A DNA stretch of 64,000 bases, taken from the NCBI GenBank assembly GCA_025774935.1, contig JALGZK010000011.1, forward strand, positions 3,412-67,411, given 5' to 3'. Below, one piece after another: positions 1-64,000 of this stretch (within the stretch, counting starts at the first letter, position 1; each line of letters begins with the position of its first letter). Source of the stretch: a bacterium. Lineage in GTDB: Bacteria > Joyebacterota > Joyebacteria > Joyebacterales > Joyebacteraceae. Under the pieces are notes generated by a model, which saw only the letters and a program-made list of their open reading frames with translations, did no database searches and was not told where the DNA came from. Made by a program: the position numbers and the translations under genes.

Positions 1-1
1 C

Positions 2-1072
2 GGCAGCTTCGTGAACGGGGACAGCAACCTCCCGAGCCACAGCTACAGGGGCACGTCTCTCGGTGACGTCGACAACGACGGAGGGCTGGATCTCGCGTGC
101 CTGAACAGCGGCGCGCCCGAGGTGTGGGTGTGGGACGATGCAGGGGAGGCGTGGGTCGACTTCTCCGGGAACCTCCCGACGTCCGGGAGCTACAGCGCGA
201 CGGCGCTCCACGACATGGACGTCGACGGGTACATCGATCTCGTGGCCTTCGGGAATGGTACCGTGTCAATCTGGCTCGGGGACGGCGCGGGGATGTGGAC
301 CACCGCCGCGGCGTTCGCTGTGCCCGGGACCTACGAGGCGTTCAGGGTAGGAGGGGACTTCGACAGGAACGGATTCCCGGACATGGCGCTCCTGGACGAG
401 GAGGGGTCCTGGCCGAGCTACCAGAACCACCTCCGGTGTTACCGAGAGGCGTCGGTCGCCCTCGGTCTCACGATCGCACCGGTCTTCCCCCGAGGGCACG
501 AGCGGATCGCGGGTGGGTCGGTCCAGTTCATCGACTGGATCTCCGCTGTGCCTGCGGGGATGACGACCACCGTCGCCCTCGACTACTCGACGAGCGGGCC
601 GTCTGGCCCCTGGTTTCCCATCGCGAGTGGACTCCCGAACAACGGACGGCATCAGTGGACGATGCCGGACGTGAACTCGACGAACTGCTACATCCGATAC
701 ACGGTCACCGGCGAGCGGCAAGAAGAGGTCGCGGTCACGCCTGCCGCGTTCACGGTCCTGGGCGACGAGGTCGGGGTCGACGACGGTGGCGGCTCAAGGG
801 TCGCGCTCTCGGTTCGGCCGAATCCCGCTACTGGTACGACGACGATCCACTACACGCTTGAGTCACCGGGCCCCGCCACACTCGCGGTCTACGACGCTGC
901 AGGGAGGCGCGTTGCGCGGCTCGCCGAACTTGCTGCGAGTCAGACGGGGGAGCACCAGGTCGCTTGGAATGGTCGCGACGACTCAGGTGAGCGTGTCGCT
1001 GCCGGTGTGTACTTCTGCAGGCTCGAGGCCGATGGCGAGGTCGTGGCGAGGAAGATCGTGTTCGTGAGATAG
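2..1072 (+). CDS. Secreted FG-GAP/VCBS-repeat protein with C-terminal type IX sorting domain (5' partial)
   Basis: The frame is open to the left edge, so the start lies outside the window. At least three calcium-binding-like FG-GAP motifs are visible (DVDNDGGLDL, DMDVDGYIDL, DFDRNGFPDM), the pattern of beta-propeller integrin-alpha-like repeats in secreted proteins. A middle region of about 100 residues looks like an Ig/fibronectin-type module. The last ~85 residues are a FlgD-Ig-like/T9SS type A sorting domain (RPNPATGTTTIHYTL, then AAGRRV, then GVYFCRLEADGE, ending KIVFVR). It is probably exported across the outer membrane and kept at the surface. Its ligand cannot be told from the sequence. 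It faces the minus-strand dockerin-like gene. Confidence 0.85.
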   Translation, partial: GSFVNGDSNLPSHSYRGTSLGDVDNDGGLDLACLNSGAPEVWVWDDAGEAWVDFSGNLPTSGSYSATALHDMDVDGYIDLVAFGNGTVSIWLGDGAGMWTTAAAFAVPGTYEAFRVGGDFDRNGFPDMALLDEEGSWPSYQNHLRCYREASVALGLTIAPVFPRGHERIAGGSVQFIDWISAVPAGMTTTVALDYSTSGPSGPWFPIASGLPNNGRHQWTMPDVNSTNCYIRYTVTGERQEEVAVTPAAFTVLGDEVGVDDGGGSRVALSVRPNPATGTTTIHYTLESPGPATLAVYDAAGRRVARLAELAASQTGEHQVAWNGRDDSGERVAAGVYFCRLEADGEVVARKIVFVR

Positions 1073-1149
1073 TCCCGGGGTGAGGTCCGCGGAACGGATC
1101 TCCGGCATCGGTGACGACAAGGCCGGACGGGCGACGCTCGGGGAGTCGT

Positions 1150-1719
1150 CTACGGTTCAGCGTGCCCGTAGTGAGCCGAGAACAGGATGAAGTCCTGCGG
1201 ACCGACCGGCCCGCCACTCCAGTCGTAGTCGCGGCGCTCGACCTCCAGGCCGTAGTCGCCTGAGAACTCGATGAAGTCCTGCAAGTTCAGCCAGCCGTTG
1301 GAATCCTCAAACAGGTCGAACGCCTTGCAGTCCAGGTCGAAGGTGTCGTTCAGGACGACCGTGTAGATCTGCATGCCGAGTGTGATTCCGGGCGCGGCGA
1401 TACTCTCTTCACCGAAACACTCGAAGCGGATCCTGCCTTGGGCGTTCGTCTCCAGATCCACAGGTGTGATCCTGATGTCGCCACCGGTCACGCAAAAGAA
1501 GAAGCAGTTGTAGGGGATTCGCCCGATCGGGGAGGCGCTCGGCGTCCTCACCGTAACGGTGATGTACTGGGAGACAGGCCCGTCGCCGGCCGGGCACGTC
1601 GTCATGCCGAGGTCGGGACCAAGCATGAGCGACGAGAGGTCGGCATCCGGGGCGTCTGCGGAGGCGATGTTCGCGGCGAAGACGAGCAGTGCTGTGACCA
1701 CCACTGATAGCGTCTTCAT
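1150..1719 (-). CDS. Secreted protein with dockerin-like C-terminus
   Basis: A 189-aa protein. The start at 1719 (MKTLSVVV) is chosen because it begins a clean signal peptide, ending near ASADAP, and has GGAG 9 nt upstream. A longer reading from 1782 would add a poor N-terminus. The central part is beta-rich with a Cys pattern (CFFFC, FECFGEE). The C-terminal ~60 residues hold two EF-hand/dockerin-like halves (DLFEDSNGWLNLQDFIEFSGDYG and a second ending DFILFSAHYG), as often seen in FCB secreted proteins. No catalytic domain is recognised. It may be an anchored or complex-forming surface protein. The long plus-strand frames over it are shadows. Confidence 0.7.
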   Translation of the reverse strand: MKTLSVVVTALLVFAANIASADAPDADLSSLMLGPDLGMTTCPAGDGPVSQYITVTVRTPSASPIGRIPYNCFFFCVTGGDIRITPVDLETNAQGRIRFECFGEESIAAPGITLGMQIYTVVLNDTFDLDCKAFDLFEDSNGWLNLQDFIEFSGDYGLEVERRDYDWSGGPVGPQDFILFSAHYGHAEP

Positions 1720-1772
1720 CGCGCCGGCTCCACGGTCTGAGGCCATCAGACGGTTCACGAGACTCGCGTGGC

Positions 1773-1801
1773 ACGGTATCACACAACTGCGTGAGCGTCA
1801 A
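1773..1801 (-). promoter_or_regulatory. Sigma-70-type promoter for the dockerin-like gene
   Basis: Read on the minus strand: -35 TTGACG (1801-1796), a 17-bp spacer, -10 TACCGT (1778-1773). The start codon lies about 50 nt downstream. The -35 is good and the -10 moderate. Confidence 0.45.
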
Positions 1802-1883
1802 TCGACTCAGGATGGACGCGCTTCGCGTTCCGGAGTACGCACACAGGTCAGCGCGCAGGTACGCGGCGTCCGATCAGCCGGCG

Positions 1884-2606
1884 CTAGCGCCCGCCGAACG
1901 CGAGGAGGTAGAACCCGACGCCGATGAGGAGGACACCGGCTGTGACTCGGATGGCCGGCGCCGCCTTTCGGACAGCCGCGCTCAGCTTCTCGACACCGAG
2001 TCCAACACCGATCAGGGCGCCGGCGAGAGGCAGCCCGTATCCGATCGCGAACGCTGCGAGGAGCGCCGCGCCGGCTGCGGCGTGAGCATGGAGTGTCGCC
2101 ATCCCGATGACGAGGAAGAGCGCGGGATTGCAGCCTGCCGAGCAGACCGTGACACCGCCGCCGATGGCAAAGCCGGCGAGCATCGCCTGTCTCGGACCGA
2201 CGGGCGCGTCGCCACGGAGGATTCCGGGGGTCGGGATCTTGAGCGGGACCAGCCCGAGGGTCGCGGACCCAAGGAGGACCATGATGAGGCCGGCGAAGAT
2301 CCTCCAGTACTTCCCCAGTGCCGCGCCGAGGGTCTGGCTGAGGAGGCCTGCGGCCGCACCGATCACAGCGAGCGCGACCGCCGTGCCCAGCATGAACGAG
2401 AGCGCACCGGCGATGACCGCGCGGCGTTGGCTCCCGCCGGGGAGGCCCTTCCCGGCCAGCGAGCCGGAGTAGCCTGCAATGGCGCCGATCACGGGGAGAT
2501 TGCAGCAGTTCGTGACCGCCCCCACGATCCCGAGCGCGAATGCGGCGGCGAGGACCGTCGGCGTGATCGACGGAGAGGCCAGGGCCTGGCTGATCCACTC
2601 CGGCAC
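1884..2606 (-). CDS. CcdA/DsbD-like thiol-disulfide transport membrane protein
   Basis: A 240-aa integral membrane protein with about six hydrophobic segments. It belongs by appearance to the CcdA/DsbD-beta (LysE-superfamily) group, which carries electrons from cytoplasmic thioredoxin across the membrane. Two Cys-Pro-type motifs sit in symmetric helices as expected: TNCCNLPVIG near residue 33 and CSAGCNPALF near residue 155. The GTG start at 2606 has AAGGAG 7 nt upstream. It lies 36 nt behind the Cys-rich single-pass protein, so the two probably form one operon. In system II cytochrome c maturation a CcdA reduces the ResA/TlpA thioredoxin; TlpA-, ResB- and CcsA-like genes are elsewhere in this window. 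Confidence 0.8.
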   Translation of the reverse strand: MPEWISQALASPSITPTVLAAAFALGIVGAVTNCCNLPVIGAIAGYSGSLAGKGLPGGSQRRAVIAGALSFMLGTAVALAVIGAAAGLLSQTLGAALGKYWRIFAGLIMVLLGSATLGLVPLKIPTPGILRGDAPVGPRQAMLAGFAIGGGVTVCSAGCNPALFLVIGMATLHAHAAAGAALLAAFAIGYGLPLAGALIGVGLGVEKLSAAVRKAAPAIRVTAGVLLIGVGFYLLAFGGR

Positions 2607-2642
2607 GTCGGTCTCCTTCCGGCTCGAGGGGTCCGGTGATTG

Positions 2643-3362
2643 CTACTTCCCGCAGCTGGTCCCGCAAGGGACCGCGCCGGCCGAGCTCTGGACGGTCGCG
2701 ACGACGAACGCTCTCAGGAGCTCGACGGTCCTGCCTTCGCCTTCTGCCAGCGCGAGCTGGCCGAGAGGTCCGACGACGACTGCGGAGGGAAACGACTCGA
2801 CACTGGCCGCCAGAACGAGACGCTCGTACCCTTCCGTCCCCTCCTCCTGCGTGACCGCGACGACGTCCTTGCCCGTGTCGGCAAGTCGGGCGACTGCCTC
2901 GTCGATTCGTGCTGAGAGCGCTTCGTTCGCTGTCGCTTCGTCACCCGGGAGGAGGACGAACGCGGCGTCTCTCGCGGCGACGACCTCCGAGAGGGACGCG
3001 GTCGACGCGAGATCGACGCACGGCGTCGAAGGAGAGCACGAAGCACCGGCACCGCACGAAGCGGCGTCCGGGTCGCAGGCGGCGACCGCCCCGCCACCGG
3101 CCTCCGTGGCCGCGATCTCCGCCGATCCTCCGTCGTCCGCGCCGGTCCTCATGATGAGCGACCGCGCCGCCAGGCTCGCAGCGGCGAACATGATGAGAGC
3201 GAACGCGACGGTTCTCGCCCGTGAGCCGCCTGATCGCCCGCCCGTCGATTCCTCGCCCTGCAGCTCCGAGCCGTCTCTCGGGGGACCGCAGTCGCATGAG
3301 GACCCGCTCGTGGTTTCCGGACAGCACTCGTTGGGCGGCCTGGCAGTCGGATCGTCGTTCAT
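2643..3362 (-). CDS. Cys-rich single-pass membrane protein with thioredoxin-like periplasmic region
   Basis: A 239-aa protein. The start at 3362 (MNDDPTARPP) is chosen for a strong Shine-Dalgarno (GGAGG); the frame runs further upstream. The N-terminus is cytoplasmic and Cys-rich (NECCPE, then CDC), followed by one membrane span near residues 50-70. A linker has spaced cysteines (ACDPDAASCGAGASC, TPC). A ~110-residue region ending FPSAVVVGPLGQL resembles the cis-Pro half of a thioredoxin fold but lacks a CxxC at the usual site. The protein ends CGTSCGK. It is co-oriented with the CcdA-like gene. An electron-accepting partner of CcdA is plausible. The family is not recognised. Confidence 0.6.
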   Translation of the reverse strand: MNDDPTARPPNECCPETTSGSSCDCGPPRDGSELQGEESTGGRSGGSRARTVAFALIMFAAASLAARSLIMRTGADDGGSAEIAATEAGGGAVAACDPDAASCGAGASCSPSTPCVDLASTASLSEVVAARDAAFVLLPGDEATANEALSARIDEAVARLADTGKDVVAVTQEEGTEGYERLVLAASVESFPSAVVVGPLGQLALAEGEGRTVELLRAFVVATVQSSAGAVPCGTSCGK

Positions 3363-3421
3363 GCGCTCGCTCCCTCCGGAGGTACGGGGTCGCACTCGGC
3401 CCCGTTCGGGTTCTCCCCTCT

Positions 3422-3450
3422 ACTATACAGCGCCACGCACGGCGGGACAA
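3422..3450 (-). promoter_or_regulatory. Promoter of the Cys-rich protein/CcdA operon
   Basis: Minus strand: -35 TTGTCC (3450-3445), a 17-bp spacer, -10 TATAGT (3427-3422). The predicted transcript starts about 50 nt before the start codon at 3362. It is back-to-back with the GH53 gene. Confidence 0.6.
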
Positions 3451-3478
3451 CGCGCACCGTGACAGGCCACGCTCGTGG

Positions 3479-3484
3479 TATCAT
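3479..3484 (+). promoter_or_regulatory. Extended -10 element before the GH53 gene
   Basis: TATCAT preceded by TGG (extended -10), with no good -35. The leader would be very short (about 18 nt) and would contain GGGAGG just before the GTG start at 3509. The same TGG-TATCAT string is the -10 at 7257. Confidence 0.35.
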
Positions 3485-3508
3485 TCCAGCGGAAGGGAGG
3501 TCCCGGTC

Positions 3509-4669
3509 GTGTTATCTTCACACCGCTCTATTGCGATGGCATTGGCCATTGCTCTCCTGGGCAATGTGGTCGGTTGCGCCGGGCCGGCGACCGGTGGCGA
3601 CCCGGAGACGTCCCCGGGAAACGACGTCTCCGGCGTCGCGATCGGAGCCGACCTCTCGTTCCTTCCCCAGCTCGAGGCAGCCGGCGCGGAGTACGCCGTC
3701 GCCGGCGTGCGCGGCGATCCTCTCACCATCTTCCGGGACCACGGGTTCACGCTTGTCCGGCTCCGTCTCTGGCACACGCCCGAGGAGCCATGGCACGGGC
3801 TCGACGCAACAGTCGACTTCGCTCGTAGGGTGCGGGACGAGGGCTTCGAGATCATGCTCGACCTCCACTACTCCGACAGCTGGGCCGACCCAGGGAAACA
3901 GGTGAAGCCCGAGGCGTGGCGTGACGCGGACTTCCCTGCGCTCGTCGACTCCGTCCGGGAGTACACGAGCGCCGTTGTCCGCCGGTTCGCCGACGCGGAC
4001 GTCCTGCCCCGCTACATTCAGCTCGGGAACGAGATTGGGGGCGGGCTCCTTTGGGACGATGGCCGGGTGGGGTGGGAGGGAGGCCCGCACGACACGTGGG
4101 AGCAGTGGTCGCAGCTCACGGAGCTCCTCGCGGCGGCCGCAGAGGGCGTCCGGCGCGCGCAGCCGGCGGGCTCAAGCCCGGCGATCGTCCTCCACGTCGC
4201 GGACGGAGGGGACAACGAGGCGTGCCGGTGGTTCTTCGATCGGGTCGTCGCTGCAGGAACGGAGTTCGACGCGATCGGGCTCTCGTTCTACCCGTGGTGG
4301 CACGGCGAGCTCGGCGACCTCGAGACAAACGTGCACGACCTCGCCCGGCGCTATGGAAAGGAGATCCTGGTCGTCGAGACCGGGTACCCGTGGACGCTCA
4401 GCTGGTGGGACGACACACACAACTTCGTGGGCGAGCCCGCGCAGCTGCATCCCGGCTACGGCGCCTCCCCCGGATCGCAGGAGCGGTTCCTTCGGGACCT
4501 CGTCGCCGTCGTGGCCGGGATCCCGCGCGGTCTCGGACGGGGCGTGATCTACTGGGAGCCCGCGTGGACCGCCGTGGACGACGGCCCACCGAACCCGTAC
4601 GAGAACCTCGCCCTCTTCGACTTCCACTGGGACGCCCTTCCGGCACTCGGATTCGGGCTCCCGCGTTAG
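3509..4669 (+). CDS. GH53 family lipoprotein (endo-beta-1,4-galactanase-like)
   Basis: A 386-aa protein. The GTG start at 3509 is chosen because GGGAGG lies 8 nt upstream and it begins a lipoprotein signal peptide with lipobox VVGC (Cys23). The frame is open far upstream without coding character. The TIM-barrel domain matches glycoside hydrolase family 53: VRLRLWHTP near the start, DLHYSDSWADPGKQ, the acid/base Glu175 in QLGNEIGGG, and the nucleophile Glu290 in VVETGYPWT. It ends with an ALFDF-type C-terminus. GH53 enzymes cleave beta-1,4-galactan and arabinogalactan. Anchoring would put it in the envelope. No other glycan-degradation genes are adjacent. Confidence 0.88.
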   Translation: MLSSHRSIAMALAIALLGNVVGCAGPATGGDPETSPGNDVSGVAIGADLSFLPQLEAAGAEYAVAGVRGDPLTIFRDHGFTLVRLRLWHTPEEPWHGLDATVDFARRVRDEGFEIMLDLHYSDSWADPGKQVKPEAWRDADFPALVDSVREYTSAVVRRFADADVLPRYIQLGNEIGGGLLWDDGRVGWEGGPHDTWEQWSQLTELLAAAAEGVRRAQPAGSSPAIVLHVADGGDNEACRWFFDRVVAAGTEFDAIGLSFYPWWHGELGDLETNVHDLARRYGKEILVVETGYPWTLSWWDDTHNFVGEPAQLHPGYGASPGSQERFLRDLVAVVAGIPRGLGRGVIYWEPAWTAVDDGPPNPYENLALFDFHWDALPALGFGLPR

Positions 4670-4744
4670 TCCGGAATCCCGCAACAGAGCGCCCAGCATC
4701 AGCAGGCACCCGGTTTGCTACCAGTGCCATGCAGGAGGAACTGC

Positions 4745-5443
4745 ATGGCACCTTCAGAATCCATCGACACGACCGGCCGCGACGGCGCGGTCTCGGTAAG
4801 GTCGCTCTTCAGCCGCCTCGGGGCGGAGCGCGCAGGCGAGGGAGTGAGTGCGTCGGACGTCGTCATGGACGTCGTCGCGTTCGCAGTCACGCTCGTCTTC
4901 GCGAGCCTCCATCGGTGGGCGGCGCACGACATCATCTGGGCCCTGTGGATCTCGAGCCTCTGTGTCGGCTACGCGCACATCGTGACAGGCATCGTCACCG
5001 GGACGATCAACTGGTTCAGCGGATCGAAGGCCGTGCAGGTCGTGGGCGCCGTCTTCACGCTCGGGTTCTTCTCCGTCCACTTCGTGGGGTTCCACTACGG
5101 CCACAGCGCGTTCCTCCACATGTTCTTTCCCCTCGTCGGCGAGGGACCGACGCCGGACTTCCCACAGACGGTGGCGGTGACGCTCAGGCTCTTCTGGCCG
5201 TTCGTCCTCATGAGCTTCGTCGCGAGATGGCGTGACCTCCCGCTCAACGGGGTCGATCTCGGCAAGAAGGGCACGTTCTCCGGTCCGTACGCCAACGTCA
5301 TCCGCATGCACATCCTCATCTTCGTGTTCGCCGGGCTCGCCATGGCCGACCTGAGCCGCCTGGCGGTCTACCCCGTCCTCGCGTTCTACTTCTTCCCCTG
5401 GGGCGCCTTCAGAGACGCGGTCCGGAACCGCCGCAAGGGCTAG
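4745..5443 (+). CDS. Multi-pass membrane protein, DUF6498-like
   Basis: A 232-aa protein with about six transmembrane segments. ATG 4745 is preferred over an upstream in-frame start because GGAGG precedes it by 8 nt. Histidine- and aromatic-rich helices (SVHFVGFHYGHSAFLHMFF, and VIRMHILIFVFAG near the C-terminus) resemble DUF6498 membrane proteins of unknown function. It is a stand-alone gene between GH53 and the rubredoxin fusion gene. No function is proposed; the family match is from memory. Confidence 0.65.
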   Translation: MAPSESIDTTGRDGAVSVRSLFSRLGAERAGEGVSASDVVMDVVAFAVTLVFASLHRWAAHDIIWALWISSLCVGYAHIVTGIVTGTINWFSGSKAVQVVGAVFTLGFFSVHFVGFHYGHSAFLHMFFPLVGEGPTPDFPQTVAVTLRLFWPFVLMSFVARWRDLPLNGVDLGKKGTFSGPYANVIRMHILIFVFAGLAMADLSRLAVYPVLAFYFFPWGAFRDAVRNRRKG

Positions 5444-5578
5444 CTCCTACGAGCTTCCCCCGGCAATCGCCGAACCAGCGCGTCCGCCGGCGGCCGTTTC
5501 CGGTGCGCCTCTTCCCGTTGCCGTGGTAGAGTCTGTCCCGCCGGCATAACTCTCGAGGAATCGCTGAGGGGGTGGGTC

Positions 5579-7066
5579 ATGGCCAGATTCCGCTGCGACG
5601 TGTGCAACACGTTCGAGTACGATGACACGCGAGGCGACTCCCGGACCGGCATTAAGCCCGGAACGCTTCTCGAGGACTTCCCCGACGACTGGCGTTGCCC
5701 GATCTGCGACTCGAAGAAGGAGCACCTCCAACCGGTCCACGAGAAGGTCAAGACGGTCCGCGTGCACGAGACGATCATCGACCCGACCAGAGGCGCGGAG
5801 GACACGATCGTCTACGAGGCCACGAAGGCGATCGACGCCGAGAGCTACCTCGGAGAGTGGCGCCGCGAGACCGACGCCCTCGAACGCCACATGGAGGACA
5901 TCCACAGGATCTCCGTCACCGGTGAATCAATCATCGAGCCCATGCGCACCCGGCGGGACGTCATCTCGTGGGACGAGATCCTCATCAAGGGCGCGCAGCT
6001 GGCGAGGATCCCCCTGAACCAGGACGATCCGGTGAACACGAGAACGGTCATCGGTCCGTCCGCCAGGAAGCCGCTCGAGATCGAGACCCCGGTGTTCGTA
6101 ACACACATGTCGTTCGGCGCCCTCTCGAGGGAGGTCAAGGTGGCGCTTGCCAAGGGAAGCGCCGCCGTGAGGACGGCCGTGTGCTCGGGGGAGGGGGGCA
6201 TTCTCCCCGAAGCGCGGGCCGCGTCCTACCGGTACATCTTCGAGTACGTCCCGAACGAGTACAGCGTCTCCACGGAGAACCTCGCGGCCTCTGATGCGAT
6301 CGAGATCAAGATCGGGCAGTCCTCCAAGCCCGGAATGGGCGCCCACCTCCCCGCGGAGAAGGTCACGAAGGAGATCGGGGAGATTCGCGGCTTTCCGGAG
6401 GGAAGCGACATCGCGAGCCCCGCCAGGTTCGAGGACATCCGGAGCGCCGACGACCTCAAGCATAAGGTCGACTGGCTCCGGAAGGAGTCGGGAGGGAGGC
6501 CGATCGGCATCAAGCTGGCCGCCGGTCACATCGAAGCCGACCTCGGGGTCGCCCTGGCTGCCGAGCCGGACTTCATCACGATCGATGGGCGACCGGGAGC
6601 GACCGCAGCATCCCCGCAGTTCATCAAGGCGGCGACATCGGTCCCGACCATCTTCGCGCTCTACCGGGCGCGGAAGTTCCTCGACGAGAACGGCGCGAAG
6701 GACGTGTCGCTGGTGATAACGGGCGGGCTTCGCGTATCCCCGGACTTCGCGAAGGCGCTCGCGATGGGGGCCGACGCCGTGGCGATCGGCACGGCAGCGC
6801 TCATGGCCACCGCGTGCCAGCAGTACCGGCTCTGCGACACCGGTAAGTGCCCGGTCGGCGTCACCACGCAGGACGAAGAGAGCCGGGCGAGGCTTCGGGT
6901 CGACATCTCCGCGAAGAAGCTCGAGAACTTCCTCCGCGTCTCGACCGACGAGCTTCGGGACTTCGCCCGCCTGACAGGGAAGGATGACGTCCACGCACTC
7001 TCGGTCGGGGATCTTTGCACAACATCTTCCGAGGTGTCAGGGAACACCGAGATTCCTCACGTCTAG
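5579..7066 (+). CDS. Rubredoxin-glutamate synthase-like FMN/Fe-S fusion protein
   Basis: A 495-aa protein. Residues 1-50 are a complete rubredoxin-type iron site: CDVC (Cys6, Cys9) and CPIC (Cys40, Cys43) with the PGTLLEDFPDDW signature between. Residues ~130-470 are the FMN-binding TIM barrel of the glutamate synthase large subunit: MSFGALSREVK, GEGGILPEA, IDGRPGATAASP, VITGGLRVSPDFAKALAMGADAV. A Cys cluster CQQYRLCDTGKCPVG fits a 3Fe-4S site. No glutaminase domain is present, so ammonia or a non-glutamate substrate is possible. The rubredoxin probably delivers electrons internally. It is monocistronic. Confidence 0.85.
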   Translation: MARFRCDVCNTFEYDDTRGDSRTGIKPGTLLEDFPDDWRCPICDSKKEHLQPVHEKVKTVRVHETIIDPTRGAEDTIVYEATKAIDAESYLGEWRRETDALERHMEDIHRISVTGESIIEPMRTRRDVISWDEILIKGAQLARIPLNQDDPVNTRTVIGPSARKPLEIETPVFVTHMSFGALSREVKVALAKGSAAVRTAVCSGEGGILPEARAASYRYIFEYVPNEYSVSTENLAASDAIEIKIGQSSKPGMGAHLPAEKVTKEIGEIRGFPEGSDIASPARFEDIRSADDLKHKVDWLRKESGGRPIGIKLAAGHIEADLGVALAAEPDFITIDGRPGATAASPQFIKAATSVPTIFALYRARKFLDENGAKDVSLVITGGLRVSPDFAKALAMGADAVAIGTAALMATACQQYRLCDTGKCPVGVTTQDEESRARLRVDISAKKLENFLRVSTDELRDFARLTGKDDVHALSVGDLCTTSSEVSGNTEIPHV

Positions 7067-7395
7067 GGCAGCCCCGGGCCGCTTCCCGCAGCGAGCCCAG
7101 TCCGCATTCTAGTCCCCCAGACGGCCTCCCAGAGGCCCTCCGGACCGCCCCGCGCGACTCCCTCCTTTCCCGAGACGGAGCATTTTGCACCAAGTGCACA
7201 TGCGGCCACTCTCTACTTGCCTAAACTTGTATATTGCGTTCAGGCGGCTGAGGTGGTATCATAAAGTCTTGACGGTAGCACATACCTTGGGAGCACTGAG
7301 CCGGGGGCGGTCGCCCGGACGTTCTTGTTCCGTGTGGCCGATGTCCTCGTTTGAGGTTCGTACCCTCGGAGTCGTGCAAGCTCGGGGAGGGACCG
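7067..7395 (+). other. Gene-free interval upstream of the first fibre cassette
   Basis: No credible gene is seen in these 329 bases. They hold the promoter at 7234-7262 and, in the leader, a GC-rich hairpin near 7300-7320 (CCGGG ... CCCGG). The leader is unusually long, about 125 nt. No known riboswitch is recognised. Confidence 0.5.
7234..7262 (+). promoter_or_regulatory. Promoter of fibre cassette 1
   Basis: -35 TTGCGT (7234-7239), a 17-bp spacer, -10 TATCAT (7257-7262) with an extended TGG. It precedes the 174-aa gene by about 130 nt. Cassette 2 has a promoter of the same architecture at 11742. Confidence 0.6.
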
Positions 7396-7920
7396 ATGAG
7401 ACTGAAAGCGTTGCTGGCCGTTGCCAGTATCCTGTTGATTCTCCCGGCCGCGGGGGTGGCACAGTTCGTGATGCCCTACAGCGTTGTGGGGAGCGGCGGC
7501 GGAGCGATGACGGGGGCTAGCCACCAGATGAACGGAACGGTTGGCCAGGCCGCGATCGGCGTCGTCAGCGGGCCGAACAACACCAACGAGATCGGCTTCT
7601 GGTATCGCCCCGGTTGGATCCTGACCGGAGTGGAGGACGCGGGTGATCTGTACCCCAACACCTTCTGGCTCGGACAGAACCACCCGAATCCTTTCAACCC
7701 GGTGACGACGATCCAGTTCGGTCTGCCCAAGAGCGCGCACGTCACGATGAAGCTCTACGACGCTTCCGGTCGTGAGGTGATGACGCTCGTCGACGGGCAG
7801 GTCGACGCGGGCTTCCACGACACCGTCGTCGACGGGTCGGGTCTCGCAAGCGGCGTCTACTTCTGCAGGATGGTCTCGGAGAGGTTCGTCGAGGCGAGGA
7901 AGCTGGTGTTGCTGAAGTAG
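7396..7920 (+). CDS. Small secreted protein with type IX sorting domain (cassette copy 1)
   Basis: A 174-aa protein starting at ATG 7396, with GGGGAGG 5 nt upstream. It has a signal peptide (cleavage near GVAQF), then a short ~50-residue mature region with Gly-rich VVGSGGGAMTG and GTVGQAAIG, ending NEIGFWYRPG. Nearly all the rest is the type IX sorting/FlgD-Ig-like domain (LGQNHPNPFNPVTTIQFGLP, YDASGREV, SGVYFCRM, ending RKLVLLK). It has the same length and design as the protein at 11908-12432. It is followed after 119 nt by a giant fibre gene, so the two are probably co-transcribed. The function of the short region is unknown. Confidence 0.85.
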   Translation: MRLKALLAVASILLILPAAGVAQFVMPYSVVGSGGGAMTGASHQMNGTVGQAAIGVVSGPNNTNEIGFWYRPGWILTGVEDAGDLYPNTFWLGQNHPNPFNPVTTIQFGLPKSAHVTMKLYDASGREVMTLVDGQVDAGFHDTVVDGSGLASGVYFCRMVSERFVEARKLVLLK

Positions 7921-8039
7921 CGGGTGCGGAACGTCCCCTCGACGCCGTTCGAGGCCGGGGTGGAGTGAGGCGGCGGGCGTCGGCGGGCTGACTGAGAGAG
8001 ATGAGACGAGCGAGAAGAGCGGAGAAGGAGGCTCTTGGA

Positions 8040-11000
8040 ATGAGACGGGCACTTGTCCTTTGCGCGCTGCTGACGCTGATCGCTGGGCCGCAGGTGGTCT
8101 CTGCGGACGTCCCTGAGCTGATCAGCTACCAGGGAGTGCTTCTGGATGGCACGGGCGTCCCTGTGGAGGATGGTAGCTATCTCCTTACGTTCCAGATCTA
8201 CGACGTCGACACGGGCGGGACGCCGCTCTGGGGAGAAGGCCAGCTGGTCACGGTGACCGACGGCGTGTTCGAGGCAGTCCTGGGAAGCATCACGCCAATC
8301 TTCCTCCAGTTCAACGTTCCCTACTGGCTCGGTGTGTCGATCGGTGGCGACGCCGAGCTCACCCCGCGAACCGAACTGACGACATCGCCGTACGCGTTCC
8401 GCGCGAAGTACGCGGATTTCGCGGCGGACCTCGACTGGGAGACCGCCGGCGACGACATCTACCGCACCCTGGGCAACGTGGGGATCGGCACGGACACTCC
8501 GGTCTACATCCTCGACGTCGCCGACACGATGCGCGCCACCGGCTTCGTGATGCCGACGGGCGCCACCGATGGCTACGTCCTGACCTCCGACGCGACGGGC
8601 GTCGCGAGCTGGCAGCCCGGAGGGGGTGCCGGTACCGGCGACATCACCGGCGTGGAGGCGGGCGCTGGCATGACCGGCGGCGGGGACACGGGCGACGTGA
8701 TCCTCGACGTCGGGGCTGGTGACGGCATCGCGGTCGCAGCGGATGACGTGTCTGTGGCCGTCGCTGACATCGCTGGAGACGGGCTCTCCGACGATGGTCT
8801 GAATGACCTCCAGGTGAACACAGGCGCGGGCCTCACGATCGACACCGACGCCGTTGCCCTCGGGCCGACCTACCTCGACGGCAGCGCGTACGACGCCGTC
8901 TTCGTGAACGAGGGACAGGCCGACGCCATTACGGCCGACATGCTCCTTCCGGATGTCGTGTCGAGCATCTCCGGCGTGTCGAACGACGCGGGCGACGTGG
9001 CCCTCGTGGCGGGAACGAACGTCGTGATCACCCCAGACGACGTCGGAAACACGATCACGATCGATGCGACGGGCGGCGGGGATGGCGACATCACCGCGGT
9101 GAACGCCAACGACGGTCTCGTGGGCGGTGGCGACACCGGCGACGTGGACCTCGCGGTCGCCGATGGGGCGGGCTTCGTGGTCCTCCCCGACAGCATGTAC
9201 GTCAACACCGGCGTCGGGCTCGAGGTGGACGCGGACGCGGTCGAGCTGACCGACGCGTACGCCACGGGACTCTCCTACGACTCCAGGTTCGTCAACGAGA
9301 ACGAGCCGGACGCGATCTCGCTCGCCATGATCCAGCCGGACGTGGTCTCGAGCGTAGACGGAGTCGCGAACGATGGCGGTGACGTCGACTTCGTCGCGGG
9401 CGCAGGCGTCACGATCACGCCGGACGACGACCTGAACACAATCACTTTCGAGGCGGCCGGAGGCGGCGACATCACCGCCGTGATAGCCGGTGCGGGCCTC
9501 GCGGGCGGCGGGACCGAGGGAGACGTGACGCTTGACGTCTCGGGAGTCACGGCGGACCTCATCACTCCCGACATCGTCTCGAGCGTGGACGGGGTCGTGA
9601 ACGACGGTGGCGACATCGACCTCATCGCGGGCACGAACATCACGATCACGCCAGACGACGTCGGGAACACGATCACGATCGACGCCGCCGCGGGAGATGA
9701 TGGGGACTGGACGATCTCCGGCTCCGACCTGATTCCAGCGGTTGCCGGGAACGTCGGCATCGGCGACGCGACTCCGGCCTACAAGCTCACGGTCGAGGCC
9801 GAGAACAGCAAGACCGCGAACTTCCTCTTGACCGAGACGAACGACACCGGCGAGGGACGCGCGGCCGTGCACGCGCAGCGCAACCGCACGCTTCTGAACA
9901 GCGGCGCCACGTTCGCCTACGACCAGACGAACAACGCGATCGTCGGCTACAACGCATACGGCGACCCGCGGACCTTCGGCGTGGCCGGTTACACTGAGTT
10001 CACGTTGAACCGGACAGGCGGCGTGTTCGGCTCGAACTCCGACGCCTCCTGCTGGGGCGCGCTCGGGTTCTTCGATTTCTTCGGCGAGAGCTACGGCATG
10101 TATACGCCGAACATGGTGTGGATCGGCGGCAACGTCGGCATCGGCACCGAAGGCGCTCCCCAGAATAAGCTCGACGTCAACGGGACGCTGAGGGCCAACG
10201 TTCTCAGGCTCACCAACGGCGTGACGTCGGGGTACTTTCTCCAGACGGACTCGGATGGCGTCGGGAGCTGGCAGCCGATCCCGCCTGACGACGACTGGAC
10301 CGTCTCCGGCTCGGACATGTACTCGACGGTCGCCGGAAACGTCGGTATTGGCACAACGACCCCGGCCACGAAGCTCGAGGTCACGGGTACGGTGACCGCG
10401 ACGGCTTTCGTGGGCGACGGCAGTGGTCTCACCAACCTGCCCGCAGGCGTCGAGACCGATCCTGTATTCGGTGCGTCCGAGGCGGCGCTCCTCGTGGCCG
10501 GCGACAAGGCGAACTACGACGCTGCCTTCGGTTGGGGCGACCACGGCCTCGCGGGCTACCTCACGAGCTACACGGAGACCGATCCGGTCTACGGCGCGTC
10601 CGAGGCAGCGCTGCTCGTCGCGGGCGACAAGGCGAACTACGACGCTGCCTTCGGTTGGGGCGACCACGGCCTCGTGGGCTACCTCACGAGCTACACGGAG
10701 ACCGATCCGGTCTACGGCGCGTCCGAGGCGGCGCTGCTCGTGGCCGGCGACAAGGCGAACCTGGACACCGCGTTCGGATGGGGTGACCACAGCACCGCAG
10801 GCTATCTCACGAGCCAGTACTGGACGCAGACCGGTTCTGATGTCTACTACAACACGGGCGACGTCGGCATCGGGACGTCCACTCCGGGAGCCGCGTTGGA
10901 TGTCGTTTCAACAGGCACGGGTCTCGCAGTGAGTGTCACAGCGAACTCCTTCGTGACCGCCGCCATCATGGGCGTGAGCACGACGCAGGACATCGGCATC

Positions 11001-11549
11001 GGCGAGACCGTGCTCGAGCTCGCCGCGGGCACGAGTGCGAACGACGACTCTTACTTCATCGAGGCGCTCCGCGGAACCGACCCGGTCTTCCGCGTCTGGG
11101 GCGACGGTGACGTGACTGCAGACGGCGCTTTCACCGGCGGGGGAGCGGATTTCGCCGAGATGTTCGCGGTGAGCACCGGTGCAGGTTCCTCGGAGCCGGG
11201 CGACGTCATGGTTATCGACCCGTCTGCCACGAGGAAGATCGTGAAGTCGAGCAAGGCGCGGTCGACGCTCGTGAGCGGAATCTACAGCACGAAGCCTGGG
11301 TTCATCGGGTCTGAGGACTGGAGCCGGAACGCGAGCGACGAGATTCCGCTCGCAGTGGTCGGCATCGTGCCGTGCAAGGTCTCGTGCGAGAATGGCGCGA
11401 TCACTCCGGGTGACCTCCTCGTGACTTCGAGCATTCCCGGTCACGCCATGCGGGATGAGACCCCGCGTCCCGGGACAATCCTTGGTAAGGCCCTCGAGGG
11501 GCTCGATTCGGGCACTGGTGTGGTGAAGGTGCTCGTGACCCTCCAGTAA
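8040..11549 (+). CDS. Large tail-fibre-like repetitive secreted protein (cassette copy 1)
   Basis: A 1,169-aa protein. ATG 8040 is chosen for GGAGG 8 nt upstream and a signal peptide (RRALVLCALL ... VVSADV). Residues ~22-125 are a YQGVL-type N-terminal domain with an SPYAFRAKYAD ending. Then come repeated beta modules of about 85-110 residues (GDITAV-AG-GL-GGG-GDV, ... NEGQADAIT, PDVVSSI-GV-NDAGDV), and NVGIGT-TP-KLEV modules typical of fibre/needle proteins. Three 41-residue repeats follow. The C-terminal ~140 residues (GGGADFAEMFAVSTG ... GDLLVTSS) resemble the end-domain of phage-tail/Peptidase_G2-like proteins; that match is tentative. It is probably a surface filament. A 977-codon reverse frame over it is a shadow. 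Confidence 0.8.
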   Translation: MRRALVLCALLTLIAGPQVVSADVPELISYQGVLLDGTGVPVEDGSYLLTFQIYDVDTGGTPLWGEGQLVTVTDGVFEAVLGSITPIFLQFNVPYWLGVSIGGDAELTPRTELTTSPYAFRAKYADFAADLDWETAGDDIYRTLGNVGIGTDTPVYILDVADTMRATGFVMPTGATDGYVLTSDATGVASWQPGGGAGTGDITGVEAGAGMTGGGDTGDVILDVGAGDGIAVAADDVSVAVADIAGDGLSDDGLNDLQVNTGAGLTIDTDAVALGPTYLDGSAYDAVFVNEGQADAITADMLLPDVVSSISGVSNDAGDVALVAGTNVVITPDDVGNTITIDATGGGDGDITAVNANDGLVGGGDTGDVDLAVADGAGFVVLPDSMYVNTGVGLEVDADAVELTDAYATGLSYDSRFVNENEPDAISLAMIQPDVVSSVDGVANDGGDVDFVAGAGVTITPDDDLNTITFEAAGGGDITAVIAGAGLAGGGTEGDVTLDVSGVTADLITPDIVSSVDGVVNDGGDIDLIAGTNITITPDDVGNTITIDAAAGDDGDWTISGSDLIPAVAGNVGIGDATPAYKLTVEAENSKTANFLLTETNDTGEGRAAVHAQRNRTLLNSGATFAYDQTNNAIVGYNAYGDPRTFGVAGYTEFTLNRTGGVFGSNSDASCWGALGFFDFFGESYGMYTPNMVWIGGNVGIGTEGAPQNKLDVNGTLRANVLRLTNGVTSGYFLQTDSDGVGSWQPIPPDDDWTVSGSDMYSTVAGNVGIGTTTPATKLEVTGTVTATAFVGDGSGLTNLPAGVETDPVFGASEAALLVAGDKANYDAAFGWGDHGLAGYLTSYTETDPVYGASEAALLVAGDKANYDAAFGWGDHGLVGYLTSYTETDPVYGASEAALLVAGDKANLDTAFGWGDHSTAGYLTSQYWTQTGSDVYYNTGDVGIGTSTPGAALDVVSTGTGLAVSVTANSFVTAAIMGVSTTQDIGIGETVLELAAGTSANDDSYFIEALRGTDPVFRVWGDGDVTADGAFTGGGADFAEMFAVSTGAGSSEPGDVMVIDPSATRKIVKSSKARSTLVSGIYSTKPGFIGSEDWSRNASDEIPLAVVGIVPCKVSCENGAITPGDLLVTSSIPGHAMRDETPRPGTILGKALEGLDSGTGVVKVLVTLQ
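10452..10820 (+). repeat. Three tandem 123-bp coding repeats
   Basis: Unit starts are at 10452, 10575 and 10698, exactly 123 bp apart. Each encodes 41 residues of the form ETDPV-GASEAALLVAGDKAN ... FGWGDH ... GYLTS. Copies 1 and 2 are nearly identical in DNA; copy 3 has diverged in its second half. The W-G-D-H ... G-Y pattern is common in phage-fibre stalks. Confidence 0.95.
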
Positions 11550-11579
11550 GTTCCAGCGACAGAAGCAGCGGACAGTGCC

Positions 11580-11613
11580 ACGGCTGGCCGGCGATTCGCC
11601 GGCCAGCCGTTTC
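11580..11613 (+). terminator. Intrinsic terminator after fibre gene 1
   Basis: A perfect 14-bp stem (11580-11593 with 11597-11610), 3-nt loop and a short T run. It lies 30 nt after the fibre stop codon and closes cassette 1. Confidence 0.8.
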
Positions 11614-11741
11614 CCTGCGTCCGAGACCCTCGCGCCACGGGTAGCACGCCTCGGTCGGGCGACCGCCTCTCTGACGGGCGCATTTGAACAGCCTCACTTT
11701 AATGAGCATCGACTCAGTCCATCCCGGCGTCGACTTATATC

Positions 11742-11770
11742 TTGCATTTGTCCACCCATAGTGCTATTCT
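11742..11770 (+). promoter_or_regulatory. Promoter of fibre cassette 2
   Basis: -35 TTGCAT (11742-11747), a 17-bp spacer, -10 TATTCT (11765-11770). As in cassette 1, a long leader of about 130 nt separates it from the small gene. Together with the terminator at 11580 it suggests each cassette is transcribed independently. Confidence 0.65.
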
Positions 11771-11907
11771 TTCGTGAATCGCAGCCGGTGTTCACATGAC
11801 GAGCCACACCGTATTCGACTCTCCCCAGCGAATCGAGACCGCGCCCGCCAGCAAGGCGGGACACACGTGTGCGTGCCACGGGGATGGTTGGTTGAAAGGA
11901 GGGAACG

Positions 11908-12432
11908 ATGAGGCGCATGACAACGCTCCTTGTTGTCGCGATGATCTTCCTGCTCCTGCCTCTTGCTTCGAGCGGACAGATCACCCTGCCGTACGATGTC
12001 GTGGGGTGCGGGGGTGGGGAGATGAGCGGCGTCGGCAACGTGGTCCGGGGGACGCTCGGCCAGGGCTGCATCGGCGTCGCCAGCGGCCCGGGGAACATTC
12101 ACGAGATCGGCTTCTGGTACCTCTTCGGGGAGCCGGGCACGGGAATCGACGAGGGTGACCTCACCCCAACGAGGTACTGGCTCGGTCAGAACCACCCGAA
12201 CCCGTTCAACCCGATGACGACGCTCAAGTTCTCATTGCCCCAGCTCACTCGCGTGATCATGAAGCTCTACGACGCTTCGGGGCGCGAGGTTCGCACACTC
12301 GTAGACGAGGAGCTCCCGGCCGGTCACCACAGTACTGTCGTAGAGGCGCAGGGACTCGCGTCCGGCATCTACTTCTGCCGCATGGTGGCGGGTAGCTTCG
12401 TGGAAACTCGGAAGCTCGTACTACTCAAATAG
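11908..12432 (+). CDS. Small secreted protein with type IX sorting domain (cassette copy 2)
   Basis: A 174-aa protein starting at ATG 11908 with GGAGG upstream. It is a paralogue of the protein at 7396-7920, aligning end to end: signal peptide, then VVGCGGGEMSG, GTLGQGCIGV, HEIGFWYLFG, then the sorting domain (LGQNHPNPFNPMTTLKFSLP, YDASGREVRTLV, SGIYFCRM, RKLVLLK). Copy 2 gains Cys residues in the short mature region (VVGCGGG, QGCIGV) that copy 1 lacks. It is followed by the second fibre gene, with a large hairpin in between. Confidence 0.85.
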   Translation: MRRMTTLLVVAMIFLLLPLASSGQITLPYDVVGCGGGEMSGVGNVVRGTLGQGCIGVASGPGNIHEIGFWYLFGEPGTGIDEGDLTPTRYWLGQNHPNPFNPMTTLKFSLPQLTRVIMKLYDASGREVRTLVDEELPAGHHSTVVEAQGLASGIYFCRMVAGSFVETRKLVLLK

Positions 12433-12495
12433 GAGCGGGCCGGTCCTCAGCGCGGCCCACAGGACCGCGCTTGGGGGCGAGCCCAGGCCCGCTCC
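12432..12495 (+). other. Two-tier hairpin between the small gene and fibre gene 2
   Basis: The outer arms GGAGCGGGCC (12432-12441) and GGCCCGCTCC (12486-12495) are perfect complements. Inside, GGTCCT (12442-12447) pairs with AGGACC (12461-12466). No T run follows, so this is more likely an mRNA-stability or partial-termination element than a full terminator. Confidence 0.55.
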
Positions 12496-12557
12496 GACCG
12501 ACCTTGGACTCAGGGTGTACTGGTCGGATGCGCGGCTGGACTGAAGGAGGTGCGCAA

Positions 12558-15500
12558 ATGAAACGGGCTCTTGTTCTCTGCGTGCTGCTGGCGATGGCGA
12601 CGGCGCCCCAGGTCGTCGCGGCAGCCGTGCCGCAGACGATGAGCTACCAGGGGGTGCTCCAGGACGGATCCGGGAACAACGTGCCGGACGGGAGCTACTC
12701 GCTGAACTTCCGGATCTACAACGTTGCCGTGGGCGGGAGTTCTCTGTGGTTCGAGGCGCAGACAGTGTCCGTCGTAGATGGGATCTTCGACGTGATCCTC
12801 GGAAGTACGACACCTCTGACCTTGGCGTTCGATGCCCCTTACTGGCTGGGCATTCAGGTAGGAGCCGACCCCGAGCTGACCCCTCGCATGGAGATGACGT
12901 CAGCGGCCTACTCACTGAACGCGCAGCACGCCGAGACGGTTGAAATCAGCGGACTCGGAGGCGACGGCCTCGTCGAGGATGGAACCGAACTCGATGTCAA
13001 TCCGGGCACGGGACTCGAGGTGGCCGGCGATGAGGTTGGCCTGACGACCCCATACGCGAATGGCAGCGCCTACGATGGTGTGTTCGTCAACGAGGGCCAG
13101 GCAGGCTCCGTGACGTCGGGAATGATCGCGCCGGACGTTGTATCGAGTGTCGACGGTGTGTCGAACGACGCCGGCGACGTCGATCTCGTCGAGGGCGCGA
13201 ACATTACCATCACACCCAACGACAGCGCGAACACGATCACGATCGCGGCCGCAGGCGGAGGCGACATCTCGGGCGTCACCGCGGGGAATGGTCTCGTCGG
13301 GGGCGGTACGTCAGGTGACGTGACGCTCGATGTCAGTACGGCGACCGGTCTCCAGGTGGTGGGCGACGCGGTTCAGCTGACGACGCCCTACGCGAGCGGC
13401 AGCGCGTACAATGGGGTGTTCGTCAATGAAGGTCAGACGAACGGGGTGACGGCCGGGATGATCGCGCCGGACGTGGTCGGGAGCGTAGACGGAGTGTCGA
13501 ACGACGCGGGGAACATCGATCTCCTGCCCGGCTCGAATATCACGATCACGCCGAATGACACCGCGAACACGATCACAATCGCTGCAACGGGCGTCGGCGA
13601 CATCACGGCGGTCGACGCCGGAGCGGGTCTCGGCGGAGGCGGTTCCGTCGGTGCCGTCACGGTCAACGTCAATACTGGAACGGGCATTCAGGTGAGCAGC
13701 GATGCCGTGGCGCTGACGACGCCCTACGCGAGCGGCAGCGCCTATGACGGCGTGTTCGTCAACGAAGGACAGGCAAACTCCGTGACGACGGGCATGGTCA
13801 CGCCCGCCATCGTCTCGAGCGTCGACGGCGTCGTCAACGACGGTGGGAACGTCGACTTCGTCGCCGGATCGAACATGACGATCACGCCGAACGATGGGGC
13901 CAATACCATCACGTTCGCTACGAACGGGAGCATTGGCGGCAGCGGGACACCCAGCTACCTTCCGAAGTTCACTGCCCCGTCGACCCTCGGGAACTCGATC
14001 ATGTACGAGAGCGGAGGGACGATCTACATCAGCGCCGCTTCGCGAGACGCGAAGGCGAGGGATCTGGAGACCGACGAGCGGAAGGACGGCGGAGCGTTCT
14101 CGAGGAGTCGCCTCCCTCGGCAGCTGGACATCCACGGCAATGACACCTGGACGATCTACGCCGAGGTGAGCGACGTCGACGGTCTTGACGGAGAGGCTGC
14201 GGTCTTCGGCTACCGCACGGACTCCAACGCCGGAACGGGCTACGCTATCAACACGACGAACAACGGCGTAGTCGGCTACTCGCTCTGGGGAGATCCCTAC
14301 ACGTTCGGAGTGGCTGGCTACACGTGGGGTGACTTCTCGAACTGCGGCGGCGTCCTCGGCTCCGACGACACGGGGAGCTACTGGGGTTCGCTCGGATACA
14401 GGGATTCTGGCGGATCGTGGTGGGGTGCCTACACCCCGGACAACGCGTACGTCGGAGGAACGCTTCGGCTCCCGGCGGGGGCCTCGTCCGGTCTCGTCCT
14501 GACCTCGGACGCCAGCGGGAACGCGAGCTGGCAGTCCACCCCCTCAGGTGACATCACGGCCGTCACCGCGGGCAACGGCCTCAGTGGCGGTGGAGGATCG
14601 GGAGCGGTGACGCTCCACGTAGGTGCCGGTGATGGCATCGACGTCTCTTCGTCGTCGGTTGCCGTCGACGTCACGGATTTCGCCGGCACCGGTCTTGGTG
14701 AAAGCTCCAACAACCTGCAGGTGAACACGGGAAGCGGGCTCGGCCTCAGCGGCGACGCGGTGTACGTTCCTTCGGGGGCGATCAACGCCGGACATCTCGC
14801 CACGAATTCCGTTACGCCCGCAGAGATTGCGACCGACGCCGTCGGCGCCCCTGAGATCGCCGCGAACGCGGTCGGCCAGAGCGAGATAGCCACGGGTGGT
14901 GTCGCGTCGGCGGAGGTCGCCGACAACACGCTCACCGCGAGCGACCTCGCGCCTGGTTCCGTCGGCTTCAGTGAACTTCAGGATCCGCTCACGCTCTCCA
15001 GCGCCTGGAACATCAACTCGACCGGCAGCAACGCGCTGGAGGTGGAGTATACGGGCGCCAGCGGTGACAGGATCGCGGTGCGCGGGGAGTCCACCCCGAC
15101 GGACTACTACGGCATCGGCGGGGAGTTCGAGGGTGGGTACTACGGATCACGGCACTACTGCTACGGCGCCAGCTCAAGCTACTACACGGCGCTCTATGCC
15201 TCAGCATCCGCCGCTTCCGGGACCAAGTACGGCGTCTACGCACGTGCGGTGGGGACGGGCGGCACGAAGTACGGCGTCTACGGTTACGCTGAATCCGGCG
15301 GCACCGCCTACGCCGGGTACTTCAACGGCACGCTCCACGCGACGACCGCCACCGCGAACGTCAAGGCGTTCAAGATCGACCACCCCCTCGATCCCGCGAA
15401 CAAGTACCTGTACCACAGCAGCGTCGAGAGCGCGGACATGATGAACATCTACAACGGGAACGTCGAGCTCGACGGAGGCGGGAAGGCGTGGGTTCAGATG

Positions 15501-15821
15501 CCCGACTGGTTCGATGCGCTGAACGCCGACTTCCGCTACCAGCTTACCGCGATCGGGGCGCCGGGGCCGAACCTGTACATCTCCGAGAAGATGTCCGGCG
15601 GCCGGTTCCAGATCGCGGGTGGCGAGCCCGGTATGGAGGTCTCGTGGCAGGTGACGGGAATCCGCCACGACCCCGTGGCCGAGGCGCACCGGATTGAGGT
15701 CGAGCAGGACAAGTCCGCGGAAGAGGTCGGCAAGTACCTGACGCCTGAAGTCTACGGCTTCTCGGCAACGCAGGCGGTGGACTACATCCCGCCGAAGCCG
15801 GGCGAGTCGCAGAGGCACTAA
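12558..15821 (+). CDS. Large tail-fibre-like repetitive secreted protein (cassette copy 2)
   Basis: A 1,087-aa protein. ATG 12558 has AAGGAGG 8 nt upstream and starts a signal peptide (KRALVLCVLL ... VVAAAV). The N-terminal YQGVL domain closely parallels copy 1 (QTMSYQGVLQDGSG ... PYWLGIQVGADPELTPR). Repeats of GDISGVTAGNGLVGGG and VNEGQ...P-VVSSVDGV-NDAG follow. The second half differs from copy 1: a NAGHLATNSVTPAEIATDAVGAPEI helical-repeat stretch, Gly/Tyr-rich KYGVYARA modules, and a distinct C-terminal domain (~130 aa, HPLDPANKYLYHSSVES ... GGEPGMEVSWQVTGIRHDP) seen in other environmental fibre-like proteins. It is probably a surface filament with a different tip. Confidence 0.8.
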   Translation: MKRALVLCVLLAMATAPQVVAAAVPQTMSYQGVLQDGSGNNVPDGSYSLNFRIYNVAVGGSSLWFEAQTVSVVDGIFDVILGSTTPLTLAFDAPYWLGIQVGADPELTPRMEMTSAAYSLNAQHAETVEISGLGGDGLVEDGTELDVNPGTGLEVAGDEVGLTTPYANGSAYDGVFVNEGQAGSVTSGMIAPDVVSSVDGVSNDAGDVDLVEGANITITPNDSANTITIAAAGGGDISGVTAGNGLVGGGTSGDVTLDVSTATGLQVVGDAVQLTTPYASGSAYNGVFVNEGQTNGVTAGMIAPDVVGSVDGVSNDAGNIDLLPGSNITITPNDTANTITIAATGVGDITAVDAGAGLGGGGSVGAVTVNVNTGTGIQVSSDAVALTTPYASGSAYDGVFVNEGQANSVTTGMVTPAIVSSVDGVVNDGGNVDFVAGSNMTITPNDGANTITFATNGSIGGSGTPSYLPKFTAPSTLGNSIMYESGGTIYISAASRDAKARDLETDERKDGGAFSRSRLPRQLDIHGNDTWTIYAEVSDVDGLDGEAAVFGYRTDSNAGTGYAINTTNNGVVGYSLWGDPYTFGVAGYTWGDFSNCGGVLGSDDTGSYWGSLGYRDSGGSWWGAYTPDNAYVGGTLRLPAGASSGLVLTSDASGNASWQSTPSGDITAVTAGNGLSGGGGSGAVTLHVGAGDGIDVSSSSVAVDVTDFAGTGLGESSNNLQVNTGSGLGLSGDAVYVPSGAINAGHLATNSVTPAEIATDAVGAPEIAANAVGQSEIATGGVASAEVADNTLTASDLAPGSVGFSELQDPLTLSSAWNINSTGSNALEVEYTGASGDRIAVRGESTPTDYYGIGGEFEGGYYGSRHYCYGASSSYYTALYASASAASGTKYGVYARAVGTGGTKYGVYGYAESGGTAYAGYFNGTLHATTATANVKAFKIDHPLDPANKYLYHSSVESADMMNIYNGNVELDGGGKAWVQMPDWFDALNADFRYQLTAIGAPGPNLYISEKMSGGRFQIAGGEPGMEVSWQVTGIRHDPVAEAHRIEVEQDKSAEEVGKYLTPEVYGFSATQAVDYIPPKPGESQRH

Positions 15822-15900
15822 GAAGCGGCAAGCGCGGGCGGTGTCGGGCAGGCGAGCGCATGACAGGTGCGGTGACCTGACGCCGTGCGTGAAACAAAAG

Positions 15901-15932
15901 GAGGCCGGTCGACGTTCGCGTCGACCGGCCTC
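15901..15932. terminator. Bidirectional hairpin between convergent genes
   Basis: A perfect 14-bp stem (15901-15914 with 15919-15932) closed by a TTCG tetraloop. An A-rich stretch lies on the left (T-rich on the minus strand) and CTTCT follows on the right. It separates fibre gene 2 from the minus-strand selenoprotein gene. Confidence 0.8.
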
Positions 15933-15960
15933 TGTCCTTCTGTCGGTTGGCGACAGGCGT

Positions 15961-17601
15961 CTACGCCTCCCCACCCCTCCACGCGATCAACGTCTCGATC
16001 TCCTTCGCCAACTTCTCCTCGTCGCCTTGGGAGAACCCGAGGTGGCGGTAGATGACGCGCCCCTCGTGGTCGACGACCACGGTGACCGGAATGCCGGTCA
16101 CCTTGTAGGCGTCGAAGACCTCACGGTCCTCGTCACTCAGCACGATGTGGCGGACGTTGTTCTCGTTGAGGAAGTCGCCCGCTGCGGGCGGCAGCGTTCC
16201 GGAGTTGATGGAGACGACCTTGAACCCATCAGCTTCGTACTTCTCGTAGAGCTCCACCAGGTGCGGCAACTCCGCACGGCACGGTCCTCAGGTGAAGCCC
16301 CAGAAGGCCAACAGCACGACGTCGCCCTTGAGGTCCGCGAGCGCGACCGTCTCTCCGTCGCGGCTCGGGAGCGAGAACCCGGGCGCCATGGTGACGCCGT
16401 CGTACCGTCTCTCGGCGATGAGCTCGTCGAGCGCGTCGGCGCTGCCGTCCCTCGCGGTGAGCATCTCAGCGAGGATCGCTCGGGCGGGATCGTCAGCGTC
16501 GACCGATCTGGCGACGAGCACCGTGAGGAAGTCGATCGCGCGATCGTCCATTCCGCCGGCACGGTAGACCTCGATCAGGTGGTCGACCGTGAAGTTCCCG
16601 GACGCCGGCGTCTCCGGCGAGAGGGCCAGGGCCTTCTCGAGGTGCGCGGCAGCCCTCTCGGTGTTCCCGGCCTTGAACTGCGCCCAGCCGGCGGTGTCGA
16701 GTGCCATCGTGGAGTCGAACGCCGAGGGGGCGAGCTCGACCGACCGCTCCGCCATTCGGGCGGCCGTCTCGGGCTCGACACCTCTCTGGGTCATGTCGTA
16801 TGCGATGTTGTTCAGGACGTCCCATCCCGTGAACCCCTTCGACGCCGCGAGCGCTTCGACAGCAGCGAGAGCGACGTCGGGATCCTCTTCGATCGCGAGA
16901 CGATACACGCTGGCCTGGAGCACGCCCTTGACGATCGGGTCGTCGGCCTCCGCGATGTGGGACTCAGCCGCGGCAATCGCGGCATCGAGCCCGTCGCGCT
17001 CGGCGACCTCGCCGAGAAGCGCGCCGTACGCCCTGTCCAGCATCGACGGCCACATCTGAGCGTCCTCGGTTCCCGCCTCGGATCGGGCGAGCCCGACGCG
17101 GGCGACCTCGACAGTGAGCTCCTTGTCGGTGAGCTCGCTGCCCGAGTGGTACCACGTCAACCAGATGTGCGGTGTCTGGACCGCGGTGTCGTCGGCGATG
17201 AGGTCACGCGCGAGCTCTTCGGCGCGTGCCACGTGCGCCGGATCGTCGGTCGCGACGAGGGCGCGGTCGTACCTGGACAGCACGAAGCCGTGGCGCTCCG
17301 GTGTCGCCGGAACCTCGTAGAGCTTCTCCCACGCCTCGAAGGCGGCGTCCTGCCCGCCGGCTTCCTCGGCGGCAGAGACGGCCGTGTCGATCGCCCGTCC
17401 CAGGATATCGCCGGCCTCCTCGGGTGCCTCTGCGTTCGCGGTCACGAAGGCGAGGGCTTCCTCGGATCGTGCGGCGGCGTCCTCGATGGCCATGATCCTG
17501 TCCAGCTCGTGCTCCAGGGCCGCGAGGCGCTGCTCGGAGCAGCCCCAGAACGCGCCCAGCACGAGGGCTACCACAAAGGCGAGCGCAATTGCCCGTCTCA
17601 T
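15961..17601 (-). CDS. TPR/TlpA-like thioredoxin lipoprotein, predicted selenoprotein (UGPC active site)
   Basis: One continuous 546-residue frame broken only by TGA at 16290-16288. The start at 17601 has GGGAGG 6 nt upstream and a signal sequence followed by Cys21 (probable lipoprotein). Residues ~30-390 are helical and TPR-like (GWAQFKAGNTERAAAHLEKA). Residues ~395-546 are a TlpA/ResA-type thioredoxin fold: APGFSLPSRDGETV, VVLLAFWGFT, then TGA (residue 438), then GPCRAELPHL, and cis-Pro505 in TGIPVTVVVD. The TGA sits exactly where the first active-site Cys of W-C-G-P-C belongs, giving U-G-P-C. Both sides are intact and in frame. A SECIS-like hairpin follows. The role would be periplasmic disulfide reduction, for example of apocytochrome c. 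Alternatives are a nonsense mutation or a TGC/TGA sequencing error. Confidence 0.75.
16261..16277 (-). promoter_or_regulatory. Candidate bacterial SECIS hairpin
   Basis: On the mRNA, 10 nt after the TGA, arm GTGCGG (16277-16272) pairs perfectly with CCGCAC (16266-16261) around the loop AGTTG. Known bacterial SECIS elements have a short stem whose apical loop lies about 16-37 nt after the UGA and has a G among its first two loop bases. Here the loop begins 17 nt after the UGA with A-G-U. The hairpin also codes for CRAELPH, so coding constraint cannot be excluded. Confidence 0.55.
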
Positions 17602-17662
17602 CAGAACCTCCCTCAGTAGGGGACCTTGCCTGATTCGGAAGTCATCCTACACGAGTTTGAAA

Positions 17663-17691
17663 TTGACTTCCACCCATTCCTTCGGTACCCT
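17663..17691 (+). promoter_or_regulatory. Putative promoter for the endonuclease V gene
   Basis: -35 TTGACT (17663-17668), a 17-bp spacer, -10 TACCCT (17686-17691). The -10 is weak (3 of 6). It lies between the divergent selenoprotein and endonuclease V genes. Confidence 0.4.
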
Positions 17692-17718
17692 ATCTTCTGT
17701 GGTGACAGGGAGATGCGG

Positions 17719-18399
17719 ATGATGCGGGTTGAGAGTCACCCTTGGGCGGTCTCCGTCCAGGAGGCCTTCCGGATACAGGAGGAGCTCAGGGAGCGACTGG
17801 TACTGGAGGACGTTCCGGACCCACCGAAGACGATCGCGGGCGTCGACGTCTCCTTCTCGCGCGGACAGGATCTCGTCCACGCGGCGATCGTTGTCCTCGA
17901 ATCGGAGTCCCTCGAGCTCGTCGAGACTGTATCGGCCACGCAGCAACCGGTTTTCCCTTACATTCCCGGCCTCCTCTCGTTTCGCGAGGGGCCGGTGGTG
18001 CTCGAGGCCTTCGAGCAACTCGACGGCGCGCCCGATCTCGTCATGTTCGACGGTCAGGGCATCGCGCATCCGAGGGGTCTCGGCCTCGCATCGCACATCG
18101 GCGTCCTGATCGACAGGCCGTCGATCGGGTGCGCGAAGTCGAGGCTGATAGGCGAGTTCAAGGAGCCGAAGCAGAAGCGCGGCTCTATGAGGACCCTGAG
18201 CATTCAGCGGAAGAAGGTCGGCGTCGTCCTCCGCACCAAGGACCAGACGAAGCCGCTCTTCGTTTCGCCCGGCCACAGGATCACGATCGAGACTGCGGCC
18301 GAACGGGTGCTCGGTGCAGGAAGAGGATACCGGCTTCCCGAGCCGACGCGACGCGCGCACCACGAGGCCGCACGCGTCAAGCGGGAGCGCGGCGGGTAA
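17719..18399 (+). CDS. nfi: Endonuclease V (deoxyinosine 3'-endonuclease)
   Basis: About 226 aa. Endonuclease V nicks DNA one nucleotide 3' of deoxyinosine and starts repair of deaminated adenine. The family motifs are present: AGVDVSFSRG (first catalytic Asp), YIPGLLSFREGP (Glu), and MFDGQGIAHPRGLGLASH (Asp plus substrate loop), then IGCAKSRLIGEF. The start is uncertain among ATG 17713, 17719 and 17722; AGGGAG ends at 17712, so 17719 or 17722 is best spaced. It is divergent from the selenoprotein gene and first of a plus-strand run of housekeeping genes. Confidence 0.92.
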   Translation: MMRVESHPWAVSVQEAFRIQEELRERLVLEDVPDPPKTIAGVDVSFSRGQDLVHAAIVVLESESLELVETVSATQQPVFPYIPGLLSFREGPVVLEAFEQLDGAPDLVMFDGQGIAHPRGLGLASHIGVLIDRPSIGCAKSRLIGEFKEPKQKRGSMRTLSIQRKKVGVVLRTKDQTKPLFVSPGHRITIETAAERVLGAGRGYRLPEPTRRAHHEAARVKRERGG

Positions 18400-18500
18400 G
18401 CCGGGCGAAGAGGAGGATTTCGCGAGGTCATCGTTTGGCGTAGGCAGAGACGAGGAGAACACGGGTGGAGCCAGGAGATATAGGGACGGGAGGTGTTGAG

Positions 18501-18692
18501 ATGCCGAATACGTTTCCGGCTTGCCGCATGTGTGAGAAGGGAGTCCTGATTCCCCTATCGGACTACGGGCGTGACGGGGCGGCCATCACCTACAAGGCGT
18601 GGGTTTGCTCCAACCCGAACTGCGGTTACCACTTGAGGATCGACAACGGCGAAATCAGCCGTGGTACCAGAGTGAACGAAGCCGCCAAGTAG
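18501..18692 (+). CDS. Small zinc-ribbon protein
   Basis: A 63-aa protein starting at ATG 18501, with GGGAGG 7 nt upstream. Four cysteines in two knuckles (CRMC near residue 7, and CSNPNC near residue 36) with a YKAWVC segment form a rubredoxin/zinc-ribbon-like fold. No further domain is seen. Such proteins often bind metal or nucleic acid. The function is unknown. Confidence 0.75.
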   Translation: MPNTFPACRMCEKGVLIPLSDYGRDGAAITYKAWVCSNPNCGYHLRIDNGEISRGTRVNEAAK

Positions 18693-18786
18693 GACCAGCG
18701 TTCCCCGATCGTGGGCGGGGGCAGTACCTGACTAACGAGACCAGCGGTTTCGCTCGTGTTCACACCTCGTCGTCAGAGGACGTTCG

Positions 18787-19476
18787 ATGATCCGAGCAGT
18801 CATCTTCGACCTGGACAACACGCTCACCGACTTCATGCGCATGAAGGAGGTGTCGATCGAGGCGGCCATCGAGGAGATGATCGACGCGGGTCTCCCGATG
18901 GCGGCCGAACTCGCGAAGCGGAAGCTCTTCGAGATCTACGACCGGGAGGGGATCGAGGACCAGCGTGTCTTCGACAAGTTCCTGGAGGAGGAGCTCGGCG
19001 AGATCGACCCGAAGATCCACACGGCGGCCGTGCTCGGCTACCGCCGGGGCCGCGAGTACACGCTCGTGCTGTACCCTCACGTCAAGAAGACGCTTCTCAA
19101 CCTCGCGCGCAGGGGCCTCAAGCTCGTCATCCTCTCCGACGCGCCGCGGTATCAGGCGTGGTCCCGCTTGTGCTACCTCGGTCTCCAGCACTTCTTCGAT
19201 CACGTCATCACGTTCGAGGACACACGCGTTCGGAAGCCCGATCCGGCGCCGTTCAAGAAAGCGATCGACCTCCTCGACATGAAGCCCGAGGAGGTAGTCA
19301 TGGTGGGCGACTGGCCCGAGCGCGACATGGTGGGTGCCTCCGGTGTCGGGATCAAGACCGTCTACGCCAAGTACGGGGACACGTCGGGGGCGACCATCTC
19401 CGGCGGGGACTTCGAGATAGACGACATCTCGCAGCTCGTCCCGATCGTGGAGCAGCTGATGGAGGGGGCGGACTAG
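18787..19476 (+). CDS. HAD-superfamily hydrolase
   Basis: A 229-aa protein with the four HAD motifs: DLDNT (nucleophile Asp), ILSDAP (motif II), Lys in RKPDPAPFKKA (motif III) and VMVGDWPERDM (motif IV). The long helical cap after motif I marks the subfamily I type. HAD enzymes are mostly phosphatases of small metabolites; the substrate cannot be read from the sequence. acpS follows after 13 nt, so they probably share a transcript. Confidence 0.88.
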   Translation: MIRAVIFDLDNTLTDFMRMKEVSIEAAIEEMIDAGLPMAAELAKRKLFEIYDREGIEDQRVFDKFLEEELGEIDPKIHTAAVLGYRRGREYTLVLYPHVKKTLLNLARRGLKLVILSDAPRYQAWSRLCYLGLQHFFDHVITFEDTRVRKPDPAPFKKAIDLLDMKPEEVVMVGDWPERDMVGASGVGIKTVYAKYGDTSGATISGGDFEIDDISQLVPIVEQLMEGAD

Positions 19477-19489
19477 GGCGGAGGGGGGC

Positions 19490-19864
19490 ATGATCCGAGC
19501 GATCGGCACAGACGTCGTCGACCTCGAGCACTTCGAGCACGTGGTCTCCCACTCGCGCCCGGGGTTCCTGAGCCGCCTCTTCACGGACGAAGAGATCGCG
19601 TACTGCGAGAAGTTCAAGGAGAACATGGCCTCCTACGCTGCCATCTTCGCGGCGAAGGAGGCCTTTTTGAAGGCCCTCAGGACCGGCCTCGCGCCAGGGA
19701 TGACCTGGCGGGACGTCGAGGTCGTCCACGGGCGTGGCGGAGCCCCGACCATCGTGGCGCGAAGGCGGTGCGCGGAGCTTCTGGGCCAAGGCAGCGCCCA
19801 CGTCACGCTGTCCCACTCGAACAGCACGGCGCACGCGGTCGTCGTCATCGAGGACCAGGAATGA
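19490..19864 (+). CDS. acpS: Holo-[acyl-carrier-protein] synthase
   Basis: A 124-aa protein, the usual AcpS length. It transfers 4'-phosphopantetheine from CoA to apo-ACP. The signatures are IGTDVVDLEHF at the N-terminus (Mg-binding Asp) and FAAKEAFLKAL with the catalytic Glu/Lys. It ends VTLSHSNSTAHAVVVIE. The stop overlaps the ATG of the nnrE/nnrD gene by 4 nt (ATGA), an arrangement common in bacteria. Confidence 0.95.
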   Translation: MIRAIGTDVVDLEHFEHVVSHSRPGFLSRLFTDEEIAYCEKFKENMASYAAIFAAKEAFLKALRTGLAPGMTWRDVEVVHGRGGAPTIVARRRCAELLGQGSAHVTLSHSNSTAHAVVVIEDQE

Positions 19865-21411
19865 AACTCGTCACATCCGAGAGCATGCGGGCGATAGACA
19901 ACCAGTGCATCCAGGCGCTCGGCATCCCGGGGCTCAGGCTAATGGAGAACGCCGGTGTCGGGACCGTCCGGTTCATGGAGCACGAACTCGGCGCTCTCGC
20001 GGAGAAGAACTTCACCGTCGTGTGCGGGAAGGGGAACAACGGCGGCGACGGTTTCGTCATCGCGCGGGAGCTCACCGCCCGGGGCGCGAGCGTGAAGGTC
20101 TATCTCGCGGGTCACGCGGCCGATGTGTCAGGCGATGCTCGCGCGAACCTCGACAGGCTCGGCGAGGGGAAGGTGACCGAGCTTTCCGACGGGAAGTCGA
20201 TCGGCGAGCTCGTCGAGGCGATGACGAAGAGCGACGCGGTCGTCGACGCCGTCTTCGGGACGGGCTTCGAGGGCGTGCCGCGTGGTCTCTCCGGAACGGT
20301 CATCGGGCAGATGAACGTCTGTGGGCGGCCGGTGCTCGCCGTCGACGTCCCCTCGGGGCTGAACGCGACGACGGGTGTCGCGGAAGGCGAGTGCGTTCGG
20401 GCGGCGTGGACGTGCACCATGGGGCTTCCGAAGCGCGGCTTCTACCTCTACCCCGGGAGGGACTACGTGGGGAGGCTCCACGTGGTCGACATCGGCGTCC
20501 CCGCGAAGGCGATCGAGGAGGTGGGCGTTCGTGACAACGTGCTCACGGTCCGGGAGGCGGCGGCGCTCATGCCCGACCGTCCCGGAGATGCCCACAAAGG
20601 CACCTTCGGCAAGGTCGTCGTGGTCGCAGGCTCGGTCGGCTACACGGGGGCAGCGGCGCTCGCGTCGATGTCGGCGGCGAGGAGCGGCGCGGGTCTCGTC
20701 TTCCTCGGGACACCGACGAGCCTGAACGATGTGATGGAGACGAAGCTCACCGAAGTGATCACGAGGCCGCTGCCGGAGACCGCGGCGCGGGCTCTCTCGA
20801 AGGACGCGTTCGAGCCCGTGCTCGAGCTGATTCGGGACGCCGACGCCCTCGCGATCGGTCCGGGGGTCTCGCAGGACCCATCCGCGCAGGCTCTCGTTCA
20901 GGCGGTGGTGGAGGAGGTCGCGATCCCGTGCGTGGTCGACGCGGATGGAGTGAACGCGCTCTCCCCGGACCGGATCGCCGGACGGCGGGGACGCGGCGCG
21001 ATGGTGCTCACGCCGCACCCGGGGGAGATGTCCAGGCTGACCGGTCACCCGACAGCGGAGGTTCTCGAACGCCGCGACGAGATCGCACGCGAAGTCGCTG
21101 CGAAGACCAGCACCACCGTCGTGCTGAAGGGCGCCGGGAGTCTGATCGTCGAGCCGGGAGGTGAGCTCTTCCTGAATCCGACCGGCAACTCCGGACTCGC
21201 GTCCGGCGGGAGCGGCGATGTATTGACGGGCGTCATCGCCGCTCTTCTCGGTCAGGGACTCTCCGCGACCGACGCGGCGGCGCTCGGGGCATACGTGCAC
21301 GGACTCGCCGGGGACATCGCGGCGGCCGAGAAGGGCGAGATCGGGATGGTCGCCGGCGACGTGATGGAGGCGCTGCCGGAGGCGTTCCTGAGGATCGTGG
21401 GCGCGGCGTAG
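19861..21411 (+). CDS. nnr: Bifunctional NAD(P)H-hydrate epimerase / ADP-dependent dehydratase
   Basis: A 516-aa protein starting at ATG 19861 inside the acpS stop. Residues ~1-215 are the YjeF_N epimerase (GKGNNGGDGFVIAREL). Residues ~230-516 are the ribokinase-like dehydratase: KGTFGKVVVVAGS, GPGVSQDP, DADGVNALS, LTPHPGEMSRL, VLKGAGSLI, SGLASGGSGDVLTG. Together they repair hydrated NAD(P)H. The fusion is the normal bacterial form. Confidence 0.95.
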   Translation: MKLVTSESMRAIDNQCIQALGIPGLRLMENAGVGTVRFMEHELGALAEKNFTVVCGKGNNGGDGFVIARELTARGASVKVYLAGHAADVSGDARANLDRLGEGKVTELSDGKSIGELVEAMTKSDAVVDAVFGTGFEGVPRGLSGTVIGQMNVCGRPVLAVDVPSGLNATTGVAEGECVRAAWTCTMGLPKRGFYLYPGRDYVGRLHVVDIGVPAKAIEEVGVRDNVLTVREAAALMPDRPGDAHKGTFGKVVVVAGSVGYTGAAALASMSAARSGAGLVFLGTPTSLNDVMETKLTEVITRPLPETAARALSKDAFEPVLELIRDADALAIGPGVSQDPSAQALVQAVVEEVAIPCVVDADGVNALSPDRIAGRRGRGAMVLTPHPGEMSRLTGHPTAEVLERRDEIAREVAAKTSTTVVLKGAGSLIVEPGGELFLNPTGNSGLASGGSGDVLTGVIAALLGQGLSATDAAALGAYVHGLAGDIAAAEKGEIGMVAGDVMEALPEAFLRIVGAA

Positions 21412-21459
21412 CGGGGGTGGGCGGTGACGACGATGCGAACGCGACGGTGAGCGCGGAGC

Positions 21460-21493
21460 GGCGGGACGGCAGGCACGGGTCCCGCCTTCTGTT
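21460..21493 (+). terminator. Terminator after nnr
   Basis: GGCGGGAC (21460-21467) pairs with GTCCCGCC (21479-21486), followed by TTCTGTT. It separates the nnr operon from the M20 hydrolase gene. Confidence 0.6.
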
Positions 21494-21555
21494 GGAACCG
21501 AAACGACGAACCAGCTGACTGCAGAGTATGGGACTCAACGGACAGTGGAGGAACG

Positions 21556-22743
21556 ATGCCGAAGTCACTTCTGAAGGACGCCGAGAAGCTGGCGGGGAAG
21601 CTGTCGAAGATCCGCAGGCAGATCCACATGAACCCGGAGACGGCCTACGAGGAAAAGGAGACGGCCAAGCTGGTCGCGGAGACGCTCAGGGGGCTCGGCC
21701 TCGACGTCAGGACGGGCGTCGCGAAGACGGGTGTCGTCGGGCTTCTGAAGGGTGGGAGCCGAGGAAAGACCGTCGCGATGCGCGCCGACATGGACGCCCT
21801 GCCCATCAAGGAACAGAACGACGTCCCGTACCGCTCGAAGGTCGAGGGGAAGATGCACGCGTGCGGGCACGACGGCAACACGACGACCGTCCTCGGCGCC
21901 GCGATGCTCCTCTCGAAGATGCGCGGCGACATTGCCGGGAACGTCAAGTTCGTATTCCAGCCGTCGGAAGAGGCGCCGCCCGGGGGCGCGGCACCGATGA
22001 TCAGAGCCGGCGTGCTGTCGAACCCTAAGGTCGACGCGATCATCGGCGTCCACGTCGACCCGTCCATAGCGACTGGTAAGGTGGGGCTCCGCGAGGGACC
22101 GATGATGGCGGCCGCGGACAACTTCGACGTCGCCGTGATCGGCGAGGCCGCGCACGGCGCGAAGCCGAACCTGGGCGTCGACGCGATCGCGCTCTCGGCA
22201 CAGGTAATCTCTGCTTTGCAGACGATCCCATCCAGGCGGATCAATCCCGTGCACCCGGTCGTCGTGACGCTCGGGAGAATCCAGGGCGGGTATCGCAGGA
22301 ACGTCATCGCCGACCGCGTCGAGCTCGAGGGGACCGCGCGGACCCTCCACGCGAAGGACCGCACGTCGGTCGAGAAGATGATCGGGACGGCGGTCGCGCA
22401 CGTCACGAAGTCGGGAGGCGGGACGTTCGAGTACAGCTACGAGCGCGGGTACCCAATCCTCACGTGCGACGGGGGAATCACCGACGTCGTACGGCGCGCG
22501 TCCCGCGAACTCCTCGGCAGAGGGAGCGTCGTCGAGATCGACGAACCGTCGATGGGCGGCGAAGACTTCGCCTACTTCGTGAACGAGATTCCGGGCACGA
22601 TGTTCCGCCTCGGCGTCATGAACAAGAAGAAGGGGTTCACGTATCCGTGGCACCACCCGAAGTTCAACCTCGACGAGGACGGTCTCTGGATGGGCGCGGC
22701 CGTGATGGCGAAGGCGGCCCTCACGTGTCTCGAGGAGCTGTAG
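21556..22743 (+). CDS. M20-family amidohydrolase (HipO/IAA-amino acid hydrolase-like)
   Basis: A 395-aa protein starting at ATG 21556 with GGAGG 4 nt upstream. Metal-binding motifs are intact: MHACGHDGNTTTVLGAA (near residue 98), a Glu pair in QPSEEAPPGG, HGAKP for the dimerisation-domain His, and GGEDFAYF near the end. These enzymes hydrolyse N-acyl amino acids in the cytoplasm; the substrate is not predictable. thiL follows within 40 nt. Confidence 0.92.
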   Translation: MPKSLLKDAEKLAGKLSKIRRQIHMNPETAYEEKETAKLVAETLRGLGLDVRTGVAKTGVVGLLKGGSRGKTVAMRADMDALPIKEQNDVPYRSKVEGKMHACGHDGNTTTVLGAAMLLSKMRGDIAGNVKFVFQPSEEAPPGGAAPMIRAGVLSNPKVDAIIGVHVDPSIATGKVGLREGPMMAAADNFDVAVIGEAAHGAKPNLGVDAIALSAQVISALQTIPSRRINPVHPVVVTLGRIQGGYRRNVIADRVELEGTARTLHAKDRTSVEKMIGTAVAHVTKSGGGTFEYSYERGYPILTCDGGITDVVRRASRELLGRGSVVEIDEPSMGGEDFAYFVNEIPGTMFRLGVMNKKKGFTYPWHHPKFNLDEDGLWMGAAVMAKAALTCLEEL

Positions 22744-22779
22744 GCTTGGGGCGCGGGTCCGGAGGTGCGGGGAACGAGC

Positions 22780-23769
22780 GTGCGTGAGTTCGAGCTCATA
22801 GAGGCCATCAGAAGGAAGATCGGCGCCCCCGGCCGCGGGACGGTCGTCGGCATCGGTGACGACGCGGCGGTCTACGAACCGCCGGGCGGGCTCGAGCTCT
22901 TCACGTCCGACGCGTTCGTGGAGGACGTGCACTTCCGGAGGGACTACTCCACGTTCCTCGAGATCGGCGCGAAGTGCATGGTCGCGAACGTGAGCGACAT
23001 AGCGGCGATGGGTGGGTTCCCGACGCGCGCGACTGTCTCGCTCGCGGTGCCCTCGGACGTCGGGGAGGAGGAGATCGGCGAGCTCTACGACGGCCTCATC
23101 GAGGTGGCGAAGAAGTACGCGGTCGAGATCGTGGGGGGAGACATCGTCGGATCACCGAGCGGACTGGTCGTGGCGATCGCGCTCGTGGGAGCAGCCGACG
23201 GCGACCGGGTCGTGCTTCGGGGAGGCGCGGTCGTCGGAGACGCCGTCCTAGTGACGGGAGAGCTCGGGGGAGCGCAGGCGGGATTGATCGCGCTCGAGAA
23301 GGGACTGCCGAGCGAGGGCGACATTGCAAAGGCGTTGGCGAGACACCGGCTCCCGGCTCCGCGGGTGGCCGAGGCACAGGCGCTTCTCGACGTGGCGACG
23401 CCGCACTCGATGATCGACATCAGCGACGGACTCGGTTCGGAGGTCTGGCACATAGCCGACGAGAGCGGCGTCGGGATCGAGCTCTGGGAAGCGAAGATCC
23501 CCGTGTCCCCGGGGGCGACGGAGGTGGCGAAGCGGCTGGGACTCGACGACCTAGACCTCGCGGTCTCGAGCGGGGAGGAGTTCGAGCTCGTCGTGACCGT
23601 GCCGCCGTCGGAGGTCGATCGGGCGATCGAGCACGTGACGACCGTGACCGGCACGCCGCTCTCCTGGGTGGGGAAGGTCGTCGCGGCCGGCGAGGGGTGC
23701 AGGCTCGAGCGCGGAGACGGGACCTTCGAGCCGCTTGGGCGCACGGGGTACGAGCACCTGACGGACTGA
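22780..23769 (+). CDS. thiL: Thiamine-monophosphate kinase
   Basis: About 329 aa. ThiL phosphorylates TMP to thiamine diphosphate. GTG 22780 (VREFELI) is preferred because the upstream in-frame GTG at 22765 overlaps the GGAGG. Signatures are GIGDDAAV, SDAFVEDVHF, ANVSDIAAMGG, GGDIVGSPSG, DISDGLGSEV and SSGEEFELV. No TPP riboswitch is seen upstream. It is likely co-transcribed with the M20 gene. Confidence 0.95.
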   Translation: MREFELIEAIRRKIGAPGRGTVVGIGDDAAVYEPPGGLELFTSDAFVEDVHFRRDYSTFLEIGAKCMVANVSDIAAMGGFPTRATVSLAVPSDVGEEEIGELYDGLIEVAKKYAVEIVGGDIVGSPSGLVVAIALVGAADGDRVVLRGGAVVGDAVLVTGELGGAQAGLIALEKGLPSEGDIAKALARHRLPAPRVAEAQALLDVATPHSMIDISDGLGSEVWHIADESGVGIELWEAKIPVSPGATEVAKRLGLDDLDLAVSSGEEFELVVTVPPSEVDRAIEHVTTVTGTPLSWVGKVVAAGEGCRLERGDGTFEPLGRTGYEHLTD

Positions 23770-23798
23770 GCGCATCCGAGGCGATGAGACGCCAGTCA

Positions 23799-23851
23799 GT
23801 GTTCAGAATGTGAACACTAGAAGAGGCCCGGACCCTGGGGGGTTCCGGGCC
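23799..23851 (+). terminator. Two consecutive hairpins after thiL
   Basis: GTGTTCA (23799-23805) with TGAACAC (23811-23817), then GGCCCGGA (23825-23832) with TCCGGGCC (23844-23851). There is no clear T run after the second. This is a probable transcription end of the M20-thiL unit. Confidence 0.5.
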
Positions 23852-23888
23852 AGCCTGCACAAAAGGGGGGCAGCTCGTACGTTGATTG

Positions 23889-23917
23889 TTGACAGCTTGA
23901 ACATCGTGTGATATTCT
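23889..23917 (+). promoter_or_regulatory. Consensus-like sigma-70 promoter
   Basis: -35 TTGACA (23889-23894, perfect), a 17-bp spacer, -10 TATTCT (23912-23917). It is the best match to consensus in the window. The expected start site, near 23924, is only about 17 nt before a strong terminator hairpin. Confidence 0.8.
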
Positions 23918-23923
23918 AGAAGT

Positions 23924-23993
23924 TACTGGGGATCACATGAAGGCCTTCGATCTGGACTGACTGACAGGATCAGATTCGAGGGCCTATTTTGTT
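23924..23993 (+). ncRNA. Predicted ~70-nt terminated transcript or attenuator with 7-codon leader ORF
   Basis: Downstream of the 23889 promoter, arms 23941-23954 and 23971-23985 form a ~14-bp stem with one bulge and one G-T pair, followed by ATTTTGTTT: an intrinsic terminator. A mini-ORF ATG 23937 to TGA 23960 encodes MKAFDLD, with GGGGA 6 nt before its ATG, and its codons form the 5' arm. So it could be a small RNA, or a leader-peptide attenuator for the protease gene starting at 24034. No anti-terminator pairing was identified. Confidence 0.5.
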
Positions 23994-24033
23994 TGGGGTG
24001 AACGGTGGTACCCGCGCAACCGGTCGGAGCTGG

Positions 24034-26454
24034 ATGGCGAGGAGCACTCGCCTCGGCAGCTCTCGGGATCAGCGGTTCACGGTAGTCGCGCGTCTTTCGG
24101 GGTGGGTCGGGATCCTCCTGGTGATTGGAGCGTTCCCCGCTCTCTCCGCGGCCGCCTTCGACGAGGTGGTCGCGACTCTGTCATTCGACGCGAGCGAGCT
24201 CGTCTTCGAGCACCACGAGGGTTACGACCTTGTGTCCCTCAAGGGCGCCGACTACCTCACTGAGCCCGCGAACCCGATGCTCCCCGCGCTCAGCATCCAG
24301 CTCCTGCTTCCCCCCGGTGCCGATCCGTCGGACGTCACGGCGGTCACGAGCGGGACGGTCTTCCTCCCCGAGCGATACAGCATAGTACCCGCGCCTCGGC
24401 CAGCCACATTCTCCTCTCGAGGGGCAGCAGAAGTTCCCCAGCCGAATCACTCAACCTACAATTCGGTGCTGCCATACCCGAGTGAGGTCGCTCGGCTGGC
24501 CGGGGTCGGGTCGTTCGACGGTCGCCGCATCGCAACGGTGATCGTGACACCTCTTCAGTACGTGCCCGCGACGGGTGAGCTCCTCCTTCACTCCGAGATC
24601 GACATCGTGGTGTCGACCGAGCCGGCGGCGGACGCCGCGGACTTCGCGAGCGTACGCGAGCCGTCTCGCGTGACGGCGGCGGTCGCCCGGAGCGCCATCG
24701 CGAACGCGGAGGCTCTCGGCAGGTACGATGGGCACTCCGTGGAGACGCCCCGCGCGAGCGGCGACTTCGACTACCTCATCGTTTGTCCTGAGGCGCTCGC
24801 TGACGAGTTCGCCCCCCTTGCCGAGTGGAAGACGAGGAAGGGCGTGAAGGCCAGGATCGTCACGCTCGAGGAGATCGCCGAGGATCCGTTCCTCGCGGGG
24901 ATCGACGAACCTGAAGCAATCCGGAACTGCATCATCCACCATTACACCGAGAACGGAATCAGCTGGGTGCTTCTCGGCGGCGACACGGAGGTGGTGCCGG
25001 CGAGAGACGCATACGACTTCTTCTACGAGCAGGGCATCCCGTCCGACCTCTACTACGCGGACCTCGACGGAACGTGGGACGAGGACGGCGACGGGCTGTG
25101 GGGCGAGCATGAGGACGACGGGATTGACATGTACTCGGACGTCTTCGTCGGCCGGGCGCCGGTCGTGACCGAGGACGACGCGGCCGCGTTCGTGGCAAAG
25201 GTGCTGTCGTATGAGGGCGCTGCCTATCACGTGGTCGACGACTACGAACTCAGGATGCTCTTCCTGGGCGAGATCCTCTGGGACTCGCCGGATCCGTACA
25301 CCGACGGCGGCTACGCTCTCGACATGATCGACGCGGACTACGTCCCTGGCCGGTTCGACCAGATCACGAAGCTCTACGAGCGTAACGGCACCCTCTCCCT
25401 CGGGAGTGTCATGACGGAGCTGCAGGAGGGCTACGGCATCGTCATGCACGAGGGCCACTCGACGATGTACTACGTGAGCATCGGCGATGACGACCTCACG
25501 TCTCAGTCGCTCGACCAGCTCACGAACGACGCCCGCGCCGGAGTGTGGTACTCGGTCGGCTGCTGGTCGGCTGCGCTCGACCACGACGCGTTCGCGGAAC
25601 ACTGGCTCCGGAACCCTGACGGCGGCGGGGTCGCCTACGTCGGGAACTCGAGGTACGGATGGGGCTGTCCTGGCTACCCCGGACAGTGCGTCTCCGATCT
25701 CTACAGCCAGCAGTGGGCGAACTCTCTCTTCGTGAAGGACCTCGTGCACGCGGGGGCCGTTCACGCCGATGCGAAGCACCACTACGTCGGCCTCTCGAGG
25801 TCCGACGACTACATGCGGTATGCGATGTACGAGCTGAACCTCCTCGGCGACCCGGAGATGCCGATCTGGACCGATCGTCCGGCGCCGCTCACTGTCGTCC
25901 ACCCCGAGGCGGTCGAGATGGACGAGTCGGCGCTCGAGGTGCTCGTGCGGTCCGACGGCTTCCCTCTCGAAGGCGCGACCGTCTGCCTCGGCTCCGAGGA
26001 GGCGAGCGTCTACGAGGTCGGGACGACGGATAACGCCGGGCGCGTGTCCTTCGAGCTCGACGTCGTCGACGCGTTCGACGCGACGCTCACCGTTACCTCG
26101 CACAACCATGTTCCGTACGGCGGCGTGATTGCCGTCGGCTACGGCGCGACCGGAATCGACGATGATGAGATCGGGAGCGTGACAGCGCTCTACGAGAACT
26201 ACCCGAATCCGTTCGGCCCTCTGACCACTCTAGCGTTCAGCCTCGCTGAGCGGGAACGGGTGACGATCACGATCTACGACGTGAGTGGCAGGGTGGTCGA
26301 CGTGCTGATCGACGAGGCGCTGCCTGCCGGGCGCTCGTCGGTTCACTGGGACGGCAAGGACGGCGCCGGCCGCGACGTTGCGACCGGGGTCTACTTCGCC
26401 AGGATGTCGGCGGGAAGCTCGCACTTTGAAACGAAGATGATGTTGGTGAGGTGA
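24034..26454 (+). CDS. Gingipain-type cysteine peptidase (family C25) with type IX sorting domain
   Basis: An 806-aa protein. ATG 24034 is chosen for GGAG 4 nt upstream and the following signal peptide (WVGILLVIGAFPALSAAA). Residues ~25-230 look like a C25 propeptide region. The catalytic domain starts at FDYLIVCPEAL and contains WVLLGGDTEVVPAR, DVFVGRAPV, His475 in MHEGHS and Cys510 in SVGCWS, the expected His-Cys dyad. Then comes an Ig-like region and the sorting domain (YENYPNPFGPLTTLAFSL, YDVSGRVVDVL, ATGVYFARM, ending KMMLVR). It is an exported protease probably delivered by type IX secretion. It sits alone downstream of the promoter/terminator unit. Confidence 0.88.
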   Translation: MARSTRLGSSRDQRFTVVARLSGWVGILLVIGAFPALSAAAFDEVVATLSFDASELVFEHHEGYDLVSLKGADYLTEPANPMLPALSIQLLLPPGADPSDVTAVTSGTVFLPERYSIVPAPRPATFSSRGAAEVPQPNHSTYNSVLPYPSEVARLAGVGSFDGRRIATVIVTPLQYVPATGELLLHSEIDIVVSTEPAADAADFASVREPSRVTAAVARSAIANAEALGRYDGHSVETPRASGDFDYLIVCPEALADEFAPLAEWKTRKGVKARIVTLEEIAEDPFLAGIDEPEAIRNCIIHHYTENGISWVLLGGDTEVVPARDAYDFFYEQGIPSDLYYADLDGTWDEDGDGLWGEHEDDGIDMYSDVFVGRAPVVTEDDAAAFVAKVLSYEGAAYHVVDDYELRMLFLGEILWDSPDPYTDGGYALDMIDADYVPGRFDQITKLYERNGTLSLGSVMTELQEGYGIVMHEGHSTMYYVSIGDDDLTSQSLDQLTNDARAGVWYSVGCWSAALDHDAFAEHWLRNPDGGGVAYVGNSRYGWGCPGYPGQCVSDLYSQQWANSLFVKDLVHAGAVHADAKHHYVGLSRSDDYMRYAMYELNLLGDPEMPIWTDRPAPLTVVHPEAVEMDESALEVLVRSDGFPLEGATVCLGSEEASVYEVGTTDNAGRVSFELDVVDAFDATLTVTSHNHVPYGGVIAVGYGATGIDDDEIGSVTALYENYPNPFGPLTTLAFSLAERERVTITIYDVSGRVVDVLIDEALPAGRSSVHWDGKDGAGRDVATGVYFARMSAGSSHFETKMMLVR

Positions 26455-26666
26455 GTCGGTTTGAGGTGAGTCGTCCGGAGGCCCTCGACGCGCCGCTCAG
26501 AGAGGCGCCCTCCGTTCGGCCGCCGGACCGATCCCCGCGACGGGGCACTTGGGTCGCGGGGTGAGCGTCCAGAAGCCGCCGCACATTCCGTGCTCCTACA
26601 TTGGACACTCTCATGGTTGCAGGACCCGGAGCACGCCGGGCGGCCCACGGTTCGGGCGACTCATAG

Positions 26667-26706
26667 CGGAGCAACGGCGCGTCGCGAGAGCGGCGCGCCG
26701 ACTCCG
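26667..26706 (+). other. Compound hairpin with GAGA tetraloop
   Basis: The outer stem CGGAG (26667-26671) pairs with CTCCG (26702-26706). The inner 10-bp stem 26676-26685 pairs with 26690-26699 (one G-T pair) around a GNRA-type GAGA loop, with a 4-nt/2-nt internal loop between. A GNRA loop with an internal loop is typical of folded RNAs. Confidence 0.5.
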
Positions 26707-26825
26707 CCCCTCACGCACAGATGAGCTGGCCGGTCCCCTCGCCGAAGTCATCCGAGAACCTGCGCAAGCATAGTCGTGACCACTGCAGGGGCCGGCCGGC
26801 CACTCTTCTCACTCGCAGCACGTAG

Positions 26826-26857
26826 CCCCGATCGGGCACCCGCCCGGTCGGGGTTTT
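26826..26857 (+). terminator. Intrinsic terminator
   Basis: CCCCGATCGGGC (26826-26837) pairs with GCCCGGTCGGGG (26842-26853) with one internal mismatch, then TTTT. It has a classical form. Confidence 0.8.
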
Positions 26858-26928
26858 CGTGTTCGTGCGGGACTCCCCAGGCTGGCTCATGGGTGTCCGG
26901 GGAGTTCGTTTGGATATGTACTTCGCAC

Positions 26929-26966
26929 TTGACATTATGTTCGGTACACCGTACATTTGGTGTATC
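26929..26966 (+). promoter_or_regulatory. Promoter with overlapping palindromic operator before the XRE gene
   Basis: -35 TTGACA (26929-26934), a 17-bp spacer, -10 TACATT (26952-26957). An imperfect inverted repeat, GGTACACC (26943-26950) and GGTGTATC (26959-26966), 7 of 8 positions symmetric, brackets the -10. It is placed for autorepression by the XRE protein encoded just downstream. Confidence 0.6.
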
Positions 26967-26993
26967 GGCGGCTCACTTCCCAGGAGGATGTCG

Positions 26994-27242
26994 ATGCGAC
27001 GGAGGGGGGTTTCGGACGAGCCGAGGGTCCGGCTACGGACCCATCTCAAGCAGCACCGTGCCCGACTGGACATGACCCAGGAGGAGCTGGCGGCGCAGGT
27101 GGGGGTCAGGAGACAGACGATCTTGGCGATCGAGAAGGGGTACTTCGTCCCGTCCGCGCTTCTCGCGTTCCTCCTGGCGCGGGAGCTCGGGATGCCGGTC
27201 GATGAGCTCTTCGAGCTCGAGTTCGAGGAGGACGCATCATGA
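26994..27242 (+). CDS. XRE-family transcriptional regulator
   Basis: An 82-aa protein. ATG 26994 is chosen because AGGAGG (26982-26987) is 6 nt upstream; an ATG at 26988 abuts that site. The helix-turn-helix reads [25 protein letters not shown], closely like the YozG/HTH_3 group of short regulators, with [14 protein letters not shown] at the end. It overlaps the next gene by 4 nt (ATGA). It probably represses its own operon through the palindrome at 26943-26966. Confidence 0.9.
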
Positions 27243-27790
27243 GAACCGAGATGGACGTGATGCACATGGACGAACGACAGAGACTCCACTGGCTCAAAGC
27301 CAACAGGGCGACACTCATGACGGTCGGCGTGGGGTGGCTCCTCTGGATCGGGTTCGAGCTAATCGAGGGGCGGACGCCGTGGTCTCTCATCTGGATGGTG
27401 CCGACCGTTGCGGCGGTACGTCTCGGTTTCTACTGGTTCTACGCCCGCGACCGTGACGTGCTCTGGAGAGAGCGCCTGCTCTTCTTCGTGCTCGTCGGGG
27501 CAGGGCACTTCATCGCGACGATCGCGGCGCAGCTCGGGGAGTTCTCGACGAGCGGCCTCTTCGGGATCTTCCCTGAGCCCGGTCACACTGCGTGGTCGGC
27601 TACGGTGCGCGTCCTGGAGTTCCCTCTCGTAACGCTGTCACGGGGTAGCGGGACGTTCGAGACCGCCGCGTACGGATGGATGATGATTCTGAACAGCGCG
27701 CTCTGGGCCGGTGTCATCTCAGCCGCAGTCTGGGCACTGAGGCGCAAGCGGGATGGAACTCGCACTCCTGAACTCGGGGTCTCTCACTGA
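27239..27790 (+). CDS. Four-pass membrane protein coupled to the XRE regulator
   Basis: A 183-aa protein with about four hydrophobic segments ([71 protein letters not shown]) and a basic C-terminus. It starts inside the regulator's stop codon, so it is translationally coupled. Short XRE regulators are often paired with small membrane proteins of unknown function. No family is recognised. Confidence 0.75.
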
Positions 27791-27880
27791 CCGCACCGGG
27801 AGGGGTTCAACCTCTTGCGCTTCAGACGGTCTCAAATCGTATGGGCTCGTCCAGCTCGGCAACGCTCGGGAGGTATCCGC

Positions 27881-29269
27881 ATGAAACTCGTTTCGATGGC
27901 CGTGATCGTGGTCGTCCTCTGCGCGACGGTTATGTTCGACGCCGGCGCCTGGGCATCGGACTGCAGAGTGGTCGTACTCAAGGACGGGGACGACGGACTC
28001 GCTCTCGAGATCGTGACTCTGGTCGAGGGTGAGACGACGCTCTTTGGCAGCGGCAAGGTCATCACCGTCATCGTGCCGTTCGGCATCGGCATGTCCGGGG
28101 ACCTGCTGAAGGCCGAGGACGTGCGGCGGGAGATGGGCGTGCACTGCGAGGGCGGGGAGATTCGGATCACGTCGTATCGTCCGGACGGAACGGACCGGGC
28201 GCTACCGGTCGTTCCGGTGGCTGACCTCGACGCGTACGACATCCGGGTGAACGTCACGACGGGAGACGGAAGGAAGCGCGCGTTCAAGGTCAGGGCATAT
28301 CGACAGATCGAGACGGACGATGGACCCGTCATCGACATGTTCGGCGGCGCGATTCCGATGGTGTCGGGTGACTACTCGGTGACGACGGAGGTGAGCGAAG
28401 CGGAGGCGCGAAACGGGGTGTACGGCCACGCCGCCCTCCGGTACGTCGACGGGCTCCTGTTCACGGAGGGCAGGACGACCGACGGAACGACGGGCACGTT
28501 CATCGTCGACTTCGGTGCGGGCGGCACGGTCGTGGCGAGGGAGTTCCTGCCCGACGACGCAGAGATCGAGGAACTCCTTGCCATCGAGCACTCGGGTGAG
28601 GGGAGTCGCGTGCTCCCTGGAACGATGTCGGGTGCGGGCGGGGAGGTAGCAGGTTTCCTCGGGCGGGCAGAGCTCGCGGGGTTCTCGATCGGGTCGATCA
28701 CGTTCGGGGACACGCGGGTGAGCGTCATCGATGAGATGCCGGACTTCGGGGACGCACCGATAGCCGGGATCCTCGGCCTCGACGTCCTGGCCCGGGCGGC
28801 AGTCGTTTCGTTCGGGTACGATGACGAGGCGCGACTCGTGATGAAGCCCTCGTCCAGCGACGCCGGCACGGAGGGGAGCATCGAGCTTCCGTTCCGCATG
28901 GCGGCCGACCACATTTTCGTCGAGGGCGGGCTCGGCGCGGCCCCCGTGACGTTCCTCTTCGACACGGGGGCGCGGGGGACGATCGTCCCGGAGTCGGTCG
29001 CGGAGGCGTCGGGCCTGGGAGCGGGGGAGGAGGTCGACCGGGAGTTCCGCGGTCTTGACGGCAATCCCCTGCCCGCCCGCGTGGTCACTGTGGAGGGTCT
29101 CACGCTCGGAGCGGAGTTGTTCCCGCCGATGCAGATCTACGTCGCAGACCTGCCGGTTCTTGCGAACTGGGGCCTCGACGAGACGAGCGGACTCCTCGGG
29201 AACGACTTCCTCGAGAACTACGACCGGGTCGAGCTTGATTTCGAAGGTGGGGTGCTCAGGCTCAGGTAA
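27881..29269 (+). CDS. Secreted single-chain retropepsin-like aspartic protease
   Basis: A 462-aa protein. ATG 27881 has GGGAGG upstream and begins a signal peptide (MKLVSMAVIVVVLC ... GAWAS). Two aspartic-protease half-domains are visible. The first has Asp210 in FIVDFGAGGTVV, the second Asp361 in FLFDTGARGTIV. Each is followed by a GLDVL/GNDFLENYDRVELDF segment typical of retropepsin-like (gag_pre/RVP_2) folds. The N-terminal ~170 residues are an unassigned beta-rich region. The first motif is D-F-G instead of D-T-G, so catalysis may rely on the second lobe or be lost. Confidence 0.7.
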   Translation: MKLVSMAVIVVVLCATVMFDAGAWASDCRVVVLKDGDDGLALEIVTLVEGETTLFGSGKVITVIVPFGIGMSGDLLKAEDVRREMGVHCEGGEIRITSYRPDGTDRALPVVPVADLDAYDIRVNVTTGDGRKRAFKVRAYRQIETDDGPVIDMFGGAIPMVSGDYSVTTEVSEAEARNGVYGHAALRYVDGLLFTEGRTTDGTTGTFIVDFGAGGTVVAREFLPDDAEIEELLAIEHSGEGSRVLPGTMSGAGGEVAGFLGRAELAGFSIGSITFGDTRVSVIDEMPDFGDAPIAGILGLDVLARAAVVSFGYDDEARLVMKPSSSDAGTEGSIELPFRMAADHIFVEGGLGAAPVTFLFDTGARGTIVPESVAEASGLGAGEEVDREFRGLDGNPLPARVVTVEGLTLGAELFPPMQIYVADLPVLANWGLDETSGLLGNDFLENYDRVELDFEGGVLRLR

Positions 29270-29331
29270 TTCGGGCGGGCTATCGGGCGGAATCCGATTC
29301 GCAACCGATCCGAATCCGTCCCCGATGAGAC

Positions 29332-29358
29332 GACGGAGGCGCCGTGAGCGCCTCCGTC
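29332..29358. terminator. Hairpin between convergent genes
   Basis: A perfect 11-bp stem, 29332-29342 with 29348-29358, and a 5-nt loop. It separates the retropepsin-like gene from the minus-strand MBL gene. No T run on either strand. Confidence 0.6.
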
Positions 29359-29422
29359 TCGTGTGTCGTGGCCCGCCAGTCCTACCCGGGTCGTGCGGGT
29401 CCGAGTCCTGGCCACGGCCGCG

Positions 29423-30190
29423 TCAGGCGGCTGCAGCGACTCTCTTCTCCAGTTCCTCGATGTGCTCGTCGATGATCTCCGGTCCGCAGACCTCTCCATG
29501 ACCCGGCACGATCCTGTCGATCTCGAGCCGCTTGATCTTCTCGAGGCCGGCGATCCACTTCTTCCAGTCGCGCACTTCCCCGAACATAGTGACCGGCCCC
29601 GCGCGCTCGTTGATCGCGTCGCCGGCGAAGAGGACCTTGCTCTTCGGGTGGTACACGACGAGGTCGCACGGCGTGTGCCCGGGCAGGTGCTGGATGAGGA
29701 TCTCCTCGCCGTTGGCCGCGAGGGAGACCTCCTCGCCGATGTGGCGGTGCGGCGACACGGGATGAACGTTCCCCACGTGCTTCCGGCACGTCTCCGGGTC
29801 GATCTTGAGGAAGGCCTCGATCATTCCCTGGTAGTCCGTCGCATCGAGATGCGAGCGCATGTCCGCCATGCAGCCACCGAACGACTTGTGCGCGTAGATG
29901 AGCGTGTGGCGGTCGTCGAAGTAGCTGGCGGCGTAGCAGTGGTCGAGGTGGTGGTGCGTCAGCACAAGGTACGACATCTCTCGGCCCGGCGCCTTCGTCT
30001 GGGCGTAGTCCCACACGTAGCGTCCCTGCGCCTCCGTCTGCCCGGAGTTGACGAAGACCTGAGCGCGCCCGGTGGCGATGATCCCGACGTTCGCGGCGTG
30101 AACGCCCTCCAGCGTCTCCATGTCGAGAATCGCGTGGACGCCGTTGCCAAGGTCGGCAGTTCGCGGAACTCCGAGGCCTGGCTGTTCCAT
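29423..30190 (-). CDS. Metallo-beta-lactamase-fold hydrolase
   Basis: A 255-aa protein. The zinc motif is LTHHHLDHCYAASYF (HxHxDH), followed by LPGHTPCDLVVYH (third His region) and LFAGDAINERAG (bridging Asp), ending PGHGEVCGPEI. It has the general layout of a glyoxalase II/MBL hydrolase. The substrate is unknown. It is the last gene of a minus-strand group after thrS. Confidence 0.88.
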   Translation of the reverse strand: MEQPGLGVPRTADLGNGVHAILDMETLEGVHAANVGIIATGRAQVFVNSGQTEAQGRYVWDYAQTKAPGREMSYLVLTHHHLDHCYAASYFDDRHTLIYAHKSFGGCMADMRSHLDATDYQGMIEAFLKIDPETCRKHVGNVHPVSPHRHIGEEVSLAANGEEILIQHLPGHTPCDLVVYHPKSKVLFAGDAINERAGPVTMFGEVRDWKKWIAGLEKIKRLEIDRIVPGHGEVCGPEIIDEHIEELEKRVAAAA

Positions 30191-30250
30191 GCTCTTACCC
30201 CCTGAGGGATCAGTGCTGTCGCGTGGAAGCTGTCGGAATCGCGGGCGCGG

Positions 30251-32128
30251 CTATCCGACGAAGATGGGCCTGAGCGAGAGGCGCTTCGGTACGTTGAGCG
30301 GCCGGAATGGCCGACCCGCGGTCTTCTCCTCGATGAGCGAGTTGAGCCTGTCGAGCGAGAACGTCTCCTGTTCGCCGCCGTGCACTCGGACCGAGAGTTC
30401 GCCGCTCTCGACCTCGCGGTCTCCGACGACCAGAACGAACGGAACCCACCGCCTTCCTGCCTGCCGGATCTTCTTGCCGACGCTCATGTCGCGGTCGTCG
30501 AAGTCGGCGCGGAAGGGGATCTTCTCGAGAAGCGATTCGCAGAAGGCGTGGTGCCTGTCTGCGACGGGGATGATGCGGATCTGCGTCGGCGCGAGCCAGA
30601 GCGGGAAGTTCGGTACGCCCTTCTCTCGCACCTTGATCGCCTGCTGCTCGAGGATGGCGCAGAGCACCCGCTCGATCGAGCCGGAGATCGAGGTGTGCAT
30701 GAGGATCGGGTGTCTCTTCTGGCCGTCCTCCTCGACGTAGGTGATGTCGAAGCGGTCGGTGTTCTCGACGTCGATCTGTACTGTTGAGAGGCACGAAGAC
30801 TTGCCCTGAGCGTCGACGAAGTTGTACTCGAGCTTCGCGACGAAGTAGAAGAAGCGCTCGTCCCAGATCTCCACGAGCATCGGCTTGCCTGCGCGCCGGG
30901 CGATCTCGCCGGCGAAGTCCGGGTCTTCGTCCATGAACCCGCGAACGAACCGCACGGCGACCTCGTAATCGATCCCGAAGTCATCCATGCATCGGGTGGA
31001 GAGCTCCATTTGCTGCAGGAACTCCTCGCGCGCGCTTACGTTGTCCCTGGCGAGCGTGTGGAGGTCGGGCATCGTGAACGTGCGGAGCCGCCTGAGTCCG
31101 GCAAGCTCGCCGGTCTGTTCGCGGCGGAACGAGTAGTGGCTGATCTCGAAGAGCCTCGCCGGGAGCATGCGGTGGGAGAGCTGCATGTCGTGCTGCATCA
31201 GATACTGGCCGAAGCAGGCGGCGAACCTGAGGAAGAACTCCTTCTGGTCGGAGAGGAGCACGTACTGCCGCGCGGGGAAGCGGTTCAGGTAGCTCATCAG
31301 GTTCGGGTGCTGGTAGTCGTACATGATGGGCGTCTCGACCCGCATCGCTCCGTACTCGGTGAGGAGGTTCGAGACGTGCTCCTCCGAGAGGCGCTTGATG
31401 AGCTCGCCGTCGGGATACCAGCGGAAGTTCCCGCCGTCCGACGCGGGCTCGTAGTCGACCAGCTCCTGCCTGCGCATGATCTCGATGTGGGCGGGCGGTT
31501 CGTCTGACGCCCGCGTTCCTGAGATCTCGTAGTCGTACATGAGCTTCACGTTGGGGCACCCCGGGAAGTCGAAGTCCTCCGCTAGGCACGACACTCCGTC
31601 TGGCGACATGATGCACCACTCGGACCGGAGCACCTTCTCGGCCTTGATGGCCTCGGACGCGTCCTTGTCCTCGACGTCGGCGGATTTGCCTTCTTCCGGG
31701 ACGATCGTCTTCGCGAGCTCCGAGAGCGGGTGTCCCTTGCACTCGATCTCGAAACCCTTGTAGAACCCGAATGGCGCCTCGTGGATCGTGAGGTCGTCGT
31801 TCGCGCGCATGAGTTCCCCGATCCTCGCGAGGACCTTCGTCGCTACCCTGGGAGAGGAGAGGTTGCTCGAGAGATGGGCGTACGGGTAGAGCATCACGTC
31901 CGCGGTCCCGACCTCCCGGGCGTGGTCGGCGATCGTCGTCGCTGCCTGTCTCGCCACGGACTCGACGTTCTTCTCGTCGGTCTTCTCCGAAGCGAGGTAC
32001 GCGACGAGCGCGTCGCCTGTCGAACCGTTCCGCTGGTCCTCGGGCAGCTCGGCCATCGAGGAGACGGCAGAGGTCTTCTCGGTAACGTGAAAGCTGAACT
32101 TCGCTGCGTGGATAAGGAGGATACGCAT
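30251..32128 (-). CDS. thrS: Threonyl-tRNA synthetase, archaeal-type with D-aminoacyl-deacylase-like editing domain
   Basis: A 625-aa protein. Residues 1-~140 (MRILLIHAAKFSF ... YPYAHLSSNLS, FGFYKGFEIECKGHPLSELA) are the editing domain of archaeal ThrRS, not the TGS/N2 module of usual bacterial ThrRS. The class II core has motif 2 around FRREQTGELAGLRRLRTFTM, motif 3 in PILMHTSISGSIERVL, and the anticodon-binding domain starts LAPTQIRIIPV. It charges tRNA-Thr and the N-domain should remove mischarged Ser. The Shine-Dalgarno before the start at 32128 is weak. Confidence 0.93.
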   Translation of the reverse strand: MRILLIHAAKFSFHVTEKTSAVSSMAELPEDQRNGSTGDALVAYLASEKTDEKNVESVARQAATTIADHAREVGTADVMLYPYAHLSSNLSSPRVATKVLARIGELMRANDDLTIHEAPFGFYKGFEIECKGHPLSELAKTIVPEEGKSADVEDKDASEAIKAEKVLRSEWCIMSPDGVSCLAEDFDFPGCPNVKLMYDYEISGTRASDEPPAHIEIMRRQELVDYEPASDGGNFRWYPDGELIKRLSEEHVSNLLTEYGAMRVETPIMYDYQHPNLMSYLNRFPARQYVLLSDQKEFFLRFAACFGQYLMQHDMQLSHRMLPARLFEISHYSFRREQTGELAGLRRLRTFTMPDLHTLARDNVSAREEFLQQMELSTRCMDDFGIDYEVAVRFVRGFMDEDPDFAGEIARRAGKPMLVEIWDERFFYFVAKLEYNFVDAQGKSSCLSTVQIDVENTDRFDITYVEEDGQKRHPILMHTSISGSIERVLCAILEQQAIKVREKGVPNFPLWLAPTQIRIIPVADRHHAFCESLLEKIPFRADFDDRDMSVGKKIRQAGRRWVPFVLVVGDREVESGELSVRVHGGEQETFSLDRLNSLIEEKTAGRPFRPLNVPKRLSLRPIFVG

Positions 32129-32218
32129 GTTCGGTTTTCCCAGGGTCTTCCTGCGACGCTCTAGGTTGTCTCGATGTTCGGGATCCGGGTGCTCGGTGTC
32201 AGGGGTCCGGATTCACGA

Positions 32219-32242
32219 CTCCGCGGGGCCCTTCCCGCGGAG
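32219..32242 (-). other. 9-bp hairpin between the ECF gene and thrS
   Basis: CTCCGCGGG (32219-32227) pairs with CCCGCGGAG (32234-32242). It lies between the S-component stop and the thrS start. Without a T run it could be a terminator or an mRNA-stability hairpin. No T-box specifier or conserved T-box sequence was seen before thrS. Confidence 0.5.
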
Positions 32243-32252
32243 GCTCATTGTA

Positions 32253-32852
32253 TCACGCTTTCCGCACCCGCTCAATCGCACGCACGATGGCGGGCACGAG
32301 GGCGAGCTGGATGGCCATTCCCACCCAACCCGCGCCGATTGCGGCGAAAGCGGCGACGACCGTCCTGGCCTGGATGCCGATGACCGGCGCAAACCAGACG
32401 ACGACGAGCACCCAGACGACCCTTCCGACGACCATGGCCGGGACGAGCGCGAACCAGACCGAGAGCGTCGCCGCCCGCGCCCTGCTCTCAGGTGTCTCGT
32501 CCTCCGCCCCGCGGCCCCACCTCTTCCGAAGGAAGGTGCAGAACCAGGGCCTCAGGAGCCCGGCGACGAACCCGTACGTTGCGAGCTCGAAGACCATCGG
32601 CACCATGTAGAAGACGGGAGGGCGGCCGACGAGGATGCTCGAGAGGACCGGCGAACCCGCGCCGACGATGAGCCCGGCGATGGGCCCGAGGACCAGGCCC
32701 GCGATGAACGTCGGGATGTGCATCGGGAGGAAGATTCGCCCGCCGAGCGGGAACATGTGGAAGAGCATCGGCAGCAGGATCCCCAGAGCCAGGAGGAGCG
32801 CCGTACCCGTAATGGTCGTCGTGCTGAGCCTGTGCCGGGGCTGGTAGGTCAT
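32253..32852 (-). CDS. ECF-type transporter substrate-binding (S) component-like membrane protein
   Basis: A 199-aa protein with about six transmembrane segments. The start at 32852 is chosen because it overlaps the FmdE-like gene's stop by 4 nt (ATGA); an upstream reading would run back through that gene. The sequence LLLALGILLPMLFHMFPLGGRIFLPMHIPTFIAGLVLGPIAGLIVG is typical of ECF S-components, which bind a vitamin or metal. The T and A subunits are not in the window. The substrate is unknown; the FmdE coupling may be a clue. Confidence 0.75.
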   Translation of the reverse strand: MTYQPRHRLSTTTITGTALLLALGILLPMLFHMFPLGGRIFLPMHIPTFIAGLVLGPIAGLIVGAGSPVLSSILVGRPPVFYMVPMVFELATYGFVAGLLRPWFCTFLRKRWGRGAEDETPESRARAATLSVWFALVPAMVVGRVVWVLVVVWFAPVIGIQARTVVAAFAAIGAGWVGMAIQLALVPAIVRAIERVRKA

Positions 32853-33277
32853 CCCTCGCTCGCTCCCTCCGCGCTCTCGCCTATCGTGAAGAGCCGACCT
32901 TCCTCCATCTCCCATATCTTGCAGGAGAACTCCTCGCAGTCTTCCTCGCGGCACTCCTTCTCGATCCAGTCGAAGATCTCGGTCCGCAGGGTGATGGTCA
33001 TCGTCCTACCTTCTCCGACGACGTCGATGGCCATGCGGCGGTCGTTCCCGACCTCGACCCCGCTGTTGCCGATCGTGCAGGGTGTCGACATCTGTATGCC
33101 GTCGACCATGCACGAGTACGGCGGTGCCTTCCCCGTGTGCGCGCGGATGCGGTAGGCGAACGGAGTCTCTCCGAACTCCCGCGTCACGACTCCTCCCATC
33201 CGGAGCCCGACGACGAGATACGGCCCGAGGTGGGTGTGGAAGTCCGCCGCCTGCCTGAGTTCCTCCGGCACGTTCAC
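32849..33277 (-). CDS. FmdE/FwdE-like protein
   Basis: A 142-aa protein. GTG 33277 is chosen for GGAG 8 nt upstream; the earlier in-frame ATG has no such site. The FmdE-domain core is clear: ADFHTHLGPYLVVGLRMG at the start and APPYSCMVDGIQMSTPCTIGN in the middle, then ...KECREEDCEEFSCKIWEM near the end. FmdE was named for a formylmethanofuran dehydrogenase subunit but is widespread without it and binds metal. Cys and His residues here may do that. It is translationally coupled to the ECF S-component gene. Confidence 0.75.
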   Translation of the reverse strand: MNVPEELRQAADFHTHLGPYLVVGLRMGGVVTREFGETPFAYRIRAHTGKAPPYSCMVDGIQMSTPCTIGNSGVEVGNDRRMAIDVVGEGRTMTITLRTEIFDWIEKECREEDCEEFSCKIWEMEEGRLFTIGESAEGASEG

Positions 33278-33331
33278 GGGTGTCTCCGGGGTTCTGAAGG
33301 TCCTCGGCGCCTGTCGTCTCCTTCGGTCGGC

Positions 33332-33337
33332 ATTATA
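33332..33337 (-). promoter_or_regulatory. -10 element for the FmdE/ECF genes
   Basis: Perfect TATAAT on the minus strand (33337-33332), about 55 nt before the GTG start. The -35 position (17 bp away) reads TGGCGG, a weak match. Confidence 0.4.
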
Positions 33338-33434
33338 CAGAAGGAGGCGGCTGCCCGCCACCGCGCACGTGGGCGCCCCGCGCGATCGGGGGCCACCGCG
33401 TCCGTGCGGGGTGTCCGAAGGAAAGGCGCGCTCG

Positions 33435-33464
33435 TTGACCCGGTTCGAGCCGACCTGCTAGACT
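33435..33464 (+). promoter_or_regulatory. Promoter of the small membrane protein/glycosyltransferase genes
   Basis: -35 TTGACC (33435-33440), an 18-bp spacer, -10 TAGACT (33459-33464). It lies about 60 nt before the ATG at 33526. Confidence 0.55.
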
Positions 33465-33525
33465 CCGCGCAGGCGCGAAGGGAGGTCGTTGGCCAGCGCG
33501 CCCTGCCGGAACCCAGGAGGTGTTC

Positions 33526-33726
33526 ATGGTCGCGAACCCCGAGAGAGAGCCGGCGACCGTCGAGCCCGCGGGGGGAGACTCCCCCGAGGAGAGACCCGCT
33601 CGGCGGCTCGGCGCCGTGGGAGCGTGGATCGTCGTCATTCTGTGCTGCCTGCTTCTCGCGGCGTATCTCTTCCTTCACGACACGTCACTCCGCTCCGTTC
33701 TCGACTGGACGGCGTCCGGCCAGTGA
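33526..33726 (+). CDS. Small single-pass membrane protein
   Basis: A 66-aa protein starting at ATG 33526, 5 nt after AGGAGG. A charged, Pro/Glu-rich N-terminus is followed by one membrane span (VGAWIVVILCCLLLAAYLFLH) and a short tail. It lies 7 nt before the glycosyltransferase gene, so the two are probably co-expressed. No family is recognised. Confidence 0.65.
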   Translation: MVANPEREPATVEPAGGDSPEERPARRLGAVGAWIVVILCCLLLAAYLFLHDTSLRSVLDWTASGQ

Positions 33727-33733
33727 GGTCGCA

Positions 33734-35698
33734 TTGGGCATCCTGACGGTCACCCTGACGATCGGGCTTCTGTTCTGCGCGGTCCTCCCCGTCGCGCGCC
33801 TCTGGCGCTCGAGGGCGGCGGCGATCGTCGCCGTCGGAGTATTCGCCTTCGGTCTGCTCGTCCTGGCGGTCCAGTTCCTCGGCATCATCTCGGCGGCGAC
33901 CGGCGCGAGGGCGGTCGCCCCGTTGCCGCTCCTGGTGACCGTGGCGGTCGCGTGCGCCATCGTGTGGGCGCGTGAGTTCCTGCGCAGGAAGCGGGGGGAG
34001 GCCCGCGGGGGCCCGGTTCTCGCCTTGAGGGCGATACCGGCCTGGCCGTCGGCCGCAGCAGGGGCCGGTGCGGCGTTCCTCTCGGTCGCGGTGTCGTCGG
34101 CGCTCTCCGCTCCGCCCCGCGGGTGGGACGTCCTCACCTACCACCTCCCGCGAGCCGCGGCCTGGCTCCTGCACGGAGACCTCGGCGTCTACGGTTCCAC
34201 TGGAGCGTTCTACCCGGGGAACGCGCAGCTCGCGATCCTGCTCCTGTTCTTCTCGGGGAGCGACCTCCTGGTGTCGCTCGTCCAGCTCCCGTTCGTTCTT
34301 CTCGGCGCCGTGGCCCTCTACGGCCTCGCCCGGCAGCTCGGCGCCTCGACCACCTCTTCGTCGGTGCCCGTGCTCATCCTCCTCACGTCACCGATCGTCT
34401 TCTTCCAGACCACGATCGCGAAGGACGACCTTGTCGTGACGGCGCTCGTCGCGGCGTTCCTGTTCTTTCTCGTGCGGTCGCTCGGAGTGGCGGGGAGTGA
34501 GACGGCGAGCGGGCGTCGCGTCGCGGCTGAGTCCGCGGTGGCGGGACTCGCACTCGGTCTCGCCGTCGGCACGAAGTACTCGATCCTCCCGTTCGCGATC
34601 GTCTCTGTGGCCGTCGTGTTCGGGGCGCACGCGTGGCTCGCGGGCCGTGAACGCTGCGCGACCGGGCGGGCGGCGCTGGTCGCGGGTATCTTCGCACTCG
34701 GGGTGGTTCTGCCGTCGGCGTTCTGGTTGATCCGGAACCTCGCGGTGACCGGGAACCCGATCGAGCCCCTGTCCCTCTCGCTCGCCGAGTGGGCCGGGTC
34801 GTCGGGCCTCGAGCAGGAGTTCCAGTTCGTTCCGACGCGCGGGTCGTGGTGGGTCTTCCCGATGATCGACCGCCACCTGAAGACGAGCTACAGCGGCTCG
34901 GCGGGGTTCGGCGCGGCGTTCGCGGCGTTCGCACTCCCCGGCTTCGCGCTCCTGGTGTGGCGCGCGTCTGCCCGGAACCTGGGCCGCACGCTCCGGACGA
35001 AGAACGCAGTTGTCCTTGCATCGATCGTCCTGGTCGTCGTCGCGTGGTGGTTCGGCAAGCACCACCTGCCGCGGTTCCTCCTTCCGGCGATGGCGCTCGC
35101 GACCGTCCCGGCCGCGCTCGTCTTCGACTCCGTCCGGGGCAGAGCACGCGCCGTGCTGTGTGTGGTTCTCGCGGTCGCGGTCCTCTTCTCGGCCGCGGAG
35201 ACGCTCCGCGTCGCGTTCCTGGACGACGACGTCACGTGGTCCCACCACCGAGGTGCGAGCCGCGAGGAGTTCTACCACGTTCCGGACGTTATCTACGAGC
35301 TTCCCGTCGGCACCCGGATCCTCCTTCTCCAGCCGACGGTCCACAACTACTACCAGACCTTCCGGTACCCGCTGATCGGCTCCCTCCCCGGGAACGAGGT
35401 TCTCATGGAGGAGGACGTCGGGATTGGTTTCGACATCAAGAACGAGGGCGCACTCGGCGCGTACCGCGATCTGATCGACGCCGACATCGAGTACGTCTTC
35501 ATGAGGACGATCGGCGTCAAGCCATACGAGACGTGGTTCGACGACTTCCCCGACCTCTACGAAAAGGTCGTGGACAAGACCGAGCGGAGCTACCCGTGGT
35601 ACCGCGTCAGCATCGCGGTGACGCCGGAGGGCGAGGTGCTGGGCGGAGGCACGGTGGTCACGAAGATGTACCGCGTCATCTCTGAAGCCGGCGGATAG
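33734..35698 (+). CDS. GT-C fold glycosyltransferase, family 39/ArnT-like membrane protein
   Basis: A 654-aa protein with a TTG start at 33734 preceded by GAGG (33725-33728). The open frame continues upstream, but that part lacks coding character and overlaps the small membrane gene. At least ten transmembrane segments. The first extracytoplasmic loop has the PMT/ArnT-like pattern (RGWDVLTYHLPRAAAWL), followed by FYPGNAQLAILLLFF and FFQTTIAKDDLVV. A soluble C-terminal part follows. Such enzymes transfer sugars from polyprenyl-phosphate donors. Acceptor unknown. Confidence 0.78.
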   Translation: MGILTVTLTIGLLFCAVLPVARLWRSRAAAIVAVGVFAFGLLVLAVQFLGIISAATGARAVAPLPLLVTVAVACAIVWAREFLRRKRGEARGGPVLALRAIPAWPSAAAGAGAAFLSVAVSSALSAPPRGWDVLTYHLPRAAAWLLHGDLGVYGSTGAFYPGNAQLAILLLFFSGSDLLVSLVQLPFVLLGAVALYGLARQLGASTTSSSVPVLILLTSPIVFFQTTIAKDDLVVTALVAAFLFFLVRSLGVAGSETASGRRVAAESAVAGLALGLAVGTKYSILPFAIVSVAVVFGAHAWLAGRERCATGRAALVAGIFALGVVLPSAFWLIRNLAVTGNPIEPLSLSLAEWAGSSGLEQEFQFVPTRGSWWVFPMIDRHLKTSYSGSAGFGAAFAAFALPGFALLVWRASARNLGRTLRTKNAVVLASIVLVVVAWWFGKHHLPRFLLPAMALATVPAALVFDSVRGRARAVLCVVLAVAVLFSAAETLRVAFLDDDVTWSHHRGASREEFYHVPDVIYELPVGTRILLLQPTVHNYYQTFRYPLIGSLPGNEVLMEEDVGIGFDIKNEGALGAYRDLIDADIEYVFMRTIGVKPYETWFDDFPDLYEKVVDKTERSYPWYRVSIAVTPEGEVLGGGTVVTKMYRVISEAGG

Positions 35699-35858
35699 TC
35701 GTCCCGGCCCGAAACGGACCTCCCGCGGCCCCCGGCCGCACTCACGCGCGTCCGAATCTCTCCCCACGCCAGCGAGTCCCTACTATATAGAGGGAGTGCT
35801 CCCCCGGAGCCGCGTCGCGGCACGCGGGCGGCGCCGAGGGATCACGGGGGGAAAGCAA

Positions 35859-36344
35859 ATGGCACGCAGCAACCTGTACGCGCTCCAAATGGCTCTCGTC
35901 GTCCTCGCCGCGGTGGCGACTGCGGTCCCGGGGCAAGGGGCCGTCGTGTTCGTGGCGACGCTTGATGCCTCGCAGAACGTGCCGCCAACAGAATCGCCTG
36001 CGACCGGGGCGGCGCTTCTGGTCCTGAACGATGCTGAGACGGAGGTCGCGTACACCGTCACCTACTCCGGACTCATGGGCTCGGAGGTGGGAGCGCACTT
36101 CCACAACGCGCCTCCTGGAGAGAACGGGTCGATACTTCACACGCTCCCGATGGGCACCCCGAAGGTGGGAGTCTGGGACGTCAGCCTGCACGACGTCGGC
36201 GAGCTCTACGCCGGTCGGATCTACGTGAACGTCCACAGCACGGCCTACTTCTCGGGCGAGATCCGGGGCGACATCACTGAGTCGCTCGCCGCCGCCATCG
36301 ACGAGCGTCAGAGCTGGAGCCGCATCAAAGCCCTCTACCAGTAG
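35859..36344 (+). CDS. Secreted CHRD-domain protein
   Basis: A 161-aa protein. ATG 35859 starts a signal peptide (NLYALQMALVVLAAVATAV). The mature part is one CHRD domain: VATLDASQNVPPTESPATGAAL, VGAHFHNAPPGENGSILHTL, GRIYVNVHSTAYFSGEIRGDI. CHRD domains occur in chordin and many secreted bacterial proteins; the molecular role is not established. A TATATA at 35784-35789 may be its -10, without an evident -35. It is monocistronic. Confidence 0.85.
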   Translation: MARSNLYALQMALVVLAAVATAVPGQGAVVFVATLDASQNVPPTESPATGAALLVLNDAETEVAYTVTYSGLMGSEVGAHFHNAPPGENGSILHTLPMGTPKVGVWDVSLHDVGELYAGRIYVNVHSTAYFSGEIRGDITESLAAAIDERQSWSRIKALYQ

Positions 36345-36385
36345 CTGGCGGCGCCGTTTTCGCGAGCGACGCCGAATCCCCTTCT

Positions 36386-36426
36386 GGCCGGGGGCGGGGC
36401 GGCAGGTCCACCCGCCCCGTCCGGCC
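36386..36426 (+). terminator. Terminator before the hyp operon
   Basis: A long GC-rich stem: GGCCGG (36386-36391) with CCGGCC (36421-36426), continued inside by CGGGGCGG pairing with CCCGCCCCG, 8-nt loop. A pyrimidine-rich stretch follows. It ends the CHRD gene. Confidence 0.65.
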
Positions 36427-36432
36427 GCACTC

Positions 36433-36461
36433 TTGCCTTGCTCCATCCCCGCAGGTAAGAT
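36433..36461 (+). promoter_or_regulatory. Promoter of the hyp operon
   Basis: -35 TTGCCT (36433-36438), a 17-bp spacer, -10 TAAGAT (36456-36461). The hypF ATG is 130 nt downstream. Confidence 0.55.
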
Positions 36462-36590
36462 GAATGACTCGCGAAGGAACAGCCAGGTAGAGCCCGCCGG
36501 GCCGGCAGCTGGGGCCGTGAGCGGGCCCGATTCACGTTCTGGGGGCCCTGTGCCGTGGAGTCGGGCGGGCCGGCCGGCGGACGGGTGGCG

Positions 36591-38990
36591 ATGGCGGCGC
36601 GACTGGTCATACGAGGGGTCGTCCAGGGGGTCGGGATGCGTCCCTTCGTATACCGCCTCGCGCACCTGCACGGGATCTCCGGCTGGGTGGTGAACTCGAG
36701 CCGGGGGGTCATCATAGAGGCCGAGGCGCCGGACGAGGACCTGGACGCCTTCGCGCGAGCGCTCGAAGAGGAGGCTCCGCCGCTCGCCCGGATCGGGAGC
36801 GTTGAGCGTGAGACGATCGAGCCGAGGGGCTTCTCCGGCTTCGAGATCCGGAAGAGCCATTCCGAGGAGGAGGAGAGCACGCTCATCTGTCCGGACGTCG
36901 CGATCTGTCCGGACTGCCTGGCCGAGTTCCTGAATCCGTCGGACCGCCGCCATCACTACCCGTTCATCAACTGCACGAACTGCGGTCCCCGCTACTCGAT
37001 CATCGAGGGGACCCCTTACGACAGGCCGAAGACGTCGATGAAGCACTTCAGGATGTGCGACCGATGCCAGCACGAGTATGACGACCCGCTCGACCGGCGG
37101 TTCCACGCGCAGCCGAATGCGTGTGGCGCGTGCGGGCCGAAGCTCGACCTCGCGCTCCCGGTCGATCCCGCCGACGGCACCACCGAGCTCGTGCTCGGAA
37201 GGAGCTACGCGCGGATGCCCGAAGATGTCGCGGCCGCGGCCGAGGGAGACCCGGTCGTCGCGGCTCGCTGGCTCCTGAAGAAGGGCGCCATCATCGGCGT
37301 GCGCGGACTCGGCGGCTTCCACATCGCCGCGAACGCCGGGATCGATTCGACCGTCCGCGCGCTCCGGGAGAAGAAGGACAGGCCGGCGAAGCCGTTTGCG
37401 ATCATGTGCAGGAACATCGACGTAGTCCGGGAGCTCGCTCACGTGAACGCGCTCGAGGAGGAGGCGCTCGAGAGCCCGTGGAGTCCGATCGTCCTTCTCA
37501 GGAAGAAGGAGATCGGGGAGGGCGGGGAAGGCGTCGCGGACGCCCGGCGGATCTCGCCCGCGATCGCGCCCAGGAACTCATACCTCGGCGTGATGCTCCC
37601 CTACGCCCCGGTGCACCACCTGCTCTTCGACGACCTCGAGGTTCTCATCATGACGAGCGCGAACGAGGCGGGGGAACCGATCGTCTCTGACGTCGCGGAG
37701 GCACGAGAGCGCCTGCCGGGGATCACGCGGACCTTCCTCGACCACGATCGCGACATCGTCAACAGGAACGACGATTCGATCGTGTTCGTGGAGGCCGGCC
37801 ATCTCATGATGTCGCGGCGCTCCCGCGGATACGCTCCGTACCCGATCGAGCTCGGGATCGAGACGCGAGAGGTCCTCGCGTGCGGCACGGAGCTCAAGAA
37901 CACGTTCACGTTGCTCAGGGACGGGTGGGCGTTCGTGAGCCCTCACGTGGGTGACCTCGCAAACCAGGCGACGCTCGAGTTCTACGAGGAGACGGTCGAC
38001 AAGTTCATGGACTGGTTCCGCGTGAGCCCGACCGTGGTCGCGCACGACCTCCACCCGGATTATCTTGCGACGCGCTACGCGAAACGGTTCGGCGCCAGGC
38101 ACGACGCAGCGGTCGAGCTCGTCGGCGTCCAGCACCACCACGCGCACATCGCGTCCGTGATGCTCGAGAACGGAGTCAAGGAGCCCGTCATCGGGCTCGC
38201 GCTCGACGGCACCGGATACGGAACCGACGGCGCGATCTGGGGCTGCGAGTTCCTCTTGGCGGACAGTCTCGACTTTGAGAGGGCGGGGTACCTGAACTAC
38301 GTGCCGCTCCCCGGCGGGGACGCTGCGATCCGCCACCCGTACCGCGTCGCGCTCTCGCACCTCCACGCCGCGGGGGTCGCGGCGGGCGGCGACCTAACGG
38401 AGCTCGGGCGCACGCTCTTCCCGGACGTACCGGAGGGCGAGCTCGACCTCGTCGTCCAGCAGGTCGAGAAGCGAGTGAACTGCATCGACACGTCGAGCGC
38501 CGGACGTCTCTTCGACGCGGTCTCGGCGATGATCGGAGTCTGCTCCGAGATCAGCTACGAGGCGCAGGCGGCGATTGAGCTTGAGTCGCTCATCGAGCGC
38601 CCGTCCGACAGCGTCTACCCGTTCGGGCTCGCGGAGGTCGACGGGAGGCTCGTGGTCGACGCCGCCCCGATCGTGAGGGCGGTACTCGATGACGTGAGAG
38701 CGGGCGCGGAGAGACGCGACATCTCGGCGGCCTTCCACGGGACGGTCGTGCGGTTCTGCCGGGACGTGGCGGCGCGCCTCTCGGAAGCACGGCGCATCAA
38801 GCACGTCGCCCTCGCGGGCGGCGTCTTCCAGAACAGGTTCCTCCTGAGGTCGCTCGTCGGCGCGCTCGAGGAGGACGGTCTCACGGTCCTCCTCCACAAG
38901 GAGGTCCCGACGAACGACGGGGGCGTCTCGCTCGGCCAGGCCGCCGTGGCGAACGCCCGCACCCTCGCGGGCTGGACGACCTCGGGGTAG
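36591..38990 (+). CDS. hypF: Hydrogenase maturation carbamoyltransferase HypF
   Basis: A 799-aa protein. ATG 36591 opens the acylphosphatase domain (VIRGVVQGVGMRPFVYRLA). Two zinc fingers follow (CPDC ... CTNC and CDRC ... CGAC, each CX2CX18CX2C). Next are a YrdC-like domain (KKGAIIGVRGLGGFHIAANA, KPFAIMCRN) and a Kae1-like C-terminal domain (VQHHHAHIASVMLENG, LALDGTGYGTDGAIWGCEFL, LAGGVFQNRFLL). HypF makes thiocarbamate on HypE from carbamoyl phosphate, the source of the CN ligands. First gene of the operon. Confidence 0.97.
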   Translation: MAARLVIRGVVQGVGMRPFVYRLAHLHGISGWVVNSSRGVIIEAEAPDEDLDAFARALEEEAPPLARIGSVERETIEPRGFSGFEIRKSHSEEEESTLICPDVAICPDCLAEFLNPSDRRHHYPFINCTNCGPRYSIIEGTPYDRPKTSMKHFRMCDRCQHEYDDPLDRRFHAQPNACGACGPKLDLALPVDPADGTTELVLGRSYARMPEDVAAAAEGDPVVAARWLLKKGAIIGVRGLGGFHIAANAGIDSTVRALREKKDRPAKPFAIMCRNIDVVRELAHVNALEEEALESPWSPIVLLRKKEIGEGGEGVADARRISPAIAPRNSYLGVMLPYAPVHHLLFDDLEVLIMTSANEAGEPIVSDVAEARERLPGITRTFLDHDRDIVNRNDDSIVFVEAGHLMMSRRSRGYAPYPIELGIETREVLACGTELKNTFTLLRDGWAFVSPHVGDLANQATLEFYEETVDKFMDWFRVSPTVVAHDLHPDYLATRYAKRFGARHDAAVELVGVQHHHAHIASVMLENGVKEPVIGLALDGTGYGTDGAIWGCEFLLADSLDFERAGYLNYVPLPGGDAAIRHPYRVALSHLHAAGVAAGGDLTELGRTLFPDVPEGELDLVVQQVEKRVNCIDTSSAGRLFDAVSAMIGVCSEISYEAQAAIELESLIERPSDSVYPFGLAEVDGRLVVDAAPIVRAVLDDVRAGAERRDISAAFHGTVVRFCRDVAARLSEARRIKHVALAGGVFQNRFLLRSLVGALEEDGLTVLLHKEVPTNDGGVSLGQAAVANARTLAGWTTSG

Positions 38991-39026
38991 ACATCTACGG
39001 CGACAGACTGGGAAGCGTGGTCTATC

Positions 39027-39269
39027 ATGTGTCTCGCGGTACCGGGCAGGATCATCGAGATCGACGGGCAGAACGCGAAGGTGGACTTCGGGGGCGTCAC
39101 GCGCGAGGCGAACCTCATGCTGATGGAGGACGCTGCGGTCGGAGAATACGTCCTCATCCACGCGGGCTTCGCGATTCAGCGCCTGAACGCCGAGGAGGCC
39201 GAGGAGACGCTCCGGCTCTACGGCGAGCTCGCGCGCGCCCTCGAGAAAGACGACGAGAGGAAGAAGTGA
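39027..39269 (+). CDS. hypC: Hydrogenase assembly chaperone HypC
   Basis: An 80-aa protein starting with the essential MCLAVPGRI (Cys2 binds Fe/CO/CN). HypC with HypD holds the Fe(CN)2CO group. The stop overlaps the hypD GTG (39266) by 4 nt. Confidence 0.96.
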   Translation: MCLAVPGRIIEIDGQNAKVDFGGVTREANLMLMEDAAVGEYVLIHAGFAIQRLNAEEAEETLRLYGELARALEKDDERKK

Positions 39270-40402
39270 GCACTCCCTTCGACGAGGAAGCTTTCCGGAC
39301 CGAGCCCGAGGCCAGGGCGCTCGTGTCGCGCATCCACGAGCTTCTGCGGGAGGAGCTCAGGGGCGAGCCCGTGTCCCTCATGGAGGTCTGCGGGACGCAC
39401 ACCGTCGCGATATCGCGGGCGGGCATCCGCTCGCTCATGCCCGACGGGCTCAAGCTCCTGTCGGGTCCCGGCTGCCCGGTCTGCGTGACGCCCCTCTCGG
39501 AGATCGATCGCGCGATCGGCGCGTCGACGCTTCCGGACGTGATCCTCACGACGTTCGGCGACATGATGCGCGTGCCGGGTTCTCAGTCGACCCTCGAGAA
39601 GGAGAGGGCCGAGGGCGCCGACGTGCGCATCCTCTACAGCCCCCTCCAGGCGATCGAGATCGCGGAGGAGAGTCCCGAGAGCCAGATCGTCTTCGTGGGC
39701 GTCGGGTTCGAGACCACGTCCCCCACCATCGCCGCGACGGTCGTCGAAGCCGCGCGGCGAGGGATCGGGAACCTCTCGGTCTTCCCGTTCTTCAAGACGG
39801 TCCCGCGGGCCCTCGACATGCTGGCCCGCGTCCCCGGTCGTCCTCTCGACGGCTACATCTGCCCGGGTCACGTCAGCGCGATCATCGGCTCCGGCGCGTA
39901 CGAGCCGATCGCACGCGAGCACAACATGCCGTGCGTCGTGACCGGGTTCGAGCCTCTCGACATCCTGGCCGGGATCGTGATGCTCCTCGAGCAGGCCGCG
40001 TCCGTCCGGGCGGGCGGGAACGCGAAGGTCGAGACGCAGTACTCACGCGCGGTCACTCGCGAGGGTAACCTGGCGGCACAGGCGGTCATCGCCGACGTGT
40101 TCCAGGAGTGTGACGCGGAGTGGAGGGAGATCGGGACGATTCCCATGAGCGGCCACGAGTTCAGCGAGCGGTATCGCGCGTTCGACGCGCGCGACCGCAT
40201 CGATGTCGATGTGCCCGCGCCCGCCGGTCCGTCCGGCTGCATCTGCGGCGAGATCATGCTCGGACAGAAGCTCCCGACGGACTGCCCGCTCTTCGCGACA
40301 AGGTGCACCCCGCGCGAGGCGGTCGGACCGTGCATGGTGTCGACGGAGGGCGCGTGCGCCGCGTTCTACAAGTACGACCGCGAGACCACGGAGGTTCCGT
40401 GA
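39266..40402 (+). CDS. hypD: Hydrogenase maturation protein HypD
   Basis: A 378-aa protein with a GTG start at 39266 within the hypC stop. Family motifs are MEVCGTHTVAISRAGIRSLMP, LLSGPGCPVCVTP, VFVGVGFETTSPT, and the Cys-rich 4Fe-4S region (CICGEIMLGQ ... DCPLFATRCTPREAVGPCMVSTEGACAA). HypD is the scaffold on which Fe receives CO and CN. Confidence 0.97.
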   Translation: MSTPFDEEAFRTEPEARALVSRIHELLREELRGEPVSLMEVCGTHTVAISRAGIRSLMPDGLKLLSGPGCPVCVTPLSEIDRAIGASTLPDVILTTFGDMMRVPGSQSTLEKERAEGADVRILYSPLQAIEIAEESPESQIVFVGVGFETTSPTIAATVVEAARRGIGNLSVFPFFKTVPRALDMLARVPGRPLDGYICPGHVSAIIGSGAYEPIAREHNMPCVVTGFEPLDILAGIVMLLEQAASVRAGGNAKVETQYSRAVTREGNLAAQAVIADVFQECDAEWREIGTIPMSGHEFSERYRAFDARDRIDVDVPAPAGPSGCICGEIMLGQKLPTDCPLFATRCTPREAVGPCMVSTEGACAAFYKYDRETTEVP

Positions 40403-41424
40403 AGCGCGACGGGAAGATCAGACTGGCACACGGGAGCGGCGGCGCACTCATGCACGAGCTCATCTCCGAGGTTATCGTCGGCGCGCTCGGGAACCCGGTT
40501 CTCGACGCGCTCGACGACGCGGCCGACCTCGCCGACCTGACCGGTGCGACGATCGGCGGCGGCCGCATCGCGCTCACGACGGACTCGTACGTCGTTCAAC
40601 CGCTCTTCTTCCCGGGCGGCGACATCGGCAAGCTCGCGGTCGCGGGGACCGTCAACGACCTGTCCATGAAGGGGGCGAAGCCCCGGTATCTGACGCTCGG
40701 GCTCGTCGTCGAGGAGGGGTTCGGGGTCGGCGATCTCGAACGCATCCTCGAGTCGATCGCGAGCACGGCGGGGTCGGCCGGCGTCGCGGTAGCCGCAGGC
40801 GATACGAAGGTCGTTGAACACGGTACCGTCGGAGGCGTCATCCTGAACACCGCGGGCGTCGGCGTAATCCCGGAGGGCGTCTCGGTGTCGGGGCAGAGGG
40901 CCGCCGACGGAGACGCCGTGATCGTGTCCGGAACCCTCGGTGATCACGAGACCGCGATCCTTGTCGCGCGCGAGGAGCTCAGGCTGGACGAGGAGATCGC
41001 GAGCGACTGCGCGTGCCTGAACGGGCTCGTCGACGTCGTGCTCGAGGCGTGTCCCGACGTGCACGTCCTGCGCGACCCGACCCGCGGCGGCCTCGGGACC
41101 ACGCTGAACGAGATCGCGTCGCGCGCCGCCGTCGGGATCACGATCGACGAGCGGAAGATTCCCGTCGAACGCAAGGTGAAGGCGGTCTGCGACATCCTCG
41201 GGTTCGACCCGATCTACATGGCGAACGAGGGGAAGGCCATCGTCGTCGCGCCCGGAAGCGACGCGGACGCGATCGTCGAAGCGATGCGCGCGCACCCGCT
41301 CGGGAAGAACGCCGCCGTCATCGGGAGCGTCGGCGGGAGAAAGGGCGTCTACCTTCGCACGGCGGTCGGCGGGACGCGGCCGATCGTGATGCTCGAAGGC
41401 GTCCAGCTTCCTCGCATCTGTTGA
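40399..41424 (+). CDS. hypE: Hydrogenase maturation protein HypE
   Basis: A 341-aa protein with a GTG start at 40399 overlapping the hypD stop. It is a PurM-like ATP-dependent dehydratase (GGRIALTTDSYVVQPLFFPGGDIGKLAVAGTVNDL). It ends with PRIC, whose terminal Cys is thiocarbamoylated by HypF and dehydrated to thiocyanate. The intact tail argues for function. Confidence 0.97.
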   Translation: MKRDGKIRLAHGSGGALMHELISEVIVGALGNPVLDALDDAADLADLTGATIGGGRIALTTDSYVVQPLFFPGGDIGKLAVAGTVNDLSMKGAKPRYLTLGLVVEEGFGVGDLERILESIASTAGSAGVAVAAGDTKVVEHGTVGGVILNTAGVGVIPEGVSVSGQRAADGDAVIVSGTLGDHETAILVAREELRLDEEIASDCACLNGLVDVVLEACPDVHVLRDPTRGGLGTTLNEIASRAAVGITIDERKIPVERKVKAVCDILGFDPIYMANEGKAIVVAPGSDADAIVEAMRAHPLGKNAAVIGSVGGRKGVYLRTAVGGTRPIVMLEGVQLPRIC

Positions 41425-41470
41425 GCCGGCGGGTCGATCGGCTGGCGGGCACGACCCTGAGAGGACACGC

Positions 41471-41836
41471 GTGCACGAGCTTTCCATCTGCCAGAGCATG
41501 ATGAAGATCGTCGACTCGACGATGGAGCAGCACCCTGGCGCCAAGCTCCAGAAGATCTTCCTCGAGATCGGGAAGGGTGCCACGATCGAGCCGATCCTCC
41601 TCAGGGACGCGTTCGCCATCGTCTCGAGCGGCGGTCCGTACGAGGGGACGGAGCTCGTCATCGACGAGATCCCGATCGTCGGCAGGTGCCGCGACTGCGG
41701 CGAGAGCTTCCGCTACGAGGAGATCGCCTTTGGCTGCCCCGGGTGTGGCTCGCGGTCCGTCAGCATCGAGAGCGGGCTCGAGCTCAACATCAAGCAACTC
41801 GAGATCGACGAGGGGAACGAGGAGAAGGTCACATGA
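41471..41836 (+). CDS. hypA: Hydrogenase nickel incorporation protein HypA
   Basis: A 121-aa protein with a GTG start at 41471. The N-terminus M-HELSICQ carries the Ni-binding His2. A zinc site is formed by CRDC and CPGC. HypA delivers nickel with HypB. The stop overlaps the hypB ATG by 4 nt. Confidence 0.95.
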   Translation: MHELSICQSMMKIVDSTMEQHPGAKLQKIFLEIGKGATIEPILLRDAFAIVSSGGPYEGTELVIDEIPIVGRCRDCGESFRYEEIAFGCPGCGSRSVSIESGLELNIKQLEIDEGNEEKVT

Positions 41837-42498
41837 TCAAGGTAGACGTCGAGAAGAGAATCCAGGACGAGAACGACCGGATCGCCGCGCAGAACCGGAA
41901 GGCCTTCGCGGAAGCGGGTGTTCTCGTGCTGAACATCATCAGCTCTCCCGGTTCCGGGAAGACGACGCTCCTCGAGTCGACGCTCGACCGGATCGGCGGC
42001 GAGATGAACGTCCTCGTGATCGAGGGAGACGTGAGCACCGAGCGGGACATGGACAGGGTGCGGGCGAGGGGAGCGGAAGGGATTCAGATCAACACGGGAG
42101 GCGGCTGCCACCTCTCCGCAGGGATGATCGCGGAGGTCCTCGGCGGTCTCGACCTCGAGTCGGCCGACGTCGTGTTCATCGAGAACGTCGGCAATCTCAT
42201 CTGTCCGTCGACCTACGACCTCGGCGAGGACGTCCGGATGGTCCTTCTCTCGACCACGGAAGGCGACGACAAGCCCATGAAGTACCCGGCGATCTTCGTC
42301 GAGGCGAGCCTCGCGATCCTGAACAAGACCGATCTCCTGGAGCACCTCCAGTTCGACATCGAGAAGGTCGCCGGTGAGATCGAGGTCCTGAACCCTGGCT
42401 GCCAGATCCTCCGCCTCTCCGCCCTCAGGGGCGACGGGATGGACGCGTGGATCGACTGGATCCGCGCGAAGATCGCGGAGAAGAAGGGGAACTCCTAG
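41833..42498 (+). CDS. hypB: Hydrogenase nickel incorporation GTPase HypB
   Basis: A 221-aa protein starting at ATG 41833. SIMIBI GTPase: P-loop SSPGSGKTTL, IEGDVSTERD, the metal-site region NTGGGCHLSAGM, IENVGNLICP and NKTDLL. It lacks the N-terminal His-rich and CxxCGC extensions of some HypB proteins. Its stop overlaps the resB GTG by one base, linking hydrogenase maturation to cytochrome c maturation in one transcript. Confidence 0.96.
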   Translation: MIKVDVEKRIQDENDRIAAQNRKAFAEAGVLVLNIISSPGSGKTTLLESTLDRIGGEMNVLVIEGDVSTERDMDRVRARGAEGIQINTGGGCHLSAGMIAEVLGGLDLESADVVFIENVGNLICPSTYDLGEDVRMVLLSTTEGDDKPMKYPAIFVEASLAILNKTDLLEHLQFDIEKVAGEIEVLNPGCQILRLSALRGDGMDAWIDWIRAKIAEKKGNS

Positions 42499-43676
42499 TG
42501 CACGCACTCGTATGGTGGGGCATAGTGCTCGTGGGGATCGTGCTTGCGATGTTCGACCCGCGCTTCCGGAGGTGGCTCGCGTCGATGCAGACCGCGATCA
42601 CGCTCCTCGCCATCGTCGCCGCGCTCTCGATGGCGGGTGTCCTGATCGGCCAGAACCTCCCGTACGAGGCGTACGTCGGGAAACACGGCCCCGGGCTCGG
42701 AGGATTCATCGTACGCTCCGGCCTCTCGGACGTGTTCGGCGCGTGGTACTTCCTCCTGATCGTCACTCTGCTCGGCGTCTCCATCATCACTTGCTCGTTC
42801 GTGCGGATCTTGCGCCTCGTACGGACGCCGTCGGGCCTCAGGATCGGGAAGCTGGGGTCGCTCCTCACGCATCTCTCGATCGTGGTCGTGCTCGCGGGAG
42901 GACTGGTGACGGCGCTCACCGGGTTCCGCGTTCCCGCCGAGCGCTTCCTGTCCGCGGGAGACGAGATCGTCGTACCGGAGGGCGGGTACTCGCTCAGGGT
43001 CGACGCGGCGCGGACCGAGTTCAACGACAGGGGGATGCTCTCGGAGTACGTCTCCGAGGTGACCGTGATCGAAGACGGACGAGACCTCTTCCCGAAGCGG
43101 ATCGAGGTGAACCACCCGCTCGTGCACAACGGGGTCGGCGTCTATCAGTTCGAGATGCTCCCATCCGCAACTAGCATCGATGAAGCGAGGCTCGGCGTGT
43201 TCGTGTCGACGCCGCACGGCGAGCGCGGTCCGTTCGAGGTCGTCGCGCCGTTCGGCGAGGAGGTCGAGGTTCCGAACACCGCCTACACCGTCAAAGTGCT
43301 GGAATTCCTCGCACACTTCACCTACGATATCGAAAGCCGGACCGCCAGGTTGGCCTCGGAGTGGCACGACAATCCCGCGGTCCTGGTTCAGTTGTCCGAG
43401 GACGGCGAAGTCCTCGGCGAGCAGTGGGTCTTCGCAGCCTTCCCGGCACACGACGACGGCGGGCTCCCGTGCCGGTTCGTCCTTCTGGACTACCGGCCGG
43501 ATTACGACCGTGCGCTCACGAGGTTCGAGTTCGCGCAGCAGCCGGGCACGCCGCTGCTCTTCGCAGGGTTCGTCGCGATGTCGCTCGGCTTGTGCCTCAC
43601 GTTCTGGACACGCAGGCCTGCCGCACCGGCGGATGGCGGCCGGACGGGCGGTCGCGCCGGCGGCTCGAAGACATAA
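42498..43676 (+). CDS. resB: ResB-like cytochrome c biogenesis protein
   Basis: A 392-aa protein with a GTG start at 42498 overlapping the hypB stop. Two hydrophobic segments at residues ~5-60, another pair at ~75-140, a large periplasmic part and a last segment near the C-terminus (LLFAGFVAMSLGLCLTFW) fit ResB/Ccs1. ResB with CcsA forms the system II synthetase that attaches heme to apocytochrome c. The next gene encodes the CcsA partner. Confidence 0.85.
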   Translation: MHALVWWGIVLVGIVLAMFDPRFRRWLASMQTAITLLAIVAALSMAGVLIGQNLPYEAYVGKHGPGLGGFIVRSGLSDVFGAWYFLLIVTLLGVSIITCSFVRILRLVRTPSGLRIGKLGSLLTHLSIVVVLAGGLVTALTGFRVPAERFLSAGDEIVVPEGGYSLRVDAARTEFNDRGMLSEYVSEVTVIEDGRDLFPKRIEVNHPLVHNGVGVYQFEMLPSATSIDEARLGVFVSTPHGERGPFEVVAPFGEEVEVPNTAYTVKVLEFLAHFTYDIESRTARLASEWHDNPAVLVQLSEDGEVLGEQWVFAAFPAHDDGGLPCRFVLLDYRPDYDRALTRFEFAQQPGTPLLFAGFVAMSLGLCLTFWTRRPAAPADGGRTGGRAGGSKT

Positions 43677-43691
43677 CAGGGGGTGAGAACC

Positions 43692-44498
43692 GTGCCTTCC
43701 GGACCCGACATGCTGTACTTCTGGATCGCATTCGGCTGCTACCTCGCCGCGACGGTGGCCGCGTCGCTCTTTGCAGGTCTCAGGAAACCCGCGCTCCGAA
43801 AGGCCGTCTTCTGGCTGTCGGTCGTCGGGCTCGCCGCGAATACGATCGCGCTCGTGGTCAGGACCGTCCTCTCCGGCCACCCGCCGGTCACGAATCTCTT
43901 CGAGTACATGTCGCTCTTCGCGTGGGCCGTGGTCCTCGGGTTCCTCTTTCTCTGGAAGAGGCCCGGACTCGAGCTCCTGACGGTCTTCGCGGCGCCGGTC
44001 GCGTTCTGCATCATGGTCGTCGCCTCGCTCTTCCCGGCCTCGATCGAGCAGCAGCTCATCCCGGCGCTTCAGAGCTACTGGCTGTGGATCCACGTGTCGC
44101 TGGCGGTGCTGGCGGAGGCGGCGTTCGCGGTGGCGTTCGTCGCGTCGATCATGTACCTCATCGGGGCCCGACGAGGCTTCGGTGGAGGCGCGAGCGCCGA
44201 CCAGCTCGACAGGGTCACGTATCGGGCAATCGGGATCGGCTTTCCGCTCTTCACGATCGGAGCGCTCTTCGCGGGCGCGGTCTGGGCCCAGAAGGCCTGG
44301 GGGACTCCTTGGTCGTGGGACCCGAAGGAGACGAGCTCGCTCATCGTCTGGCTGGTGTACGCGATCTACCTGCACGCCCGGCTCGCCCGGGGATGGCGCG
44401 GCGTCGGTGCGGCGTGGCTCTCGGTCGCGGGTTTCGCCCTGACGATCTTCACGATCCTCGGGAGCGTGTTCTTCGCGGGTCTTCACGCGTACGGCTAG
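43692..44498 (+). CDS. ccsA: CcsA/ResC-like heme-handling protein
   Basis: A 268-aa protein with about eight transmembrane segments. GTG 43692 has AGGGGG 9 nt upstream. The WWD-type heme motif reads WGTPWSWDPKETSSLIVWLVYA. A conserved His is in HPPVTNLFEYM and another in WIHVSLAVLAE. It exports heme and, with ResB, forms the cytochrome c synthetase. Cytochromes were not found in the window. Confidence 0.92.
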   Translation: MPSGPDMLYFWIAFGCYLAATVAASLFAGLRKPALRKAVFWLSVVGLAANTIALVVRTVLSGHPPVTNLFEYMSLFAWAVVLGFLFLWKRPGLELLTVFAAPVAFCIMVVASLFPASIEQQLIPALQSYWLWIHVSLAVLAEAAFAVAFVASIMYLIGARRGFGGGASADQLDRVTYRAIGIGFPLFTIGALFAGAVWAQKAWGTPWSWDPKETSSLIVWLVYAIYLHARLARGWRGVGAAWLSVAGFALTIFTILGSVFFAGLHAYG

Positions 44499-44538
44499 CA
44501 GTGAGGGCCCCCGACTTCGGAGTGGAGAGGGGGAAGGG

Positions 44539-44949
44539 GTGGACGCGGCGAGAGCGGCAAAGCGCCGGGCGTGGATTCTGGCGATCGCGTACGTAGCACT
44601 GATCTTCGCCGTATCGTCGATCCCTGGGTCGATCCTCCGGGTTCCTCAGTTCCGGCTCTCGGACAAGGTGGCCCACGCGGTCGAGTACGCGGTGCTCGGG
44701 TTCCTCCTAGCGTCGGCATACAGGCGGGCCCTCGCTCCCGACCGGCTCAGATGGCTCGGACCGTACGTGGTCGCGACCGGCCTCGCGATCGGCGTCGCGG
44801 ACGAGTTCTACCAGCTGACGGTGCCCGGGAGGGCGACGGAGTTCCTCGACTGGGTCGGAGACGCGGTCGGCGTTCTCGTGGGACTGTGGATCTCAAACGT
44901 CCTCTATAGAAGGAAGGCGAGCAGGACCGGGCCGGCGGAAACGGCCTGA
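44539..44949 (+). CDS. VanZ-like membrane protein
   Basis: A 136-aa protein with four hydrophobic segments and a GTG start at 44539. The VanZ-family signature is LSDKVAHAVEYAVLGFLLA and the segment IGVADEFYQLTVPGRATEFLDWVGDAVGVLVG. The function of most VanZ-like proteins is unknown; the name comes from teicoplanin resistance and should not be read as such here. Confidence 0.85.
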   Translation: MDAARAAKRRAWILAIAYVALIFAVSSIPGSILRVPQFRLSDKVAHAVEYAVLGFLLASAYRRALAPDRLRWLGPYVVATGLAIGVADEFYQLTVPGRATEFLDWVGDAVGVLVGLWISNVLYRRKASRTGPAETA

Positions 44950-44975
44950 CCTCTCATCGATCGGGTGGTCGAACG

Positions 44976-46250
44976 ATGAAGTACAAAGCTCCGAGAGGAA
45001 CGCGGGACCTCCTTCCCGACGACATCTGGAAGTGGCAGCGCGTCGAGGCCGTCTTCCGGGAGACCGCCGGGCGGTTCGGCTACCGCGAGATTCGCGTGCC
45101 GGTCTTCGAAGAGACCGAGCTCTTCGCGCGCGGCATCGGCGACTCGACCGACATCGTGCGGAAGGAGATGTACTCGTTCCAGGACAAGAAGGGGAGGAGC
45201 CTCACGCTCCGGCCGGAAGGCACGGCGGGAGTCGTCCGCGCGTACGTCGAGCACAACATGGGGCGCGGGGCGCGCGTGACGAAGCTCCGCTACTTCGCGC
45301 CGATGTTCCGCTACGAACGACCCCAGGCCGGACGCTACCGCGAGTTCTGGCAGTGGGGCCTCGAAGCGATAGGCTCGCCGAACCCGACGATCGACGCGGA
45401 GATCATCCACTTCTCGGTGAAGTTCCATGAGAGTCTCGGGCTCGCGGGCGCGGAGGCCAGGATCAACAGCGCCGGGTGTCCGAACTGCACGCCGGCGTAC
45501 AACGAGCTCCTCAAGAAGGAGCTCGGGCCGCGGCTCGACGAGTTCTGCGCGGACTGCCAGGTAAGATTCGAGCGCAACCCCCGGCGGATGTTCGACTGCA
45601 AGAACGAGACGTGCCACGGGATCCTCGCGACGGCGCCTTCGATCCTGGGCTCGCTCTGCGACGAGTGCCGCGAGCACTTCGACGCCGTCCAGCGCCTCCT
45701 TGGCGAGATGTCGGTCAGGTTCTCGGTTGACGAGTCGCAGGCGAGGGGGCTCGACTACTACACGAAGACGATCTTCGAGATCCACCACGCCGGGCTCGGC
45801 GCGCAGAGCGCGCTCTGCGGCGGCGGCCGGTACGACAACCTCGTCGAAGAGCTCGGCGGCGCCCCGACCCCCGCGTGCGGCGTCTCGGGAGGCGTCGACC
45901 GCCTCGTGGCCGCGCTCGAGGGCGAGGGCGCCTTCCCCGAGGGCGCGCCCGGACCCGACCTCTACGTCGTGTCGGTCGGCGAAGCGGCGGAGCCGAAGAA
46001 GGCCTCGATCGCCGCTGCTCTTAGGGGGACCCTCGCCGTCGACGCCGACTACCAGGGACGGAGCATGAAGGCGCAGATGAAGGAGGCCGGGAAGGTCGGT
46101 GCGAGGTACGTCCTCATCGTCGGCGAGGACGAGCTCGCGCGAGGAGTGGCCGTCCTCCGGAACATGGAGACCGGGGACCAGGAGGAAGTCGCCATCGACG
46201 ACGCTCCGGCGCAGGTCGCCGCGAAGCTCGGCGGAACAGGGGAGAGGTAG
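44976..46250 (+). CDS. hisS: Histidyl-tRNA synthetase
   Basis: A 424-aa class II synthetase: [14 protein letters not shown], motif 2 [18 protein letters not shown], the His-specific [13 protein letters not shown], and [10 protein letters not shown]. An internal Cys-rich insertion (CPNC, CADC, CKNETC, CDEC) is typical of this HisRS subgroup. aspS starts 2 nt after the stop, the common hisS-aspS pair. Confidence 0.97.
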
Positions 46251-46252
46251 CG

Positions 46253-48058
46253 ATGAAGCTGGACGCGATGGGTGATCTCCACCGGAGCCACACCTGCGGC
46301 GAACTCCGCAAGGGCGACGTCGGGAAGCCGGTCGTCCTCATGGGCTGGGTTCACCGGCGGCGGAACCTGGGCGGCCTTCTGTTCATCGACCTCCGAGACC
46401 GGTACGGTCTCACGCAGATCGTGTTCCGCCCCGACGCGGATCCGGCTGACTTCGAGCGCGGCAGCCATCTGGGCGCCGAGTACGTCGTCGCGGTGACAGG
46501 TGAGGTCGTCGAGCGTCCTGACGGCACGACGAACCCGGAGCTTCCGACCGGCGAGATCGAGGTCCACGTCTCGGACCTCAGGGTCCTGAACGCGTCTCTG
46601 ACGCCTCCGTTCGTGCTCGAGGAGCCGATCAAGGCGAGCGACGAACTGCGGCTCGAGTACCGCTATCTCGATCTAAGGCGGCCGCACATGCAGCGGCTGA
46701 TCGAGGCGCGGCACACGGCGGCGGCAGCGACCAGGAGCTACCTGAACGGAGTAGGCTTCCTCGAGATCGAGACCCCGATGCTCGCGAAGAAGACGCCCGA
46801 GGGCGCCCGCGACTTCATCGTCCCCTCGCGCGTGCATCCGGGGAAGGTCTACGCGCTCCCCCAGTCGCCCCAGCTCTACAAGCAGATCCTGATGGTCTCC
46901 GGGTGCGACCGGTACTATCAGATCGCGCGCTGTCTCCGCGACGAGGACCTGCGCGCGGATCGTCAGCCCGAGCACACTCAGATCGACTTCGAGATGAGCT
47001 TCGTGACGGAGGACGACGTCTTCGCGGTCGCCGAAGGGCTCATGGCAGCGATCTGGAGTGCCGTGCGCGGCGACGAGATCGAGACACCGTTCCCGCGGCT
47101 TACCTACCGCGAGGCGATGGAGCGGTACGGCAGCGACAAGCCGGACACGCGGTTCGGAACGGAGCTCGTCGACCTGACCGACCTTCTCGGCGGCACGGAC
47201 TTCAAGGTCTTCCGCTCGGTCATCGACGGCGGCGGCGCGGTCAAGTGCCTGAACGCGGCCGGCTGCAGCGGGTGGTCGCGGTCGGAGATCGACAGGAAAG
47301 AAGAGCTCGCGAGGAAGTGGGGCGCCAAGGGGCTCGCCTGGACGAAGGTCGAGGGTGGCGCGTTCGCCGGCGGTGTCGGCAAGTTCTTCTCCGACGACGA
47401 ACGCGCGACCGTCATCGAGCGGGCGGCGGCCACGGACGGCGACCTCCTCCTCTTCGTCGCTCACGACCGGAAGAAGGCGAACGAAATCCTCGGGAAGCTC
47501 AGGCTCGTGCTCCGCGACGAGCTCGGGCTCGTGCAGCCGGGTGTCTTCAACTTCGTGTGGATCACGGAGTTCCCCCTCTTTGCGTGGAACGAGGACACCG
47601 GCTCGTGGGAGGCGGAGCACCACATGTTCTCGATGCCGCGGGCCGAGGATCTCGATCTCCTGGAGAGCGATCCGGGCGAAGTCCTCGGACGGCTCTACGA
47701 CCTCGTCGCGAACGGGCTCGAGATCGCCTCGGGCTCCATCAGGATCCACCGGCGCGACATCCAGGAGCGGGTGATGGCCGTCGTCGGGATGTCGAGGGAG
47801 GACGCCGAACGCAGGTTCGGTTTCCTCCTGAAGGCCCTCGACTACGGCGCCCCGCCGCATGGCGGGCTCGCCCCCGGCCTCGATCGGATCGCGATGCTGC
47901 TCACCGACGAGGACTCGATCAGGGACACGATCGCGTTCCCGAAGACCTACCGCGGCCTCTCGCTCATGGACGGCTCGCCGTCCGAGGCGGAGCCGGAGGT
48001 GCTGAAGGAACTCGGGATCGAGCTCGTGGGACCGCGGGACGACGAAGGTCAGGGCTAG
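46253..48058 (+). CDS. aspS: Aspartyl-tRNA synthetase
   Basis: A 601-aa protein starting at ATG 46253. An N-terminal OB-fold ([23 protein letters not shown]) and a class II core with motif 2 ([23 protein letters not shown]), a large bacterial insertion (GAD domain), and motif 3 [13 protein letters not shown]. Length and domains are normal for bacterial AspRS. Confidence 0.97.
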
Positions 48059-48062
48059 GACA

Positions 48063-50048
48063 GTGGCTGGTCGACGGCGACTTCCCGAGATTGACCGGCA
48101 CCGGTCCGCAGGCGCGGCGCCGACGGTCGATACGGTCGAGCGGATGCCGCGGGGCCGACAGATAGCCTTCGCCGGCGCGGCGTCGAGTCTTCTGGGCGTT
48201 GCGGCCGGCACCGTCGAGAGCGTCGTCCGCGCCCTCCAGCACTCCTACTACTTCAACACCACGCCATCCTACGTCTCTTATCTTATGATCCCGGCCCTCT
48301 CGTACGCCGTCGCCGGGCTCGTGCTCGGGATCGTCCTCGCCCTCGTGGCCGTCGCGCTGAGACGTCGCCACGTCGCCTCTGCCGCTCTCGCCTCGGGAGC
48401 GGCCTTCCTGCTCGTCGGCTACTGGGGCTCGGTCTACAGGAGCAGGTTCTTCGACTCCGCGGGCCACGCCCTCGGCCACCTGGCGATGCTCGTCGGGGCG
48501 GCCGCGCTCTTCGTCGTCGTGTGGCGCGTCGCGAGAGCGGTCGTCGGCCAGTCGCGTTCGTGCCGCCGCTCCCTCTACTGCCGGATCGTGTGGGCGACCC
48601 TCGCCGGTCTGGCCGTCGTGGGGATCGCCGGGTGGGGGATCTTCTTCGGCGCGTTGGGCTCCGGGCTGCACGCTCCGAGGGGGGACGCTCCTCCGGCCGG
48701 CGCTCCGAACGTCCTCCTCGTCACGATCGACACGCTCCGCGCGGACCGCCTCGGGTGCTACGGGTACCCGACCGCGCGAGGCCCGCGGGACGACGGTCTC
48801 GGTACGTCACCCGTCATCGACGCACTTGCGGCCGAGGGCGTCCGCTTTGACGCCGCCATCGTCCCGATGGTCACGACCGACCCGAGCCACGCCTCGATCA
48901 TGACCTCCGTCTACCCGGCCACCCACGGAGTCGTGAGGAACGCCGTGCAGCTCGCGAGCGACGCCACCACCGCGGCCGAGATCTTCCAGGCCGCGGGCTA
49001 CCGCACCGGAGCCGCGGTCAGCGTCAAGCACCTCGACGGGTTCATGTCGGGGCTGAGTCAGGGGTTCGTGGACTACTACGACCGGGGCGACCACGACAGG
49101 TTCGGGTATCACACCGGCTGGCGTCGTGCCGCGAAGATCTTCAGAGGACGGCTGGGGGGATCCCAGCGAGAGGCCAACGCAACCTGCGACCGTGCCGTGG
49201 AGTGGCTCGGCAAGAAGGACGACCGCCCGTTCTTCTTCTGGGCGCACCTCTACGACCCGCACCATCCCTACGTGCTTCACGAGGAACCGGGCGTTTCCTT
49301 CCGCAAGATCCGCGACGAGGAGATGGCGGTGCTCCCGGAGGCGCGGCTCCGCGAGCTCGCGGACCTGGCGTCGCGGGCGTACGACTCCGAGATCAGGCAC
49401 GTCGACGATGCGGTCGGGAGGCTCATCGGCGCCGTCCGGGACGCGGGGCATCTCGATGAGACGATCATCGTCGTCACGTCCGATCACGGCGAACACATCA
49501 GCGAGGAACGCCTCCGCCCCACGCTGTGGTTCGGGCACTACGATGTCTACGAGGAGGTCTGCCGCGTCCCCCTCATCTTCCACGCGCCGGGGTCTCTCGG
49601 CGCCCGCGTCGTGCCCGACCAGGTGAGCGTCATGGACATCGCGCCGACCCTGCTCGAGGTGTCCAGGATCGGTGTCGCGGAGGGCGAGCCTGACGGGCCC
49701 GCAGGGTTCGGGGACGTCTTCGGGCGCAGCCTGGCGCCTCTTCTCGGCGGCGACTCGTGGGAGGAGGCGCCGCTCGTGGTCGACGCGAACCCGCACGGGA
49801 CAGCGGAGGGGCGTGCGCTCAGGACGGGCGGGTGGAAGCTCATCGGCCGCCCGGGAGGGGAGTCGGAGCTCTACGACCTCATCGAGGACCCCGGCGAGTT
49901 ACTGAACACAGCTCACATCGACACGACTGGCGCCCGCCTGCTCGGGCGTGAACTCGCCCGGATCGTCTCGGGGTGGGACGACGTAGTCGCTCCCGAGCCG
50001 GACGAAGAGACTCGCGAGATGCTGAGATCTCTCGGCTACATTAACTGA
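48063..50048 (+). CDS. Membrane-anchored sulfatase/phosphatase-superfamily protein
   Basis: A 661-aa protein with a GTG start at 48063; ATG 48144 is a possible alternative. About five hydrophobic segments lie in the first ~215 residues, then an alkaline-phosphatase-superfamily domain: NVLLVTIDTLRADRLGCYGYP, TDPSHASIMTSVYPATHGV, WAHLYDPHHPY, VVTSDHGEHI. The region expected to carry the formylglycine C/S-x-P-x-R motif reads TTDPSHASIM, so a Ser or Thr nucleophile may operate and sulfatase activity is uncertain. It may act on envelope lipids or glycans. Confidence 0.8.
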   Translation: MAGRRRLPEIDRHRSAGAAPTVDTVERMPRGRQIAFAGAASSLLGVAAGTVESVVRALQHSYYFNTTPSYVSYLMIPALSYAVAGLVLGIVLALVAVALRRRHVASAALASGAAFLLVGYWGSVYRSRFFDSAGHALGHLAMLVGAAALFVVVWRVARAVVGQSRSCRRSLYCRIVWATLAGLAVVGIAGWGIFFGALGSGLHAPRGDAPPAGAPNVLLVTIDTLRADRLGCYGYPTARGPRDDGLGTSPVIDALAAEGVRFDAAIVPMVTTDPSHASIMTSVYPATHGVVRNAVQLASDATTAAEIFQAAGYRTGAAVSVKHLDGFMSGLSQGFVDYYDRGDHDRFGYHTGWRRAAKIFRGRLGGSQREANATCDRAVEWLGKKDDRPFFFWAHLYDPHHPYVLHEEPGVSFRKIRDEEMAVLPEARLRELADLASRAYDSEIRHVDDAVGRLIGAVRDAGHLDETIIVVTSDHGEHISEERLRPTLWFGHYDVYEEVCRVPLIFHAPGSLGARVVPDQVSVMDIAPTLLEVSRIGVAEGEPDGPAGFGDVFGRSLAPLLGGDSWEEAPLVVDANPHGTAEGRALRTGGWKLIGRPGGESELYDLIEDPGELLNTAHIDTTGARLLGRELARIVSGWDDVVAPEPDEETREMLRSLGYIN

Positions 50049-50114
50049 CGGCACCTCATTACACACTCTCCTGACTCCACCCTGACTTCCTCGGATCGCG
50101 CGAAACGCCGCCGA

Positions 50115-50142
50115 GCGCCCTCCCTGCAGGGTCCAGGGGCGC
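50115..50142 (+). terminator. Possible terminator after the sulfatase-like gene
   Basis: GCGCCC (50115-50120) pairs with GGGCGC (50137-50142), with a CCCTGCAGGG palindrome inside. No T run; weak call. Confidence 0.35.
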
Positions 50143-50172
50143 CCTAACCTCGCGTCCGCTCAGCGAATGGGC

Positions 50173-50201
50173 TTGACACTGACGGGCCGCTCTGCTAGTT
50201 T
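50173..50201 (+). promoter_or_regulatory. Promoter of the envelope lipoprotein operon
   Basis: -35 TTGACA (50173-50178, perfect), a 17-bp spacer, -10 TAGTTT (50196-50201). The lipoprotein ATG is about 80 nt downstream. Confidence 0.7.
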
Positions 50202-50288
50202 CTCGGAGCGAACGTGAATGTGGGGTTCGCAGTTTCGCCCCTCATGGGGGCGATGTTGTCTCTAATTCCCGGAAGGGGGTGGCACGCG

Positions 50289-50579
50289 ATGCCTAGGACT
50301 ATTGCAGGGCTCCTCGGGCTCGCCTCACTGCTGCTCGTGCTGGGTGCCGGTCTGGTGGGGTGCGCTTCGAATCCCCCCTGCGACACGACGGTGACGCAGG
50401 TTCAGACCTCTCAGGACGGGTGCGCGGCCGCGACCGACGAGCTGGACTCGGCGCGAGAGGCGAGAGCCGAACTCGAGGCGGAAGTCTCGGCGACGAGGGC
50501 CGAACTGGCGCAGCTCGAGGGGCAGCCGGAGGTGCTCGAGAGACGCCTTCACGAACTCAGAAAAGGCAGCGGGCGCTAA
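50289..50579 (+). CDS. Small coiled-coil lipoprotein
   Basis: A 96-aa protein. ATG 50289 starts a lipoprotein signal peptide (IAGLLGLASLLLVLGAGLVGC). The mature part has two more Cys and then a helix rich in Glu, Ala, Leu and Arg, likely coiled coil (SAREARAELEAEVSATRAEL). The LysM lipoprotein gene follows after 21 nt, and both share a similar design, so they may form an envelope complex. Confidence 0.75.
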   Translation: MPRTIAGLLGLASLLLVLGAGLVGCASNPPCDTTVTQVQTSQDGCAAATDELDSAREARAELEAEVSATRAELAQLEGQPEVLERRLHELRKGSGR

Positions 50580-50600
50580 GCCGGAAAGGAGAAGACCACC

Positions 50601-51296
50601 ATGCTGTACAGATTGATAGTTGCAGCGGTCCTCCTTGCGGCGCTTGCGCTCGTGTCGGGCTGCAGCTCCGGGTGTCCCCGAACGGCCGATCCGGCGTCGG
50701 GCGACTTCTACACCGAGGAGGAGTACAAGAAGTGCACGAAGGAGCAGGCAGCGGAGTACTGCGCCGCGCTCCTTGCCGAGTATGATGCGAATCAGGGCTG
50801 CATCGAACAGGCGACGGCGGATCTCGACCGAGAGAACCGCGCGATGACGGACCTCGAGTCCGAGCTCGACACGATGACACCCCAGCTCATGGCGCTCCGG
50901 GGCGAGGTCGAGACGCTCGAGCGCGAGATCGCGTACTACGAGGGGCTGCCCAGGATGTATACCGTCACGAAGGGCGACTTCCTCTACAAGATCTCGGAGA
51001 TGGAGGAGATCTACGCGGACCCGCTCAAGTGGAAGCGCATCTGGCGGGCGAACAAGGACGTCATCGACGAGTTCAACGACCCGAACCTGATCTACCCGGA
51101 CTGGGAGCTCGTGATCCCGCGCGACTGGCCGTATTCGTACACGGTCAAGGGCGGCGAGAACCTCTGGCAGATCGCCGCCTACTGGGAGATCTACGGAGAC
51201 GGGAGGATGTGGACCCGGATCTTCGAGGCCAACAAGGACGAGATCTCGAACCCGGACATCATCCAGCCTGGTCAGATGCTGAACATCCCTCGCTAG
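50601..51296 (+). CDS. LysM-domain lipoprotein
   Basis: A 231-aa protein. Lipoprotein signal (LLAALALVSGC), then a coiled coil at residues ~55-110, then two LysM domains: YTVTKGDFLYKISEM ... DPNLIYPDWELVIPR and YTVKGGENLWQIAAY ... PDIIQPGQMLNIPR. LysM binds peptidoglycan GlcNAc. Length and layout suggest a membrane-to-wall tether. Second gene of the operon ending at the terminator 51409. Confidence 0.88.
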   Translation: MLYRLIVAAVLLAALALVSGCSSGCPRTADPASGDFYTEEEYKKCTKEQAAEYCAALLAEYDANQGCIEQATADLDRENRAMTDLESELDTMTPQLMALRGEVETLEREIAYYEGLPRMYTVTKGDFLYKISEMEEIYADPLKWKRIWRANKDVIDEFNDPNLIYPDWELVIPRDWPYSYTVKGGENLWQIAAYWEIYGDGRMWTRIFEANKDEISNPDIIQPGQMLNIPR

Positions 51297-51408
51297 GGGT
51301 GCGGTGATCTGGTTGGCTCACGGCGCGATCAGACGGATCCAGGTCCGTGAGCGAGTGGCGTGCCGGACAGGAGAGTCACTCGATAGCAGGAATTGCATTC
51401 ATGAGGAC

Positions 51409-51455
51409 GGGCTCTTGGTTCCAGGGCACAAACGCGAACCAAGGGCCCGCCTTTT
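51409..51455 (+). terminator. Intrinsic terminator of the lipoprotein operon
   Basis: A 13-bp stem (51409-51421 with 51436-51448, one G-T pair), then GCCTTTTG. A weaker hairpin, GCTCACGG/CCGTGAGC, lies upstream at 51316-51352. Confidence 0.75.
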
Positions 51456-51506
51456 GATGGACGGGACGCTGTGACGGGAGGCGTCGACGCGTGAGGGCCG
51501 AACGCA

Positions 51507-52484
51507 GTGAAGCGTAAGATCTCTGTAGAAGACATCGACGCGGTCCACCTCTACGGCCGGAACGACGCGAACCTCCGGCTCATCCACGACGCGTTCGCCG
51601 CGCGCGTGACCGCGCGCGGGGGCGAGATCACGATCGTGGGGGACGACGACGCGGAGGTGCAGCAGATCGAGGCGGTGCTGACCGAGATGGCGAACCTCGT
51701 CCGCCGCGGCCGCACCGTGAGGCGGGAGGACGTGGAGTACGCCATCAGGATGGTCACGTCCGACCGCGGGGAGGAGCTGTCGCGCTTCTATGCCGGCGGC
51801 ACCAGACTTCAGGGACTCAAGAAGCCGGTCGAGCCGAAGACCGTCGGTCAGAAGAAGTACGTCGAGGCGATGCAGGAGCACGACATCGTCGTCTCGATCG
51901 GACCCGCCGGGACGGGGAAGACGTACCTCGCGGTCGCGATGGCGGTCGCCGCGCTCAGGCTCAAGGAGGTCGAGCGCATCGTGCTCGTCCGTCCCGCCGT
52001 CGAAGCGGGGGAGAGTCTCGGGTATCTTCCCGGCGACTATCAGGAGAAGATCGCGCCGTACCTCCGGCCGCTCTACGACGCGCTGAGGGACATGATGGAC
52101 TACGAGAAGGTCAAGCGGCTGACGGAGATCGGGACGATCGAGGTAATACCGCTCGCGTACATGCGCGGGCGGACGCTCAACGACGCCTTCGTCATCCTCG
52201 ATGAGGCACAGAACAGTACGATGCCCCAGATGAAGATGTTCCTCACGAGACTCGGCTTCAACTCGAGAGCCGTCGTCACGGGAGACATCACGCAGATCGA
52301 CCTCGCCAACTCCGAGATGTCGGGGCTCGTGAGGATCCAGGAGATCCTCGACGACATCCGCGGAATCGAGTTCGTCTATCTCAACGAGAGCGATGTGGTA
52401 CGGCACCGACTCGTGCGTGAGATCATCAAGGCCTTCGAACGGTACGCGAAGACGCGGGAAGAGCGGGCCCGGGAGGACGACTGA
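51507..52484 (+). CDS. PhoH-family ATPase
   Basis: A 325-aa protein with a GTG start at 51507. Walker A GPAGTGKT near residue 133, Walker B AFVILDEAQN, and PhoH motifs RPAVEAGESLGYLPGDYQEK. PhoH-like ATPases bind RNA and are usually linked to ybeY in bacteria, as here. The stop touches the start of the HD gene. Confidence 0.93.
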   Translation: MKRKISVEDIDAVHLYGRNDANLRLIHDAFAARVTARGGEITIVGDDDAEVQQIEAVLTEMANLVRRGRTVRREDVEYAIRMVTSDRGEELSRFYAGGTRLQGLKKPVEPKTVGQKKYVEAMQEHDIVVSIGPAGTGKTYLAVAMAVAALRLKEVERIVLVRPAVEAGESLGYLPGDYQEKIAPYLRPLYDALRDMMDYEKVKRLTEIGTIEVIPLAYMRGRTLNDAFVILDEAQNSTMPQMKMFLTRLGFNSRAVVTGDITQIDLANSEMSGLVRIQEILDDIRGIEFVYLNESDVVRHRLVREIIKAFERYAKTREERAREDD

Positions 52485-54835
52485 TGGCTCACCTGTTCGG
52501 ACGGAGACGGGAACGACCCGCGCGGACCGAACGTGTCCGTCTTGGGAACGGCGCGGAGGAGGAGCGCGTCGACGCCGACGAGCGGTCGCGTTCGATCCTC
52601 TACGCGAGCCTGACCCTCCTCGCGTTCCTCGTGATCCTGGAGCTGCTCTTTCCCGGCGCCATCCCCGAGAGCGGCATCGAGCTCCAGGTCGGTCAGGTCG
52701 CCACCGAAGAGCTCGTAGCGCCGTTCGACTTCGACGTCCTGAAGTCGGAGGAGGCGCTCGAGACCGAACGCGCGTCGAGGGAGGCGAGCGTCGTTCCGGT
52801 CTACAGCTTCAGCCGCGCGATTCAGGCCGACCACCGCCAGATCCTCGGCGACCTCGTGACGCGGATCTACGACGTCCGCGAGGGCGACGAGTCCGACCGC
52901 CAGAAACTCGAGATGCTCGGGCAGCTCGGGTACGCGCTCTCCGACACCACCAGGCTGATCCTCCTCGACCCGGACAGGTCCAGGGAGGTCGAGGAGCGCG
53001 CGCGCGTCGTGCTCTTCCTCCTGTACGAGCGAGGTATCCTGCCGGCCCGCGGACATCCGCCTCTCGAGAACGAAGAGACGATCGTGCTCCTCAAGGACGA
53101 CGAAGAGTCGATGGAGCGCGTCGGGACGTTCCACCGCGAGGAGAACCTCCCCGATCTCGTGGCGGCGGAGGCGTCGAGGACGTTCGACGACCCCGCGATG
53201 TCGAGGGCGGTCGCCGAGATCGTCACTCCGTTCCTGGTCGGGAACGTCGTCTACGACTCGGACGTGACCGATCAGAGAAGACGGGCCGCGCGCGACGCCG
53301 TGAGCGAACTGACCGGCGTCGACGTGAAGAAGAACGAGGTCATACTCGAGCGCGGCGAGCGGATCACGAAGGACCACGTCAACGTGGTCAGGTCGATGAA
53401 CGAGAAGCGGGCGGAGCTTCTCATGATGGAGGAGGGCCACAAGCGGTTCTTCCCGGTTCTGGGAAGGGCCCTCTCGGCTGCGCTCCTCCTCGGGCTTCTC
53501 TCGCTCTACGCGGGCGTCCGCCGGAAGAAGTTCCTCTTCGGGATGCGCCCGGCACTGCTCTTCCTGGTCGTCGTGATTCTCGTCATGATCGGCGCCGCCG
53601 TGGTGCACGGTATCGCCGACGCGTCGGAGTTCCTCGTACCGGTCGCGATTCTCGCGATGCTCTTCTCGATGCTCCTGGGGTTCGAGATCGCCGTAGTCTC
53701 CCTCTTCGTCCTGATCCTCCTCGTCTCGCTCTACACCGGCTTCGGCCTCCCGTTCGCGATCGTCTCGCTCGTCGCCGGCACCGTCGCTGCGTTCTCGGTG
53801 AGGCGCGTGAGGAACCGCGAGGACTTCTACTGGTCGGGGATTCGCGTCGTCGCCGCCTACGCGGTCGCGATCCTGGTCGTCGACATCGCGCGGCTCGAGC
53901 TGGGCGTCAGCACGCTCACCCGGATCGGGTGGGGGGGCCTGAATGCGATCGTGAGCATGGGGATCGTGGTCGTGACGCTCCCGCTCTTCGAGCGAGGGTT
54001 CCGCGTGACCACCGACATCACGCTGCTAGAGCTCGCCGACATGAACAAGCCGCTTCTCAGGAAGATGGCGATGACCGCGCCCGGCAGCTACCACCACAGC
54101 ATCGTCGTCGGCAACCTCGCCGAGGCGGCAGCGGAGGCGATCAAGGCCAACGGCCTCCTCGCGCGGGTGGGGGCGTACTACCACGACATCGGCAAGCTCG
54201 TGGGGCCCGGCTACTTCGTCGAGAACCAGCAAGGGCTCGAGCCTGAGGACAGCAAGCACACGGCGATCAAGCCGAAGATGTCGAGCATGGTCCTTCGGGC
54301 TCACGTCAAGGACGGCGAGGAGCTCGCGCGGAAGGAGGGGCTCCCGGAGCCGATCATCGACGTCATCAGGGAACACCATGGGACCGGCGTCATGGAGTTC
54401 TTCTACAACAAGGCGCTCGAGGAGGCCCAGGACCCGGGCGAGGTGAGCAAGGCCAACTACAGCTATCCGGGACCGCGGCCGCGCAGCAAGGAGTCCGCGA
54501 TCATCGCGCTCGCCGACACGATCGAGGCGCGCGTCAGGTCGTCCGCGGAGACGGCCACCCCGAAGCGGATCGAGGCCGAGATCGACGCCGTGATGGAGAA
54601 GCGCTGGCGGGACCACCAGCTCGACGACGCCGAGCTCACGCTCGCGGACCTCCGGAAGATTCGCGACGCCTTCTTCCGCGTGCTCGTCGGGATGTACCAT
54701 CAGCGCCTCAAGTACCCCGATCAGGACGGGGAGGGCGAGACGGAAGAGGGGAACGGCGAAGCGGGAAGCGGTCAGAACGGGCTCGTCGAGGCCGGGAATG
54801 GCGATCAGGATCGTCGACAGGCAGAAGAGAACTAA
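52484..54835 (+). CDS. 7TM-HD membrane phosphodiesterase (PgpH-like, c-di-AMP)
   Basis: A 783-aa protein. One span near residues 38-55, a long extracytoplasmic region to ~330, a cluster of about seven hydrophobic segments at ~330-510, then the HD domain: PGSYHHSIVVGNLAEAA, YYHDIGKLVGPGYFVENQ, IREHHGT. This matches PgpH-type enzymes that degrade cyclic di-AMP. It sits between phoH and ybeY, a common gene order. ybeY overlaps its 3' end by 38 nt. Confidence 0.9.
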   Translation: MAHLFGRRRERPARTERVRLGNGAEEERVDADERSRSILYASLTLLAFLVILELLFPGAIPESGIELQVGQVATEELVAPFDFDVLKSEEALETERASREASVVPVYSFSRAIQADHRQILGDLVTRIYDVREGDESDRQKLEMLGQLGYALSDTTRLILLDPDRSREVEERARVVLFLLYERGILPARGHPPLENEETIVLLKDDEESMERVGTFHREENLPDLVAAEASRTFDDPAMSRAVAEIVTPFLVGNVVYDSDVTDQRRRAARDAVSELTGVDVKKNEVILERGERITKDHVNVVRSMNEKRAELLMMEEGHKRFFPVLGRALSAALLLGLLSLYAGVRRKKFLFGMRPALLFLVVVILVMIGAAVVHGIADASEFLVPVAILAMLFSMLLGFEIAVVSLFVLILLVSLYTGFGLPFAIVSLVAGTVAAFSVRRVRNREDFYWSGIRVVAAYAVAILVVDIARLELGVSTLTRIGWGGLNAIVSMGIVVVTLPLFERGFRVTTDITLLELADMNKPLLRKMAMTAPGSYHHSIVVGNLAEAAAEAIKANGLLARVGAYYHDIGKLVGPGYFVENQQGLEPEDSKHTAIKPKMSSMVLRAHVKDGEELARKEGLPEPIIDVIREHHGTGVMEFFYNKALEEAQDPGEVSKANYSYPGPRPRSKESAIIALADTIEARVRSSAETATPKRIEAEIDAVMEKRWRDHQLDDAELTLADLRKIRDAFFRVLVGMYHQRLKYPDQDGEGETEEGNGEAGSGQNGLVEAGNGDQDRRQAEEN

Positions 54836-55312
54836 GATCGACAGGCGCCTCGTGCGCCGGCTCGTGGAGCGGCTCCTGTCCGACCACGGACGCAAAGGCG
54901 CCGACACCACGATCGTCTTCGCCGACGACGAGTTCATCCGGGGGTACAACCTCGAGTTCCTGGGCCGTGACCGGCCGACCGACGTCCTGGCGTTCGACAT
55001 GGCCGACGGCGGCGCCGAGGGGAACGCGGGAACGAGCGGCGAGGCGCCCCGGGAGCCCCTGCCTGGAGAGCTCGAGACGATTCTCGGCGACGTGATGATT
55101 TCGACCGACCGCGCCGCGGTACAGGCGCGCCGCTACAGGCGCACCCTCGAGCGGGAGATCGCGAAGCTGGTCTCCCACGGGGTCCTCCACCTTCTGGGAT
55201 ATGATCACGAAGAACCCGACGAGCGGGCGGAGATGCGGAAGCTCGAGAACCGCTACGTCCGCGAGTTTCTGAGCGAGCGGCCCCGGGGCGGGCGCGCCCG
55301 CGGAACGAGACG

Positions 55313-55316
<4 letters not shown>
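54798..55316 (+). CDS. ybeY: Endoribonuclease YbeY
   Basis: A 172-aa protein. Zinc-binding HGVLHLLGYDHEE motif near residue 125, preceded by the NLEFLGRDRPTDVLAFDM motif. YbeY matures 16S rRNA and checks ribosomes. It starts inside the HD gene and its stop overlaps the next start. Confidence 0.95.
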
Positions 55317-56592
<1,276 letters not shown>

Positions 56593-56596
<4 letters not shown>

Positions 56597-57858
56597 CGGT
56601 CATCGTTCTCATAGCCGCCGGCGTCGTAATGGCCGCGTTCTTCTCGGGGTCGGAGACGGCGCTCATCTCGCTCAACTGGATCCGTCTCGAGCACTGGCTC
56701 GAGAAAGGACGACGTGGCGCCCGAACCCTCTCCCGGTTCGCCGAGGACCCGCAGCGGCTGCTCGGCACGACGCTCGTCGGAACGAACATCGCGATCGTGA
56801 TGACGTCGTCGCTCGCGTCGTGGCAGCTCCACCACGCGCTGGAACGCTGGCCCGCGGCGTGGGTGGGTCTCTTCTCGACGGTCACCGTCACGGTCGTGCT
56901 TCTTGTGTTCGGGGAGATCATCCCGAAGGTCGTCGGTCGCAGGCACGCCGACGCGATCACGCTCAAGGTCATCTACCCGCTACAGCTCTTGTACTGGCTC
57001 CTGTCGCCGGTTATCGTCATCGTCACCGGGATCGCCAGCGGAGTCCTGAAGCCGTTGGGCGTTCGCACGACCGAATGGCGGCGCCGGCTCACGAAGGACC
57101 AGCTGCGGCTCCTCCTCACGAGCGAGGGGGAGAAGGCGGGCGCCGTCGACGCGCAGGAGACGAAGCTCATCTCGGGGATCTTCGAATTCGCGCTGACGAC
57201 GGTCGAGGAGGTGATGGTCCCGCGAACCGACATCGTGGGACTGTCGCCCGGCGCGACGGTCGGCGACGCCGTGGCGCTCATCCGCGGGCACGGATTCTCG
57301 CGGCTCCCGGTCTTCTCCGAGGAGAAAGACCGGATCGACGGCATGGTGCACTCCCGCGATCTCCTCGGCCTGGAGAGAGAACGCGGCGTCGGAGAGCTCG
57401 TGCGCCCGCTCTCGCACGTTCCCGAGACGAAGACGTGCGACGAGCTGTTCCGCGAACTGCAGGCGAGACGGCAGCACATGGCGGTGGTCGTGGACGAACA
57501 CGGCGGACTCTCGGGCGTCGTCACGCTCGAGGACCTGCTCGAGGAGCTCGTCGGTGAGATCGAGGACGAGTACGACGTCGTCGAGTCGCTCGTGAGGAGG
57601 ATCGGCGACGACCTGTTCGTGGTCGACGGCAGAGCGGAGATCGACACCGTCGAGGACGCCCTCGGGCTGGACCTTCCGGAGGGCGACTACAACACGATCG
57701 CCGGCCTGGTCCTGTCGGCGCTCGGGAGGATCCCGGAGCCGGGCGACGAGGTCGTGGTCGCCGGGCTCGAGCTCAGGGTCATCTCCGCGAGCGCGACGAG
57801 GGTCGGGAAGATCAGAGTGAGGACGAGATGGGCGAAGCCGAGGGACGCACAGGCATAG
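56593..57858 (+). CDS. CNNM/CorC-type transporter with CBS pair (copy 2)
   Basis: A 421-aa protein with a GTG start at 56593 overlapping the first copy's stop by 4 nt. It has the same domain order: [16 protein letters not shown] membrane domain, [16 protein letters not shown] pair, [29 protein letters not shown], and [19 protein letters not shown]. The tandem arrangement suggests a heteromeric pair or substrate specialisation. Confidence 0.9.
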
Positions 57859-58529
57859 ACGGACAGGACGCCGGGGGTTCGCAGGCCGCCCAGCCGCCGA
57901 TCGAGGTGCGGGCCGCAACGAGGCCCGGGCCGCTCCGGGTGCTCCGCCGCTGGTTCCTCACCGGCCTGATCGTGCTCCTGCCGGCAGCGATCAGCGTCTT
58001 CGTGCTCTGGCGGCTCTTCTTCGGGCTCGACCGCATCCTCGGTCCTTACGTCGAGCAGTATCTGAACAGGCACATCCCCGGCATCGGACTCGTGGCGCTC
58101 CTCCTCCTCATCATCGTCATAGGCGCGGTCGCGAGCAACTTCATCGGGCGGAAGTTCATCCAGCTCGGGGAACGCGTCGTCGAGAGGATCCCCGTCGTTC
58201 GCTGGATCTACCGAACGACCAAGGGCCTCTTCTCGACGGTGCTGCACGAGCGGTCGACGAGCTTCCGCAAGGTAGTCCTCGTGCCGTTCCCCGACAAGGG
58301 GAGCTACAGCCTCGCGTTCCAGACGGCCGAGGACGCCGGCCAGCTCGGCGACGCCGTCGGCCGCCCGATGATCACCGTCTTCCTCCCGACGACGCCGAAC
58401 CCGACGTCCGGGTTCTTCCTCGTCGTTCCGCAGGAAGACGTGATCACGCTCCCGATGACCGTCAACGAGGGGCTCCGTCTCGTCATCTCCGCCGGAGCCC
58501 TGACGCGCGAGGGCAACCACGCGCCGTAG
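57828..58529 (+). CDS. DUF502 membrane protein
   Basis: A 233-aa protein overlapping the 3' end of the CNNM gene. Two hydrophobic segments (FLTGLIVLLPAAISVFVLW and IGLVALLLLIIVIGAVASNF), then RIPVVRWIYRTTKGLF and a soluble part ending GFFLVVPQEDVI. This is the DUF502 pattern; function unknown, often near membrane or tRNA genes. Confidence 0.88.
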   Translation: MGEAEGRTGIDGQDAGGSQAAQPPIEVRAATRPGPLRVLRRWFLTGLIVLLPAAISVFVLWRLFFGLDRILGPYVEQYLNRHIPGIGLVALLLLIIVIGAVASNFIGRKFIQLGERVVERIPVVRWIYRTTKGLFSTVLHERSTSFRKVVLVPFPDKGSYSLAFQTAEDAGQLGDAVGRPMITVFLPTTPNPTSGFFLVVPQEDVITLPMTVNEGLRLVISAGALTREGNHAP

Positions 58530-58605
58530 GTTGGGTTCGCGGGCCGCTGTGCCTCCGCAGCGCATGCGTTCGCCCGTTCGTATCGAACACTCGAGGACCG
58601 CTTTC

Positions 58606-59949
58606 ATGGTCGAACATCACGACGAGAATGTTGTGCATCTCGATCCCGCGGCTTCGCCAGAGTCGATGGCGGAGCGGCTCGCCGGGCTCCATCCCGCCGA
58701 CATCGCGGCGTCGCTCGAGCGCGTCGAGGTCGAGATGGTGACCCGGGTCCTGCGCCAGCTGGACCAGGAGACGGCGGGCGACGTCCTCGTGAACCTCGAC
58801 GAGCACACGCGGGCGGAGGTGCTCGCGATCCTGAACGCCCCGGAGATCGCCGGCGTCGCCGGGGAGCTCGAGTCGGACGACGCCGCCGACGTCATCGGCG
58901 CGCTCGAGGAGCCGAAGCGGGACGCGGTCCTCGCGAAGCTGGAAGAGGACGACCGGAAGGTCGTGGAGGACCTGCTCCAGTACACCGACGAGTCCGCGGG
59001 TGGCATCATGACCTCGGAGTTCGTCTACGTCGACCAGGACGCCCGCGTCGACGATGCGATAGCCGTGATCCGGGAGGCTGCCGACGAGCTCGACGAGATC
59101 CACAACGTCTACGTCACCGATCGCGACCGCAGGCTCCGCGGGGTGATATCGCTCCGCACTCTCGTCCTCGCGCAGCCGGGCGCACGCGTCGAGGATCTGA
59201 TGGAGCCCGACGTCGTCACCGTCTCCGCCGACATGGACCAGGAGGACGTCGCGGAGGTCTTCAGGAAGTACGATCTCGTCGCGATCCCCGTCGTCGATCC
59301 GGACGGGACTCTCGCGGGACGGATCACCGTCGACGACATCATGGACGTCATGTACGAGGAGGCGGAGGAAGACATCAGCATCATGGCCGGAACGAGGGAG
59401 GAGGAGTTCCACGAGGACTCGGCGCTCCGAGTCTCCCGGATCCGGCTGCCCTGGCTCGTGGTGGGGGCGCTCGGCGGGCTCGGGTCGGCCACCGTGATGA
59501 ACTTCTACCGCCTCTCGCTCGAGAAGGTGCTGGCTCTCGCGTTCTTCGTGCCCGTGATCACGGCAATGGGCGGGAACGTTGGGCTTCAGACCTCGACGAT
59601 CATCGTCCGGAGCATGAGGACCGACCGCCGGCTCGTCGGCGAGACGCGCCAGCGGCTCCTCCGGGAGTGGAGGGTGGCGATCACCAACGCCATCATCCTG
59701 GGAGGAGCCATCTACCTGATCGTGGGGCTCTGGTTCGGCGACTGGCGTCTCGCGGCCGTCGTCGGGGGCTCGCTCGCCGCAGTGATCCTGGTGGCGGCGA
59801 CGCTCGGAACCGTCATGCCGTTCGCGCTCAGGCGCATCGGGATCGACCCCGCCGTGGCCCAGGGTCCGTTCGTGACCACACTGAACGACATCATCGGGAT
59901 ACTCGTCTACCTAGGCCTCGCGAGCACGTTCATCGAGAGGCTCGGGTAG
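58606..59949 (+). CDS. mgtE: Magnesium transporter MgtE
   Basis: A 447-aa protein; ATG 58606 has GAGGA 8 nt upstream. N-terminal helical Mg-sensor domain, CBS pair (LMEPDVVTVSADMDQEDV ... DDIMDVMYEEAEEDI), then five membrane segments with the pore motif FFVPVITAMGGNVGLQTSTIIVRSM. Mg2+ channel gated by internal magnesium. No M-box riboswitch was seen upstream. Confidence 0.96.
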   Translation: MVEHHDENVVHLDPAASPESMAERLAGLHPADIAASLERVEVEMVTRVLRQLDQETAGDVLVNLDEHTRAEVLAILNAPEIAGVAGELESDDAADVIGALEEPKRDAVLAKLEEDDRKVVEDLLQYTDESAGGIMTSEFVYVDQDARVDDAIAVIREAADELDEIHNVYVTDRDRRLRGVISLRTLVLAQPGARVEDLMEPDVVTVSADMDQEDVAEVFRKYDLVAIPVVDPDGTLAGRITVDDIMDVMYEEAEEDISIMAGTREEEFHEDSALRVSRIRLPWLVVGALGGLGSATVMNFYRLSLEKVLALAFFVPVITAMGGNVGLQTSTIIVRSMRTDRRLVGETRQRLLREWRVAITNAIILGGAIYLIVGLWFGDWRLAAVVGGSLAAVILVAATLGTVMPFALRRIGIDPAVAQGPFVTTLNDIIGILVYLGLASTFIERLG

Positions 59950-59980
59950 CGCTCCCGCTGCTCGCGCGGCAGGAGGGGGA

Positions 59981-60778
59981 ATGGCGCTCGTCAAGTCGCG
60001 GGCGGTCGTACTGCGCACCTACCGGCTCGGTGAGACGAGCAATGTCGTCGTGTGCTATACTGAGAACTTCGGCAAGGTGCGCCTCGTGGCGAAGGGAGCG
60101 CGGAAGGGAGGGGGCCGTCTCGGAGCCGCCCTGGAGCCTCTTCTGGTCTCCGGGGTCGTCTTCTACCGGCGGGAGGGCGGTGACCTCTCGCTCGTGTCCC
60201 AGGCCGAGGTCGAGCGCGAGTTCCCGGAACTGCGCCGCGACGTCGTCCGCATGGCGTACGGGAGCGCAGTCGCCGAGCTCGTCGACAAGCTCGTACCGGG
60301 GGAGGAATCCGATCCCCGGCTCTTCGGGATCATCGTCGGCGCGCTCGAGGAGATCGACGCGGCACCCGAGGCCGAGCTGGACGTCGCCCTCTGGAGGTTC
60401 GAGCTCGCCCTCGCGCGCGAGCTTGGGTACACGCCCGAGTTCGGACGATGCGTTCTCTGCGGGAACGAGGCCGGGCGAGACGCGCGGTTCTCGGCCCGCC
60501 ACGGGGGAGTCGTCTGCGGCGGATGCCTGGCGACGCGGCCGGAGGTTCCGGTCGCGGGCGCCGCGGCGTCGGCCGCCATCGCGGCACTGGCGGCCGGCGA
60601 GGACATCTCGGGCGGCTCGCTCGACGCCGTCGTCCGTGACGAGATAGGGAGCACGCTGACGGACTTCCTCGGCGAGCATGCGGGGCGGTCCCTGAGACTG
60701 AGATCGATCGACTTCCTGGCGCAGGTCAGGAGGATGGAGCACTCGCAAACCGAACCGGACCAACACGATGAAGACTGA
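59981..60778 (+). CDS. recO: DNA repair protein RecO
   Basis: A 265-aa protein. N-terminal OB fold ([38 protein letters not shown]), a helical domain, and a zinc site (CVLCG ... CGGC). RecO anneals ssDNA and loads RecA. The stop overlaps the glyQ start, the usual recO-glyQ-glyS order. Confidence 0.94.
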
Positions 60779-61706
60779 TCGCAAGGGACTCACGTTCCAG
60801 GACATCATCCTCCGGCTCCAGCAGTACTGGGCGGACTACGGCTGCATCATGGCGCAGACGTACAACGCGGCGGTGGGCGCCGGGACCTTCAACCCGGCGA
60901 CCTTCCTCAGGTCCCTCGGACCGGAGCCATGGAAGGTCGCGTACGTCGAGCCGTCACGCCGCCCGAAGGACGGGCGCTACGGCGAGAACCCGATCCGGAT
61001 GCAGCAGTTCCTTCAGTACCAGGTCCTCCTGAAGCCGCCGCCAGACGACGTGCTCGACGTCTACTTCGCGAGCCTCGAGGCTCTCGGCATCGCGCTCAAG
61101 GAGCACGACATCAGGCTCGTCAAGGACGACTGGGAGTCCCCGACCCTCGGCGCGGCCGGTCTCGGGTGGGAGATCTGGATCGACGGGATGGAGATCACGC
61201 AGTTCACGTACTTCCAGCAGGTCGGAGGGTTTGACCTGGAGGTCCCGTCCGTCGAGATCACCTACGGTCTCGGGAGGCTCGGCACGTTCCTTCAGGGCGT
61301 AGACAGCTTCTTCGATCTCGACTGGGCGCCCGGTGTGAAGTTCGGGGAGATCCAGAAGCGTCTGGAGATCGACTTCTCGAAGTACCACTTCGAAGAGGCC
61401 GACGTCCCGTTCCACAGGGAGCTCTTCGACAAGGCGGAATCCGAGGCCTTCAGGCTCTTCGACCTGGACCTCATCGGTCCGGCATACGAGTACGTGCTCC
61501 TGTGCTCTCACGCGTTCAACGTGCTCGACGCGCGCGGGGCCATCAGCGTCACGGAGCGGACCGGTTACATCGGGAGGGTCCGGAAGCTGGCGCGCAAGGC
61601 CGCGATCCGATACGTCGAGTTCAGGAAGGAGCTCGGATTCCCGCTCCTCCCCGATGGGGGAAAGGGTGCGGCCGCCGCGCCGAGCCGGGAAGGGGGGGAC
61701 GCGTAA
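60768..61706 (+). CDS. glyQ: Glycyl-tRNA synthetase alpha subunit
   Basis: A 312-aa protein: [56 protein letters not shown], and [16 protein letters not shown], all hallmarks of the alpha subunit of the bacterial alpha2beta2 GlyRS. Its TAA shares a base with the glyS ATG (61706). Confidence 0.97.
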
Positions 61707-63804
61707 TGCAGCGAGACCTCTTCCTGGAGATTGGAGTGGAGGAGCTCCCCGCGACCTACGTGGCGCCAGCGGTCGACGACCTCAAGGCCGCCCTCGTCCG
61801 GGAGCTCGACGCGGCTCGCCTCGCGTTCGACGCCGACGGGATTCGCACCTACGCGACCCCGAGGCGGATAGCGATCGCCTGCCCGGGTGTCGCGGGCAGC
61901 CAGGAGACACGCGTGCGCCAGGTGACCGGACCTCCCGCGAAGATCGCATTCGCCGAGGACGGTTCGCCGACGAAGGCCGCGCTCGGGTTCGCGAAGTCGC
62001 AGGGCGTCGACGTTGCGGACCTCGCGGTGGAGGGCGACTACGTGCAGGTCGAGGTGACCGACGAAGGTCGCTCCGCCGCGGACGTTCTTCCCGAACACCT
62101 CACCGCCGCCATCGGCGCGATCGGCTTCCCGAAGACCATGCACTGGGGGCACGGGACGCGCTTCGGCCGCCCGATACGCTGGCTCGTCGCGCTCCTCGGG
62201 GACGACGTCCTCGATCTCGAGTACGCGGGCGTCCGCGCCGGTAACGAGACGTTCGGGTTCCGGTTCTGGGCGCCTGGCCCGCACCGGGTCAAGGGCGCCT
62301 CCGACTACCTCGAGGTCCTCGAGCGAGCGTACGTCGTCGCTGACGTCGATGCGCGCCGCGAGAGCATCCGGGCGTCGGTCGACCGCGCCGCCGACGAGTG
62401 CGGCGGGACCGCCGTTCCGGACGAGGACCTCCTCGATGAGGTGACTTACCTCGTGGAGTACCCGACCGTGTTCGTCGGTCGGTTCGACGAGCGGTTCGTC
62501 GAGCTTCCGAAAGACGTGGTCGTCGCCGCGATGAAGGGACACCAGCGCTACTTCGCGGTCGAGTCCAAGGACGGACGCCTGTTGCCGCGCTTTCTCTGCG
62601 TCATGAACGGTCCTCCGGACCACATCGAGAGTATCCGCCGCGGGAACGAGCGGGTGCTCGAGTCCCGGCTCGACGACGCGGAGTTCTACTGGAAGGAAGA
62701 CACGAAGACGGCGCTCGCGGACAAGGTCGACGCCCTCAAGAACGTGGTCTGGCTGGAAGGACTCGGCACGCTCTACGAGAAGGCCGAGAGACTCGAGACG
62801 CTGGCAGGTGACATCGCAGCGCGGCTGGGGTCGAAGGACGCAGATGCTGCCGTGCGCGCGGCGCGGCTCGCGAAGGCCGACCTAGTAACCGAGATGGTCA
62901 AGGACGGGAAGGAATTCACCGAGCTCCAGGGGATCATGGGCCGCGAGTACGCGATGATGTCGAACGAGCCCGAGGCGGTCGCGACGGCTATCTGCCGAGA
63001 TTCGCAGGAGATCGCTTGCCGGAGACCGACGCTGGACTCATCTTGAGCATCGCGGACAGACTCGACTCGATCGTAGGCTGCTTCGCCGCCGGTCTCGTGC
63101 CCACGGGGTCACAGGACCCCTACGCGCTCCGACGCCAGGCCATCGGGCTCGTCCGCATGATCGACGAGAAGAAGCTCGCGCTGTCGCTGACCGAGCTGAT
63201 AGCGGCCGCGGCCGCAGGACACGGTGTCGAGAACACCGCGTCGTCCGAGGCCGTGACGGGCGTGCTCGGGTTCGTGAGGCAGCGCGCGCGCAACTTCTTC
63301 ATCGACGCCGGATACTCGTACGATCTCGTGGACGCCGTGCTCGAGGCGTCGTTCGACGAGCTCGTCGGCGTGCGGCCGAGGATCGAGGCGCTGACGCACT
63401 TCAGAATCGAGGCGCTGACGCACTTCAGAGCTTCGGAGGACTTCGAAGGGCTCGTGATCGGCGCCCGCCGCGTGATGAACATCCTGAAGGGTCAGGAAGG
63501 GCACGCGCACGATCCGGGCGCGCTCGTGGAGCCGTCGTCGAAGGCGCTCGAGGAAACGAGGGTGAGCGCGGTCGGCGCCGTCGACAAGGCGCTCGCGGCC
63601 GGGGACTTCGACGCGGCCGTGCGGGAGCTCCTGAGTCTCAGGAAGCCGATCGACACGTTCTTCGACGACGTCATGGTGATGGTCGACGACGAGCGTCTCA
63701 GGTCGGCGAGGCTCGGGCTCCTGGCCGGAGTGCGCGACCTCTTCCTCACGATCGCGGACTTCGCCAAGGTAGTGCTCGAGGGGGAGGACAGGGAGGACGC
63801 ATGA
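61706..63804 (+). CDS. glyS: Glycyl-tRNA synthetase beta subunit, frameshifted
   Basis: ATG 61706 (QRDLFLEIGVEELPATYV). The first frame runs normally to about 62986 (GIMGREYAMMSNEPEAVAT), then continues out of frame to a stop at 63046. The correct continuation (YLPRFAG ... LPETDAGLILSIADRLDSIVG ... LVPTGSQDPYALRR) starts at 62989 in the next frame and runs to 63804. By comparison with usual GlyS (an AL-NEQY-type link here), about four residues and a base are missing, equal to roughly a 13-nt deletion. A 24-bp duplication lies further on. It is either a sequencing/assembly fault in an essential gene, or a real lesion. Confidence 0.85.
63382..63429 (+). repeat. 24-bp perfect tandem duplication inside glyS
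   Basis: Positions 63382-63405 and 63406-63429 are identical. In frame it doubles the octapeptide IEALTHFR in a region that is normally a single V-EAL-FR segment of GlyS. Confidence 0.95.
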
Positions 63805-64000
63805 CGAGGACGCATCCGAGGGAAGGCGGTCGAGCGACCAGATGGACGCGCAACGGACGAACGCTCGCCGGGCTCGCGGTCGCGGCGCTCGCCGTGGCTG
63901 CGGCACTCGCGGGTGGCGGCTGCGGTGGCGAGGAGATCCCTGCCAAGCTCGTGATCATCGGCGTCGACGGGATGGACTGGAAGCTCGCCGACCCGCTCAT
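63801..64000 (+). CDS. Phosphodiesterase/nucleotide pyrophosphatase-like lipoprotein (3' partial)
   Basis: ATG 63801 overlaps the glyS stop by 4 nt, with GGGAGG upstream. A basic N-terminus, a hydrophobic stretch (LAGLAVAALAVAAALAGG) and a Cys suggest a lipoprotein. It is followed by KLVIIGVDGMDWKLADPL, the metal-binding start of type I phosphodiesterase/nucleotide pyrophosphatase domains. It runs off the window. Confidence 0.7.
   Translation, partial: MTRTHPREGGRATRWTRNGRTLAGLAVAALAVAAALAGGGCGGEEIPAKLVIIGVDGMDWKLADPL

Follow-up and report, generated by a model that had tools for sequence, protein, structure and literature searches.

A putative membrane-anchored TPR-ResA selenoprotein family with Sec/Cys interchange in an uncultured phylum-level lineage

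Gene layout and domain structure

The window analysed here is a stretch of DNA of 64,000 nucleotides. Its minus strand contains an open reading frame (17601..16288) coding for 437 amino acids, which is terminated by a TGA (16290-16288). If this TGA is read as selenocysteine (Sec, U438), the same frame stays open for 108 further residues up to a TAG (15963-15961), resulting in a gene of 546 residues including U438 (15961..17601, minus strand). The motif around the TGA is ...LLAFWGFT-U-GPCRAELPHL..., which places the TGA (16288..16290, minus strand) at the first Cys of the ResA/TlpA CxxC motif, the position of the attacking Cys in UxxC. The codon for the resolving Cys441 (TGC, 16279..16281) and the codon for the active-site cis-Pro505 (16087..16089) are located downstream on the same strand; Cys441 is nearly invariant and P505 invariant in the family alignment. 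Sequence and open reading frames agree with the first-pass annotation, which had reported a single in-frame TGA at the first Cys of the thioredoxin motif in a 546-residue frame and had expected normal gene callers to split the gene. The ORF listing indeed shows two ORFs, the second of which begins at a TTG within the thioredoxin domain, and the first start codon 3′ of the TGA falls beyond the CxxC motif.

Direct reading of the sequence revealed an intrinsic-terminator-like hairpin 3′ of the TAG (15895..15930, minus strand), which has a 12-bp stem followed by a CTCCTTTTGTTT-like T-rich run; none is present after the TGA. With a strong terminator past the TAG, the transcript appears to span the whole 546-residue frame. 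When the TGAs on both strands of the window were scanned by composition, that at 16290-16288 came first among 11 candidates, clearly ahead of the second (1.01 versus 0.69), and no known redox site is recognisable around the other ten. An ORF of 592 amino acids on the plus strand (15841-17619) was interpreted as the antisense shadow of this high-GC gene; both the Pfam signal and the conservation are on the minus strand.

The protein starts with a predicted membrane helix or signal anchor (residues about 2-37, 17491..17601), seen as a hydrophobic N-terminus in all intact homologues. It is followed by an alpha-solenoid/TPR-like domain (residues 42-397, 16411..17478) and a ResA/TlpA-type thioredoxin domain (residues 405-543, 15973..16389), all encoded on the minus strand. 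The Pfam matches to Redoxin (2.1e-24) and AhpC-TSA (1.6e-23) (PF08534/PF00578) span the TGA. An AlphaFold2 model based on a 17-member alignment (mean pLDDT 90.2, pTM 0.81) begins with an N-terminal helix, continues with helical hairpins that form an alpha-solenoid, and ends in a ResA-like thioredoxin domain. In the solenoid the pLDDT is mostly above 85, and the Pfam matches to TPR models are weak (TPR_6, and TPR_2 with 24.7 bits, just under the cut-off of 27). The top Foldseek match is ResA (2f9s; E 4.4e-10, TMt 0.91, rmsd 1.4 Å), and searching the PDB sequences with a profile points the same way. The protein combines a thioredoxin fold, UxxC in the place of CxxC and the cis-Pro, as in ResA/TlpA oxidoreductases. 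The 108 residues after the TGA, which according to the first-pass annotation complete the thioredoxin fold, are not random sequence, as the Pfam matches spanning the TGA show. The gene had also been described as a TlpA-like lipoprotein, and Pfam and Foldseek support the first part of this description. The lipoprotein label is doubtful because FWGC21 (Cys21 codon at 17541-17539) is atypical compared with the lipobox [LVI][ASTVI][GAS]C and because most orthologues lack the Cys, which is found only in the genus of the host (G000, G001, G002) and in G008a.

Sec machinery and Sec/Cys exchange

A search of the host genome (3.24 Mb in 40 contigs, 96% complete) for the Sec machinery, as suggested by the first-pass annotation, found all four components: selA (533 bits), selB (344.6 bits, above the curated cut-off), selD (371 bits) and tRNA-Sec (Rfam 71.5 bits; tRNA-SeC with anticodon tca according to ARAGORN). 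The host selD (L074, G000:C14:177978-178895) has an in-frame TGA of its own in the N-terminal motif ECAG-U-ASKLGPEDL, and shares a contig with tRNA-Sec, immediately upstream of which it lies. The phylum was sampled with 20 genomes, all from one family and several of them fragmented assemblies; tRNA-Sec was detected in 19, selA in 16 and selB above the cut-off in 11 of these. No selB was detected in the Sec-form MAGs G002, G016, G018 and G019 and no selA in G016; tRNA-Sec is present in all four.

Altogether, 18 distinct full-length homologue genes, 32-81% identical to the window protein, were identified in 16 of the 20 genomes; one is cut by a contig end. JALGVN010000136 matches G002 in sequence and coordinates and is apparently that very assembly, so it was not counted as an independent relative. 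At residue 438 the homologues have a TGA in 12 cases and a Cys codon in six (tblastn), and no further in-frame stops were found in the 18 genes. The alignment places the Cys/Sec exchange exactly at this residue, and the random stop codons in related homologues that had been named as a sign against a selenoprotein were not found, which supports the selenoprotein reading. A base-call error is implausible, because the same TGA is present in 12 homologues from separate assemblies. Among the orthologues examined, those with readable flanks, most are adjoined by a divergent endonuclease V gene, which identifies these genes as positional orthologues.

A homologue tree was built without the residue-438 column. 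The best tree requires four Sec/Cys state changes, and its well-supported branches force at least two. Both forms occur in genus g4, the inner fork order of which is weakly supported, and genome G018 contains one Sec copy and one Cys copy. Sequence comparison indicates purifying selection on the part that follows the TGA: dN/dS 3′ of the TGA is 0.15-0.42, which is similar to or mostly below the 5′ value. In the Cys-form homologue of G005 (L024) the motif reads CGAS where CGAC would be expected; with its second Cys lost, this protein could act as a one-Cys enzyme.

A SECIS-like hairpin and the reading of the TGA

A SECIS-like hairpin is located directly 3′ of the UGA (16261..16277, minus strand), with arms at 16277-16272 and 16266-16261 and the loop AGUUG at 16271-16267. 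In the 12 Sec genes it extends from +13 to +29 relative to the U of the UGA and consists of a 6-bp stem and the loop AGUU[G/U]. All stem cells are paired in these genes (72 of 72, 12 genes with 6 pairs each), three of the six stem pairs show compensatory changes with 10 cells altered on both sides, and the covariation score was reached by none of 500 shuffles. In slid controls, in which the partner was moved by 1-3 bases, pairing falls to 24-67%. The six Cys genes are 80.6% paired and their covariation is not clearly above the shuffles; pairs are broken in G018a, G014, G004 and G010, and the loop is altered in G005. The Cys homologue of G011 has kept a perfect hairpin, as expected of a recent change to Cys.

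Some of the sequence conservation of the hairpin is due to the protein, since the conserved RxE[LF]P codons fall within it, and protein constraint is thus a confounder. A constraint at the RNA level can be told apart by the rare loop codons: all 7 loop Leu codons are TTG, which outside the loop makes up 2.2% of the Leu codons of these genes, and all 5 loop Phe codons are TTT (5% elsewhere), these counts coming from related and not independent genes. A Cys paralogue in the host genome has GAG ATC CCG at the site of the hairpin loop. None of the SECIS families in Rfam matches the hairpin, and a minimum-free-energy calculation on a single, longer sequence gave an unremarkable value (z −1.0). Support for a SECIS stem-loop 3′ of the UGA comes from the comparison of the genes, by covariation and codon choice. 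A similar hairpin layout is found after the TGA in another redoxin of the host genome, as well as in 2-Cys-Prx-like genes of relatives and in some UxxC TlpA-type genes of other phyla.

Judging from the sequence, the gene almost certainly codes for one full-length selenoprotein with Sec in a thiol-redox active site. That the TGA at 16290-16288 is decoded as Sec, as proposed in the first-pass annotation, is highly probable given the machinery in the genome, the Sec/Cys exchange at residue 438 and the SECIS-like hairpin 3′ of the codon. If the TGA were a true stop, an assembly error or the mark of a pseudogene, the product would be a 437-amino-acid TPR protein and the thioredoxin half would be dead or a separate gene. 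Gene callers would then report exactly the two ORFs described above, the second from a TTG within the domain. This explanation is very improbable, as the same TGA recurs in homologues down to about 32% identity and is replaced by Cys in the six others, the low dN/dS and the covarying hairpin follow it on its 3′ side, and the first start codon there lies past the CxxC motif. A pseudogene or sequencing error was ruled out by the TGA shared among 12 homologues and the constrained downstream frame. A genome-wide reassignment of TGA, for instance to Trp or Gly, would likewise leave a TGA codon in frame, and is still less probable. It was ruled out because TGA is the ordinary stop of neighbouring genes: in three of them, the terminal TGA is backed up by a second stop within 4-10 codons. 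In addition, TGA is the terminal stop of the homologues in G001, G004 and G010, a single TGA of the window looks strongly coding on both sides in the composition scan, the residue-438 column alternates with Cys only, and the genome contains the Sec machinery.

Related families, proposed function and other genes

The window protein resembles ResA/TlpA/DsbE (CcmG) in the fold of the C-terminal domain (2f9s, TMt 0.91, 1.4 Å, 32% identity), the CxxC position, the cis-Pro and the N-terminal membrane anchor. It differs from them in that Sec replaces the first Cys and that a helical TPR-like domain of about 360 residues separates the anchor from the thioredoxin domain; its score against the NCBIfam model ResA NF002854 is 92.5 bits with a cut-off of 170. 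The NCBIfam family NF041054 ("ResA-like WAxxUGC motif-containing protein") and the UGC TlpA family (PMC13188914) share the ResA-like domain and Sec at the first-Cys position, but have UGC spacing and another N-terminal part, whereas the window protein is of the UxxC type. With its UGPC motif instead of UGC it reaches 56.2 bits against NF041054 (cut-off 300). Prx-like and thiol-disulfide isomerase-like UxxC selenoproteins also have UxxC in an AhpC-TSA/TlpA-type domain; in contrast to them, the window protein is fused to a TPR/alpha-solenoid, and no description of such a fusion was found for them. The TUGxCR motif of NF053656 (redoxin_TUGYCR (seleno)protein) corresponds to TUGPCR in the window protein. 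This model matches one of 17 family members (3e-5) and had no match in the host genome at E 0.001. No curated full-length NCBIfam model was matched above its cut-off by the TPR-fused family, in which Pfam recognises the redoxin domain only.

UxxC selenoproteins with pfam00578, pfam13905 or cd02966 domains have been published (PMC2398784, PMC9312934, PMC13188914), and together with NF041054 they show that Sec in a ResA/TlpA domain is already known. Our literature search found no paper linking selenoprotein, tetratricopeptide and UxxC. Thus the earlier remark that this is not a textbook family stands for the TPR-fused full-length form, for which neither an NCBIfam model nor a paper was found, and does not stand for UxxC redoxin/TlpA selenoproteins as such. 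What appears to be new is the full-length TPR-fused family, its lineage and the repeated Sec/Cys exchange. We consider it likely that the gene represents an undescribed membrane-anchored TPR-ResA selenoprotein family, which in the genomes searched is confined to one uncultured phylum-level lineage. Sec and Cys would have been interchanged repeatedly in this family, even between paralogues of one genome, and its SECIS hairpin would lie inside the RxE[LF]P codons and decay after a change from Sec to Cys, with a similar layout in other selenoproteins of the lineage. It would be a further full-length family of selenoproteins whose genes would be split by automatic annotation, in a lineage whose selenoproteome appears active and varied. 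Closely related Sec/Cys pairs (genus g4, G018) and the graded SECIS decay could serve as a natural series on keeping versus dropping Sec in a thiol reductant.

In bacteria, SelB bound to a hairpin 3′ of the UGA delivers Sec-tRNA(Sec). Here, SelB bound to the hairpin 13-29 nucleotides 3′ of the U of the UGA would bring Sec-tRNA(Sec) to UGA438. The N-terminal helix would anchor the product in the membrane, and the exposed helical TPR-type domain would probably dock a partner. Extracytoplasmic clients would be reduced through an attack of U438 on their disulfides (or oxidised sulfur species), with Cys441 as the resolving residue. We infer Sec insertion in this way from the sequence; the modelled fold and the anchor suggest the location in the cell, the type of client and a reaction in the reducing direction. 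The gene lies outside any informative operon. On balance we favour a membrane-anchored extracytoplasmic thiol-disulfide reductant. A Sec protein acting as peroxidase, isomerase or oxidant is rather unlikely, since the closest structures and profiles are ResA, TlpA and DsbE with CxxC and not Prx, and Cys441 is nearly invariant; it would be in line with the peroxiredoxins included in the Redoxin/AhpC-TSA Pfam families, with the preference of Sec for peroxidase chemistry and with the G005 homologue, which retains the first Cys alone (CGAS).

Several other genes with an in-frame TGA were observed. A second long redoxin (L079, redoxin match at G000:C28 90398-90754; L080, L081) has a TGA at the first active-site Cys (FGASW-U-PICPLQ), which is followed by a strong hairpin, and is conserved in G002 and G008; it is probably another selenoprotein family of the lineage. 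In the 2-Cys-peroxiredoxin-like genes L082-L085 of G006, G007, G009 and G010, a TGA is located at the peroxidatic Cys (FYPGDFTFV-U-PTEL), together with a SECIS-like hairpin with an AGUU loop. Four ResA/TlpA-type genes (L050, L051, L052, L053), which come from three genomes outside the host family (G051, G050, G025), have a TGA at the first Cys, and the hairpin of L050 and L052 is nearly the same as that of the window gene. The TGA of L049 in G057 was rejected as a normal stop between TlpA and the following membrane-protein frame. On its plus strand, the window codes for two large secreted proteins that are rich in repeats and built along related lines (8001-11549 and 12471-15821). Between them, at 11908-12432, lies a small protein that carries a type IX secretion sorting domain (Por_Secre_tail).
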